This document shows positions 1-64,000 of a stretch of DNA of 64,000 bases, piece after piece. Positions within the stretch are counted from its first letter, which is position 1, and every line of letters begins with the position of its first letter. A model generated the notes under the pieces. The model saw only the letters and a list, made by a program, of their open reading frames with translations, was not told the origin of the DNA and did not search any database. The translations under genes and the position numbers were made by a program. The DNA is from Rhynchosporium graminicola (Eukaryota > Ascomycota > Leotiomycetes > Helotiales > Ploettnerulaceae): assembly GCA_900074885.1 (NCBI GenBank), contig FJUW01000005.1, positions 774,242 to 838,241 on the forward strand. Direction: 5' to 3'.

Positions 1-46
1 CCAATGCCCACTTGCGCCAGCCACAGAATGTTGTCACAAGAATTAT

Positions 47-2819
47 CTATAGCCCCATCGGTGGTCGCTGAGGTAAAGTGGAAGGATCTCCATATTGAGG
101 GAGATGCGTGCCAGCTTGTCCGCTCTGAGAAATGTGCATCCCTTGTGGCAGACCCGGATGCATACTCTGAGGCATTCCTGGAGGAAGACCTTGCGGGATA
201 TTTTGTTGCATCATAGAACGGCTGGCGATATGGGGTGACGCGTGGTAAGAGGGAAGAGAATTGTTTGAGCCCTGTCGGGCCATACTGTAACCCATGCCAT
301 TGCCATACTGCGTTTGAGGTGGCGAAAAGGCATTGCACTGTAGGTGAGGAGACCCATGGTGTGGAGAGCCCTGATGAGGAGAGCCGTGATGTGATAGAGG
401 CTGAGAGATTGGGAGACCAGCGGGATTGTTAGGGACGAATGACTGAGTTTTCGGATTGAAGGCATGCCGATTAAAGCTTCCGGGGATTGGATGTTGGCTC
501 TTTGGATCGGCAGGGTTGACAGTGCTCGGCAGTTGACCGAAAGCATACGGAATCGGGCCTGGTGATCCTCTAACGGGTGTCTGCGGTTGGTAAGGAAATT
601 GGTTCTGGTAAACAGGTTGTTGCTGCTGCTGTTGCCATTGATGGGCTTGAGGCTGCGGCGGCTGAACTGGGGTACCGTAGGTAGTGATGGGTGCACTGTG
701 TGGTTGAAATCGTGGTTGAGACTGCTGTGGATATTGCTGTCTGCCATCAACGAGAGACCTCGAATGGAAGAATGTGCCATTTACCTGAGTCATAGTACCA
801 TAATGCTGCATACTAGGGTTGCCCATCATGCTTGGATTATACTGCTGAGAAGGCTGGACGAATTGAGGTGGTACAGCTGCCTGGTAGTTGTTTTGAACTG
901 GGCCAGTGAACGGTTGGGTGGGCATAACAGCATATTGAGGTTGAGGAATCCAAGTCGGAACTTGCGGCTGAGGGAAGAAGCGCGTGTACTCAGATCTTCG
1001 ATCAAAAGGCTCGGAGTCATCTCTGCGCTGCTTGGGTGGCTTAGGCCTCTTGCCCTGGGCAGCTCTGTCTTTCGTCGAGACGGAGCTTGAGCGGGACATC
1101 TCGTTCATTTCTTCAGTATCTTGAAATTCGTCAGCAAAAACAACGAGCAAGTTGGTCTGTCTAGCATGCCTGGAGTAGCATCACCGATGCTTTCTTCTTT
1201 GCCAAATATACGCTCTCTAGCCCGGTTGTAAGCTGCTTCGCGCTCCTCTCTCGAGAGCCTATTCATTTAGTTCAAGCTGTATTTGGGTCTTTGGAGAATG
1301 CCACTCACTTTTCCTTCGCGGAGAGACTCTTGTCTCTGCCGTCACTACCTGTCTCTGAGGTTGCCTTAGAAGGACTTGGACCTGTTCCTCCGTCACCTCC
1401 TCTACGCATGATTTTCATCGTGGGCATGGATGGCGGTGGGGTACTACCAGTAGTTGGAGGGTTCGAGATGCTTGTCAAAGCAGGCGGTAGACGACAAAAT
1501 GGAGTCCGAAAAATACGAACGGCGCCGGCGACTGCATCGACCTGGTGGGTCATATGGTAATAGTCAGCCAATTTGTGAGTGAGCATACGGCAGAACGAGT
1601 TGCATGGCGGAAGGTCAATGAACGGTTCCCTATTTACAGTTAGCCTGTACCCATACCGCTTCTCAACGTAAAATATTTTACAAAAACATAAGTATTTAAA
1701 GCAAGTCATAGAAGTACGCCAAGAAGTCGAGGGAGCAACTCACTTCGAGTCTTTCACAAATTCAATCACATCCTGCTCGAGTCTCAGCAGAAACATTCGA
1801 TCCTTTGGTGACTCCAACGCCTCGAGTAACTTCTCATCTGGTGTCTGACGATAGAATAGATTAAAGCCCTCTGGTACATCTGTAGGACCGACAAGAAGAG
1901 GCTTAGAATTCCCGTCATCGGTCGCTTGCTGGGACGATGAACCACTCTGAGGCGTGACCACTCCCTGATTTTGACGCTCTTGCATAGGCTGCATGCTTCG
2001 TCGATCTGGAACCTCATAAAACTGAGCCCGATAAGCTCGGGCAGCGGCTTCTGATCCAATTCTAGACCCTGCCACAATCGAACCTCGTGCCGAGAATGTA
2101 TCATCATCCTCAGCAGCCTTGACACTAGCACTGTCATCAGGACGAAGAGATTCTTTCTCATCTAGAGCAAATGTAGTTCCAGACGTTATGCTCTTTCCAT
2201 CCAGACTTGGGGGCTTCGTTCCCAGTTCTGACCCGGAATCCGTTCGTTGGAATAGATCCTCCGAGAATGCCTCCAGCCCATCAACTTTGGATTTGGTATC
2301 AGAGACACCAGACCCATTGACAACAAGGCTCGGCATCGGAGAGCTGACCTGCAAAGCCTCAACGGCGTCGACCAACTTGGCTTCGGTGTTGGTGGACACT
2401 GTGCTGAGGGTATGAGATGGAGGCTCGCTTGGTGATTCGCCTGGTCGTCGAGAAACGCTCTCCACCGATATCTTATGGGAACCCTCGAGGGGAAAGAGAG
2501 AGGTCTCGTAGGTGGAAGACATTTTTGGTCCGTCAAGCTGACCAAGGCCATAGGCCAGGGTCTTCTGAGCTTGTATTGGTGTGTTCTCCTTTTGTGAATC
2601 TAGAATTGAATTGGTAGATACCGCTTCGGCAAGTGAGCCCAAGGACATATCTTTCCCTGCAGAGGCAGCTACCTGAGCCCAAAAAAGATTGTCAGCTAGG
2701 TGTTCTGGGAGAAGAAAGAGACTGCAAGGCGGCCCTAGTGTAACTATTAAGCCTGGAAGTTCACATACCTTTGCAAAGGAAAGCCGGGATGGGTCTGCAG
2801 AGATTGGCGCCGCTGCCAT
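47..2819 (-). CDS. R3H and SUZ domain RNA-binding protein, Q/P-rich tail
   Basis: I join five exons: 2769-2819, 1744-2672, 1309-1629, 1185-1258 and 47-1119 (815 aa, frame open throughout). The start is the ATG at 2819. The middle carries an R3H domain (about residues 305-375) with the recognisable run EPFIDLPPCNSFCRMLTHKL followed by ADYYHM. It is assembled across the 114-nt intron and binds single-stranded nucleic acid in this family. It is followed by a SUZ-like segment (KIMRRGG ... SREEREAAYNRARERIFG, about 385-460), another RNA-binding module. The N-terminal 300 residues are Ser-rich and acidic. The C-terminal 340 are Gln/Pro-rich with QQQQQ runs and HGSPHQGSP-type repeats, probably disordered. 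The family (animal R3HDM/encore, fungal R3H-SUZ proteins) is thought to act in cytoplasmic mRNA metabolism; the specific role here is inferred. The last intron (1120-1184) uses an atypical GTGATG donor, but its removal is required to keep the frame. Confidence 0.88.
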
Positions 2820-3919
2820 GTTCAACAAAGGTAGTGAAACCAGAGATAGGCCGCCTGGTTGGAGGAAAAAGAGCGTAGGGGTCCGAATTGGACGAAGGTG
2901 AATCGCAGCCAGGCGACAAAGCCTGAGAGAACTAAAGCGTTTGAATAGAATTAAGGGAGAAAATTAAGACGAACGCCCGAGGAAGAGAAGAGACATCTGG
3001 TCATTGTTGTCGCAGACAAGTAGAGGGTGTAGTGTTGTTTTCAGGAATTGGAATGTTGACGGAAATCTAGTTGAGGTAAGAGATGTCTGTTTGAATCCCT
3101 CGTTTGGTCGTTCGGCGTAGAAACTGATGAAAGGGAACTCTTTCCGACACTGCGCAGATCAGCCCACTCCACTCTAGTCGGCTCTGCTGTAGGTCGACGT
3201 CTGTACAGAGACGGAGAGATGTCGATAGAATATTCAATCTGGTGGAAGAAGAAACAGAAATCAAACCATTTCATTCAACTCGCGAACGGCAAAGCAAGGC
3301 AGGTTTGGTTGCGACAGGTCTGATGAGGCTTAAATCACGAGCCCACCTGAAATATTAGCGTGCTTTTACTGTCATGTCAGTATAAGTAATCGCGCTTGCG
3401 ACTATATAAGTACTTATATCTGCCCGCCCCGCTTTTGCAAACAGCTTTAGGTGCGCGTACATTCCTCGCCAGCCGCGCACCTGCCTCATTCTTCTTTATT
3501 TATATCATTCTTGCGAGAACGATCAATCCTAGGTAGAGCACTATCGTCCAACTCGAGGGCCGATTCGGATTCGTATGTAATTGAAGACACATATACATAC
3601 GAATCAAGAAGGAACTAGATCAGTTGAGACTTTCAGGAACTACAATATACAGGGAGGAAACACTAAGATCCGATTCGATCCAACTTATTGCTTCTACGCT
3701 TGCAAGCTTCGAAAGTTGTGGAACACCGATAGTGCTAAAACGGTTTCGCAAAGATACGAGTTGCGAGATTCACCTCCAACATAGAAGAAGGCTTCCATTG
3801 CGCACTCACTGCTTTCGTTCGACTCGAGGCGCAAAGTTTGGTGGAGGGATTGGACCATAGCCACATCCAAGATATCATATCACAACTTTCCACCAGCCAA
3901 GCTTTCTTCTCCGCCCGCA
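2820..3919. promoter_or_regulatory. Divergent intergenic region with TATA-like box
   Basis: This 1.1 kb separates the start codons of the R3H/SUZ gene (leftward) and the zinc-knuckle gene (rightward). A TATATAA-type sequence lies near 3402-3410. No open frame here has convincing coding character. The minus-strand frames at 3041-3274 are short and overlap the probable 5' leader of the R3H gene. Confidence 0.45.
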
Positions 3920-4821
3920 ATGAAACGATATGCCAGAGGTCCCGCATCGGGGGCACCGTCTAAAGCCTCAGCTACAACTTTGTGCCAAAAGTGTCTGAAG
4001 AGAGATGAGTTCTGCATTTCTCCGTGCAATTCAAAGCTGACTTTTGAGCACGTCACTACAGCTACGAGTGCAAAGCTGTCATTCAAGAACGGCCATATGT
4101 TTCGCGACCCTCCCGGACACAACAGTTATTGAACCCAAAGCTTCAGCCAAAGCTTACAAGCGACGTTCCGCAAGATTTACTCAGGAAGTTCGTCCCTAAA
4201 GTGACGGATCCTCTACTCAAGTGCTTGGCTGACACAATCAATAGGAAGGGAATAGCTGACGAATTACTGGCAAAGGCCGATCAGGAAAGAGGCATGAAGC
4301 GCGACCGCATGAGCGAGGGTGAAGAGCCAAGTTCTACGAAACGAATGCGATCTGCCTCTTCCGCTTCTGTCTCGACGATTTCCACTAGGATATCACGATC
4401 CCCATCGCCTCAGCGAGATGATAAGGAGTACAGCATACGGAGAGCTGGATCAACATCGCCAGTTGTCCGTCGAAAGTCTCCCAGCAGGACCCCTCCGCGA
4501 CGACTGACGGACTCGGAAAAGAAGAGGAGGCGGGATTCATTCTCGTCGGTAGACTCTTATAGCTCAGATGAAGATATTATTTCACGACAGCGGCTTGGGA
4601 GTCGAAGCACAAGAAGACGGTATCAACAGGCCAGCCCGCCAGCAAGAGGCAGGACTACGGAGAGCAGAAGTCCCCATAGGAAACGTCGGGACTTGTCAAA
4701 TGATCGACAGCGGGCACGAAACGGATTTGGTGGTGTCGAGAACAGGCATCCTCCTAGAGAGAGAAGTCTGAGTCCATTTAGCAAACGGCTGGCTCTCACG
4801 CAAAGCATGAATGGGAGATGA
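3920..4821 (+). CDS. Zinc-knuckle (CX2CX4HX4C), RS-rich nuclear protein
   Basis: Two exons, 3920-4004 and 4052-4821, give 284 aa. The N-terminus then carries a perfect zinc knuckle, C22-QK-C25-LKRG-H30-YSYE-C35, of the ZCCHC10-like fungal family, followed by NPKLQPKLTSDVP. The rest (from about residue 100) is rich in Ser-Arg, Arg-Ser and Ser-Pro, as in splicing-associated proteins. The intron that restores the knuckle runs 4005-4051 and begins AT and ends AC, not GT-AG; its branch site is GCTGAC. A canonical GT-AG alternative (4009-4061) also keeps the frame, but it deletes two residues and the zinc-binding histidine. The role is not established; RNA binding or splicing association is inferred from composition. 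It converges on the Cwf18 gene, 151 bp downstream. Confidence 0.82.
4005..4051 (+). other. Candidate AT-AC intron (47 nt)
   Basis: The donor is AG|ATGAGT and the acceptor is GAGCAC|GT, with GCTGAC about 10 nt before the end. Only this excision yields the family-typical LKRGHYSYEC with all four zinc ligands. The donor looks like a normal GTGAGT donor with G to A at position +1, which resembles the AT-AC introns spliced by the major (U2) spliceosome. Confidence 0.6.
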
Positions 4822-4972
4822 AAGGCAGACCGAAATTGGATGTTGAGGAAAATGCAGGATAGAAGAATACCCCTGGCACTAAGCCATTGATTCTATGATT
4901 AAAGAACGCCGTATCCTATCATGATATCCTCCTAATGCAAAAACGCCGTGATTGACTTTCCCTTGATACGTT

Positions 4973-5596
4973 CTACAACATTTCATCATCTTCCTTCTCC
5001 CGCCTCTCCTCATCTTCTTCCTCCCTTTCTCTCAACTTTACACCCTCTACTAAAGCAATGCCTTCCATTCCCATCTCATCGCCCCCCTCACTCGTCGTAA
5101 CGGCTCCGTTTCCAGCCTTCGACCTCGCCGCCTTCTGCGCTCCCTCAATCCTCTCCCTTACCATCCTCGCGATTGCATTCTCCGTTCTAACATTCAAAAT
5201 CTCCAGCTTCTTCTCCAAATCCCTCTTCAAATCCCAATTAGGTTTCTTCGGCTGCAGCTTAAACAGATCCACACCTTTCTCATCCAACTCCTCCTCTAAC
5301 GCCTTTTCCCTAATTTCGTCCTCGACCTCCTTTGCCTGTTGTTCCAAAGTCTTCTCAACAGCTAACGTGGGTGGTGCTTCAAATCCTAGCTTAGGACCCT
5401 TGGTTTCGGGGTCGTAGTTCCGCCCTGAAAGATGCAGTTTTGTGACATCAGGTTGTGTTGGAGGGGACGGCGACTGTGTTGATTCTGGAGCTACTATTTC
5501 ATCGCTGGGTTGTTTGCGCTTGAGGGTTTTGAGCTTGGCAAGGCGCGCTTTACGCTCATCTGCTGCTGCGCCTAAGGTTGCATGTGTTGACGACAT
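4973..5596 (-). CDS. cwf18: Pre-mRNA splicing factor Cwf18 (CCDC12 family)
   Basis: An intronless 207-aa protein starts at the ATG at 5596. It has the family layout: an N-terminal basic stretch (ERKARLAKLKTLKRK), the conserved block KLHLSGRNYDPETKGPKLGF, a long charged helix with the LQPKKPNWDLKRDLEKKLEI core, and an acidic C-terminus. Cwf18/CCDC12 is a small component of the Prp19-associated (NTC) spliceosome in S. pombe and human, acting in the nucleus in catalytic-stage splicing complexes. It is divergently transcribed from the PPR gene; the two starts are 281 bp apart and could share a promoter. The Glu-rich tail is ordinary for the family. Confidence 0.9.
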   Translation of the reverse strand: MSSTHATLGAAADERKARLAKLKTLKRKQPSDEIVAPESTQSPSPPTQPDVTKLHLSGRNYDPETKGPKLGFEAPPTLAVEKTLEQQAKEVEDEIREKALEEELDEKGVDLFKLQPKKPNWDLKRDLEKKLEILNVRTENAIARMVRERIEGAQKAARSKAGNGAVTTSEGGDEMGMEGIALVEGVKLREREEEDEERREKEDDEML

Positions 5597-5877
5597 AACG
5601 AATGGGTATCGTGAGTGTTATAATCGAGAAGGTCGTGCCATATATTGATTCGCAATGCGAAAATTCGCTGATGATGTTGCGCGGGACCGAGCTGTAAGTA
5701 AGTTGGCTGTGAGGCTGGTCCTGAGTTTACAATTTCTCAGCCTGGTCATCGCGGCGGCTAAATTTAAATCTTTAACGCAGCGCGGCTACAATAAACATTG
5801 TCTCCGGGTTTGTATGACGACTGCGCAATGTGTACATTGAGGCAATGGGAAATTGACCGATTTTAATTCCATAGCTG

Positions 5878-8850
5878 ATGCCTTCCCGCTTGAGTCTGCT
5901 AATGGAACGCTGGTCGACGCTCGATTTACCTATCCTTCCATTCCTCGCACCTCGAGTCTTCACGCCATGGCCGCGCAGAATTCGAAGGTCACATTCAGGG
6001 CCAAAAGCTACAGCAAGGGCCGTATCTACTCAGCAATCTTGGGACAACAAGGAAGAAATTTCCCGCGGCGACGGAATTGAGAAATCATCTGAATCTGCTG
6101 GAGGCCAGAATGATTTCTGGTCAAAATACGAAAGCATCTGGGGGCCAACTAATAGGAAGAAGAGAGGCGCACCCCTTGGGGCCTCTGCTAATCCCGGCAG
6201 CAGACAAGAGGATGCTATGACGAGATCTCACGCTGATGTACTTGAATGCGGCACCGCTTTCATACGCCGTATGCCCGCCACATGTAGGCGGTCGAGGCAA
6301 CCTAGGGAGCAGTCCCAAAGCCCCGAGTCAGAAGGGCCCAAGCAAGCTTTCGATGAGGAAAACGAGCAGAAACCCCCAGAGGAGGAATGGGCTGCAATGT
6401 CCAAGGCGAAGAGGATTCTGCATCTGAAGAAGCTTTGGAAAGGTCTCAAACGGGCTAAAAATCGGTCCAAATTGCAAAAGCAAGCAAGAGGAATGTTAAA
6501 AACACGGATTAAGTTCGTCAGATTGGCGCCTGAAAAGGGACTCGGCAAATTCCATTTTTCCACGTCTTGGAATTGGCGTTTTGCGATGCTCAATGCTCGG
6601 TACGATGAAGCAACGAACGGTCGAGTCAGATCAAAAGTGGCTACCTACAAGAAACCTCGAATTTCTAAGAATTTCATCAAGGAGCTAGTCGAAGACCAAT
6701 CCTTGGAACACATTCGCGAAAGATGGACGAAGTTACCTCCGAGTCGAAGAAGATATCTCTGGGCAGAGGTCATGCTCACTACTTTGGAAGACTACCCGAA
6801 CCAGGCTCTTGACGTTCTTCAAGCAACTTTCATGTCGCCGTATCCAGAAGGCTACACATTGTCCGATAGCATCGACTATATCATGTCACACGCTGATGAC
6901 GAACGAATTCCTCTTAAAGGAGATTTTCTTCTAGGTCTGTCGAAAACGATCACTTTAATCCTGAAGAAAGGTCCAAAAGATCACGTTCATCTATCACAGC
7001 GGGCCCTATTCCGTTTAGTACGAATGGTATGCTCCGAAAATCATGCCTTGGAATTCAGGACTGGCAGATCGATGTCGGATTATCAAAAAGGTTCCATGAT
7101 AAAATCAATTTATCGTACTTTAGTCAACGTTAATCACCCCATGCATGCGAATACGCTCATCCAATTCGCAAGCGGCGCTGCAAAGAAAACCGGGACGAAG
7201 CTCGCCTGCGAGATACTACAAAGACTGAAAGACGAAGGTACTGACTTCAACACCCCGAAGATACTGAGCTTGTGCTCAACATTGCTCTCTCGGATACACC
7301 AGCAGAGTCTTAGGGGTCTTGGTGATGACACGATTTCCACAACGAACATTTTTCGATTCGTGTTAGAGGCCGGTGCTGAACCCAACATAATCACATACAA
7401 CCTGTTGCTTAAAAGCTCATTGGATGTTGGAGACCACCAGACTGCATGGCAGATGCACGAAATGATGATCGCCAGCGGCCCAATTCCGGATGCACACACA
7501 TACTCGATGCTTCTGAACGACGCAAAATTAAGGGTTGACTCTTCTGGTATCAGAGCCGTCTTGGATCATGTACGTTCGGGGGGCATCAGAAATGACCACA
7601 TCGCTACAGACATCCTGCACGCGATTCTATCTCTCCATCAACAAGAACGGCGAACAGCAATGACAAGCGACCAGCCAATCAAGTCACAAAAGCCGATATT
7701 TAGCCGCCTACTCCAGGTGTACTATGACCAATTCGACATCAGACCTCTAGCGCGGATTATCCCCTATTTCGCGAATCAATTCCCAGATCTGATGGAAGAA
7801 CGCGGCGAAGATATGCAAGATCTTATGAGAGAACCTTCCGAGGCAACTCTTGTCGTTATGATCACGGGATACCTTGATAATCCACAGGACTCACGTACCG
7901 TGAGACTTTTCTATACACATTTTCGCAGCTTGTTATTGCAGAATGACCCTGTGGTCGCTCCATTGATGAAGACAACACATGTTTGGAATTCCGTTTTGAT
8001 GGCTTTAGGCAAGTTTGGACGTTTGGCGGACTGCTCAAGTCTTGTTGGCGATATGCTTTCTGGTCCAGATCATACTTTTGACCAATCCCGGCCACCAGTG
8101 TCGGTTGAATCTGTTGAAACTGAACCAAGAGTATCTGGTGATAATCCCCGATTATCTCTCTCCCCGGATGAATCAAACTCTGAGCCACTCGATGGTCAGT
8201 GCGAGCCAAAGACAGAAATCGCTCCAGCAGACGATGTTCTCCAGCCAATCTGTCAAGAAAGCCCTCAACCCGAAACCTCTCCTCGCTCCTCACTCCCGGC
8301 CCTACCCAATCTCCCCAGCTCCCGTCCACTCATTCTCCAACCCCCCAAACCAGATGTCTACACTTGGTCTATCCTCCTCAAACTCTTCATGGAGCAACGT
8401 CAACCCCTCGCCGCGGAGAAAGTGCTCACCATGATGCTTTCCCGCGGCATTGTCCCCACCCAAGTAACGTATAATACCTTGATCGTAGGATATGCCCGCA
8501 TGGACGATACGGTTATGACGGTCGATGCGCTGCATAGATTGGAACAGGCAGGTTTCTCGGCCGATGATTCGACTATGAACGCACTTGCGGCGCTGAGGAA
8601 TAGGAGAGCACTGGTAGAGGCGATGACGAGAAGGGATTTGGAGCGGATGGAGGGGAGTGCGCATGGTGGATTCGAGGAGCGGCTTGTTAACGAAGGGGTG
8701 GGAAGAATGAAGAGTGGCGGAGATGGGGAGCGGGAGATGCTAGGGGATGAGGAGAGGGAGCTGCAGGATTTGTGGCGCGTTGATGAGGAGAAAGAAAAGA
8801 AGTTTTTGGAGGACGATGTAGCTGAGGAATATGCTGTCGATGAAAGGTGA
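5878..8850 (+). CDS. Pentatricopeptide repeat (PPR) protein, probably mitochondrial
   Basis: A single 990-aa open frame starts at the ATG at 5878. The first 60 residues are Arg/Ser-rich with few acids and look like a mitochondrial presequence. Degenerate PPR units are visible, for example PNIITYNLLLKSSLDVG and PDAHTYSMLLNDAKL in the middle, and PDVYTWSILLKLFMEQRQ and PTQVTYNTLIVGYARMDD near the C-terminus. These match the 35-residue helical repeat used for sequence-specific organelle RNA binding. Fungal proteins of this size class (Pet309/cya-5-like and relatives) act in mitochondrial mRNA stability or translation; which RNA this one binds cannot be told. A Pro/Ser-rich linker (about 735-830) separates the repeat blocks, and the C-terminus is strongly charged. 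Confidence 0.85.
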   Translation: MPSRLSLLMERWSTLDLPILPFLAPRVFTPWPRRIRRSHSGPKATARAVSTQQSWDNKEEISRGDGIEKSSESAGGQNDFWSKYESIWGPTNRKKRGAPLGASANPGSRQEDAMTRSHADVLECGTAFIRRMPATCRRSRQPREQSQSPESEGPKQAFDEENEQKPPEEEWAAMSKAKRILHLKKLWKGLKRAKNRSKLQKQARGMLKTRIKFVRLAPEKGLGKFHFSTSWNWRFAMLNARYDEATNGRVRSKVATYKKPRISKNFIKELVEDQSLEHIRERWTKLPPSRRRYLWAEVMLTTLEDYPNQALDVLQATFMSPYPEGYTLSDSIDYIMSHADDERIPLKGDFLLGLSKTITLILKKGPKDHVHLSQRALFRLVRMVCSENHALEFRTGRSMSDYQKGSMIKSIYRTLVNVNHPMHANTLIQFASGAAKKTGTKLACEILQRLKDEGTDFNTPKILSLCSTLLSRIHQQSLRGLGDDTISTTNIFRFVLEAGAEPNIITYNLLLKSSLDVGDHQTAWQMHEMMIASGPIPDAHTYSMLLNDAKLRVDSSGIRAVLDHVRSGGIRNDHIATDILHAILSLHQQERRTAMTSDQPIKSQKPIFSRLLQVYYDQFDIRPLARIIPYFANQFPDLMEERGEDMQDLMREPSEATLVVMITGYLDNPQDSRTVRLFYTHFRSLLLQNDPVVAPLMKTTHVWNSVLMALGKFGRLADCSSLVGDMLSGPDHTFDQSRPPVSVESVETEPRVSGDNPRLSLSPDESNSEPLDGQCEPKTEIAPADDVLQPICQESPQPETSPRSSLPALPNLPSSRPLILQPPKPDVYTWSILLKLFMEQRQPLAAEKVLTMMLSRGIVPTQVTYNTLIVGYARMDDTVMTVDALHRLEQAGFSADDSTMNALAALRNRRALVEAMTRRDLERMEGSAHGGFEERLVNEGVGRMKSGGDGEREMLGDEERELQDLWRVDEEKEKKFLEDDVAEEYAVDER

Positions 8851-9942
8851 TGTAAGGAGTAGGGGATTATACGGTCTTGAAGTGGAAACTTAATTGTAGG
8901 ACCAGCTGCTTGTACATAACATTTGTACCTATAGAATAATACCCGGTAATCTTGACCTCGCATAACAACGAACCACCCCAATGTTGTCGTTGAGAGTCAA
9001 ATGCATCCTCAATCCACGTTGAGACTTCACTTGTTATGTGTGCCCGATGTGTCTTATCATCAAAGATCAAAACCAAGCAATGTACAATTCCATCTCAGAA
9101 TAAAGCTACAACCACCCCATCCCCCCTTCCTCTCTTTCCCAAAGCCCTTACCTTCTCACCAACACACACGACCAGACCAACACCGCAAAAGCCATTCATT
9201 CCTCCAACCATCTAAAAAGCTTCAAATCCACACGATCATTGAAGAAGGCACTCATCCCTCAAACTACCCCATCTCATTATATTACCTACATACAGTACGC
9301 TTCCGCATCCAGCTGCTTCAGTATCTACTTCCTTTCGTGCAGAACTCACTCTTTTGATCTCAAAGTACAGAAGAAAAGCTGCTGGCAGGCTACTTACTTA
9401 CCGATGATCATCACTTCAGATACATAGATACCTGTGCTGATACTTACATCCTGCTCTGGTGGAGCTATTGCTCTTGCTGCCTTATGTCGTTGCGGTCTTC
9501 AAGGACCTAAGTTGGAACGTCCGGGTTGGTTTGAAACCTGTTTTTGGAGATGGAAAGAGAGTCTTACTGACTCTCACAAGCGGGAAGGGAAGAGGAGATT
9601 TTGAACGGGTAATCTGGGCTTGGCGGCTGGATGAAAGTCAACAATCACAAGATTTGGTTCCGCTGCGGTAAGTGTAGTGTGGTTTTTACTCAGTATGGTT
9701 TTTGGAATAGACCTAAGTGTTCACCATCTTGCAACTAGCAAAATCAGGTATTCAGATTTGCAGCCAAAATCGGGGTAGAACCTTAGTTGAATCCCAGTCA
9801 AGAGCGCAAAAATTGGACGCAATTTAAATTTTCTGATTTCTGGAAGTACAAACAAACTCCGGTGCATCCCGATTGTGTGCATCTAAAAATTTATACAGTA
9901 GAGAAACATTTTGCATCGACTCTCCTTCTACGGACCTTCCCT
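8851..9942. other. Intergenic, no gene seen
   Basis: This 1.1 kb lies between the convergent PPR and NDUFS7 genes. Open frames are short, lack coding character and do not extend by splicing. I see no RNA gene signature. Confidence 0.5.
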
Positions 9943-10886
9943 CTACTTCCTGTACCACATTCTGGTGCTAATTTGAGTCAGTATACGTGCTTAGTGAAGA
10001 GTGTAACCATAGCTTACATCTTTGTATGTCTCATCTTTTTCTGGAGCTGGAAAATGCCATACTGCGATACATTAGCACGAATCGTATGGAAGCAGATAAG
10101 GGACATACCATCAAAGCCTCCGAAGTGGGCGGGCAACCAGGCACATAGATATCAACCGGCACAATCCTATCACAACCCCTCGTAACACTATAACTATAAT
10201 GATAATACCCACCTCCATTCGCACAACTTCCCATCGAGATGACCCATCTCGGCTCCGGCATCTGATCATACACCTGCCTCAATGCAGGTGCCATCTTGTT
10301 TGTGAGTGTTCCAGCAACGATCATGACGTCTGACTGCCGAGGAGATGCTCTGAAAATTATACCAAGCCGATCTTGATCGTAGCGAGGGGTCGAAAGATGC
10401 ATCATTTCGATGGCGCAGCAGGCGAGGCCGAAGGTCATGGGCCAGAGAGAGCTTTGGCGCGCCCAATTGGCTATTTGATCGAGTGTTGTTCTGGCGAGGC
10501 ATTAGCTCTTTCTCTGCTATATTCCCCTCTCCCCCGACCCATTTCGGATTGACGTTACGAACAATGCGTATTGCACAGCGCCCTTCTTGCCCTCCTGGCT
10601 AGCTAAAGCCACCTCCCTCCTCGGCTTGCCAGTAACGCTCATAATCTGCGGTGGCGAGCCAGCATTTCCAGATACATTTGGTGTAAGCCCAGGACTAGCG
10701 GGCTTGGAAGAGGAGGATGAGATGGCTGCGATAGATCGGTACGGAATCAAGAAGGATGTTGGCTTGGCTATTTCGATATTGATTAGCCTCTTACTTCTGC
10801 TGTATACTGAGCGTCGGGTGAGCATCGTGTAGTGGAAATTTACCTCGCAGCGCCAGTGCAGCTGCTGATCTCGTCGAAGACAACAT
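9943..10886 (-). CDS. NDUFS7: NADH:ubiquinone oxidoreductase 20 kDa subunit (PSST/NDUFS7)
   Basis: Five exons, 10844-10886, 10563-10767, 10109-10490, 10018-10061 and 9943-9967, give 232 aa. The N-terminus ([17 protein letters not shown]) is a typical mitochondrial presequence. The core is almost invariant across complex [20 protein letters not shown], then [16 protein letters not shown] and [14 protein letters not shown]. Cysteines C107, C108, C172 and C202 match the four ligands of iron-sulfur cluster N2, the last cluster before ubiquinone. The protein sits in the peripheral arm at the quinone site and is encoded in the nucleus. The C-terminus KKMRHTKITRMWYRK is recovered only by splicing two short terminal exons. 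The donor of the second intron is GTTCGT, a weak site, but it is needed to keep QYALTTLDQ intact. Confidence 0.95.
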
Positions 10887-11858
10887 CTCGTCAATCAATT
10901 GGTAGTTGACAAAGGAGAAAGGAACGGGTGGCAAGGCTGCAAGGGAGAGTTTCGTGGGGTGAAGTCGTCGCCGTCACTAAATTGTTTGGATTGTCAAATG
11001 ATCCACTGTGATTGGCGTCCGATGCTGTGTCACGTGTATTTAGCTTCAGCCTCAAGTCCTCCAACTTCTTCATGCAGAACGTGCAAGGAGTCATTTTTCA
11101 TAATTTTGTATAGTAATTGTCCAGCTGGAATGTGTTCAAATGTCTGGAAAAGGACTTTCGCTGGAAGATGATTTCATTTGCCTTGTTGTCTTTGAATCGC
11201 GCGTATATCAAGAGCGTCAGGAGCCAAGGCCAAACAGAAAGCCTTCGGCAAATAGCTTCTCATGCAGCTTTTCAAACACAAAGCAAGGTCGTATAAAACA
11301 CTTAGCTTTTGACTCAAGTTGTTGGGGAGCACGATCGGAGGTGATGATTTAACCACATGTCACCAAGCTTTGCCATCACGTCAATAAGATCACTCAAGAA
11401 CAAATGTATGGGTATCAGATCTAGTTGCAGCTATTTGCCTTATTCTAGAGACCATTCTTTCCTTCCATTTCCGATATCTGAACGCAGAAGAAAACGCAAC
11501 CTCAAATGACATAAAAGACTCGCTGCGTGCTAGAGATCATAATTTCAAGGAACAAGGGCAGGAAAGAAAAAGCGCCACCATGAAGATTTTAAATAATCGT
11601 AAGTGTATCGTGCTTTGGGGGACTTCCCTTGATGCCCCTTTGTCCTTCGTTCGGCTCCATTGATGGATCCGGGGAAAAGAAGCTTTGCATGAAACCATAA
11701 TCGTTGCTTCGTCGTATTATCGTAAACACTTGCAGTGTCAATCCAGTATTGGGTGCGAAGACAATTGTCCAGAAACACCATTTCCCAGGAAATGACCACA
11801 ATAACTCTCCGCCGAGGTCCAGATACTGGCAGGTAGAAATAGTTCACAGAAAGTTTGG
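10887..11858. other. Intergenic, no gene seen
   Basis: This is the promoter side of the NDUFS7 gene and the 3' side of the PP2C gene. Only short frames without conserved motifs are present. Confidence 0.5.
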
Positions 11859-13648
11859 TTACTTCTGTTCAGGCTCGGTCTTCACAGACTTTGTCTCGCC
11901 ATCGACAACGCTCTTGTACTTCGGGTCGGAATCACCACTCTCAGCTGCCTGGCCCTTCGAGACCTGACTGTCCAAGTCGCGATCCTCCTCGCTCCGGTCG
12001 AACATCTCGGTGTCATCTGAGTCAGTTAGGACCTCCGTACCATCTCCAAGAAGGATAATGCGACCTCGTTGGTTACCACCGAACGACTTCGACTTCTGGT
12101 CCATATCAACATCATAACCGGAATCGCTATCATCGAAGTTGTGGTGAACACCTGGGCCACGGAACTCAGCTTTCAAGGTGTTAGCGCGGTACGGGAGCGC
12201 AGAGTGCAAATACTTGCCATACTCGGGAGGTGCACAAGGTCCGTCACCATTGGCAACTCTCTTTGCGATCTCATCATACCACTCCTCCTTGCTCTTGCCG
12301 CGGAGAAGACCAATGATGATAATTGTCATGTTATCGCAACCGACTCCACCAGTCTCGGAGCTGGAAGCAAGGCAGTTGTCCATCATGTTCTCGCAGATCT
12401 TGGAAAGGTCCTGCTTGGCAGCAATTCCACGTCTGACGAACTCAACGACAGCTTGGGACGACTGGCAATCCCAGATACCTAGAATTAGATGTTAAAGACA
12501 ATTTTCGATACATTGAAGAAGTGCCCTACCATCACAAGCGACCACCAAGAACTCATCATCATCGGAGATATCGTGAACAGTTACGTCGGGGTATGCAGTA
12601 ACAATCTGTTGCTCGGGAGCAAGCTCGGCACTCTTCTTGAATTCGAAATCGCCAATGGCTCTTGACAAAGCAAGGTTACCGTTAACGCGACCAAAGTCAA
12701 CGAATCCTCCAGCAGCTGTAATGCGTGCCTTCTCGCCTATACAATGTCAATATACAAACTAGAATGCAATCTTCTCACTTGCATACCCTCGTTTTGTGGC
12801 TTGTGGTCGAATGAAAGTGGCTTTGCTCGTCCCTTAACACCCAAGACACTTCTAGAGTCGCCAGCATTTCCCTGGATTGGTCAGTTTCGCATCCTTAAAC
12901 GAAGCTTGAACTACTTACCACAAAGATCTGCTTTGCAGAGACAATTGCAACGGAAGCTGTGCAGCCAGAAACTTCTTCCTCGTACCGTGGGTCTACAAGC
13001 ACGAGTCAGTTTCACATATGCCTCTTCTGTATGCGCAAGCTAACCGTTGAGAATAGCTCTATCCGTAGCCAAGAATCCGTCCTTCAAGGCCTGCTCCAAA
13101 TCGCCCTTCTTGAAAGCCTCCTGCTTGGCAATGATAGGATGGATATTCTCGCCGGCGAACAGGGCCACTTTGTCTCCTCCATGCCCGTCATATACTCCGA
13201 AGAATGAGAGTCTCGAATCGACACTGGCTTGCTTTGCCTCCTTTCCACCCTCGGCGACGGATTGCAGGTCCAGGATTGTTGCGTGCGCATCCTCCATGCT
13301 GATTCTCCATCCTTGCATGGACGAGACTCCGTATATCAAGCGATCATCGCCACCGTTTTCGGAAGTCTAGAAGGTTGCATGTCAGCAAGTTTCGCTGGCT
13401 CAGCTTACGCAAGTCGAATTGTCCAGACTAAGTGTGTTCGAAAAGCTGTGGAACCCCCTTCAAGATATTGATAGAGCTGAATTCAAGACTTGGTCTGCAG
13501 CCAACGCGCGTCCACTCAGCTCACAAGAGACATGCTCGAAGAGGAACAGAGCATATTGTGAGAACGAGAAACGACCAAGGCGTCCGCATAGAAGGAGAAG
13601 AAAGCTGCATACCTTGTCGACGACCGGCTCGGACAGAGTCTGACCCAT
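11859..13648 (-). CDS. PP2C-type Ser/Thr protein phosphatase, Ptc2/Ptc3-like
   Basis: Six exons, 13613-13648, 13045-13366, 12919-12992, 12787-12871, 12530-12736 and 11859-12478, encode 447 aa. The start [10 protein letters not shown] is typical of Ptc2/Ptc3 and places a Gly at position 2, a possible myristoylation site. PP2C metal-binding motifs are present in order: [59 protein letters not shown] and [12 protein letters not shown]. The enzyme uses two Mg/Mn ions held by the aspartates of these motifs. Family members dephosphorylate stress MAP kinases and checkpoint kinases in yeast. The C-terminal ~130 residues are acidic and Ser/Asp-rich, without fold motifs. The first intron (13367-13612, 246 nt) is the longest I find in any gene of the window and follows only 12 codons. 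Confidence 0.94.
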
Positions 13649-15350
13649 CGTGACAGAGATCGATCTACCTGCGCGTAGAGACCAAGGGCAAGGTCAATTC
13701 GAGCTGTAAAATTTGTAATTGAGGGCTCCAGGTAAAAAGAGATGATGTGCGGGGTCGTGTCGCGTTGTGAGCACAGCTCGAAGATATGTTGCAGACGCTC
13801 TGCTGCTTTGTATTCACAAAATGTAAGGTTTCTTTGCTCGTTGAGAAGTTTGAGGGGTTCTTGAAGTCAGGTCGCGTGTAGGGCAGAAAGTTGGTTGGAT
13901 TCTCGAAATGATGAATGAGGTATGAGATCGCTTCCAATTGACGCTAGTGGGGCTGGATGCAGGCCGGGCGGGCAAAATGGAGACGAGAACGAGCTCCAGG
14001 TATGGTAACAATTATGTCTGTCCATTTGGATTTACAAATTATTCTAGAGAATAAATAGTGTACAAATACGGCAAGGGTGAACTTCAAAGTCCTTCTTATT
14101 GGAATAATTATTAAAATAAGGAGAACAACCAGTTGTAAGAAGAATTCTCACGGCTCAACTACGAGCCCGAGGCAGCAGCCAGCAAGCCAGCAAGCCAGCA
14201 AGCATGGAGGGGAAAGCGCCTTCTGGCTCTGGGGGGGCGAAGTGGAGGGGAACCTGAACAGAACAGACCAGGGAGGGCAGGATGGATGGATGGTGCTGTA
14301 TCAGTGTGCCCCTTTCACGAGGGCAGGGAGCTGATCTTCCCTTCTCAATGGACCCTGAATTATGTTATGTTGCGCTCTTGTGTTGATGCCGAGGCAAGGC
14401 CGGAACTTCTGGAAAGGCGCGTTTTATAGTTGACAGCTAGCTGGAGCAGCTGTCAACTTGTCAAGACAGAATTCTCACTTTCGTCTGAAGGGAGTACAGA
14501 CAGGAAGGTACTTGCGAACAATCAATATCTGGCATGCTACAATATCTATGCCTCAATCTGATTGTGGCGGTGATCAAAGCCCGAGATGAGTGAGTGGCTG
14601 GCCAGAAGGCTGCGTCATCGGGGTCGTTGCCATCCTGGTTGACACCTCGTGATCGCAATATCGGATGAACATCCCAACTACTATCGGTTGTACTTATAAA
14701 GGAATGCCCGCACATGCACATGCTGGGTCGGTTGCTATCTGAACCCGTGTATGCAAGTGTGATCATGACTTTGTGGGTAGGTAGGTATTGGTGGCTAATT
14801 ATTCCAAGAAATCTCAATCCCGACCTCAACTATTACTCGAGGTTGCAGGTCGATGATAAAGTCACAAAAGTATCGCGGGACAATACTACTCAAAGTGATC
14901 TAATTAAAGTCACTTAACTTTTGAATAGCTCTAAGAATCTGGAGTGGTGATTTCACTATAGAGTCCCATCTCGCTGCACCTGAGATAGAGCTGACTGGCC
15001 TCGGTACACACAACGCTCGTGTAAAAACTGTTGAAAGAGGCCATCTTAATGTGTCGTATCATCTGTCCACGTCCCTTGTCACCTTGTGCTGATTGAATCT
15101 TTCGGATCAACATTAGGATGACAGTGCTTCCGTCGCGTGGTTGAGATCATGAGATAGTGTGAATCAATACATTAGCTAGGAGAGAGGCAGCGAGATGTTG
15201 ATTTGACCTTAGTAGCAGCTATATGCAACGTGTGGCAACTTCTATTTCGGAACTTCATTTCGGAGAGGACAAATAAGCAGCACCGGAGACATTCTAGCAG
15301 TCTATGTCTGTACTGATCGGTTTGCTCTAAGGGAATATTCTCAAGTCAAG
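13649..15350. other. Intergenic region with AGCAAGCC microsatellite
   Basis: This 1.7 kb lies upstream of the PP2C gene and downstream of the Axl2-like gene. An imperfect repeat of CAGCAAGC units lies near 14172-14204. Open frames such as 14461-14829 (-) show no domain or splice continuation. Confidence 0.45.
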
Positions 15351-18300
15351 CTAAATATAAGCCGTATAATCCATCACCCCCCTCCGCGTATCCATCCTCC
15401 TCACATCCCTCGCATCAACAATACCCAGTCTCCTCCCTACGCCGTCCATGGCCCTCGTAGCACGATCGATATCCGGAGACGACGGAGTGGATTTCGAGAT
15501 CGAAGTACCTATACCAGCATCACCACGTCTACCCATATCACTCTCCTCCTCCCTCCCACTTCTTGAAGTCTCCAAACTTCCTTCCGAAAAGCTATAATCT
15601 TCCCAAACGCCTTCATTATTCCTCGATTCTTTCTCAGGGCTATTCGCCATCTGCGCCATCTCACCAGGCGCTGAATCAAACCGACTATCTCTAGACTCAA
15701 ACGAGCGGATACTACTTCGCGTCCTCATGCGTGCAGTCTGAATATACGATCGTAATTGTCTCGTCCCTTCTCTCGCCATACCAAAAGATATGCTCCGTGA
15801 GTCGCGCGGATCGGTCTCGTCGCTCATCTCACGGAGACCGCGATTGATGGTCTCTTCTAAACTGTCCATTATAGCTTCTTCCGGGACAGTGGGGGAATCT
15901 GCGTAAGAGGTTCGCAAGTGTTTCTTTGTTACCTTGCCGGAGTTCCGGAGAGATGAACCACCGAAGAAGGGTGAGGAGCCGACTCTTCTGCTCACTGGAC
16001 GGGAGAGGCGAGAGTTATCGCTGCTTTCGGAGAGGATGATTGAGTCTGGTGCTATTGACGGGCTTTTGGTAACTGCTCTTATGGTTTTCCGAGGGGACAT
16101 TGATACAGGCCGACGGTATTCATAGGTTGATGAGGCGCCGGCGAGGCTTCGTCGATTCTCGTTCTCAATTGATGTAGCTATTGTGAGCCATGTTTTCGAG
16201 TCCCTGGCTAGATTCCGACTTTCTGACCAGTCTTGTCCATGACCAATGCTGCGTCTCTTCGCAGTGTTGCAGGTTGAAGAGAAAAGTGGCTCTGCTCGAC
16301 TGTGGCCTACATCTCTTGGTCGATTCATGGTTGACGTGACTTTGGATTGGCGTTTTGTAGATCTCGTGGGGATCGGCACTTCTTTTGATGGCAGGACAGA
16401 CGGCATATCTTCATTCACATCCAGAAAAGTTCCCCGTTTTTCTAAGGCGGAGAAGCTGTCCAGCGATGAAAGCGGGAAATTGCTATTCTGGAGGTTCAGA
16501 ATAGATTCTTCACGAGGCAGACTAGGAGGTACACTCTGTCTGGCAGCATCTGATGGGGTTGAAGAGAGCAGAATAGTTGAGTGTTGAGTGTGGCCTTTCC
16601 GAGAATAGTTCGAGTATCTTCGTGCTAGATTATGTGTCTGAAACGAGCCTGTTCCGGATGACCTGAGTGTCGGATACCCACTCTCTTGGGTGTTGCTCCA
16701 GCTGTAATCGGACAGAGAATTGTTGGATTTCGATCTCACTCTATATCCAAGACTAGAGATGTGCGAGTTCATCAATCGAGACATCCCAGGGTCCACCAGT
16801 GCTGACATAGTTTGCGATCTTCTTGCACGATGGTTTACTTCAACATTTCCGCGTCTATCTTTTTCGGATGTTTCGGCCCCAGATATTGTTCCCAAGACTG
16901 CTCCTGGCCTCGCACCACGTTGGACTCCGAATCCAGACATGTTTAGCTGAAGAAGTGGAGGTGGTGGAATTGAAGGAACTGGCTCTAACGTATGGAAGCT
17001 TTCCGCAACGCTAGGTCTGGCATCCAGAGGAGACGATATGGAGCGCTTCTCAATCTTTCCAAATTCCTTTTGCTTCTTGGCTACGTGCCGTCGTTGAAAA
17101 TAGCAGCAAAATGCTAACAGTATAGCCAGTAATAGTATCCCAAATGGTATTGCTATAGCAAGAATAACTCTTGTACTGAGCACTTTGCGAGACTTTGCAA
17201 CAGACGGCTCAGCTTCGCTTGTTTTCGAGGTTGCGGCCACCTTAGAGGTCGGAGAAGGACTTCTGATCGATGAGTGGCGAGCAGAAGTCGAGATCGTAGT
17301 CATTGCATCGGCAGTTAGTAGGAGCTTGAAAAATCGAGAGTCGGAGATTTGGTGTGTCTTCGAGGTTGCCGATAATGTCACCACCAGCGCCGATGGCTGT
17401 GTTGATGGCGATATTTGCCCTGCAAGTATGAATGTTTGTGGATTGAAAGAGATGGAATATTGCTGAGGGACAATTTCTGCAGTCAAAATGGTATCTGATT
17501 TGTTTGTAAGGTAGGCGCCTAGGTCGTAAGAAAAGGTCGAGCCGATCGTTGCGTTCAAATCCCCGATAGATTTGGTGAATAGCGGAGCCGTAATATAGAC
17601 ATGAACGAGAGCATCCGCGCTGTCACCATAGATGTCTGTCACTTGGACAGTAATGTCGGAAGATATCGCGTCTGCTGGCACAGTTCCAATCAGTGCGAAG
17701 GTTGAATTATTGAAGGTCATCCATGAAGGTGTATTTGCAGATATTGCAACAAGATCAGACACCTTTGCGGGCTTGCTATCTAGCTCCAAATCCCCCAAAA
17801 GTCCGTCGAAGTTGATTCTTTCTCCTATCGTGCCGTTGATCACGCTCTCAGCATTTTTGAAGGCAAACAGATGTACTCCAACTTCGACATCAAAATACAA
17901 CGAAGATCCTCCAAATCCCTCGATATCAGATGCAATGAGTTGTATTCCAAACGTTTGTGGTGGTTGGATTAGCGACTGATAATCGGGAGTCTGACCTGCA
18001 AACGAGAGTGAGTTTCTATCAAATTTGATCCACGAGGGCAATGGAGTATTGTCCGAAGTGATTGCATAGTAGTTGAAGGCTGTACCACCATCATCGTTCG
18101 CAAATGTTCCAGGTTGTAAGCTGAAGCTGAAAGGTGTCGAAGGATGATAGAGCAGTGTCGAAGGGGCTGAAAATGCACCTGACGATACCAGCTGACTCGC
18201 TGGTATCCGTACTGACGGTGCCAAGTTCTTGGATACCACAAGTGTTGCGTTCAGCGTAATTGAGCCCGTAGAATCGCTTGCAGTCAAGCTGATTGGCACA

Positions 18301-18581
18301 CCAGTAACTGTATGTGTGCCCGCATCCTCAAGTGAAGGCGTCCCTGATAGGATTCGAGAAGTACTGTCCAGAGACAGCCACGTAGGTCCGCTAGAAAGGG
18401 TATATATCATAGGTAGATCGGATTGAAATGTCGAAATTGGGAAGGCATAAGAGAATGGTATCAAAACTCTTGCTGCAGGTGGGACTTGAGAGTTTATTGG
18501 AAAGGCAACTGTTGGAACCGCATTACTTGAAGGTCCGTAAATGGCGAAAAGAATAATCAGAGCCCGCGATGCCATGATCAT
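15351..18581 (-). CDS. Axl2/Bud10-like cadherin-fold membrane protein
   Basis: A single 1076-aa frame. I start it at the ATG at 18581 because MIMASRALIILFAIYG followed by small residues makes a good signal peptide. The frame is open a further 119 codons upstream, but that extension looks like leader DNA. The ectodomain contains about four cadherin-like (CADG) modules with the recurring pattern PxWLxxDxxxxxLxGTP (GPTWLSLDSTSRILSGTP; TPSWMTFNNSTFALIGTVP). A transmembrane helix (VILAIAIPFGILLLAILLAF) follows at about residues 470-495. The cytoplasmic tail of nearly 600 residues is Ser/Arg-rich and unstructured. Yeast Axl2 marks axial bud sites and supports septin/Cdc42 polarity. In filamentous fungi the homologue is linked to septation and conidiogenesis; the role here is inferred. 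It is divergent from the EFM6-like gene. Confidence 0.85.
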   Translation of the reverse strand: MIMASRALIILFAIYGPSSNAVPTVAFPINSQVPPAARVLIPFSYAFPISTFQSDLPMIYTLSSGPTWLSLDSTSRILSGTPSLEDAGTHTVTGVPISLTASDSTGSITLNATLVVSKNLAPSVRIPASQLVSSGAFSAPSTLLYHPSTPFSFSLQPGTFANDDGGTAFNYYAITSDNTPLPSWIKFDRNSLSFAGQTPDYQSLIQPPQTFGIQLIASDIEGFGGSSLYFDVEVGVHLFAFKNAESVINGTIGERINFDGLLGDLELDSKPAKVSDLVAISANTPSWMTFNNSTFALIGTVPADAISSDITVQVTDIYGDSADALVHVYITAPLFTKSIGDLNATIGSTFSYDLGAYLTNKSDTILTAEIVPQQYSISFNPQTFILAGQISPSTQPSALVVTLSATSKTHQISDSRFFKLLLTADAMTTISTSARHSSIRSPSPTSKVAATSKTSEAEPSVAKSRKVLSTRVILAIAIPFGILLLAILLAFCCYFQRRHVAKKQKEFGKIEKRSISSPLDARPSVAESFHTLEPVPSIPPPPLLQLNMSGFGVQRGARPGAVLGTISGAETSEKDRRGNVEVNHRARRSQTMSALVDPGMSRLMNSHISSLGYRVRSKSNNSLSDYSWSNTQESGYPTLRSSGTGSFQTHNLARRYSNYSRKGHTQHSTILLSSTPSDAARQSVPPSLPREESILNLQNSNFPLSSLDSFSALEKRGTFLDVNEDMPSVLPSKEVPIPTRSTKRQSKVTSTMNRPRDVGHSRAEPLFSSTCNTAKRRSIGHGQDWSESRNLARDSKTWLTIATSIENENRRSLAGASSTYEYRRPVSMSPRKTIRAVTKSPSIAPDSIILSESSDNSRLSRPVSRRVGSSPFFGGSSLRNSGKVTKKHLRTSYADSPTVPEEAIMDSLEETINRGLREMSDETDPRDSRSISFGMAREGTRQLRSYIQTARMRTRSSIRSFESRDSRFDSAPGEMAQMANSPEKESRNNEGVWEDYSFSEGSLETSRSGREEESDMGRRGDAGIGTSISKSTPSSPDIDRATRAMDGVGRRLGIVDARDVRRMDTRRGVMDYTAYI

Positions 18582-19424
18582 AGAGGCCCCGAAGATCTCG
18601 ATGATATGCAAACTAGCAGAGCAGCTGGGGTTTCCCAAAGCGTAACACGAATTGAGTATGGAGATACAACAGTACATGCAAATGGAAAAAAAATAGTCAA
18701 AAAGGGAGAAGAGCGACAGCTTGATGGATACCATCAAGGATGAATGTTGGAGGCGCAGTGTAGGGAGGCCGCCTATCAGATAGTATCGCCTTGCTTGGAA
18801 TTCAAGTGTAGAAAGGGAAGCATGACACATGCGACAAGGGATGAAAAATACACGAACCAACCTTCTGATGGCATCGAGAAGGTATTTTTGCACTGCAATG
18901 GAAACCAAATAGATGAAATTTGGGTGGCTCGAAGACACGGAGGCTGAGGTTACCGCATTCCAAGCACAAAAGTCTCAGGTGGCCCAGGTTCGGTAGCAAA
19001 TTGGTAGATTTTTAAGTGGCGATGCACCAGAGAATCCGAGAGGAATTATAGCCCTTCGTAACCCTAAAGACTGGTCTCTGGCTGGTAGTTGTAAATGGCT
19101 CGCTAGGCCCTTCTGAGTGGAAATGCAATTGGAAGAGAAGGGGTGTGTGTGCTATGTGGCTGTTGTTTGCTACTTCGGGTCATAACACGGACGTCAGAAG
19201 TCATTTGCAATGAAGCATAGCATAGGTACATTAAGAGATTTGACGTTCCCCCTTGATAAAAGGGGTTAGAGGTTGCGTCTGAGAAAAGGCCATGCTCTCA
19301 TGCGAGGGGTTTCTGAGGAAGGAAGGAAATGACATTCAGAGACCCACTTTTTAGCCGACCTCGATGCCTTCACCTGCTTGAATCTGCTCGGCTCTCCTTT
19401 ACAACACGAACAGATAGACACAGT
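18582..19424. promoter_or_regulatory. Divergent promoter region, Axl2-like / EFM6-like
   Basis: This 840 bp lies between two divergent start codons. The part next to the Axl2-like gene stays open in its frame for 119 codons but encodes no recognisable motif. No other gene is supported. Confidence 0.4.
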
Positions 19425-20233
19425 ATGGCGTCCCGCTCCGTATCTCCAGAATTTGACCCTCTCTCATTTGGCGAGGATCTCACAGCCGTACCCGCTTACA
19501 AGGCCGCATCAACCACGTCTGTCACCTTTTCCAAGCTCCTCGAGCCTCCATTACTACTCCACGAAGATCTTAAATCGGGCTGTGGTGGTCAACTATGGCC
19601 TGCCGGGATGGTACTTTCTCAGCAGATGCTACGTTATCACAAGAACTCACTCAAAGATGCACGAATGTGAGTCTTTGGTGATTCTGCAGCGATTTCGGAG
19701 CAGTGCTGACTTTGTGCCGAAGTCTTGAACTTGGAGCTGGTGGTGGTCTTGTTGGACTAGGTGTGGCTCTTGGTTGTGAACTGGATAATCCTCTTTACAT
19801 TACCGACCAACAGAATATGGTAGAGCTCATGCGCAAGAATATCGAGTTAAATGGTCTTGAATCGCGTGTCAAGGAGCTGGTTCTGAATTGGTAAGTTTCT
19901 GAGAACTCTGTTATGTATTCACTATCTGATAAGAAATTGAGGGGTGATCCATTACCAGAAGAAGTCGTCAGCCAAAAGCCAAATCTCATCTTGGCAGCTG
20001 ATTGTGTCTACTTTGAGCCAGCCTTTCCTTTGCTCCTCACGACTCTAGAAGACCTTCTCGAGCTTTGTAAAGAATCAGTTATCTATTTCTGCTTCAAGAA
20101 GCGGAGGAAAGCAGACATACAGTTCATGAAGAAAGCCAAGAAGAAGTTCATGGTGGAGGAGATCGAGGATCAAGACAGAGGAACATTCTCTAGAGAAGCC
20201 TTGTTCTTGTATAGTTTCAAAAGGAAACCATGA
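19425..20233 (+). CDS. METTL21/EFM6-type protein-lysine N-methyltransferase
   Basis: Three exons, 19425-19666, 19723-19890 and 19942-20233, give 233 aa. The seven-beta-strand SAM-binding motif LELGAGGGLVGLGVAL begins at residue 82, formed across the first intron. It is preceded by GGQLWPAGMVLSQQM, the substrate-side segment typical of this class. Post-I and motif II elements follow (YITDQQNMVELMRKNIELNG; ILAADCVYFEPAFPLLLTTL). The DCVYF sequence is the class equivalent of the D-x-x-Y/F signature of METTL21-like enzymes. The best match by memory is yeast EFM6, which methylates elongation factor eEF1A on lysine; the substrate here is inferred. The protein should be cytosolic. It converges on the SHB17-like gene, which ends about 200 bp downstream. 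Confidence 0.85.
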
Positions 20234-20434
20234 ATACCATGAAACAGAACCTCGGTATCTAGCTTCGAATTCGACGACCTCTAGATCTTCCTAACCTATG
20301 TCTTACCAATATTTTGGCTATATATTTAGGCATATCCCTACTCATCTCTGGACACGAAACCTTCAAGGCCTCATCGCCATCATTCCAGATAGAGTCGCAG
20401 AGTCGAGATCTTTGCGAGTGTAGCTAGAGATCCT

Positions 20435-21222
20435 CTACTTCTCATCACTGGCTCCCATATTCACACCAAGCAAGAAAGCCGGCTCATCAACCTTATGGTG
20501 CTCATAAGAAAGCACGCCAACCGCACCAGGTTCCAACATCATAGGCAAGCTTCTACTAAGCTCAAACCCAATCCACCTCTTCGCAAAAGCTCTCAAAATA
20601 TGTCCATGAGCAATCAGCACCACATCTACAGGCTTCTCACCATGCATATACGGCCCCTGCATCTTTCTAATCTTCCTAATCACACCATCCAATCTTTCCG
20701 AAACCTCAGCAGCCGTTTCCCCCTCTTCACAGCCATCCACCCAAATATTCCACGGCCTCACATTATCCAAACCCCTCCCCTTCCGAGCTTCTCTAATCTG
20801 CGCAGTCAAGAGTCCCTCGTATAACCCGTATTCCCATTCTCGGATATCTTCCGTAGTTTCGTAATTCTTCGAAAGGTCCTGACGTGATGCTGAGTCGAAG
20901 AGCAATTCGTATGTTCGTTGTGCGCGTGTTCGCGGGCTTACGAATATATGGGCGATGCGGGAGGGATCGACGATTTTCCCGGCACCGACGATTACGGAGG
21001 CGGATGAGGAGACTTGCTTCTCGCCGTTGGGGGTCAGAGGAATATCGCTGCGACCAGTGTAGCGTCCTGATATTGTCCATTCGGTTTCTCCTGATGATGG
21101 TTAGTACGGTGCAACTTGCTTGAAGATTCTATCATCGAAGCTTGCAGAAGATATATTCCTGGAATAGACATACCATGTCGAACTAGAAACACACGCGGTG
21201 TTCCAGCATCCTTGTCTGGCAT
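20435..21222 (-). CDS. Sedoheptulose-1,7-bisphosphatase, SHB17-like (histidine phosphatase superfamily)
   Basis: Two exons, 21174-21222 and 20435-21090, give 234 aa. Splicing builds the catalytic motif VFLVRHGETEWTISGRYTGR; its His is the phosphorylated nucleophile of the superfamily. The second catalytic His lies in VVLIAHGHILRAFAKRW near the C-terminus, and the acid residue in REWEYGLYEG. The combination ETEWTISGRYTG-SDIPLTPNGE is characteristic of yeast SHB17/YKR043C, which hydrolyses sedoheptulose 1,7-bisphosphate in riboneogenesis. Yeast SHB17 is 271 aa, slightly longer. The intron (21091-21173) interrupts the glycine codon of RHG. Confidence 0.87.
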
Positions 21223-22000
21223 ATTGACTTGGGGGAGGCGTATATTGATCTTACATTGTGAAATAGACAGGTGCTAGGCAGGTTCTTGCTCAATCGTAGT
21301 GGGGGCGGGGTCCCCACCGAAGGGTACCTGTCTCTTTCTGGCAGGGATATACTTGCCAGGAAGCTTCGGTAAATTGACAAATCACAATTGAAAGGAAGAA
21401 GCTCAAGAGCTGCAAAGAAAACAAACTTGGATCGAGAGTACACTGTTCAGAATGGTCAATAACAACATATACGTTAACATACGTTGACTAGCTATAAGCA
21501 GGAGATCTTTCCGATCAGTGCTGTTTCTCTCTCTGATAGGTATTCACTCGACGATAGGGAAGCGAGAGTTCGACTTAGTTGACATCAAACTCACAGAGGA
21601 ACTATATGAAATCCAACAATAGAACATGTGAATCTGGCTACCAGAAATATCCATTTGAATCTAGGAGCTAGAACTATCTGCATTTTTGGCCTACTTGATC
21701 CTCTATATTTGCTGAGCTGATCGAGAAATGGGACGATGGGGACGGACTAAGTGAAGACATCGCGCTAGACAAGGATCTAACTCAACGACATGCCTTCTAC
21801 TCAAGTTCCACAAGTTGCTTGCTTCAAAGTCTTCAGCATAGACAATTACTTTAGGTAGATTAGATTCGTCGCTCGCAGGAGTTCCAAGCAGTCTATATTT
21901 CGTTTTGCTAGGCTTCTTATTTGTTACTGTGGCTCGCCCCGTCAGATTCAACGGAACCATGGTAACCAATCAGACCTAACGTATGGGAGGGAAGGAAGCC

Positions 22001-22025
22001 TGCCCTGCCCTGCCCTGCCCTGCCC
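22001..22025. repeat. (TGCCC)5 microsatellite
   Basis: Five perfect units, continued by partial matches on both sides. A second array of the same unit and orientation lies 320 bp away. Confidence 0.9.
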
Positions 22026-22347
22026 TGAGTACCTGAATAGAAGCGACAACCGTCGGGCGGCTGGCGAGGCTGAAATGGACGCTTGACTGGATATTCCTCA
22101 TTCATCAAGTTCCATCCGAACATTGACGACTACGGTATATCTACCTATCTACCTAGGCCGTGTTGGCTTAGGTGGTCGAAAACCCGGTACTTCACTTAGA
22201 CGATCGGGATCGGATCGATCCGTTGTTTTGTTTTTTTAACCTACAGTACTTGTCGTTATCATTTTCATTTCGTAGTCTTTCTTTTCTCCCAACTGATAAC
22301 ATCATTCTCTCACAAGTCACAACGTCCCTCGCAATCGAATCACACCC

Positions 22348-22367
22348 TGCCCTGCCCTGCCCTGCCC
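22348..22367. repeat. (TGCCC)4 microsatellite
   Basis: Four perfect units with a partial fifth, on the same strand as the array at 22001. Confidence 0.9.
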
Positions 22368-22528
22368 TGCCATCTGGTGGCTCAGGCTCAGGCTGCAGGA
22401 TCTTGAAGAGAGTCATATACGACTCTCGGGTACGCGAACGCAGCCCCAGTTCTGATTGATTTCCTGGCACTTCGTTCAGCATTGCCAAGATAGGCATCGA
22501 CCTCAGCCTCCTCAGCCTGTTCTCCATC

Positions 22529-24444
22529 ATGAACCAACAACCATTTCAGCAAAATAAGGGCACCGGCACCGGACAGACAGCTACTGGGCCTCTCCCACCT
22601 AGATCTCGAATGAGTCTTCATGAAATGCTCAACCATGATCCCCCCCAGCAAACGCAGCAATATGCGCTCCCCGATCCGCTGCCAAATAGCCATACAAATT
22701 CCGCTGCTCCTTTCAATTCCCTAAGCCGAACTCCTTCGGTGTATAAACCTAGTACTACTGAGAATGCGCAAAACTCTATTCCTAGACTCCCCGAGATGGA
22801 AATTTATGAGGGACACGCAGCACACCCTCCGGCTCCTCCTTTGATGTCCGTTCACAATAATAGTATCACCAATAGCAGTTGAAACCCAGCTCCAGGGTTG
22901 CCTCAGCTACCCCCATTACCCCCATACGTCCCCCTCTCAGACATTCTCGCAAACCACTGGGACGATCCGTCACAATACCGTCATTTCAATCACGATTATC
23001 CTCGCCGGCCGGACCAAGCCATCAGTCACAGGTCTCTGGCCGGTAAGTCATGCAGACTTCAGACTCTCGCGAGCTTTGATATAGACAAATTCACTTTCAC
23101 CTTTAGCTTCACTACATGGATTGTCTTGCTTCTCATCGTTTCGGAGAACGTCTTCGAAGGGTTCGACGATCTATACTAACAGAACAAACAGAGCCTTCCT
23201 TCCATATAACGCCTGGACCACTTGCACCACCAACAAGTGACTTCTTTTTGGCCGCTAATCCTTCTCGACTTCCTGCTATGGTTACAGCACAGCCATACCA
23301 TTGGACCCACACTACTATGCAAATTCTACCTCTACTAACAGTGTGATCTATGCCTGGAAATAATAGACAATAAGTCTGCATACTTCCCATTCCGTTTCCC
23401 ACTTTGTGATGACTCCCAATATTGTGTTATGTGCTTGAAGAGCTGGTTCATCGATGCATGCAAAAATGAGTCAAAAATGCCTCCTAGATGCTGCAATGTC
23501 ATCCCGCTGTCTGTGGTCAAGAGGCACCTGACAGCTGAAGAGGTAGGACACCTCAATTGGGTTTACTGGCTAGGTATAAATATTGACACATGTAGATTGA
23601 CCTTTAAAAATCGAAGCTCGAGGAATGGAGTACTCCTAACAAACTATACTGCCCAGTTCCTACTTGCTCGGCTTTTATACATCCGCGACTTTACCAAAAG
23701 CAAACGAAGAGCTTACCTCCCCAAGCAGAGCACAGGACGACCGGGACCAGTGATTCAACGAGTCCTCAAGCTCCCACGACAGAAATTGAAATCAATAATA
23801 CAAAATGTCCAACATGCTCAGTTGAAGTTTGCACGAATTGCCGCACATTCGCCCACGATGGATATTGTACAGACGATCTGGACCCAGCTCTTGCCGCAAA
23901 GCTCACGAAATGGAAAATCAAGCGCTGTCCCGGATGCCGCACTGGCGTCCGTAAAGTTTACGGCTGTACTCAGATCGAATGTCGATGTGGTTATCATTTC
24001 TGCTTCGAATGCCTCGGAGAAATCAATATCTGCGGTGGCGGCTGCGAGAACAGTGGACCAGAAGATACCAGCTTCTCAGACGATGGCTATTACGAAGGTG
24101 ATGGCCATGTATTCGGGCCGGAACCGAATCAAAATTTCAACCCTGGCTGGGACTGTGTGCATTTGATGAGACCGCCTCCTGCCAATTTCCCGCTGGAGGC
24201 TGAATGTCAACGTTGTTTACAGACGGTCCAACATACTCACTTGATTGTGCCGCGGAACCGCAAGTCGAATCAGGCTTCTTTGCAGGAGAATGGAGGTGAA
24301 GAGGGAGATTCGGCACTAGAGGCTCTTGAGACTCTTAATTCGCAGGAGGCGTGGCAGTGTACGAGGTGTGCGATGAATCTCTGTAGCGATTGTAGTAAGC
24401 TTGTGCAGCAAAGCGATACACAGAGCTCTTCACCACGAGACTAG
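22529..24444 (+). CDS. RBR (RING-IBR-RING) ubiquitin ligase-like protein, with in-frame TGA
   Basis: Exons 22529-23042, 23192-23280, 23342-23542 and 23617-24444 join in one frame (544 codons), but codon 118 is TGA (22880-22882). The Pro-rich N-terminal text continues smoothly across the stop (HNNSITNSS, then NPAPGLPQLPPLPPY). Either a weak 57-nt intron (22850-22906, GTTCAC donor) removes it or the gene is broken. The first zinc module is CDLCLEIID ... CVMCLKSWF ... RCC. An IBR-like module follows (LYCPVPTCSAF, KCPTCSVEVCTNC). RING2 reads RCPGCRTGVRKVYGCTQIECRCGYHFCFEC, written here in two parts: RCPGCRTGVRKVYGC and TQIECRCGYHFCFEC. The Cys of VYGC is at the position of the catalytic cysteine that accepts ubiquitin in RBR ligases. 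Substrates are unknown. A downstream Cys-rich tail (CQRCLQTV, CTRCAMNLCSDC) may form one more zinc site. Confidence 0.65.
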
Positions 24445-25359
24445 GAGAAGAGAAAGTCCCAAAAGCGAGAAGTCAAATTCACGAGAACATTTCTATTGGC
24501 TTCAAAACTAACGTGATAGCTCAAAGTCACGAAAGTTCTCGATAACTTTGAACATCGACACGTCAATCGGACAACCTGAAGCCACGGCCCGCAAGACTTT
24601 TTGTCCAGTGATTTTTGAAACCGCACACATATTTTGTGATTTCTACAATAAGACGAGTCGACTGGTCTCGTTTCAACGGAGATGGGTTCGCTCAACAATG
24701 CATGAGAAAGCAAAGGCTAGATAGATAGTTCCGATCTCTGGCAATTTAAATTTATTATCGAGTAACATTTGAGACGTAAGGTATATCTAAAAGCGCGAGC
24801 TATGACGTACCGTGCATTATCTGACTATGTGAGTGAAAGTATGTACTGTAGGTGCATAGTTGTGTAAATACGAAGTCGTTGACCAATTTGGCCAGTGCTG
24901 CTCGCTTCTCTCAGGGCCGGACGTATGGCCATATATACTAAATATCGATCGAGGCTATGCATATAGTACGAAGCCGTTTTTAGAAAGGGAAGTCGATATC
25001 TTGATTTTGTAATATGATGATGATGTGATTCAGGATAGCATAGCAGCATTGTCGAAAAAACCCATAGTCGTGGGACGTGAATTACCGAACTTGTTTTCAG
25101 CACATGAGCCGGTGTGTCGGCAGGATATTTTCGATACAAGAGTTTGGTTTGATTACCACTAAGACTATGACAACGCGCTACGTATTATACTTTAAAAGAG
25201 TAGATACAGTTGCCGGATAAACCTTCGCGTGAGAACCTAGAAAGAAGTACAGAGCGCCGTGCTCAACTCGCTAAAATCAAAACAGGCCATGATTCCACAT
25301 CCTCCTACAACAAGGTACCTTTTCATACACAACACGCGAAAATAAAACTAGTTATCCAT
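24445..25359. other. Intergenic, no gene seen
   Basis: AT-leaning sequence between the convergent RBR and CFEM-like genes. Short frames only. Confidence 0.5.
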
Positions 25360-25983
25360 CTACAAAAGTGCGCCCATCAACCCCACAACACCCATCAACA
25401 CACTCCCAGCCCCAACAACACCCTCTCTCACCGCACCACTCCCCGACTGCGTCGGGCTCGCAGCTGCTCCTCCTGACGTAGTGGCCGTTCTCACACTGCC
25501 AGTACCCGACGTCGTTTGGGCGGGCATAGTGCCTGACTGAGTAGTAGTCGCGGTAGTGGAAGCAGAAGCGCGGGAGGTAGGGGAGCTTGTTGAGGAAGGG
25601 TAGATGGATGCGTTGGCGCAGTAAGTGTCTTTGCTGTTTTGGGCCGTGGGGATCGTTGGGTCGTTGACGCAGCCTGAGGCTGTGTAGCAGCTGGGGGGTT
25701 GTCAGTACGTGCCTCTTCTTATGGGTTTGCGAGGAATGGAGGAAGGTGGGTAAAGTGATTTGGGAAAGACATACGTCAAGACATCATTCCACTTCTGACA
25801 CAAACAACCCCAATCCGTCGATCCGCAGTCCGCGACGATAGCTTTAGTAGACGCGACGCACGAATCTAGGACTCCTCGACCGGCACATTCTGTTGATGTA
25901 ACTGGTTTGGAGGAGAAACTGACTGTTGAGGACGCTGTCGCGAGGGAAAGAAGCAGCGAAACTGGGAGAAGGGAGAGCTGCAT
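25360..25983 (-). CDS. CFEM-like, GPI-anchored cell-surface protein
   Basis: Two exons, 25775-25983 and 25360-25690, give 179 aa. A signal peptide (MQLSLLPVSLLLSLATASS) is followed by a region with eight cysteines (ECAGRG, DSC, ADC, WGCLC, TCYTASGC, DTYC). This matches the eight-Cys pattern of CFEM domains, although the spacing is loose. A Ser/Thr/Ala-rich stalk and a hydrophobic C-terminus (GAGSVLMGVVGLMGALL) preceded by small residues predict GPI-anchor attachment. CFEM proteins sit in the fungal wall or plasma membrane; some bind haem, others act in adhesion or host contact. Which applies here cannot be told. The intron (25691-25774) falls inside the cysteine module. Confidence 0.75.
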
Positions 25984-26950
25984 GTTGTAATTCCGCTCTG
26001 ATTGAAGTCTCTGAGATGAGAGAAGTATTGGGATGAGCGAGGTCGAGTGAAGTAAACACAGGTAAATATTGACACAGATATATCGATAGAGATAAGAATA
26101 TTCGAACAGGCACGTATAAAGAAGAAGCTCAACTCAACAAAGGAGAACTTTGGAAAAAGAAGAAGCAAGGGGACAGCACGCTACGATACGACATCTTTAC
26201 GTGCAGGGTTGCTCGGACAATAATCCCCTTCTGGATGAAATCTCAGATGCAAGTGAGGATACTCGCTTATTGGTCTCGTAGATGTGATTGGGCAATTCCG
26301 CTCGAAGATGTCCACGGTGGAGTGCGGTAAGCCTAGGCGCATGGTCAGCTCCTAGCAACCACGGATAAAAGTCTGGGGTCTGGTAGGAATGGAAAGGATG
26401 AATGCGATAAGCTTAGATGTTAAAACTCTGCTCAACGAGGAAGTAAGCTTAAATCTAGTTCCAAAATTGTTCCAGCACATGGTTAATGCGAGGAAAGAAG
26501 CTCGCAGTAAGGAGAAACAAGCTGGGATGAGTGAACACGAACTGAGCAGAGGGATGCTGAGAGCGCTTGCAGCTGCAATCTGCGCATAATTAAACCCCTG
26601 ATTTCCCTAACATCAGCTCCGAACTTGCTTGATATACACTCCAATATCTCCATAATTGATGGCGCGGGCCGATAACGAAAGAAAGACAAGAAACTGCTCT
26701 TGATTACGTTCCAGGAAAATACAAATTCAGTTTACCATTAATCGAAGAGATTTCATGCAGGAACACCAATCTTTTCCTTTTGGTGGGATCTAAATACAGG
26801 TGAAACCTCGATTCAAAAGTCCAATAATTTGACCATGCCAGAGCGTATGTATGACGACACCACCCAAAGCTCCCTCGAGGTCAACTCTTCTGCGGACTTC
26901 CTTCTGCGCAGAAAACAAAATCGTGATATAAAATAGAGAAGCGTGTCCAA
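25984..26950. other. Intergenic, one doubtful small ORF
   Basis: The promoter side of the CFEM-like gene and the 3' side of the HECT ligase gene. A 66-codon ATG frame at 26389-26589 (+) has a plausible helical composition (KLFQHMVNARKEARSKEKQ), but I recognise nothing and found no splice partner. Confidence 0.4.
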
Positions 26951-29698
<2,748 letters not shown>

Positions 29699-31026
29699 TG
29701 TAGGGAGAAGCCAGACGAAGCTGACGCTGCTGTGTAGCCTTCAGCGATAAATCTGCGAGGAGCTGCTGTAATATCGATTCAGAGGTTGATGCAGTCGAGT
29801 CGTCAAGAAGTAGCAGCACGGCGTTGATGGGGCTGTGCAAGCGACAAAGTAGGCGACGCTGCCAACCACAGGTTCTGATGTAGAGTTGGTCAATGATTGT
29901 CAACCTATTGTAATAGTTACATCGGACCAGGAGTCCTGGATTCACAGCGTGTGGTCTCGCATCAACCAGAGGTTTCGTATCTTCGAGTAATAGGTGTCGA
30001 GCAAAGAGAGTTTGTCTGGAGGTTGATGAGGCGAGGACCAGGAGCCAGGACCCCCGCTAAAATGCCTGAGGATCAATGATGCAAAAGCAGGGGCTGCGGG
30101 ATGACTGGAGGCGAGGCTGTAAAAATAGATAGACGATCCCTGATAGGAACATACATTTCTCAATGTTGGATTTGACGAGATGGGCACCGCATTTGGGCAC
30201 AGTCTGACATGCTGACTCGCTGTGCATGCACGGAAGATCTGGAGTCTAAGATATGGCGTCAAATTGTACCTTTGAAAGCCCCTCACGTGAGCATAAAATG
30301 AGTGCTTGAAACTGTCATGAAGCGGGGAATAGCTAGACTGCTGGGTAAGGGACATGGAAGAGCTAATTTGTATAGAAGAAGTTCTAGAACAGTTGAGTGG
30401 AGCATTACTCGGCTCGGTCTCTCGGGTCGATATCAACTGTGGGCAGGAGTTGAGAGACTTGAAGAATAAGGAGGCGAACGGACCGGATGGTTGTTAATGA
30501 TGACTATTATGCATTCGAGTCTAGTAAATCCTTCTATCACAACGTCAGAGGCATGCTGCTTCAGAAAGCTTGACCGCTAATATTGCATCGCGGATCACTA
30601 AGTGAGTACTGTTTAAATCAGGAAAATGTTTTAGGACATTGTCTAGAATCTTATCGGTCATAGATCCAGCTAGACTCATTAGTCAGGTGCAGTCAAGAAT
30701 GAAAAGAAGACGAGTTCACTGAAATCATAGCTAACTTCAAAAGTAAGAACATTCATTTCGCCATTTCCATAATGCAGTGAAGTAGAGCCTTCAATGGCAA
30801 GCTCCTCAATGACGCCGTTGCCATTTAGTATCTCAAGAGTAGAGAAATCACAAATGCCAATGTAAAATCCCTCAACCACTTGTTTTGGCGAAAGATCAGA
30901 CACTCCTATCATCTATGCCAAATCACGCCAGCCATAGACCATCTACGTACGCTTTCCAACCACATCCACCATCCAACGTGACCCTCCACCTGGGAGCCCT
31001 TGGGATAGATCATCAGCCCTGATCTA
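29699..31026. other. Intergenic with a doubtful 77-codon ORF
   Basis: The region upstream of the HECT ligase and downstream of the Pab2-like gene. An ATG frame at 30679-30912 (-) reads like protein (EELAIEGSTSLHYGNGEMNV) and lies just 3' of the Pab2-like stop. It has no recognised domain; it could be 3'UTR or a gene remnant. Confidence 0.35.
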
Positions 31027-31929
<903 letters not shown>

Positions 31930-33624
31930 CTTTAATGCGGTACAAGATGAGAGCTATGTTCTGGAAGTTTGCTGAGGAGATGCAAAGAACGGCTAGAGTT
32001 GGAAGTAGCGGTAGAAGCAGTTAGGTCTAAAAAGAAGGTATTAGCAAATTGTGAGACAATTGATTGAGTGAGTTTGAGTTTGATTCTGCTCGAGAGGTGA
32101 ATGTCAAACTGTACTCCTCGAGTTGGCGTTGTGTCAACACAAATCCTGCCCGTCGCAGCCTCTTAAAAAATCACAGAACAGGCCAGAGTATCTCAACCTT
32201 GGCGAACGGAGTCGTGGAGAAGTTAGAGTGGTACACACCAGGAAATATCTCGAAAAAATACTCAATGGAAATTCAAGGCTGATGGTGCTGTAAAAGAAGT
32301 AGTAGATACTTGGCTTCGATATGGCAAGGCTGCAGATGAGGTGCAGGCCAGGAGCCCTTTTTCGTCATTCTAGGACTGGCGCCAAGCATAAGGGTCAAGC
32401 GGCGGGACAATAAATTATCCACCTCGAGGCTGAAGGCCCCTCCCCTTCCCAAAATCATAACCAATTCGAGATTCTGAACCATTCATTCATTGAATCACAA
32501 CTCAAGACAGGCGTTAATGCCCGAAAAGTTTCTTTATACAAACGAAGCCTATCCTGATAAAATTCACGATAGCATAACGACGAAACAACCCCCTTGGTTT
32601 CTAGATCAACGATGAAAGCTGTGCGCCTCGGGTGCAACGACCTTCAAATCCACTGACTCTTCCCAGTTGCCCTTCTCACAATCAACAGACAATAGGTACT
32701 CCTATCCTTCTGGGACTATGTACGCGGTAGCAAAACCCTTCGGGTCCAGCATCTGCCCTCCCAGCAATTCTCACACTCGAGATTCACCCCCACTACGATT
32801 ATCCATACCTATTCAGCTCCTCGAGTCCTCGGGCAACTCGCAGACTTCCTCACCGCATCCTGACCGAAACAAAGGCATTCTTCCAACCCAACATCCAACC
32901 AAACCCAATGAGATAGCAGCGCTGGCATACCATATTCGGTATCAGTACTTTTTATTCCTCTTTCAGGTTAATGGTGCCTCTTCGTGTTTATGTCGCTGTT
33001 TATGATTTCAGGAAGATCATTTCTTTCTATTACTACCAATATCGATCTATCTTTCGTTCTTCCTGTTCTCCCTTTCCCGATAGCTCTGCGTATCAAATCT
33101 CCTGAAAGTTTTTCAAGTCGCGTCCCAGTGGACAGAACGCAGGTATGATAACCAGGGATAGAAGGTCAAGGGACGTGTATCAGGACGAGGGCTGGATTGG
33201 ATGGTGAGGTCTATTTACTTCCCATCACTATCACACATCATCGATCCAGAATTTCTGGTGATGAGTTGTACTCTCACAGTTTTATCAGTACAGTCCAGCC
33301 CACTGAGTCCATTGTGTCACTACAGCATGACTCATCTGGATCAGAAGTTGCAGTAACATCTCGCGTCGTTGCATTGCTACCAGACTAGTTTCTGCTACCT
33401 AAGCATGCTTCAGTCTGAAAACTCTGTAATTCTGTGTCTTGTGTGTCTATCATACATAAAATATCTAACGAAGAGAAAGGTAGTGTTTCAAGTAAGCTTT
33501 TTGCGTGTATTATCGATGCGCCAACATAGCTCGGCCACGAGCTTTAAAACGTAGAGCGCTAAACATCGCAGTGTTGACTCTCGTCATTTCAGTTCTTAAT
33601 TCTTCACCCCAGTGGAGAATTTCT
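31930..33624. other. Intergenic, doubtful ORF at 32667-33005 (+)
   Basis: This 1.7 kb lies between two minus-strand genes. A 112-codon plus-strand frame contains TQHPTKPNEIAALAYHIRYQ and a Ser/Pro-rich N-terminus. It could be an exon of an unrecognised gene, but I could not extend it by splicing. Confidence 0.35.
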
Positions 33625-35445
33625 TCAAGCATTCCGCGATCGTTTATCACGACCGGCCTCCTTGACCGGACTCACAAAGGATACGTGCTTGTCCTCTTTC
33701 TTAATGATGCTGCTGGCTCGATCTCTCAGTACAGTTCTTGGGATGACCTTTTCCATACTGTCATCATCAATGTTGATCTCGGCGACATCGCTGTCTTCAT
33801 CCTCATCTGCTGAGCTTGTACTGGCAGCGTCATCCCCTTCATCGTACTCTCCGTCATCACTGACCAGACTCGGAGCGTTGTTGCTTGCGACAGTGTTCGG
33901 ACTCAACTCGATGATCGAAGGTCCATCCAGCATGTCAATGTCCATGTCGTGGCCAGTACCGTCAAAGTGACTATCGGAAAAGCGACAGCTAGGTCTTGCT
34001 TGACTTGTAGTATCAATTACTGGTGTCTCATGGAACATTCTTGATGAGATGCCACTCATTCCAGGTTGTCGGCCAAGTCTACCATCAATACCCTTGCTGC
34101 TGCTTGGCCTTCCCAGAGGGCCAGGCAATACGCCGGGGCGAGCGGGCATACGTACAACAGGAGGTGGGGAATTTGTACCATCAAAGCCCATGGGCTGCTT
34201 GCCTATATTGACTTGTTCTTCATCGCTACTGTCAGATTCATGGTATTCTTCAAAAGTGACTTGCGTCTTTGCTTCGTGGACTAGTTCTTCGAGATTACCG
34301 CCAAACCCTCTGCTACGCATCAAAGCTGAGAGGTGAGGTGTGGAAGCAGAAGGAACAAAGTTTGCGTTGGGTGGTACTGGGGGAGAAGCCATCGATGTTG
34401 TGCCCGAAGGACTGCTTCGCTTACAGGCATCCATGGACGAATGAATGCGCGATAGGAGAGCGGAGTATGCTGCCTTGTCATATGGCGCACTTCGGACCAT
34501 TGGGTGTACACCTGGTGCAAGACTGGGAGCTCTCTCCTCGCCAATCAGATGACCAGCTTCATCGAACTCGGCCGGGTGGCCACAAGCTACAGCAGCCTCC
34601 TCGTGGCTCTTGAAATCGCGACGATGAGAGATGCGGCAATGATTGATGAAGCCTTGAGTACTTGAAAAGTCGTGGCGTTGACAATCGATGCAGATGAGCT
34701 TGACCATTACGCCATCCCCTCGCTTGAGTACACAAGGGCCAGCCTTTTCTTTGACTGGGGGATAGCCACTGGGGAGTGCCTGGAGTTTCTGACTCGCAGT
34801 ACCTCTATGAGATCGAGATTTGCTTGAGAAAGTACTGCCCTCATTAAAGCTGTTTCTGGTCGAGCGAGCATCAGGTACAGACTTCCCAGCACGTGAACCT
34901 TCTGAGCTTTCAACTACGACGCCATCGAACTTGGGATCTGGAATGAGCCACTTGGTGTAGTGTCTTGAGTAAGGACCATCAGTGACTCCAAAAGGAGGAG
35001 CCCACTGGGGGACACGGTCTCCGTAACCTACAGCTGGACCTGTACCGTTACTGACATCCTCCGATGAAACAGGGTTTGGCACTGTGGGCGGGAAGGGAAT
35101 CAAATGACAGCGACGCAACTGTTCCAAAGCAGCTTGACATTTGGCAAGTTCCTGGTTGATCAGGCGTAACTCGTTGTGCTTCAACAGAATCTCAAGGCTG
35201 AATTGAGAATCGATAGCATCACGTATCTGACTCCTGGAATCGACAAACTCCGGAGTCGTATTCACCGTCTCCTCACCATTGAGATCCATTACGGGTTCAC
35301 TCGTAACAGAACTTGGTTTACTTCGTTTGGCTTCAGGCACATCCGTTTCCTCCATGCCGGACATACCCTCGTCGAGACTGCTCATCCTCCGCTTTCCCAG
35401 ACCCGCCGCCGTGATCTCTACCACGGGACGAGTGGCATTTGCCAT
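33625..35445 (-). CDS. AHC1-like C2H2 zinc-finger protein (putative ADA complex subunit)
   Basis: An intronless 606-aa frame. I choose the ATG at 35445 (MANATRPVVEITAAGLGKRR), although the frame stays open upstream to 35610. A helical segment (SQFSLEILLKHNELRLINQE, then LAKCQAALEQLRRC) precedes one zinc-finger-like element, LICIDCQRHDF ... FINHCRISHRRDF, followed by the conserved AAVACGHPAEFDE. The rest is low complexity, with an acidic C-terminal region (DEDEDSDVAEINIDDDS). The coiled helix plus this variant finger resembles fungal Ahc1-like proteins, which in yeast belong to the Gcn5-containing ADA histone acetyltransferase complex. The assignment is from memory of family pattern and is moderate. 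Confidence 0.72.
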   Translation of the reverse strand: MANATRPVVEITAAGLGKRRMSSLDEGMSGMEETDVPEAKRSKPSSVTSEPVMDLNGEETVNTTPEFVDSRSQIRDAIDSQFSLEILLKHNELRLINQELAKCQAALEQLRRCHLIPFPPTVPNPVSSEDVSNGTGPAVGYGDRVPQWAPPFGVTDGPYSRHYTKWLIPDPKFDGVVVESSEGSRAGKSVPDARSTRNSFNEGSTFSSKSRSHRGTASQKLQALPSGYPPVKEKAGPCVLKRGDGVMVKLICIDCQRHDFSSTQGFINHCRISHRRDFKSHEEAAVACGHPAEFDEAGHLIGEERAPSLAPGVHPMVRSAPYDKAAYSALLSRIHSSMDACKRSSPSGTTSMASPPVPPNANFVPSASTPHLSALMRSRGFGGNLEELVHEAKTQVTFEEYHESDSSDEEQVNIGKQPMGFDGTNSPPPVVRMPARPGVLPGPLGRPSSSKGIDGRLGRQPGMSGISSRMFHETPVIDTTSQARPSCRFSDSHFDGTGHDMDIDMLDGPSIIELSPNTVASNNAPSLVSDDGEYDEGDDAASTSSADEDEDSDVAEINIDDDSMEKVIPRTVLRDRASSIIKKEDKHVSFVSPVKEAGRDKRSRNA

Positions 35446-36214
35446 TTTGAAGTGTTCCGGTCCATTGACCACGTCGTCGCATCTCCTGGACTCAGTGATC
35501 CAATTAGTAAGTCGGAACATTCGCAGGCACTTTTGGTCCAAGTCCGACCGCGACAGTAGCGCGATCCGTCGCTGATGGAGATATTTGTTGATAGGAAGTG
35601 TGCGCGACAACCTATCTCACCCTCATGGGGTGGTGGTGAGGTTGTGGTTGTTGATCGCCGGCTGTCAATCTGGCGATGATGCACTAGCGCCGGGATGTTT
35701 CGCTGACGTCGATTGCGAGTGCGTGAGCCCCTTTTTTGAAAAATCCGCAAAAGTCACCCGAACAACGTAACGTACAGGTGCGCAATAATGTACAAGAAAG
35801 AAATCAATTACAAGTCGCGAGGAGTGAATGCCGAGCGACAAAAGAAGATCCGAAGATCGAATGTTGCCGTGGCGGCGTGGAGAAAAGTGTGGTTGAGTGA
35901 GTTAGTTGTGTTTTGCGCTGCGACGGGGGAAATGGCGCGAAGAGGTAACTTGATGACGAGTCTCTGGAGGCCAACAAAGGCAAGAGAAAGTCGGATGGAT
36001 GTATTACAAAGGTCGAAAGAGTCATAAAGGGGGCGTGGGTGAAAGTAGGAAGCAGGCCAGACCAGACCAGGCCAGGCCAGCCAGATAGATAATTAAAACA
36101 GAAAGAAGTTTCGGAAGAAAAGGGTCGCAGTCGTGCCGGTGTTGAGAGGGACTGGAAGGGAGATGGACAGTGAGTGGGAAGGAAGGAGGTATGTTGCGTG
36201 CAGTGGTAAGGGGA

Positions 36215-36240
36215 GGGAAGGGAAGGGAAGGGAAGGGAAG
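36215..36240. repeat. (GGGAA)n microsatellite
   Basis: About five GGGAA units, followed by a G-run. It is part of the repeat-rich 35.7-40 kb interval. Confidence 0.85.
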
Positions 36241-36601
36241 GGGGATTGAGGAGGGATGGAAGGAGTTCGGGCGGCGTCGTGGAATTTGCTCAGAGAGTTG
36301 GGCGGACAGGAGTGGGAGTGGGAGTGTGAGTGTGTGAGTGTGAGTGTGAGTGGGGCAGTGGGGCAGTGGGGCTCTAGCCTCTCTTGGCGGAATGAGTACT
36401 TAGTATGAGTGTGCGTCTGGTGCAGCACCTGGGCGGGCTAGGCAGGGAAGCAGGGATCACTGACGCCGCGGGGACAGGGATCGAGCTGGGAGGAAAGGCG
36501 TGGGTGGGATGGGACGCGGACGCCTTGGGATCACTTTTGGGGAATTCTGGCGTCGAGCGTGTGGCTGACAAGTGATTGGCTAGCTGCGCTGGGGCTGGGG
36601 T

Positions 36602-36630
36602 GGGCTTGGCTTGGCTTGGCTTGGCTTGGC
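36602..36630. repeat. (GGCTT)n microsatellite
   Basis: Five GGCTT units plus a partial unit, in the same interval as the GGGAA array. Confidence 0.85.
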
Positions 36631-37787
36631 AGAACTGGAGATGTGGTCTTTCCATCTCGGTTGGACTTCCGTTGCCAGGTATAAATAAATCTGCTTGTGC
36701 TAAGTACGGAAGGTACAATACCTACCTACCTACCGTGATGGCATCGGTGCGGTGCGTCCAGTGCGTACACGCTGCCGTGCGATGATTGGCGCGCGCATGA
36801 AATGTCCGACCAGAGTTTGCTGGGAGGGGATGGGATAGGAGATCGATCTACTTGTACACTCACTCACTCACTCACTTGTATACTTGATTGAGTACCAAGC
36901 AGGGCAGAATCGTGGGAGGGATGCATATCAGTGTGCATCTGCATCTGCACCATCCTCACTCCGTACATGCATGCAGTGCGTGCCACTGATGCCAGGTAAG
37001 TATGAACTCTCCTCAGAATGTTGCTTTCCTTCCATGCCGTCGCGCCACATGTTCACTACCTACCCCATATTCTCACTGTTCTTTCTGTATGCATGATGTA
37101 TAAGAGGAGGCGAGGACACGGTTGGGTGGGTGAGAGGAGTCATGACCCAACTAACTCCCTTTCGGATAGTAGAATACTCCCTCATGTACAATCACGGCTT
37201 GCACATGCAGACAGACTTACTTGGTGGTGTCATAATCGACTCGATTAGTGCTGACTATGGATGTCGTGCTAATTATCTCATCCTCGATCTCACTCACCCT
37301 CGGATCCTCAAAGTAGAGCTATTCGAACGTAGTAGGTAGTCTCCTTCCGAAGGGAAGCTGCTTGGGGAACAACAACGGCTCGCTCGGTTTTCCAATCCTA
37401 TCCCGTATCTCTCACCCTCTCACTATCTATCGCGCGATGGCAAGCCTACCTATAGATGTCACAGCACGGAGAATACAAAGCACGGCCATCCAACCAGCAG
37501 AAGCAGGCCGCGCGGACTTCATCAGGCCAGAACTTCCAAAAGGAAATGCAAAGGGCATCGAAAACGGGGTATCTCTCTCCTGTATTTGTCGGGTTCGTTA
37601 TTTACCTCTCTATCCTTTCTTTCACATGTGCTAGTTGGAAAAACTACGTTAAAATTCACTTGTTCATCCTTCATCTAAACATCATCGCCGTCTGCCATTC
37701 GAACAAGAATAGACGAGCTCAACGGTCGAGGAGGGTCTGAGACCGTCACTCCGGTCCAATCACTCTAGACCCCTGCGTGTCTCTGTC

Positions 37788-37812
37788 TCTGTCTCTGTCT
37801 CTGTGTCTGTGT
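37788..37812. repeat. (GTCTCT)n microsatellite
   Basis: Four hexanucleotide units grading into GTGTCT. Confidence 0.8.
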
Positions 37813-40115
37813 ACCGTGTGGCAGTGCAGGCATTTAACTAAATTCCCGGCTGCATCCCTTGCTTGCGCAACGAGATGTATTCTACTAAGTACTTTGAACT
37901 ATCCAGACTGCCTATTCGAGAACAACCAGTAAGTCCCGTCCCACTCACCTATATCCTTCAAAACAACCAACCCACAAAGCACTAGAGTAAAGTTTCTCCT
38001 TCTCCTCAGCATGTCACAGTTTCGAGACCCCGAACCTTGAAAATCATGCGCATCTCTACTTCGTATAACCTTGGATACCAAGGCTTGTCTCTCTACGGAG
38101 TGTATCTTGACGTTTTCTTTTGTTTCCGATGTGCATTAAACGAGACTCGCTCGGGCTCGGTTGGTGTTTTGAAACCTTACTTTTCCGTACTGGCTGTCAA
38201 GCTGCCACGATTATCGCTTCGAGGGAGGGAAGATCAAACTCAAACTAGAATAGATTGGATCCACCTATAAGACGGAAGTGCTGCCTTGATGCCTTGAGTT
38301 TACGATTGGCCTTGACATATTGTTGTTTTGCGGCCTATCATTCTTGTCTTTTCCCCGCAGGCAAAGTGAGCGGCTGGCTGCCTAGCAGTCTATATCATCA
38401 TCATTCATTTTAATGCAAAGGCTTTTCTCTCTTCCTTCTTTCAAGTCCACAATCTCGGACGCGTCGGACGCGAGATTTCAGAAGCTTTAATTTAGGATTC
38501 TGTTTTCTTCTTTTCATTGCCTTGAAGATGGTACGGTAGGTTGGCTAAAGAAAGCGTGAGTCTTGTTCTCAAGGATAGTCTTTCGATCCTTCGCGCATTG
38601 CTTTTCACTCACGATCGTCCGTTGACCAAACGGTTTCCTCGAGCGACGGACTTGGTAGAGGAAGATGGCTGTGATATTGAATTTGAAAACGACCTTGCGA
38701 GTCTTTACAATATTCTTCTTCGTCGGGAATGAGAAATGGCAAAGGTGTAAAATTCGCGGTCGCAAGTCGATGGATGTAGAGGTCAGAAGTCATGTACAGA
38801 GTGAGTATGACAGGACATTCCCTCGAGCAGAGTTCTCGAATCCCCTGGCTTGCTTAACGACTACATCTATCGTCGGGATCTGCGCAAATCGAATCCTTGA
38901 GAGGTTCACCCGCTCGCTTCGCTTCACCTCGATGAATACTCATCCGTCGTGTCAATTGCTCCTCAAGTTCAAATGTCATCGTACCAGTGAGGAGTTACTA
39001 CGAAAGACCAGCGGTGTATTACACCTTCTCCTCGGTTTACTGCTCGTTGTGAAGTCATTATCGTTCACCTTGCGGGTTGTCTAGGAAGGAGATGTAGCTT
39101 AGAACGTAGACCATTAGCCAAGAGCAGGAGCTGTTATCGACCGCTCAAGCAAACCAAGGGAGTTTTCGCGGTTTACACTTCTCTTACTGGATTATAATAC
39201 ACGATCCTTCCAGTAAACGCACATCTGCTCATTTCCATCAATATATTCTCTAGACATAGTAAGCAAGGTTCTTTCCTAGAGAGTAATTTTTCCCATCATC
39301 ACACATAACCTAAATGCTATAGCTCTACAACTCTCCTTGACGATCAGTGAGTCGGTGTCAGCAGGGAAGTACAAACCACGAGCGTCCGTTTTTTCGCGCC
39401 TCCTTCTCTTCGAGATTCATGTGTTAGGAATCCTACGGACGTTGTGCAGAGTGCAAGAGGTCAGATTTACTGACTAACAGGAAATTTTTTGTCGCGAGAG
39501 TTATGAGGAGGCGAGGATAAAAAAGCTCGCGTAAATGGGACGTAAACACTTGTGTGGATAGGTAGGTATGTAACGTATGGAGTCAACGGTCCGATTCATG
39601 TTTGATGCATGCTCCCTGGTAAGAGAAGTATACGTGTACCATATTAAAGACTATTGTAGTAAAATTGCAACGTTTTGGGTGGTGATATGTACCAATAGTT
39701 CAACGTCGATTCTTCGTCGTTTAGGGCTACCTACATCTGTTTAATTGTCGAAAGTATATACCTACTTACGATCTTCTAAACGCTTGAAAGAGTAAGAGAT
39801 ACGAGATGAAATATTTGAAAAAGTCATATATTGCTTGCTGTTGTCGAGAACCCAGCCCACCCGTAGCAATCTTTCATACCTCGATAACGAAAGAGTACGA
39901 AGATGAGTTGCAAAACAAAACAACCCATGCTCGCCCCTCATCTACAGCCTCGTCCACAAGGCTGACCATTTCCTCACTTAACATCGAACCTCGCCAAATA
40001 AAAATTCCTATCAACTCGTCCTCAAGACTGTCCAATCAATCTTTCTCAAGCGAATCCAATTCCATCCTGTTCAATCTCCAAGACAACGCTACATCGTCAT
40101 CCCGCCGACCAGGAA

Positions 40116-41169
40116 ATGAGCCGCACCACACCCAAGGCTCGCAGTGGTCCAGAGGGGCATGCATTTCGCGAAAATGCTGCGAAGAGGAAGGCCGGATCGC
40201 AATTGCAAAGTGAATCCGGAGCTGGATCTGGAGCACTGAACCGAGATGGAATCGAAGATGGGGCTGCAGTTGCAAAAGGAAGTGGGAAGAGGAAACGCAA
40301 GCGCAATCCGCAGAAAGAAGGGGCCGGCGACGAGATTGGAGCGAAGAGGAGGAAAAATACTGAAGACGGACAGCACGAGGGGGGCGATAGTTTCATTGTT
40401 GGAGGAGAGAGGGATGGCGAGATTCCTATTGAGCAAGATGAGAACTTGAGTGCGGATGCGCCTGTACCCGCCAAGAAGCCCAGCAATGATGGTGGCTCGC
40501 ATCCTCTCCTCATACCCATCTTCCCTGGCTTAGAGAGTACATATAGAGTCACAACATTGAGTATTATCTCTTCTTCGAATATTGGGAAGAAGGTTTGTCG
40601 GATACTGGATATCTTGTCGCTTTCTCAAACTACGGATCAGAATGGGGAAAATGAAAAGGGTAAGGGCAAGGAGGGAAACGGAAACGGAAACGGAAAGAAT
40701 GTATTGATGCTATACGCCAAAGCACCAGTAGCGTGTAAGCTTATCAGTGTAGCCGAGATCGCAAAGAGGGAGATTGCGAAGGAGGGTGGGAAGTGGTTTG
40801 AGTATTGTTGTGTTGGGGAGGTAGTTACTCCGATTACGAAACCGGAGATAAAAAAGCCAAAAGAAAAGAAGAAGGTGGATGTTGAGGATAGAGATCAGGA
40901 AGGAGGCAAGAATAGAGAGGGAAGTGAAGAGGACGAAGAGGATGAAGAAGAGGCCTTCGAGGTGATGAAAACGCCCTTCGAGAGGGCGCTGGAAAGTGAG
41001 GGGAGGCAAAAGATTAGAGCGCTGCCGGTTATGAGCTTGTATTTGTCGAGGGGGAGGATAGAGAGTTTGAGGACCGTGTACGGGTAAGCTATTCCAAATG
41101 AAAGAATCTCAATCTGGAATTTACTGACATGGTGTTAGTGAGCAGACGAATGCTCAAGAGGTCAAATGA
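40116..41169 (+). CDS. Alba-domain protein, probable RNase P/MRP subunit (Pop6/Rpp20-like)
   Basis: Two exons, 40116-41083 and 41139-41169, give 332 aa. The N-terminal third is Lys/Arg- and acid-rich with a nuclear-localisation-like SGKRKRKRNPQK. An Alba-like fold follows: SSSNIGKKVCRILDILSLS, a Gly-Asn spacer (GNGNGNGK), VLMLYAKAPVACKLISVAE and IAKREIAKEG. It ends with LPVMSLYLSRGRIESLRTVYGE, a terminal strand pattern common to Alba proteins. An acidic loop (SEEDEEDEEEAFEV) is inserted before the last strand. Eukaryotic Alba proteins bind RNA, and in fungi they serve as subunits of RNase P/MRP (Pop6, Pop7). The specific subunit is inferred. The small last exon encodes only about ten residues. 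Confidence 0.75.
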
Positions 41170-42149
41170 GCGAGGTTTTTTGTCGTGGCCAAATGAATCC
41201 AACGCCTCGGATTTTTCGAAGCATTATCGGTATTACTTCATACCAAAGAACGCCTGCCGCTTTATATCAATGGGAACGAAGCGTAAAGTTCAGATACAAT
41301 TGCTTCGTCCGACGTGATATCTAGGCACAGTAGGGCACTCAGGCTACTCGACTTCTACGGAACGCCTACGCCTCTAAAGCGAGTCCGAATGCACATCTCG
41401 TGTGAATTTCCGAAGAGATCTCCAAGGATCAAGTAACAATTGGGATAGGTAGGTTGTACTCTCGGATGTAGCTCGTCTACGAGAGAGGATTCGAAAGGAG
41501 CAATAAAGATCAAGAGGTCTAAGAAGCTAGGGTTGAAGTAAAGTAAACAAAAATGACTAGGCTAGATAGAAGTACAGTCGGAAGAGCGAGAGAAATAGAG
41601 ACTGTAGGGAATCGAAAGTAATAAGGTATCGAAAGTAGATAAAGGCACTCGCATGTATTGGAGCTTTCTTCGGAATGTATGAAGAGCTTCGATTCTCCAA
41701 AACTGTGGTTGTGTATGCGTATCGCATTGATACAGTAGCACAGGAGATTACTGGCTGAGCCAATGCAATAATGTTTGTGAAAAGTTGAGCCTTGGGATAC
41801 ATTCCTTGAGAAAGCACATTCGAGCAGTTTCGAAGATACCCCATTTTGACGCTTTCGAAGGCATTCAAATCCTACATCTTAGACTCAATCCCAATGAACA
41901 TCGGACCTATGACTCTCATGTCCAAAAAAGATATATTTCCTTCAAGATACAAAGCCGCGTTACTGTACTAAGTACAGCACAGCTGTCCCACCAATTACTC
42001 TCCCAATGTATATACATACAGCGCCCATGAGCGCCTCGACGCCATATGCTGTCCCTCAACCTCTGTGTAAATGCTTCCAGTTTCAAGTGCGCCAGGCATG
42101 ATCCTCCTCATCCTCATCTATTATCCTTGCAACCTTCCCACCGTTCGAT
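41170..42149. other. Intergenic, no gene seen
   Basis: Sequence between the convergent Alba and Vtc1 genes. Short frames only. Confidence 0.5.
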
Positions 42150-42616
42150 TTAAGCCTTCGAGCCAATCTTATCGTAGTTGACAATTCGGAGAACGAAGTT
42201 GACCGAGATTGCCACAAGAAGCGCGGCAGCGAGAAGAGTAGGGCCAATCTTATCATCGAAACCAGTTTGCGACTTGACTCTGATCGATGCCGCCCTCCAG
42301 TGATACGTCCATACGGCATAGACCATGGTCAGCATCGCAACACCGGTGAACGCCACAGCCGACCAGAAGGCAGTCTTGTCACCGAAATTCAACATGCCGA
42401 CTGCGAGGGCGCCGAGAATAACGGCGAAGTTCATCCATGACAGGAAGGTTCGCTCGTTGGCGAAGAAGACTTTGGGTTCGACTCGAGTGGGGAGAGCAAT
42501 CCGCTTGCCTATGGTGCCATCTATTAGTAGATGTAACTGCCGGGTGCTCCACTGCAGATATCTATCAATTGAGTGTACGTACCAGGCGCTGATTGAAGAA
42601 GAGGCTGGCTGGACAT
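42150..42616 (-). CDS. VTC1: Vacuolar transporter chaperone subunit Vtc1
   Basis: Two exons, 42583-42616 and 42150-42508, give 130 aa, the usual Vtc1 size. After a short cytosolic N-terminus ([20 protein letters not shown]) comes the signature [20 protein letters not shown]. Three membrane helices follow: [33 protein letters not shown] and [16 protein letters not shown]. Vtc1 is the small DUF202-type membrane subunit of the vacuolar polyphosphate polymerase complex. It combines with Vtc4 (catalytic) and Vtc2/3 to make and translocate polyphosphate into the vacuole. It is divergent from the dynein light chain gene; the starts are about 600 bp apart. Confidence 0.95.
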
Positions 42617-43211
42617 GATTGTGACGGATAGCCGGACTCAGTTCGGTATGCAGAGGGTTTGTGTAACCTTGTATGGTTGATTGGCTGCGTCTAGAAGATA
42701 GGGTTCTGGTTCTCGATTATACGGGAGCGATTGTGAGATTCGGATGCTGGGAATCTGCGAATCCACGGCGCACAGCTTGGAGGAAAAGATAATTGTATAG
42801 AGGGGAAGCTTGAGAGCATGAGACGACAAATTTGAAGCTTTCGGACTTAACAAGACAAGGCTCATGAAAGCTCCACTGACCGAGAGGGTGATGCAGGTGG
42901 AAAGAAATGAAGCTGCGTTGGCGGGTTGGCGGGGCACAACGTGTACAATCATCTGGATATTACTGGTTGAATGTCACTTCCAGGATTGCACAGACGAAAT
43001 CATTTCGACTTTCGCTTACATAATGTGCCGAGCCTTTCTACATGTTAGCCTGAGATTGAGACCTTTACGCAGTGTTTCTTGTTTGTGCGGCCGCCTCCGC
43101 ATTCAATCAGAAAGGTGCATGAAACTGAAGCTCTAACAATACGATAAACCCCTCCATCTATACGCTTTCAATATCTACGACTCCAAGATACCTTGAACAT
43201 AAACCGCAAAT
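42617..43211. promoter_or_regulatory. Divergent promoter region, Vtc1 / dynein light chain
   Basis: About 600 bp between two divergent start codons. No gene or clear TATA box seen. Confidence 0.4.
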
Positions 43212-43883
43212 ATGGCCTCTTCATCTGCGACGCCGGTAAGCTCATCATCGTCCCATCGCAGTCCCAGCGCATTCAATTGCTGTTTATTGACTTTCAAACA
43301 GCCCATCTCCTACTTAAGGCTCAAGCAGATAGCAAATGATGTAAGTTTGCTTTAAACGCGACCTCTTCACAGCACCCGCTGATACTTGGGCCAGGCCTGC
43401 CAAAGCGCACTCGGAAATGCAGAGTTCTACGAGCACTCAAAGACTGAGGGCTGGAATACAACAATCATCGTTCGATATCCCCTTACCTCGAAGCCAGCTC
43501 CCTTCTAACACAAATGTCAGAACTCCATTTTGCGATCTCTCATCTCCGAATCTTCCCCGGCTGGAGGCACTCCTGCTTTCAAATACGCCGTGAACAGCAC
43601 GATCATCCAACATCTCGTACCCACCTCCTCGCTCAACCGTGTTAAGGCAACTCAAGAAAGTGCTGTTTCCCCAGAGAAGGACGATGCTACAATCACAACA
43701 AGCGATGCAAAAGCTGGACCGACAGGAACAGACGGAAAGCCACATGTAGGAAGAAGAGGAATGCATAGCGCGACTGGCGCATACTGGAACGATAAGACCG
43801 ATGGGATGTGGAGCTTCAAATACGAAGGAGGAGAGAGTAAGGGTCTCGACGTGGTAATTAGTGTGATTTACATCTCGCTATAG
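43212..43883 (+). CDS. Tctex-type dynein light chain
   Basis: Four exons, 43212-43235, 43302-43340, 43395-43469 and 43521-43883, give 166 aa. The C-terminal signature GAYWNDKTDGMWSFKYEGG followed by KGLDVVISVIYISL is typical of the Tctex1/DYNLT family. Upstream, KTEGWNTTIINSILRSL and FKYAVNSTIIQHL are the helical and first strand elements. These proteins dimerise and bind the dynein intermediate chain, helping cargo attachment to cytoplasmic dynein, which in hyphae drives nuclear and endosome movement. A Ser/Thr/Asp-rich insert of about 45 residues (ATQESAVSPEKDDATITTSD) lies between the strand elements and makes it longer than the ~110 aa animal proteins, as often in fungi. Confidence 0.9.
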
Positions 43884-44994
43884 ACAGTCGAACAGGGGAA
43901 TGTACCAAGTAGTCCGGCAGGAGAGGAGTCCAGGAGTTTTTGCAATATAATGCGCGGGGTAGGTAGCCTTATGATGCTCGGGATGAAGCCCAAGCCCTGG
44001 CATTTTCGCAGCGCATCTGAAGACGCACGAGTTCGTGAAGATTGTTCATGTAACCTATCCATGATCTAGCTATGAGAATACCGTGGTACGGGGGTCTTTG
44101 CTCTTGGCCATTCGTGCTTTCCAGTCCCGTGTCCAAACTCTGGATATACGTGGCTGCGCTTGGTTTCTTGTTGTTATCTAGGTAGGTACTTGCATGAAGT
44201 TATTCATGCGGACCGAAAAGGGAAATCGGTGGCTTGACGAAGAGGAGGGGTTGCAAGTACCTAACCTCTTTACTGCCAAATCTCTAGAAGCAGGCAAGTA
44301 GTATGTCAAACAGAAGCATGTCAATAAGTATTGTCCCGTGGCGAAGCGCTAGCAGCCTCGTAGAAATTGAGAGCGCAAGTCGGATCGGAGATGCTTCCGT
44401 AACTACTTCTTAGCTAGCACCAATGGAAAATACAAGTACAACAAAAGCTTGCGTTCAGGTCTCCTGATGTAGCCACAACTTTCTTGGCTGCTACGGTAAA
44501 AGTCGTGCAAATGATTGCCATGCCATTCATAGGTATATGTCAAAGGTGGGCTAATCCACACCGCCTGAGCGACCCACCTCACTACTTCTATTGCACAGAT
44601 ATGCGAGGGGAGGAAGCAGGAGATTTTGATTGACTTCGACTTGAACTTGACTGACTTGGATTTCACTTAATCTGGGCTTTATCTGACTCTTGGCCCTGAC
44701 TATCTACTGCTCTCTTATTCGTGTCCTGGAAGTATCTTGTATTATCTGTCAGCTCGTGCCTGGCTAGGTACCTCCTTCACTTCACTCCTTTGCTCGTGAC
44801 AACAATCAATTCCGACGTACCCACCGAGCCACTCCCCTCCACACCTCACAACAAAACAATCATTCATCTCATCCTCCACCTCGACCTACACCTCCACCTC
44901 GGCCTCGGACCTATTTATTCAACACCTCAAAAATCTTCGATGGGCTTTCGAACAATTCAGCTTGACATCAACATCAGTTCCGACTCCAATCGTC
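43884..44994. other. Intergenic, CT-rich leader before F-box gene
   Basis: Nothing gene-like in 43.9-44.7 kb. From about 44780 to 44925 the sequence is rich in CTCC/ACCTC, consistent with the 5' leader of the downstream gene. Confidence 0.4.
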
Positions 44995-45856
44995 ATGTCG
45001 TTCTCGTAAGCCTTGGACTATTTTTCCCGTCCTAACCAGCCTCGTGTTAACATTCTCTAGAATCCTTGACTACAGCACCCGGATCCAGGTCGTTGATATG
45101 CTTGAGAAACAAGATATCACCAACATGGCCTTGACTTGCCGTGATTTCCTACACGCAGTACAGGATCAACGTCGGCTGGGGTTCGCTCATGATGTGTCCA
45201 GATCCGTCACGGGACCTTTAGCCTCGACCAACACCGTCACTTGGGCACCTACAGTCTCTCCTTCGGCTTCCCTCCCAAGTTCTGTCGCCGCCGACTATGA
45301 TGCTCTCGCAAACACCGATACTGACGTCCCGTCATCTCCAGAAGAAGATGAATGGGAGTTCGAGATAACGCCTGAAATAATTCGCCGCCTTTCCCTCCTC
45401 CCAGTCCGCCAATCCACCGCCAATATCGAAGGCCTACCCACCGAATTAAAACTCGAGATCTTCAGCTATCTCGATCAAATCGATTCCACCTGTTTAGGTC
45501 TCACTTCACCTGACATGTACATAGTTCACCGCGCCATTCATGGTACCAAGATTCCCCTTAATACCCGCCGCGTAGGCCCAAATTCCCTAGAGTCAGCTTG
45601 GGAGGTTGTCGGCAAGCAAGAATGCAAGCAATGCAAGATGTATCGCTGTGAGCTCCATGAGCACATCAAAACCTGGATGCCTCAGGGACTTGAGTATTGT
45701 TCTATGAAGAAAAACTTCGGTTTGCGCGCCAAGGAGAACTCTACCCATCAATCTTGCTTTCGAGGAAAACCCAGCAAGCCGCACCGCTGTGGTCGCCACC
45801 CTTTACGAACCACTTCCGTTCACCAAGATGATTCTTCATTCAGCATCCCGCACTGA
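44995..45856 (+). CDS. F-box-like protein with Cys-rich C-terminus
   Basis: Two exons, 44995-45005 and 45061-45856, give 268 aa. The 11-nt first exon (MSF plus part of Ser) is required to place ATG in frame before ILDYSTRIQVVDMLEKQD. There are two leucine-rich helical segments: DITNMALTCRDFLHAV and the F-box-like IEGLPTELKLEIFSYLDQID followed by STCLGLTSPDMY. The C-terminal part has scattered Cys and His (KQECKQCKMYRCELHEHIKT, RCGRH) that could bind zinc. Proteins with an isolated short F-box are abundant in Leotiomycetes and usually serve as SCF substrate receptors. The function and the target here are unknown. Confidence 0.65.
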
Positions 45857-46790
45857 ATAAACAACGCGACTAAAACTGCTTTCGCACCGATCGAACAATT
45901 CCAGCTTCCGCGATTTTCGTTCTACAATGTTGAATACTTAGCGCATATTGAGAATGGACCCCGATTTCCAGCAGACCTTCCCGTGAGATCTTGCGGCATT
46001 AGCGAATCACTGGTCTGCATCAAAGGTCGAGAATGACTCGCCGATCCCAAAAAAATTAGCGGCAACGTCGCGAGTAAAAACTCTCTTTCTTTTTCTGCTA
46101 CTTCGTCTTTGGGAAAAAGACGAAATTTCGGGGTTGGCGTATTTGTTGTCTCAGTAGTGCGGAATGGTGCAGTTGGCAGACTGTGGGGGCGTTTAGTTTG
46201 CTCGTTTCATTCGGTCTTTATAATGAAATATCATGGAATTTCAGGGGAGAAATCGTGAAACTTTCACGGAGACTGGGCCCGAGATGATTGAGAATGTGAG
46301 GGTTCGGCTGGAGTTCGGAGGTGTGGATGGCACCTTCTGAAGTCTTATGAGAAATCCTCTTAAGAGAATCTCATGCGTACTATGCGTTGCCTTCTGCAAT
46401 CGATAGAAATGCTACGAGACCAATGATGCTATTCTACTGATGTTTCATTCAGGTGTTAATTCTTTGTTGTTCTGCTGTTGAAATTTTTTGGAAATTTGCT
46501 ACTTCTACGATTTCTGGTTCGAATGCAAAATAGCTATAATCATGACGAGAACCCCCCTCCCCCCCTTATCAATATTTCTACTCCAGCAGGCGAAAGTCAG
46601 ATTCCGCTAGCTTGATGACTCCAGCCTAGTATATCTCTACGATCCTCTATACTCTTACTCGAGGGGATCGATGCACGCGAGTAACCGAAGAGTTTGTTCT
46701 ATCGAGACACAAGGTTACTTGTGCCTTGCTTCCAACATGTAGTGTAATGTTCACTACTTATAGCTACATCAGAAATCTGATTCGCTTAAC
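45857..46790. other. Intergenic, no gene seen
   Basis: Between the convergent F-box and alcohol dehydrogenase genes. An A-box-like TGGTGCAGTTGG occurs near 46168 but no tRNA can be folded there. Confidence 0.45.
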
Positions 46791-48113
46791 TCAAAGGCTA
46801 CTCTTCCCATCACCAACGACGGTCTCAAGAATCGCTAAAACTTGCTTCTTTTCCGTCAACGGTACAGGATTCGTCTTCAACCACTTATCTTTCAAGCAAT
46901 TGACCGCCAGCGCATCCAATTTCTCCCTTCCGACACCTACGTCCTTTAATGTCCTAGGCATGCCTAACTCTGTGATGATAGCACCGACCACATCCCCTGC
47001 ATCAGCAGTCTCTTTCTCCAAACCCTTCTTCCTAAGCAACTCTACAAGAGTCTCTTGCTCCCACAAGATATCCAAGACTTTCTGCTGCGCCCTCTTCACT
47101 TCCTCACCGCCATGCTGAGCATTATACTTCAACACAGCTGGAAGCATAATACAACTCGTCTCCCCGTGACCAACACCCAGCGGCCCAAGCTGATGTCCAA
47201 TACCGTGACTCCCACCCATCGGAACACCAGAACTCAAACCTTTCATACTCTCAATAACACCTAGCATGGAATCCAGCCTCGCTTTCTCATCCTCCCAATT
47301 TCGCTTCGTGAGTAACAGGTTCGGAACTAACAATCTCAATCCAGCCTCTAGCACCTTGTCCGTTTCCGGAGTAGCTTTGCTATCCAGCGAACATAAACCC
47401 TCTACGCAGTGATCTACGGCTCTGATACCTGAAGAGAGCCAGATGCGTTCAGGAGTCGAGATACTGAGTGCTGGATCGAGGATCACGAGATGAGCTAGCA
47501 TAGACGGGTGCGTGAAGAGCCCTTTATGCTGAGTACGAGTATCGGTACCGCCTGCGATAGCGGAATATTCGCCGCCAGAGAGTGAGGTTGGGATGTTGAT
47601 CACGGGGATCTGGCATGCTTTTGGATTTTGGGGACTCGCTTCCGCAGCTAGTTTGGAGAGGTCATCTAGAGTTGAGATGTTATTTGCAAGGGCCTACACA
47701 TATCGATTTCTATTAGTACATCTCTAAAAGTAACCATGGTCGTTCCCTGCATGGAAAGAACATACAAAATTGACAATCTTCGCTCCATCAGTAAGTGACC
47801 CAGCACCAAGCGTGATAATGACATCAGCCTCCTTATCCTGGACATCGTTCACTATTTCCACGATATCGTCCCATGGCGTGTGAGGTTTGATGCCCTTTCG
47901 CACACCTACGATCTTCTCACCAAGCGCGCTTTTTAAGCGAGTGAAGTTTTCGGTCTGACTGATTGAGTTGGATACGATGATGTAGACTTTCGAGGCGCGA
48001 AATGTCTGTGTGATGTGGTGGGCACATGCCTCTGGGAAGGGGAGACCGATGGAGATGTAGGGTTTGGGGTTTGGGGGAAAGGCAGGTCGGTAGGTTTCAT
48101 TTGGGGCTGCCAT
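46791..48113 (-). CDS. Iron-containing alcohol dehydrogenase / maleylacetate reductase family
   Basis: Two exons, 47766-48113 and 46791-47693, give 416 aa from the ATG at 48113; an in-frame ATG at 48143 would add ten residues. The dinucleotide-binding motif GAGSLTDGAKIVNF is assembled at the exon junction. PTSLSGGEYSAIAGGT is the substrate-side loop. Metal ligands are expected in RAVDHCVEGLCS and GGSHGIGHQLGPLGVGHGE, which carry the conserved histidines. The family uses NAD(P)H for alcohol or aldehyde conversion, or for reduction of maleylacetate in aromatic degradation. The substrate cannot be told, and no aromatic-pathway genes lie nearby. Confidence 0.85.
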
Positions 48114-48143
48114 TTCTGAAGATCGTAATGTTCGGAGGAACAT

Positions 48144-49563
48144 TAGTGTGAATTAACTTTTTTGTTCAAGTGTTGAAACTCAAGAACGTATTACTGTAGG
48201 TAGATTGAAGCGAACCCCGCTCTGCTGACATCATTCAGGATCGACGGTTCGCTTGGAGATAGCCAGAGTAAATAGAGTATCACAGTATTTACTTATCAAT
48301 AATGAATCGGTACTGGATGTTGATTTGAGTCACAAAAATGCAATAGAACATCATGCAGTCGGAATCTGATGTCATGGATATATTTTATGGACGGATGTTG
48401 ATGTACAGGGGAGGGCCTTACTGTAAGTCTTGCGATTGACATTTTGTACTTTTCTAGACACATGTCTGATCTGAGTCGACTTCAGCGTACTAACTCGAAT
48501 TCAATCGGTCCCTCCTGGAATTTGGAGATCCGTAATTCGCAATACTGTGAGTACCACGTTCGCTGTTCTTCCAGTGACACTCTGCCGAACACGGATTATC
48601 AGCTTCTGAACTGGAAGCCCGTTACAAGATTTTGGTTACGGGTTTATCTGGCATATCCGGTTAAGTTGGATGGATCATAAACGCTTTGTGAGACGAGGTT
48701 GGTGAAGACTTACGTAGATTCTTAGCCCATGCCATTGGATTCTCCCAATTCCGTTCTATGCCCGTACCGATTTCCATACATGGCGAGTAAAGGAGTCCAT
48801 TCGTATTGGACTCCCCGTGAAAAAACCGCAGAGGTAAATCGATACAAAGATCCTGCTTCTGGATCCACTTGACAGGAATATTTTCCGGACATTTCTCTAG
48901 GCGGGAGGTTGTGCCATGACTCTAGACCGGCCGAATGACACTGCATCGAGCCTTGACAAGAATCGAAACGTCGAAATCAGAAGCGCTGGAATGTTCCATG
49001 GCAGAAAACATTGATTTGGAGTTTTAACTGATACCGATGGTCGCCGGTTGAGGTGTGTTGCTCTTTCACCAAAAGAACAATATTAGTGGCAAGACAATAC
49101 TAAGGGGCTCGCTTAGCAGAACAATATCAAGCTCCCCCTTTCAACTTCACGATCTTCATCCGTCCACCATACGCACTACCCAGTAAAATTGACAGAAAAC
49201 ACGGAAACATCCATCGAAATCCCTGAATTCAGGAAGGTTTGGGTCCAGGAACAAAGTAAATCATGAAATCGATACATGCCACGAGGACATCGGAGCTGCC
49301 ACAGGAACGTGGAACTTCGATACCATGATTAGCTCAGATACAAATTCCTTGTCCACTTGCTCGTAGCAGTACATCTATGTAGTATCTGTCTTTGTAGTCA
49401 TGGACAGGTGGTATTCGAAGAACAGTCTTCAGAATATGTATATAATCTCTCCTCTTCCCTCGCAGAACTAACTTCTCTCTTCACCCACTCACATCATACA
49501 CACTCAATCACATACTCCACACACACACACAACACATCTTCCAGACAAAGCAACCAAACAAAC
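48144..49563. promoter_or_regulatory. Region upstream of the repeat-peptide gene
   Basis: About 1.4 kb between the divergent alcohol dehydrogenase and repeat-peptide genes. A TATA-like GTATATAATC lies at about 49438-49447. A CA-rich leader with (AC)n at about 49518-49531 and an A-rich context (ACAAACATG) directly precedes the start. HMG-box-type core sites (ACAAAG at 49545-49550, CTTTG near 49391) are present; such cores are common and are weak evidence. Confidence 0.4.
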
Positions 49564-49743
49564 ATGTCTCCATCCACATCTCAACGAGGCGGCGGTGCTT
49601 TCTGCACTGTCCAACGCGGAGGCGGAGCTTTCTGCACTGTCCAGCGTGGAGGCGGAGCCTTCTGCACTGTCCAGCGAGGCGGTGGAGCCTTCTGCACCGT
49701 TCAACGCGGAGGTGGAGCTTTCTGCACTGTCCAGCGCGCATAG
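49564..49743 (+). CDS. 59-aa tandem-repeat peptide precursor, five RGGGAFCTVQ units
   Basis: The frame starts at the first in-frame ATG (49564). After MSPSTSQ come five 30-nt units at 49585-49734, then RA and stop. Each unit encodes RGGGAFCTVQ without change. Eight nucleotide columns vary among the units, all at codon third positions and all synonymous, so purifying selection on this peptide in this frame is very likely. The overlapping frames (49595-49777 + and the two on the minus strand) vary at protein level and are shadows. CTVQ fits a CaaX prenylation box (X = Gln suits farnesyltransferase) and would become terminal if units were cleaved at Arg and trimmed. The MSPSTS start recalls a-type pheromone precursors (Neurospora MPSTAAST). 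No signal peptide or Lys-Arg Kex2 site is seen. I suggest a lipopeptide pheromone-like precursor; other repeat-peptide roles remain possible. Confidence 0.75.
   Translation: MSPSTSQRGGGAFCTVQRGGGAFCTVQRGGGAFCTVQRGGGAFCTVQRGGGAFCTVQRA
49585..49734 (+). repeat. Five 30-bp coding tandem repeats
   Basis: Five contiguous units of 30 bp that differ only at third codon positions (columns 3, 6, 9, 12, 15, 24, 27 and 30). The Phe TTC and Cys TGC codons are fully invariant. Confidence 0.97.
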
Positions 49744-51204
49744 ATACATCACACCGGCCAGCCTTCGATACTTCTAGCGAGTCAACAAACATCAACAACA
49801 ACAACAACATGACACTAGCCTTGTCACCACATCGCCAGCATTTCGGAGGTATATGGCAGAGGAGGATTGGTGGATGTAGGAGGAGGAGGAGGAGGGGAAA
49901 GCTTCTGGCTGCGCTGTAGCAGCCCATTTCGATTCAATGACGGACCGGTTGATGATTTTCAGGCAGTCGGCACGGATATGGTTCCTGCGAGCACTGTACT
50001 TTTTTCTTTTATGATACACGACATAGGAATTTTCGGACTTGACTCTTGTGCACGAGAGGAGGGGATGGAATGTTTCTTTTACTGGATTTGGATACATAGC
50101 AGACAGACAAGATAATGCATGTTCTCTTCTGACAGTTATTTTGATTGATGACTTGAATTGTGACAAGTAGAATGAAAAATCGGTTGAAGCGAAATTAGCT
50201 GTCCAAAATCGGGGTTATTAGTCGAGTAGAGTCCTTTGACAGTCGCTATGTGACTTATGAGCTCTATTTCCTAAACCCGCATATTACTTTCGAGACTTCG
50301 AATCCCCGGGCGAGTAGCTTAACTAGTCCAGCAAGCTCTTGTTCCACCAGAGAATATGCGGACTCGTCTTGGCCTGTTTCCTACATAGACACTTAATCTA
50401 TCCGAGGCTAGGAATGCCATTACTAGCGGAGTGAAGCGAGAGCTCGATTTAATTCAAAGTCATTAAGGTTCTATGGGACATTAACACAGTAGGAACTGAA
50501 TGTCACAAAACCACTCCAGGACTTTATATAAATCATGGGGGATCGTCATAAGGTATTGAAGTGGACTTTCCTATCCGCTTTTCGGCAGTCATGAAATTTA
50601 CATAGGACTTGGGTCTTTCCTCTTCTACACACCGTTGTAACGGACCGAGCTAGAAATGTCTACCTGTCAATAAACTTGGCGGCTGCAACAGGAAATGCTA
50701 GAATGCTAGCTTGAGGAAAATATATCAAGGTTTGTTCGTGGTCGAAGCATGTACTTCAGCTGTATGTCCAGGTTCGGAGAATAGACAAGACCCGTTCAAA
50801 CTTTACGCGAATGATTTTGGATTGAATTCGCCCAGTCGAGGCCATACCAGTTCGTTTGAGGTGAAGCTGAGGATAGCAAGTTTTTCATCGAAAGTGCCCG
50901 CCTCGCGCCACCCCGCGCGGAATGACCATGGAATGTTTATTGTTGGTTGTTTACTAGTCAAAAAGTGTGACAGTGGGAAGGAGACTCTTTCTATCGTACT
51001 GCTTCAGATTTCATTGCCAGAAATCAGACGAGGCGAGCCAATTCGTTTCGGGCGAAGCGAGGCCGAGCTTCGCAGCAAATAGTGTTATACTCTCAAAGTC
51101 ATCAACAAGGTGGCTGAATTTGAAAATTTGTCTGCAGGTAATATCCTGAAGTTCTTTTGTGACTTTGTAATCGGCTTGCGACGTCAAAAGATGCCTCATT
51201 ATTT
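49744..51204. other. Intergenic, no gene seen
   Basis: The 3' region of the peptide gene (AACAAC-rich just after the stop) and about 1.4 kb of featureless, AT-leaning DNA. The frame at 50711-51082 begins with a non-ATG codon and has no motif. Confidence 0.45.
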
Positions 51205-52040
51205 GGCCACTGCTAAATCTACATTCGTGAATAGCTAAATGGTCACAAGCTAATTAAGCTAGCATAAAGTGCAGAGTGTATTTATCACTACTAAGATTTA
51301 TATATATAACTATATAGAGTACATCGCTAGCTGCCCTACTTTATGCTAAATCATCATTATCATCTTCATACTCCTCATCCTGAGTATATACCTCTACCCC
51401 TCCAATCATATCTCTTTGAATCAATGATTCACTAGCTATAGTAGCATCGGCTACACTATCTGAATAATAGATTAATAATATACTATATATATACTACCTC
51501 TCTCTTTGTATACTGGGCTCATAGCTATCCTGATACCTATCCTTAAGCCTTTGTATTGTGATCACAGTCGATAATACGCTGTTTTGTACTAGAGAGTGCT
51601 GCCTAAGTGATGTAGGGCTATAAGCTCAGAGAGAAGTAGAATTCATAGTATTCAAAGGGTGGTGGTAGTAGAGCTTTGAAGTGTCTGCTAAGAGTACAGA
51701 TAATTCCATTTTCAATTTTCAGCCTTAGGGGTGATTATGAACATTTACATAATGCATTAATATCCCGGCCCCTCTAGTACAATTTATATAAGAGGGGTGA
51801 TTCTCTAGACGCACTCCCGAAGTTAATAGAATTTTACTCGTGGTTGAAATAAATAAACCCCTACCCTGTTGCGGAGTTCTAGCAGGCTCTTCCCCATAAT
51901 CAGACCGAAATTAGTTAAATGATTGGATACTAGTCATTGTGAGGCTCGTGCTGATAAAGACAGGGTAAGGGTTTATTTATCCCAACCACGAGTAGCGTAT
52001 GGCCATTTAGCTATTCACGCATGTAGATTTAGCTGTGGCC
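51205..52040. mobile_element. Non-autonomous inverted-repeat element (MITE-like), ~836 bp
   Basis: The ends are inverted repeats of about 40 bp: left 51205-51246 (GGCCACTGCTAAATCTACAT...) and right 51999-52040, whose complement reads GGCCACAGCTAAATCTACAT..., with only a few mismatches. The flanks are CATTATTT on the left and TATTATTT on the right, an 8-bp near-identical target-site duplication as in hAT-type insertions. The interior is AT-rich, has no long open frame and contains a second inverted-repeat element (51837-51992). The superfamily is not certain, since hAT TIRs are usually shorter. Confidence 0.75.
51837..51992. mobile_element. Nested TA-flanked MITE, 156 bp
   Basis: Inverted arms of about 34 bp start CTCGTGGTTG (51837) and end CAACCACGAG (51992); they are nearly identical over AAATAAACCC and ACCCTGT segments. 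Both ends are flanked by TA (51835-51836 and 51993-51994), the duplication of Tc1/mariner-type insertions. It lies inside the right end of the larger inverted-repeat element, almost touching its terminal repeat. Confidence 0.75.
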
Positions 52041-52795
52041 TATTATTTCTCAGTTGCCGAAGACGAATTTAGCCAGCTTGGAAATACTCGTATGAGGATC
52101 CACAGCTTCGAAGCTTAAACACGACTACATGCAGACCCCTACATATCGCGATGCTCAAAAATATCACCCTGAAAAGGAAAAGGAGACAAAAATGAGGACT
52201 ATGATAACTTGAAATGATTACGAGTACTGTCCAGTGGTCTATTCTGACACCTCTACCAGATGGAGAAGGCAGACAAGGAATCCTATCAGGCAACTCGTCT
52301 CGGGGTCCCCATCATTTCTATTGACTTTCTAATTTCGATATAGCGAGTTCACGAGCCAAGCTTTATGAGGAAGTCGAAAGCTTAACAAGATCACTCCGAG
52401 TGCCATTATACCTTGTCAACGATGTCGGCTCATGACCAATGAGAGGTCAATCCTGTATCTCGAGTTTGATCACCATTGGACAGATCGACCTTGAAAACCT
52501 TTTGACCCGGAAGCACAGTTTCGGACGGATAACTCAGAGATAACACTGTTTAGTGGACAAGGACGAGGGTCAGTGCTGTGAAAACTTATTGCTTTGGAAA
52601 AATTTCGAGAAGGTTTCTAGTGTGAAATGCGCTAAATCTCGCCATAATTCTCAGAGAGAGTGGGGTTGTAATTTGCTAGAATGGGTTGTTGAAGCCGGTT
52701 CAGTCTTTTCTAGAATTCAGAATGTCAGCCTGCTCTACGCGGATCTTGTTGACTTCCCAGCCGGACTCCCAGTTGTTCTCCGAGCTAGCTGATCG
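52041..52795. promoter_or_regulatory. Upstream region of the carboxypeptidase gene
   Basis: About 750 bp between the inverted-repeat element and the carboxypeptidase start. No gene or clear motif is supported. Confidence 0.35.
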
Positions 52796-55021
52796 ATGAA
52801 AATGCGTTTCTCAAATATCGTCACAGCTATAGCTCTCACAGCAAGTGTAGCTTCCGCGGCTATTCAGTCAGGAAGAAGTTTAAAGCATGTTGGAAAAGCA
52901 GACAAGCCTCGCAACATTCATCGTAGCACTTCTCCAACAAAGACGCACGACCGACCAAGCGCCCACAAGTATTTGACCCCTTCTACTGCCAGTAAGTACC
53001 GAACAAAATACTGGGAGATCCATTGTTTATGCAAGATACAGAATATGTCGTCAATGGAAGTAAGATACCTGATGTCAACTTCGACATTGGGGAGTCTTAC
53101 GCTGGTTTAATGCCAATTTCAAAGGCAGCCAACGAATCCAGCGAGTTTTACTTTTGGTTCTTCCCTTCTGAAAACCCGGCAGCTAGCGACGAGATTTTGA
53201 TCTGGCTCAATGGAGGTGTAAGTGTTTTGGATTTTGATATTGAGGTGCCATTCGGGACAGTGAAGCCATACTGACTTCAATGACAGCCAGGTTGCTCATC
53301 TCTAGAGGGTCTCTTACAAGAAAATGGCCCATTCATCTGGTACGTAGCGGCTAAGCCTACAATTCTCGCCAATGTCTCAAAGAGATCTTGAGACATGTCC
53401 CATCCTTTTTACAAGATATTTGTCCAACTTGCGGTCAACCGCTAATGCTCCTTCTTTTTACAGGCAGTACGGCACATATCGACCTGTAAAGAACCCGTAT
53501 ACCTGGGTCAACCTCACGAATGTGGTCTGGGTCGAGCAGCCAATTGGCACTGGCTTTACACAGGGGACTCCAACCGCAGAAGATGAAACAGAAGTTGCTG
53601 CTCAATTCATGGGCTTCTGGGAGAACTTCATGGATACATTTGATTTGAAGGGACGTAAAGTGTTCATCACAGGGGAAAGTTGTAAGTCTATTCGAAGTCC
53701 GTAGCTTTGAAATTGGTACTAATGCCCCCAAGACGCAGGTAATTACTATGACATACTGCTATGAATTATTTGCTAATCTTGGACCGAGGTGTTTATGTCC
53801 CTTACATAGCCTCAAATATGCTTGATAAGAACGATACAACTGTGAGTCACATTTGTTGCGTGGGGGAACCATAGTGCTAAGCAATAGGTTAGTATTTCAA
53901 CGTAGAAGCGACTATGATCTACGACCCTGCAATAGCTCCCTTTGCCATACAACAGCAGATCCCAGCAGTCCAGTTCGTAGATTACTGGTCCGGCCTTCAT
54001 CCCTTCAACGATAGCTATCGAGCCTTCTTACACAACAGGTCCGAGTCCTGCGGCTTTAATGCATATCTCGAGAAATACTTGACATTCCCTCCACCGGGAC
54101 CATTTCCCGTAGAAATTCCAGGCAACAATGCAGACGGAACACCAACCGATGATTGCGACGTATTTGATACTATTTATGACGAGATTCAACGGCTGAATCC
54201 GTGCTGGGATCCCTATCAAGTTGCAACGACCTGCCCGCAACTTTGGGATGTCCTTGGATTTCCTGGTGTGCAGGATTATTTGCCCGAAGGAGCCAAGATT
54301 TATTTTGATAGAACAGATGTTCAGAAGGCTATTAATGCACCAATTGGGAAATGGAAGGAGTGCTCTGATGGAGTGCTGGAACCTGATAATAGTGATTGGC
54401 CTTTATATAGTGTTCTCCCTAGTGTTATTGAGAGGACTAAGCGGACTGTCATTGGACAAGGAGTAAGTCCTTCTGAAGATCTCGCGAGCTTCTTCACTAA
54501 CTACTATAGGCTCTGGATTTTATGATCATGACGAATGGTACTCTTTTGGCCATTCAAAATATGACTTGGTGAGTCTCGCTTAAATGTCACCAAATCTGCT
54601 GATGGCTTTACTAACCTCCCAACAGGAATGGAGCTCAGGGCTTCCAAGAAAAGCCAAAAAGCCCCATGTATGTACCTTTCCATCATGAAAGCAGTCAATC
54701 AACGTTGGCTGGCTCTGGTGTGATGGGAACCACCCATACAGAGCGTGGTCTCACCTGGGCCAGTGTGAATCTTGCGGGCCACAGTAAGTCCTTCCTCGAT
54801 GAGTGAGCAACCTACTGCGAGTTTCTAACATATTAGTGGTTCCACAATACGCTCCCTCTGCCGCGTATAGGCATCTTGAGTTCTTGCTCGGCCGAGTCGA
54901 ATCCTTGTCGTCTACTGTCCCCTTCACCACTATGGACTATCCACAGCCAAAGGGGCCGCTGGGGAATGGAACTGCACTACCGCCTAGAGTGGTGGCGAGA
55001 GGGTTTGAATGGGAGTTTTAA
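52796..55021 (+). CDS. Secreted serine carboxypeptidase (peptidase family S10)
   Basis: Ten exons, 52796-52991, 53036-53217, 53287-53339, 53464-53681, 53733-53738, 53789-53841, 53893-54462, 54510-54568, 54626-54783 and 54837-55021, give 559 aa. Signal peptide: [21 protein letters not shown]. Family motifs: [16 protein letters not shown] (oxyanion region), GES-YAG with nucleophile Ser216, [17 protein letters not shown] with Asp429, and NLAGHMVPQYAP with His498, completing the Ser-Asp-His triad. Cys residues (ESC, DDC, PCWD, TTC, KEC) suggest disulphides, and several N-glycosylation sites are present. These enzymes remove C-terminal amino acids at acid pH, outside the cell or in the vacuole. 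The fifth exon is only 6 nt (ACGCAG), encoding the middle of Tyr-Ala-Gly next to the nucleophile. It is bounded by good branch sites in both introns. Confidence 0.92.
53733..53738 (+). other. 6-nt micro-exon in carboxypeptidase gene
   Basis: The introns 53682-53732 (GTAAGT...AAG, branch TACTAAT) and 53739-53788 (GTAATT...GAG, branch GCTAAT) leave only ACGCAG between them. Joining T|ACGCAG|GT yields Tyr-Ala-Gly after Gly-Glu-Ser, exactly the S10 nucleophile motif GESYAG. Confidence 0.85.
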
Positions 55022-55546
55022 AGGGTCGGAATGGAAGAAGAAGCACAGGCATGAAGCAAAACAGTTCCAGGGCATTCATATTCATCTCCAGCAAAGCTAG
55101 CCCTATTGTTGTCACACGGTCTCACTTTTTGTCCCGACTCAAAGTCCACGATGAATCATTGAGCATTCAATCTGAAGAAAGGTCAAACTCATGAAGCCAC
55201 TATAGGACTTCACTCGCAAAATGTCTGACAATTTCACCACATTGTTCCAGGGCTTTTTTTCCCCGGTGAAATACCATGTTAGGAAACCACACTTCACAGA
55301 TACGTAGTTGGACCGCTTAGTATCAACGTACGCTCATTATAGGGATCAGTATTTTTGACAATTCACATTGAGAGCGGACTAGTAAGCCAACTAAGGAATA
55401 CGCCTGCGTAACCGACCCAGAACTCCTCGCTCCCAGTTTTGTGTATTTGTACAAACACGCGACATGTTCTCCCAAAGAGTTTGATGTCGGAAAATCCCCT
55501 TCCATCTTCCTTTCCTATATCATGTGCCACTATCGTAGCAGCCGCC
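55022..55546. other. Intergenic, no gene seen
   Basis: Between the convergent carboxypeptidase and PRELI genes. Only short frames. Confidence 0.5.
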
Positions 55547-56287
55547 TCAAGTATTTTTCCATACACTATCTCTGCCAAAAGCTGTCTCTCGATCCTTTCT
55601 CATACCATCCAATACAGCCACGAGCCCACCGTTCCGTAGCCTCTCCAAAACCACCTGCATTCCTTCTTTGCTCTTGCCCAGCTGTTTCTCCGTCTTGCGA
55701 CTGGCAATCGCCTCGATGCTTCTCTGAATTCCGCTGGTACTCCAACTAGCCAGAAATCCCTTCTTCGGCTCCTCTCCTTCTTCAGCGGCAGCTTCGCCTT
55801 TTCGCGTCGCCCTAGCTCTCAATCTGTCTCCTAATCGACTCTTAAACATGACTGTAGTAACCACACCCGTAGTTCCAACCTCAAGGCTGAGGTTATCATC
55901 CTCATCAGCAGGTACATTTCTTGTATATTCCTGCTTCTCCACCACGCTCAATATACCCGTCCAGTCAAGATTCTTGCTCTCAGTCTTCATCCATCCTTCA
56001 TGGATATCGATAGTGCTCGATTCCAAGATATAGCTTTCGGATTTACCACCACTGACGTTGCCCAATACTGATTGCGGGAGGAGTTTCAGCACGGCAGATG
56101 GCAGTCTCGAGGATTTTCGATGGACACGCAGAGTGTGCAGACGGCCTGCGGCATCGATGTTCCGCGAGATGACATCGGTGGAAAGCACATGCGTGCTGTA
56201 AGGGTTTGGGTAGCGTAGGAAGTAAGCAAGAGTGACGGCGGGAAAGGAGTAGTCGTATTGGAAGGTTGACTCGTAGAATTTAACCAT
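55547..56287 (-). CDS. PRELI/MSF1 (Ups-family) mitochondrial lipid-transfer protein
   Basis: An intronless 246-aa frame starting MVKFYESTFQYDYSFPAVTL. The PRELI/MSF1 domain fills about residues 1-185: YDYSFPAVTLAYFLRYPNPY, HVLSTDVISRNID, GRLHTLRVHRKSS, LPQSVLGNVSGGKSESYILE and STIDIHEGWMKTESKNLDW. Yeast relatives Ups1/2/3 form heterodimers with Mdm35 in the intermembrane space and carry phosphatidic acid (Ups1) or phosphatidylserine (Ups2) between mitochondrial membranes. The N-terminus and the ESSTIDIHEGW region fit Ups2/Ups3 better, but the subtype is not certain. The C-terminal 60 residues are charged helices, with an Ala/Glu insert in the fold (KGEAAAEEGEEPKKG). It is divergent from the tryptophanyl-tRNA synthetase gene. 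Confidence 0.88.
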   Translation of the reverse strand: MVKFYESTFQYDYSFPAVTLAYFLRYPNPYSTHVLSTDVISRNIDAAGRLHTLRVHRKSSRLPSAVLKLLPQSVLGNVSGGKSESYILESSTIDIHEGWMKTESKNLDWTGILSVVEKQEYTRNVPADEDDNLSLEVGTTGVVTTVMFKSRLGDRLRARATRKGEAAAEEGEEPKKGFLASWSTSGIQRSIEAIASRKTEKQLGKSKEGMQVVLERLRNGGLVAVLDGMRKDRETAFGRDSVWKNT

Positions 56288-56783
56288 TATGGATTATGGA
56301 TGGCTTTGTTGGGTGTGAGGCATTGGTGCTTAGTTTTCGATGGAGAGGGTTTGTGAGGGGAAGATGAAGTGGTGTGGTACGTGATGATGACGGTGTGGTC
56401 TTGAGTTCTACAGCTACAGCCTGTTGCAGCCAAAGGATTTACTCGCCTGAGCTTTGACGCTAACCAGGGATGAAATCCGGGGAAGCATTGACGTTTTGCC
56501 CGGAGGCACAAGACAGTTGAGATTGTGAATCTGAAGGATTAGCTAGGTATGACTGAGTTACAAATCATATAATAGATTGAAGTCTAAAGTACACCTCAAA
56601 TAGCCACATAATTTAGCTAGATAGATGAAGATATAAATTCGTCCTTGCACATGTCTTTTTCCTACCTACCTATCTGTGAGTCCACTTAACCGCCGATCGC
56701 CGATGACCCCTCCCTACCCGAGATCATCCCACTTGAGTCACAAAACAACAAACCATCAAAATACAACAACAACCTTTACGAAA
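56288..56783. promoter_or_regulatory. Divergent promoter region, PRELI / WARS
   Basis: About 500 bp between two divergent start codons. The frame upstream of the synthetase is open from 56676 (MSPLNRRSPMTPPYPRSSHL), which could encode an N-terminal extension from an earlier start. Confidence 0.4.
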
Positions 56784-58340
56784 ATGGCGGATCCTTCCCC
56801 AAAAATTGAAGCTGCGTTAGCTGCAGATGCTGCAACCACGAAGCAGACAGTGGATCCTTGGAACGTGGCAGGAGAAGTTGGCGCAGACGGAATTGCCAAA
56901 GCCATCAACTATATGAGCTTGATCGACGAGTTCGGCACCAAGAAGATCTTGGACGAGGATCTTGCGAGATTCGAAAAGGTGACTGGGAAGAAGCCTCATA
57001 GATTTATGCGGAGAGGGATTGTTTTCAGTCACAGGGATCTGAATCTTATCCTGGATCGCCATGAGAGGGGAGAACCGTTCTTCTTGTATACTGGACGTGG
57101 ACCAAGCAGTGATAGCATGCACATTGGGCACACGATTCCTTTCGAGTTTACGAAGTAAGTGCTACTTCAGATAGGAATCTGCAGACTCCATACAGTCTGT
57201 GGGCAAATCTTTTCGCGGAATGGTGCTAATGTCTCATAGGTGGCTACAAGACGTATTCGATGTACCCCTCATTATCATGATGACCGACGATGAGAAGTAC
57301 ATTTTTTCAGAGAAGCGGACAATTGAGGAAGTTCAAAGGTACACCGTGGGGAATGCGAAGGACATCATTGCCGTTGGCTTCGACCCGAAGAAGACTTTCA
57401 TGTTCAGCGACTACGATTATATGGGCGGCGCGTTCTACAGAAATGTTACACGAATGTCCAAACATATCACTCTCAATGTCGCGAGAGCAGTCTTTGGTTT
57501 TGATGGCAGGTATGTTGCCCGCGCTAGCTGTCTATGCGATCATCTACTGATATTTCCAGCTCCAATATTGGCAAAGTCCATTTCGGAGCCGTCCAAGGCG
57601 CAACCTCCTTCGCATCCTCATTCCCTCACATTTTCGGCCCTGAAGAAGTAGTCACAACCCAAATACCTGCCCTGATCCCTTGCGCCATCGATCAGGATCC
57701 ATATTTCCGAGTAACGCGCGATGTTGCAGCTCGTCTACATTTTGCCAAACCAGCACTCATCCATGCACGTTTCCTCGACGCCCTTCAAGGACCCGGATCC
57801 AAAATGAGCGCTTCGATCGACACTTCCGCAATCTTCATGGCTGACGACCCAAAGAAAATCAAGACTAAGATCAATAAATATGCATTCAGTGGTGGACGAG
57901 AGACGGAAGCAGAGCAGAGAGAGAAGGGCGGAGATGCAGAGAAGGATGTCTCGTTCCAGTACTTGACTTTCTTCCTAGAGGACGACGCGGAGCTAGAGCA
58001 GATCCGACGGGATTACACCAGCGGGAAGTTGTTGACTGGTGAGCTGAAGGCGAAGTGTATCGAAGAGCTGCAAGTCTATACGAAGGGTTTCCAGGAGCGG
58101 AGAGCGGCAGTGACAGACGATATCGTAGCCGATTTCATGAGCTTGAAGAGGCTGGAATGGAAGGGAAACCCGAATCCGATCGTTGTAGCTCAAGAGGAGA
58201 ATGAGGCATTAGCGGCTGGGGAGAAAGCGGAATCTTCAACCGAGCTGACCGGAAACCAGCTGAAGAAGATCGCTAAGCAAAAGCAGATCGAGGAGAAGAA
58301 AGCAGCGAAGGCGGCGGAAAAAGCGGCGAAGGGTGCATAA
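56784..58340 (+). CDS. WRS1: Cytosolic tryptophanyl-tRNA synthetase
   Basis: Three exons, 56784-57154, 57240-57509 and 57560-58340, give 473 aa. Class I motifs: HIGH at residues 113-116 in [14 protein letters not shown], and the KMSKS-equivalent KMSAS at 295-299 in [16 protein letters not shown]. Eukaryotic TrpRS signatures are also present: [50 protein letters not shown] and [19 protein letters not shown]. The enzyme charges tRNA-Trp in the cytosol and is essential for translation. The C-terminus ends in a Lys/Glu/Ala-rich tail ([14 protein letters not shown]), frequent in fungal cytosolic synthetases. An upstream in-frame ATG at 56676 exists; it would add 36 residues with Arg/Ser character, so a dual-localised form is conceivable but unsupported. 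Confidence 0.95.
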
Positions 58341-58780
58341 AATCAGAAAATAAGTGCTGAAAGTATGAGTTCTTGATGCTTGATGAAGATAATATTATGT
58401 AGATATTTGAGCGGATACCCAGGCTAGATAGCTAACGCAAAACTTTAGCTGCCAAAATTCCAGTCTTCAGATATGTGATTGTTATCGCTCACAAGAATCT
58501 TGGACTCTCCTCTCCCGCTCTTTCTCTGATGATTCACAGTTCGAGATTAAGTCATTCTCGAATGACAGACAGTCTAGTATAAAGGACGTCTGAATCACGA
58601 TATTTCACAAAGCAGGACCTCCAGACTTAAACATCTAACAAGTCCTCGAAAAGTCATACCAGTCAAATCAACTCGAAAGCTTCCAGCCAGGCAGCCAAAC
58701 AAAGTCCTCTTTCACAACACATCAATCTCGGCACTCCTCATTACACGACACTAAGCCAAACCCCTCAAAGTCAGCCAACC
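58341..58780. other. Intergenic, leader of the small gene
   Basis: About 440 bp. The last 200 bp before the ATG at 58781 are CA/CT-rich, as in fungal 5' leaders. Confidence 0.4.
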
Positions 58781-59124
58781 ATGGACGTGGAACTCAAGAA
58801 AAGTGGTGGACGCTCTTTCTCGTTTTCCGAGCTAGATTTGGAGAGGATGAATAAGGAGATGGATGAGCAGATTCGGCTGATGAAGGAGGAGATGGTTAGG
58901 CATGCAGTCCATGGGCCTGAAGAAGTCAAGGCGCAGACGAAGTGGTTCTGGCAGGGCAATTGTAAGTCCTGGGTTGATTTCCCGACATGCAGAGTTGAAG
59001 CGAACGGTGGATGCTGACTGAAGTAGGGAAGTATGGATCGGAGCCACTGGGTGGGTCTGTACTCGATGATGGAAGATTGGTGAACCCTATTGCCAGACCT
59101 AAGGGGATTAGGGGTGAATTGTGA
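58781..59124 (+). CDS. Small charged protein, 92 aa, unknown
   Basis: Two exons, 58781-58961 and 59027-59124, give 92 aa. The intron has a good GTAAGT donor, a GCTGAC branch site and a TAG acceptor. The protein starts MDVELKKSGGRSFSFSELDL, continues with a helical, acidic-basic segment (ERMNKEMDEQIRLMKEEMVR) and ends WKYGSEPLGGSVLDDGRLVN followed by PIARPKGIRGEL. No signal peptide, membrane segment or known domain is seen. The coherent splice and codon use make it likely real. I do not recognise the family and assign no function. Confidence 0.65.
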
Positions 59125-60428
59125 CGATAAAGTCATTGACTCAGTTCGTGACTATCAAGAGAGAAATGCCAGATCCACTCGGTGGTCAACAGGCTATTCC
59201 ATGGCTCTAGATTGAGAAACAAGCAATGCCGCTAAGCTTTTCTGTGACTTTGGATCGTGAAACAATCAATGCCACCAAACGTTTTCATGAACTCAAAGGG
59301 ATTGAGTGACTCCGGCATGGCAATCACAAGGGTTGGATCATGTACGTACCCGTGAATATTGCTAGAGCGAAGTCCTGAATTAGCTTCGCGACAGTCAGAA
59401 TCAGAACATCGTACTAGACTGGTTGGTAGCTTCCGCTTTCTGCTTGGTCAATGGTCATGTATGCCATGCCTTTTGTGACTTTGATACTCGATCAAAAGCT
59501 AAATGGCAACTTGACAACAGGCGGTGATCCCGAGATTGATAAGATCATCGACCGAACGAACGGTGACAAGAGGCAAGTTCCAAACCTCTCGTCTCTTGCC
59601 GCCAAAGTGACAGGATAAGAATAGCGTGATAGCTTCAATGAACCACAGATTCCACTATGCGATAACATTGTCCAATGAACGGAGCTATATGATCGGGTAA
59701 ATCGACTGAAAAGGCAGGTTGATGATCTCATGCTGTCAATGCAAGGCAAGGCAAGGCAAGACAAGACAATTTCAACTTGAAACACTCTATATCGCGGCAT
59801 TGGCACGAAGTCTGCGGAAGAGTGAGATGAGATGAGTTGCAGATTGAGTCGTCTCGATGCCCAATCCAGTGCCAGCAAAGGGATACGGGATGAAAGTGCT
59901 CTATCTGTATCAGCCTTGTGGAGTTTGGCGTGGCCCCCAATTTGAGTCTTTTAGCGCCTTCAACCCCTCCATACATTCCCCTCCCCCTCTCTCCCGTCGT
60001 AGCCGAAGCTGAAGCTGGTACTGATGCTGATGTTGCTGACAAGTAAATATATTTAAGGGCTGACATCTATGCCTGATATATTCCGTTACCTCCTTTCCCT
60101 CCGACCATTTAAGCGGCCAGCTCCTATTTCTCTTCAGCCTTCCCGTACCGAAAACGTCTACATACATTCGCTCGTTCTACAAAAGCCAGCTCTACCCCGC
60201 TGTTTCTTTGTCTGCATTGTCCTACTCGTCTCCCTTGTCATCCTTCCCGATCGCAAACACTTGCGCCTTAAGCGGCCCTCGAATATCGCTTTCGCGCGGC
60301 TACGAGGTGAATAAATTACCTTCAGCGGAGATCTGCAGATATAATTCGGCATATATTGATCGACTCGAGACATCGATATTGGCTTCCGAAAGAGAACGAT
60401 CTACCACGAATCCATACATACCGCCATC
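59125..60428. promoter_or_regulatory. Promoter/5' leader of the MAP kinase gene
   Basis: This 1.3 kb contains a CAAGG pentanucleotide repeat at 59741-59768. A long CT-rich leader region lies from about 60060 to the ATG at 60429. No coding gene is supported. Confidence 0.4.
59741..59768. repeat. (GCAAG)n microsatellite
   Basis: Four GCAAG units followed by two ACAAG variants. Confidence 0.85.
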
Positions 60429-61875
<1,447 letters not shown>

Positions 61876-63060
61876 ATTGTCGGACTTCCTGGATACGATA
61901 CACCGGCAGGCCAAGAAAAAGAAGCGAATTGGGATTATACTTGGAGTGGAAACATTGATTTGAGATTATATGATTGAAAACAGATTGAGCGATGAACAAG
62001 TGAGCGAACTAGCTAGCAATTGAGATAAAAGAATCTCACCAATGAATTTGACAATTTCTCAGCCGAGTTTGGATCACTTCTCTCATTTTGTCTTGCCTTA
62101 CATCAGCTCTACAGAGCCCAGTTTCGAGGCGTTGATTTAAGTACTTCATAAAGCTTTCTTTGCTGCGTTATATACAACGCTCCATCTGTCCTAATGACGC
62201 ACGCTCGCGACATTGTTTCGCTTGCTTGCCTATCTTCCTTAACTCATCTACATATCCATCTATCCCTCTATCTATCACCGAAGATATCATAACCCAATGG
62301 CTAGCAAGTATCAGTACCATACGTAGATACCTAGATAATTTATTCACCTCCCGTTTGTGCAAGAGCAGGTCGAGATCTTTCCCAAAACAGAGGGGACTGG
62401 ATTTGATTTCTGGAGGCGTTGATGTCATGTGTCTTCATCAATATACTAACTAGTATTCTTCCGTGGTATGGATGATTGATTCAATCAAGCTAGTCTGGTA
62501 TTGCTGGATGAATGTGTTTGTTCATTGGCTGTGTATGGATGGATGTTTGGAAGACGTGGAGAGAGGTAAGGAGGAATGAGTGAGGTGTTGAACTGAGGGG
62601 TGGACTGGGATCCAGATGGAATTGGATGGAGCGTATGGGATTTAGCGAGCGATAGGCAAGGTAGAGCTTATCAGTTTCGTCAACATATAGTTTCTTAGGT
62701 TGAGATGGATCTCTAGTCGGAATGATAGGACGTCTTTGGGGAATGAGCGAGCGAAGATTATCGGTCTTGTTAAACAGATGTTGACTTTGTAGGTTGAGAT
62801 GGTTTGAGATGATGTTCATAAAATACGCTTGGGCATGTCTTCGTACCCAGTCCAAGCCAGGGTAGGTAGACAGACTATCGAAGAAGTAGGCCGAGGGAAT
62901 GAAAATAAAGTTAAAGCTCTGGCTACGTAAATTATATACATGAACTCCCTCTCCGGTTTCCGGTCCAATCCCCCCCCAAAAATATTCGGGCCCCCTATGT
63001 CCGTTTATTCCTATTTTCATACGTGCCCTTTCTCGATCTGCCTCCGTTCCCAAAAGTCAT
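61876..63060. other. Intergenic, no gene seen
   Basis: Between the convergent MAP kinase and DUF3455 genes. The frame at 62490-63053 (-) has no domain or splice support. Confidence 0.45.
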
Positions 63061-63857
63061 CTAACCATAAAACCAATACTCGGCAGCATACTGCACGCTC
63101 TGCGGTCCCGCTTGCGAACAAACCGCCTTTCCACCAGCAGTGATAACACGATAGACCTCACCGAGTCCCACACTGTTGTAAGCAGGCTTACTCTTCAAAT
63201 ACAACCAGTCGACGGCGCCCTGTCCACCGGGTCCTTTGCTCGCGCTCGCTGGGGCGGTGGTATTGGCCGCCTTAGCAGCGAACAAACTCTTCTTCACAGA
63301 CGTGAGATCGAAGACTGGGGTTCCGGCTGCGTCGAAGTAGTGGTTTCCGAGCGGCTTGAGGTTTTGAGCTGCGAGGTTTAGAGGGCTGCCGGATGATGAT
63401 GCGCCGCCTTGTGGGAGTGCAACGTTGACGGCCATCGGTGGAATGGCGTGTAGAGCTGTGGTGGAGGAGTAGGCGAGGGAGGTGGCGTCGTAGAGAGTGG
63501 CTATTGCGCCGACGGCGACGGCGGGCGAGGTGGATGATGCGCAGGTGTAGTTCTGGACGCCACGGCCTATGGCTACGTATTTGAGGGCGAGGGTTGAGGC
63601 GGGGAGTTCGACGGCGTCTAGGGAGGGTTAGTGTTTGAATTTCTTGGGTTTTTTGGATGGGGTTGGGATTGAAATGGGATGTATTGGTTGGGTAGATGTG
63701 TGGGGTTTGTGTACTTACTACCGGTCTTAGGAAGAGATGGCGGTGGCCCCGTGCATTTTGCTCCTGCTGGTGAAGCTGGTGTAGCTGGTGCAGCGACTGA
63801 CAGTTGTAGAAGGGGGGCAAGAAGAAGTCCCACGCAGATGGTGCGAAGAGAAGGCAT
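63061..63857 (-). CDS. Secreted DUF3455-domain protein
   Basis: Two exons, 63719-63857 and 63061-63617, give 231 aa. A signal peptide (MPSLRTICVGLLLAPLLQLSVAA; cleavage after AAPA likely) is followed by a Pro-rich linker. The DUF3455 core includes LALKYVAIGRGVQNYTC, AIATLYDATSL, NHYFDAAGTPVFDL, GQGAVDWLYLKSKP, GLGEVYRVITAGGKAVCSQA and YAAEYWFYG. DUF3455 proteins are common, often secreted, in filamentous ascomycetes; their biochemical role is unknown. The old description malate dehydrogenase attached to some entries is not supported by the sequence. The intron (63618-63718) lies just after the linker. The window ends about 140 bp upstream of the start, so the promoter is only partly present. 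Confidence 0.87.
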
Positions 63858-64000
63858 TTTAAAGATTGATTGATATGCAGTAGAAACTTCTGTGTGTTGT
63901 TTTCGATGATACCTAGAGAATTGTCGTCTAAATAGCCGAGAGATGTATTATTGCATATGCCTTTTCCTTTTCGAATATGAGATCGCGTGGGAGAAGGAAG

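What the first reader, a model, noticed from the sequence alone, without database searches (positions are those of the whole stretch)
49564..49743. Tandem-repeat peptide gene with five identical CaaX-like units under strong purifying selection
Five 30-bp units encode RGGGAFCTVQ without a single amino-acid change. Eight of ten codons vary between units, only at third positions and only synonymously. This is what a precursor of a repeated bioactive peptide looks like. The C-T-V-Q ending fits a farnesylation box once the following Arg is removed. Neurospora a-factor ends in CVVM, and Trichoderma h-type precursors carry several C(T/S)V-type boxes. The absence of a signal peptide fits export by an a-factor type transporter. 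Arg-only spacers instead of Lys-Arg, and a Gly-rich core, differ from known classes, so this could be a new pheromone-like or RiPP-like family. The pheromone idea is inference.
Basis: partly seen in the sequence, partly recalled or inferred. Interest (0 to 1): 0.9.

Follow-up and report, generated by a model that had tools for sequence, protein, structure and literature searches.

The report
Tandem CaaX-like fungal peptide precursor
A helotialean fungus carries a small gene that spells the same ten-residue unit five times, with only silent differences between the copies and with relatives in two named fungal genera; it is likely the precursor of several copies of one short, predicted lipid-tagged signalling peptide.

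Summary
Window 49564-49743 (+) encodes MSPSTSQ-(RGGGAFCTVQ)x5-RA; all 8 variable columns of the 30-bp unit are third positions (P = 7.7e-6) and no residue changes. Two relatives exist: a Rhexocercosporidium protein (five units, RGGGSFCTVQ type) and MBM_07939 of Drepanopeziza brunnea (six units, RAGGQFCTVQ type). Units keep R...F-C-polar-aliphatic-Q-R; one of 16 has Leu for Cys. The residue before F is uniform within each protein but differs between the three (A, S, Q). Upstream DNA also matches the Rhexocercosporidium record and is not coding here. Best model: a multicopy precursor cut at each Arg, exposing C-T-V-Q ends for farnesylation, as in rhodotorucine A of red yeasts. Cleavage, prenylation, export and any mating role are untested. 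It is not the only a-factor candidate: the genome also has a gene ending CTVM (L109) that fits the published Leotiomycete a-factor description, plus STE3, STE2, a MAT1-1-1 alpha box and a normal alpha-factor. It fails the h-type and ordinary a-factor definitions because its C-terminus is QRA. A real gene family on which no paper was found; a new variant of a known kind.

The parts
49564..49743 (+). Coding sequence of the 59-aa tandem-unit precursor, MSPSTSQ-(RGGGAFCTVQ)x5-RA-stop
   Evidence: synonymous-only variation; relatives P0006 and P0007
49564..49584 (+). Short Ser/Thr-containing leader MSPSTSQ; the Rhexocercosporidium relative has MSPSIIQK in the same place
49585..49734 (+). Five 30-bp units RGGGAFCTVQ; each holds a C-T-V-Q box followed by Arg
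   Evidence: units; tandem repeat 49582-49738
49735..49743 (+). Terminal Arg-Ala and TAG stop; relatives end Arg-Cys and Arg-Ser, so no unit ends at the very C-terminus
49325..49459 (+). Conserved upstream stretch that matches the annotated N-terminus of P0006 (20 of 45 residues, no gaps) but is in another frame than the units and holds a stop here; read as promoter, not coding
   Evidence: score 81; next best 29, of 127,726 window segments
49439..49447 (+). TATA-box-like TATATAATC, 125 bp before the ATG, followed by a CT-rich then CA-rich leader
   Evidence: position; sequence; function inferred

Best explanation
This gene encodes five identical RGGGAFCTVQ units and is likely a multicopy precursor that would be cut at each Arg, predicted to be farnesylated on the Cys once the C-T-V-Q end is free, and likely exported as a short lipopeptide signal. 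Steps: (1) a 59-aa protein with no signal-like hydrophobic stretch is encoded (read from the sequence; translation itself not shown); (2) cleavage at the single Arg between units and trimming of the Arg, leaving GGGAFCTVQ (inferred); (3) farnesylation at C-T-V-Q, removal of TVQ and methylation, giving GGGAFC-farnesyl methyl ester, perhaps with an N-terminal Arg (inferred); (4) export by an a-factor-type ABC transporter (inferred); (5) reception by another cell, with STE3 the obvious candidate receptor (inferred). The layout is that of the rhodotorucine A precursor. It need not be the main mating pheromone.
For: Silent-only divergence of five units (P = 7.7e-6; 0.8e-5 to 2.1e-5) shows selection on each copy's residues rather than recent DNA homogenisation. 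Two relatives in named Helotiales genera have five and six units (E = 5.5e-19 and 2.4e-16; sequences; lineages). Over the 16 units of the three proteins Cys stands in 15, and the three residues at the box positions are TVQ in 13, NVQ in 2, TIQ in 1 (the unit pattern itself required Arg, Phe and Gln). That is always polar, aliphatic, Gln, the 'CPAX' order proposed for pheromone prenylation in Hypocreales in PMC3068285 (passages). Gln as last residue suits farnesyltransferase (yeast Ydj1 CASQ, recalled). The residue before Phe is A in 5 of 5, S in 5 of 5, Q in 6 of 6 units: uniform within a protein, different between the three fungi, as expected of a species' own signal. Unit number, Gly count and one unit's Cys vary, as a copy-redundant precursor allows. 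Maximum 15-residue hydropathy is 0.8, 0.54 and 0.24, which argues against a signal peptide. The genome has the receptors STE3 and STE2, a MAT1-1-1 alpha box and a normal alpha-factor gene. The upstream region is conserved with the Rhexocercosporidium record.
Against: The C-T-V-Q boxes are all internal and the protein ends QRA, so farnesyltransferase cannot act without prior cleavage, and no enzyme for cutting at a single Arg in a protein without a signal peptide is known to me here; PMC3068285 says the enzymes that mature rhodotorucine A are not known (passage). The genome has another gene (L109, 60 aa, Ser-rich, GY, ending CTVM) that fits the published Leotiomycete a-factor (description in PMC10569646). 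The passages seen of a yeast CXXX prenylation survey (PMC11304957) do not mention CTVQ. No transcript, peptide or mutant was seen. The gene lies on contig C46, STE3 on C57. One Rhexocercosporidium unit has Leu for Cys. Many short units with a Cys would fit a loose CaaX rule by chance.
Confidence: 0.48

Rival explanations
1. An unprenylated repeat peptide: the precursor is cut at Arg and the free or otherwise modified GGGAFCTVQ peptide is the product, a RiPP-like or signalling peptide in which TVQ is kept.
For: Arg at every joint; the TVQ part is about as conserved as the Gly-Phe-Cys part; the first joint in the Rhexocercosporidium protein is Lys-Arg, a Kex2-type site.
Against: No signal-like hydrophobic stretch; single Arg rather than Lys-Arg at the other joints; no RiPP-type domain among 10 neighbouring ORFs scanned with Pfam, though these are not all the exons of the window.
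Confidence: 0.18
2. A small intact repeat protein that is never cut: a Gly/Arg/Cys-rich protein that binds RNA (RGG-like) or metal, or crosslinks through its evenly spaced Cys.
For: RGGG motifs and evenly spaced Cys; 59, 62 and 64 aa in the three proteins, the last two after trimming to the inferred start.
Against: The residue next to Phe changes between the three fungi but in all units at once; unit number and Gly count vary; one unit has no Cys. RGG proteins do not need a conserved F-C-polar-aliphatic-Q (general knowledge).
Confidence: 0.2
3. It is the lineage's true a-factor, the STE3 ligand, and the published CTVM gene is not the mating pheromone. (This is a special case of the best explanation, so the odds overlap.)
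For: STE3 is present. The authors of PMC10569646 say themselves that the function of their CTVM gene is unclear, with no mating-type-dependent expression in three species and identical proteins in 19 of 20 Botrytis species. The repeat gene's core differs between the three fungi as a mate signal would.
Against: A CTVM gene is present in this genome; the paper found its gene in at least 111 of 124 species, while relatives of the repeat gene were seen in only two annotated genomes. No link to STE3. The authors also note that culture conditions may not have favoured mating genes.
Confidence: 0.2
4. Chance open frame in a non-coding minisatellite.
For: A 30-bp period keeps several frames open; four other frames also lack stops.
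Against: Third-position-only change, relatives with conserved protein units, conserved upstream region.
Confidence: 0.02

Closest known systems
Rhodotorucine A precursors (RHA genes) of red yeasts such as Rhodosporidium toruloides
   Same: Tandem peptide units separated by CAAX-like spacers (PMC3068285, passage); only synonymous changes in RHA2.A1 between strains of Sporidiobolus salmonicolor and S. johnsonii (PMC3236058, passage; that is between strains, not between units); single basic residue at the joint (unit ending CTVAK, recalled).
   Different: Basidiomycete, in the MAT region with STE3; different peptide core (YPEISWTRNGC, recalled). Here the fungus is an ascomycete, the core is Gly-rich, the box ends in Gln, the joint is Arg, and STE3 is on another contig.
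h-type pheromone precursors (HPP1 of Trichoderma reesei and Fusarium relatives)
   Same: Ascomycete, several C-polar-aliphatic-X boxes in one small protein without signal sequence; HPP1 is needed for male fertility (PMC3068285, abstract and passages).
   Different: HPP1 has three (LI)GC(TS)VM motifs and one forms the C-terminus; here there are five FCTVQ and the C-terminus is QRA.
Putative Leotiomycete a-factor (BCIN_13g03330 family, PMC10569646, section 21)
   Same: Small, Ser/Thr-containing leader, C-T-V tripeptide, same class of fungi.
   Different: That family has a CAAX or CPAX box at the C-terminus, most often CTVM, and mostly a GY motif; a gene of that description exists separately in this genome (L109).
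Kex2-processed repeat proteins and dikaritin-type RiPP precursors
   Same: Tandem identical peptides with a basic residue at each joint (recalled; only listings of these papers were seen).
   Different: Those have a signal peptide and mostly Lys-Arg joints (recalled); neither is seen here (one Lys-Arg joint in the P0006 relative).

Membership tests
Rhodotorucine A-type tandem lipopeptide precursor | Tandem near-identical peptide units | tested here: met
   Five identical units; five and six in relatives
Rhodotorucine A-type tandem lipopeptide precursor | CAAX-like spacer after the Cys of each unit, then a basic residue | tested here: met
   Cys in 15 of 16 units; box TVQ, NVQ or TIQ, then Arg
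Rhodotorucine A-type tandem lipopeptide precursor | Mature peptide farnesylated on Cys | not testable with these tools
   Needs mass spectrometry
Rhodotorucine A-type tandem lipopeptide precursor | Homologous core sequence, or in the pheromone/receptor locus beside STE3 | tested here: not met
   Gene on contig C46, STE3 on C57; core unlike the recalled rhodotorucine core. So it works like one but is not filed as a member.
h-type (HPP1) precursor | Three copies of the (LI)GC(TS)VM motif, one at the extreme C-terminus | tested here: not met
   Five FCTVQ copies, C-terminus QRA; definition
Leotiomycete/Sordariomycete a-factor | CAAX or CPAX at the C-terminus | tested here: not met
   Ends QRA, QRC, QRS in the three proteins
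Leotiomycete/Sordariomycete a-factor | GY motif near the C-terminus (87 of at least 111 Leotiomycete genes) | tested here: not met
   No GY in the 59 residues
Leotiomycete/Sordariomycete a-factor | Length 45-64 aa (Leotiomycete range) | tested here: met
   59 aa; 62 and 64 aa for the trimmed relatives
Leotiomycete/Sordariomycete a-factor | Sequence homology to BCIN_13g03330 | not tested
   That sequence was not in the text seen, and supplements were not available
Kex2-processed repeat protein / dikaritin RiPP | N-terminal signal peptide | tested here: not met
   Highest 15-residue hydropathy 0.8, within the repeats; no dedicated predictor was run
Kex2-processed repeat protein / dikaritin RiPP | Lys-Arg joints | tested here: not met
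   Single Arg joints; one Lys-Arg only in P0006

The most novel reading that the evidence does not exclude
A lineage of helotialean ascomycetes has independently built a rhodotorucine-style multicopy farnesyl-peptide signal, cut at single arginines, with the peptide's identity switched in all copies at once between fungi; it is the real ligand of STE3 in these fungi, and the published CTVM gene has another job.
Probability: 0.17. Interest if true: 0.85.

Novelty: new variant of a known kind. Interest (0 to 1): 0.62.

Why it matters
The a-type pheromone of Pezizomycotina outside Sordariomycetes is an open question: PMC10569646 reports the first candidate and doubts its mating role. A second conserved family with multiple farnesylation-like boxes gives a directly testable alternative or additional signal. 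If the boxes are used, the cell must have an unidentified protease that cuts a leaderless protein at single Arg residues before prenylation, the same unsolved step as in rhodotorucine A. The conserved units also allow the family to be sought in unannotated genomes by a simple pattern.

Tried and rejected
A direct protein search of the 59-aa ORF found nothing, probably because candidates must be 0.55-1.75 times the query's length and the relatives' gene models (149 and 215 aa) are longer. The same residues searched within the 136-aa stop-to-stop frame gave 3 proteins with E up to 1 among 5577 candidates. The third, P0008 (E = 0.29, 104 aa), was dropped as chance and is in no count.

The idea that this gene replaced the a-factor was first favoured, because the GY-C-x-x-M-stop pattern gave 0 hits and three other patterns gave 16, 2 and 11 places without a clear candidate (all 29 frames looked at). 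Some of the 29 are Ras/Rho-like proteins by my reading of the translations (L007, L008, L018), which shows that the patterns can find CaaX genes; L026 (27-aa frame ending SSYYCVIM) and L011 (27-aa frame ending CGCCVIM) remain undecided. The idea was dropped when the CTVM-stop pattern (12 places) gave L109. The reversed-pattern control gave 13 places for that pattern and 8 for that, so the number of hits is no more than chance; L109 stands out by its frame, not by the count. Another of the 12, L107, also has a 26-aa Ser-rich frame ending CTVM, but a longer open frame runs through the same DNA in another frame, so I did not favour it. CSxM and CTIL endings without G-F/Y before them were not searched.

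An antisense gene was rejected: that frame has a stop in one unit. A longer protein starting upstream was rejected: the upstream stretch conserved with P0006 lies in another frame and holds a stop. Scans of viral and prokaryote collections with the unit pattern gave 12 and 44 stretches with one match each and no array; I take these as chance, and those collections are not fungal. Pfam and NCBIfam gave nothing above cut-off for the repeat proteins or L109. No paper in the library holds FCTVQ, CTVQRG or FCNVQ or MBM_07939; other literature searches were made, seen as listings. PDB search of the neighbouring carboxypeptidase exon gave nothing. PMC11304957 passages gave nothing on CTVQ.

Full report
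What is there. The + strand at 49564-49743 encodes MSPSTSQ, five copies of RGGGAFCTVQ, then RA and stop. The five 30-bp units differ at 8 of 30 columns, all of them third positions and all silent. The chance of such placement is 7.7e-6, and the chance that 9 or more changes are all synonymous is about 1e-5 (0.8e-5 to 2.1e-5). No other frame behaves so: four have 7-8 variable residue columns, and the antisense frame that shares third positions has a stop in one unit. The array is the top-scoring of 13 tandem repeat rows of the window and occurs once in the 55.3-Mb genome.

What the fungus is. A 225-residue piece of its STE3 found 5 proteins; the best with an organism name is from Cadophora sp. 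DSE1049 (74% identity), in Ploettnerulaceae, Helotiales. Its alpha-factor gene has eight RCGHPGQPCG units on C60 (a ninth match on C103 was not examined), a repeat that PMC10569646 lists for Ploettnerulaceae, Drepanopezizaceae and Mollisiaceae (section 22).

Relatives. A search with the 59 residues inside the longer open frame returned 3 proteins with E up to 1 among 5577 candidates; two are real. P0006, from Rhexocercosporidium sp. MPI-PUGE-AT-0058, ends MSPSIIQK-RGGGGSFCTVQ-RGGGSFLTVQ-RGGGSFCTVQ-RGGGGSFCTIQ-RGGGSFCTVQ-RC. P0007, MBM_07939 of Drepanopeziza brunnea, ends MAQ-RGGQFCNVQ-RAGGQFCNVQ-(RAGGQFCTVQ)x4-RS. Both are annotated as longer proteins. The annotated N-terminus of P0006 matches the window's DNA at 49325-49459 (20 of 45 residues without gaps; score 81 against 29 for the next best of 127,726 segments), but in the window this stretch is in another frame than the units and holds a stop. 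It is therefore most likely promoter sequence, containing the TATA-like motif at 49439, and the P0006 gene model likely starts too early. Trimmed to the Met that I infer as start, the three proteins are 59, 62 and 64 aa.

What is conserved. Among 16 units, Cys is present in 15; the box residues are TVQ in 13, NVQ in 2 and TIQ in 1; the residue before Phe is A (5 of 5), S (5 of 5) or Q (6 of 6) by protein. So the box keeps the order polar, aliphatic, Gln, and the core changes between the three fungi in all units together. The pattern used to cut out the units required Arg, Phe and Gln; by eye, all of each protein between leader and end is covered by such units.

How it most likely works. The order C-polar-aliphatic-X is the CPAX motif that PMC3068285 proposes for pheromone prenylation in Hypocreales (passages). 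Because the boxes are internal, each must first be freed. Cleavage at the single Arg and trimming would leave GGGAFCTVQ, a farnesyltransferase-type end. [quoted passage not shown] In RHA2.A1 genes only synonymous changes were found between strains of two red yeast species (PMC3236058, passage); here the silent changes are between units of one gene. All processing steps here are inferred.

Is it the mating pheromone? The genome has STE3, STE2 (one in-frame TGA in the match, probably an intron), a MAT1-1-1 alpha box and a normal alpha-factor. Pattern searches for a conventional a-factor gave 0, 16, 2, 11 and 12 places, with reversed-pattern controls of 0, 8, 0, 0 and 13. One of the last 12, L109, is a 60-aa ORF, MCISSSS...DGYECCCIPIPCTVM, which fits the Leotiomycete putative a-factor described in PMC10569646: 45-64 aa, Ser/Thr-rich start, GY near the end, most often CTVM (section 21). 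Homology to their gene was not tested. So the repeat gene is an additional candidate, not the only one. The same paper doubts its gene: no mating-type-dependent expression in three species and identical proteins in 19 of 20 Botrytis species. Which gene feeds STE3 is open.

Surroundings. Upstream, a divergent iron-containing alcohol dehydrogenase gene on the other strand starts about 1.4 kb away. Downstream, an exon at 53893-54522 matches Peptidase_S10; a signal-like start at about 52796, 3 kb from the repeat gene, probably belongs to it, though no call joined the exons. None of the 10 neighbouring ORFs scanned shows a RiPP-type domain; other ORFs of the window were not scanned.

Limits. No expression data, no DNA of the relatives, no signal-peptide program, and a protein database that seems thin in these fungi (5 hits for STE3). 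PMC10569646 was read as abstract, sections 9, 21, 22, 23, part 1 of 2 of section 27, and passages; PMC3068285 as abstract and passages; PMC3236058 and PMC11304957 as passages. Supplements were not available.

Noticed in passing
L109 1333-1515 (own genome C68, near 1822663): A 60-aa Ser-rich ORF ending GYECCCIPIPCTVM that fits the description of the published Leotiomycete putative a-factor; the GY is not next to the CTVM box, and the Cys cluster looks unlike a Sordariomycete a-factor (recalled).
   Followed up: partly
window 49325-49459: The annotated N-terminus of the Rhexocercosporidium protein BKA65DRAFT_499113 (P0006) looks like translated promoter DNA by comparison with this window; the gene model likely starts too early. 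P0007 (MBM_07939) also looks over-long at its N-terminus.
   Followed up: partly
window 52796-54525: A Peptidase_S10 serine carboxypeptidase exon (53893-54522) and a signal-like start at about 52796, 3 kb downstream; this class includes Kex1-like enzymes that trim C-terminal Arg/Lys (recalled). Link to the repeat gene is only by proximity.
   Followed up: partly
own genome C46:654394-655290: STE2 lies on the same contig as the repeat gene, about 169 kb away; the match reads through one TGA, probably an intron.
   Followed up: no
L011, L026 and L107 around 1501-1521 (own genome): Three further short frames ending in CaaX boxes (CGCCVIM, YYCVIM and LCTVM; 27, 27 and 26 aa from a Met); status unknown, L107 probably a by-product of a gene in another frame.
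   Followed up: partly
window 36208-36362: A cluster of short G-rich tandem repeats (AAGGG, GGAGTG, 20-bp unit).
   Followed up: no
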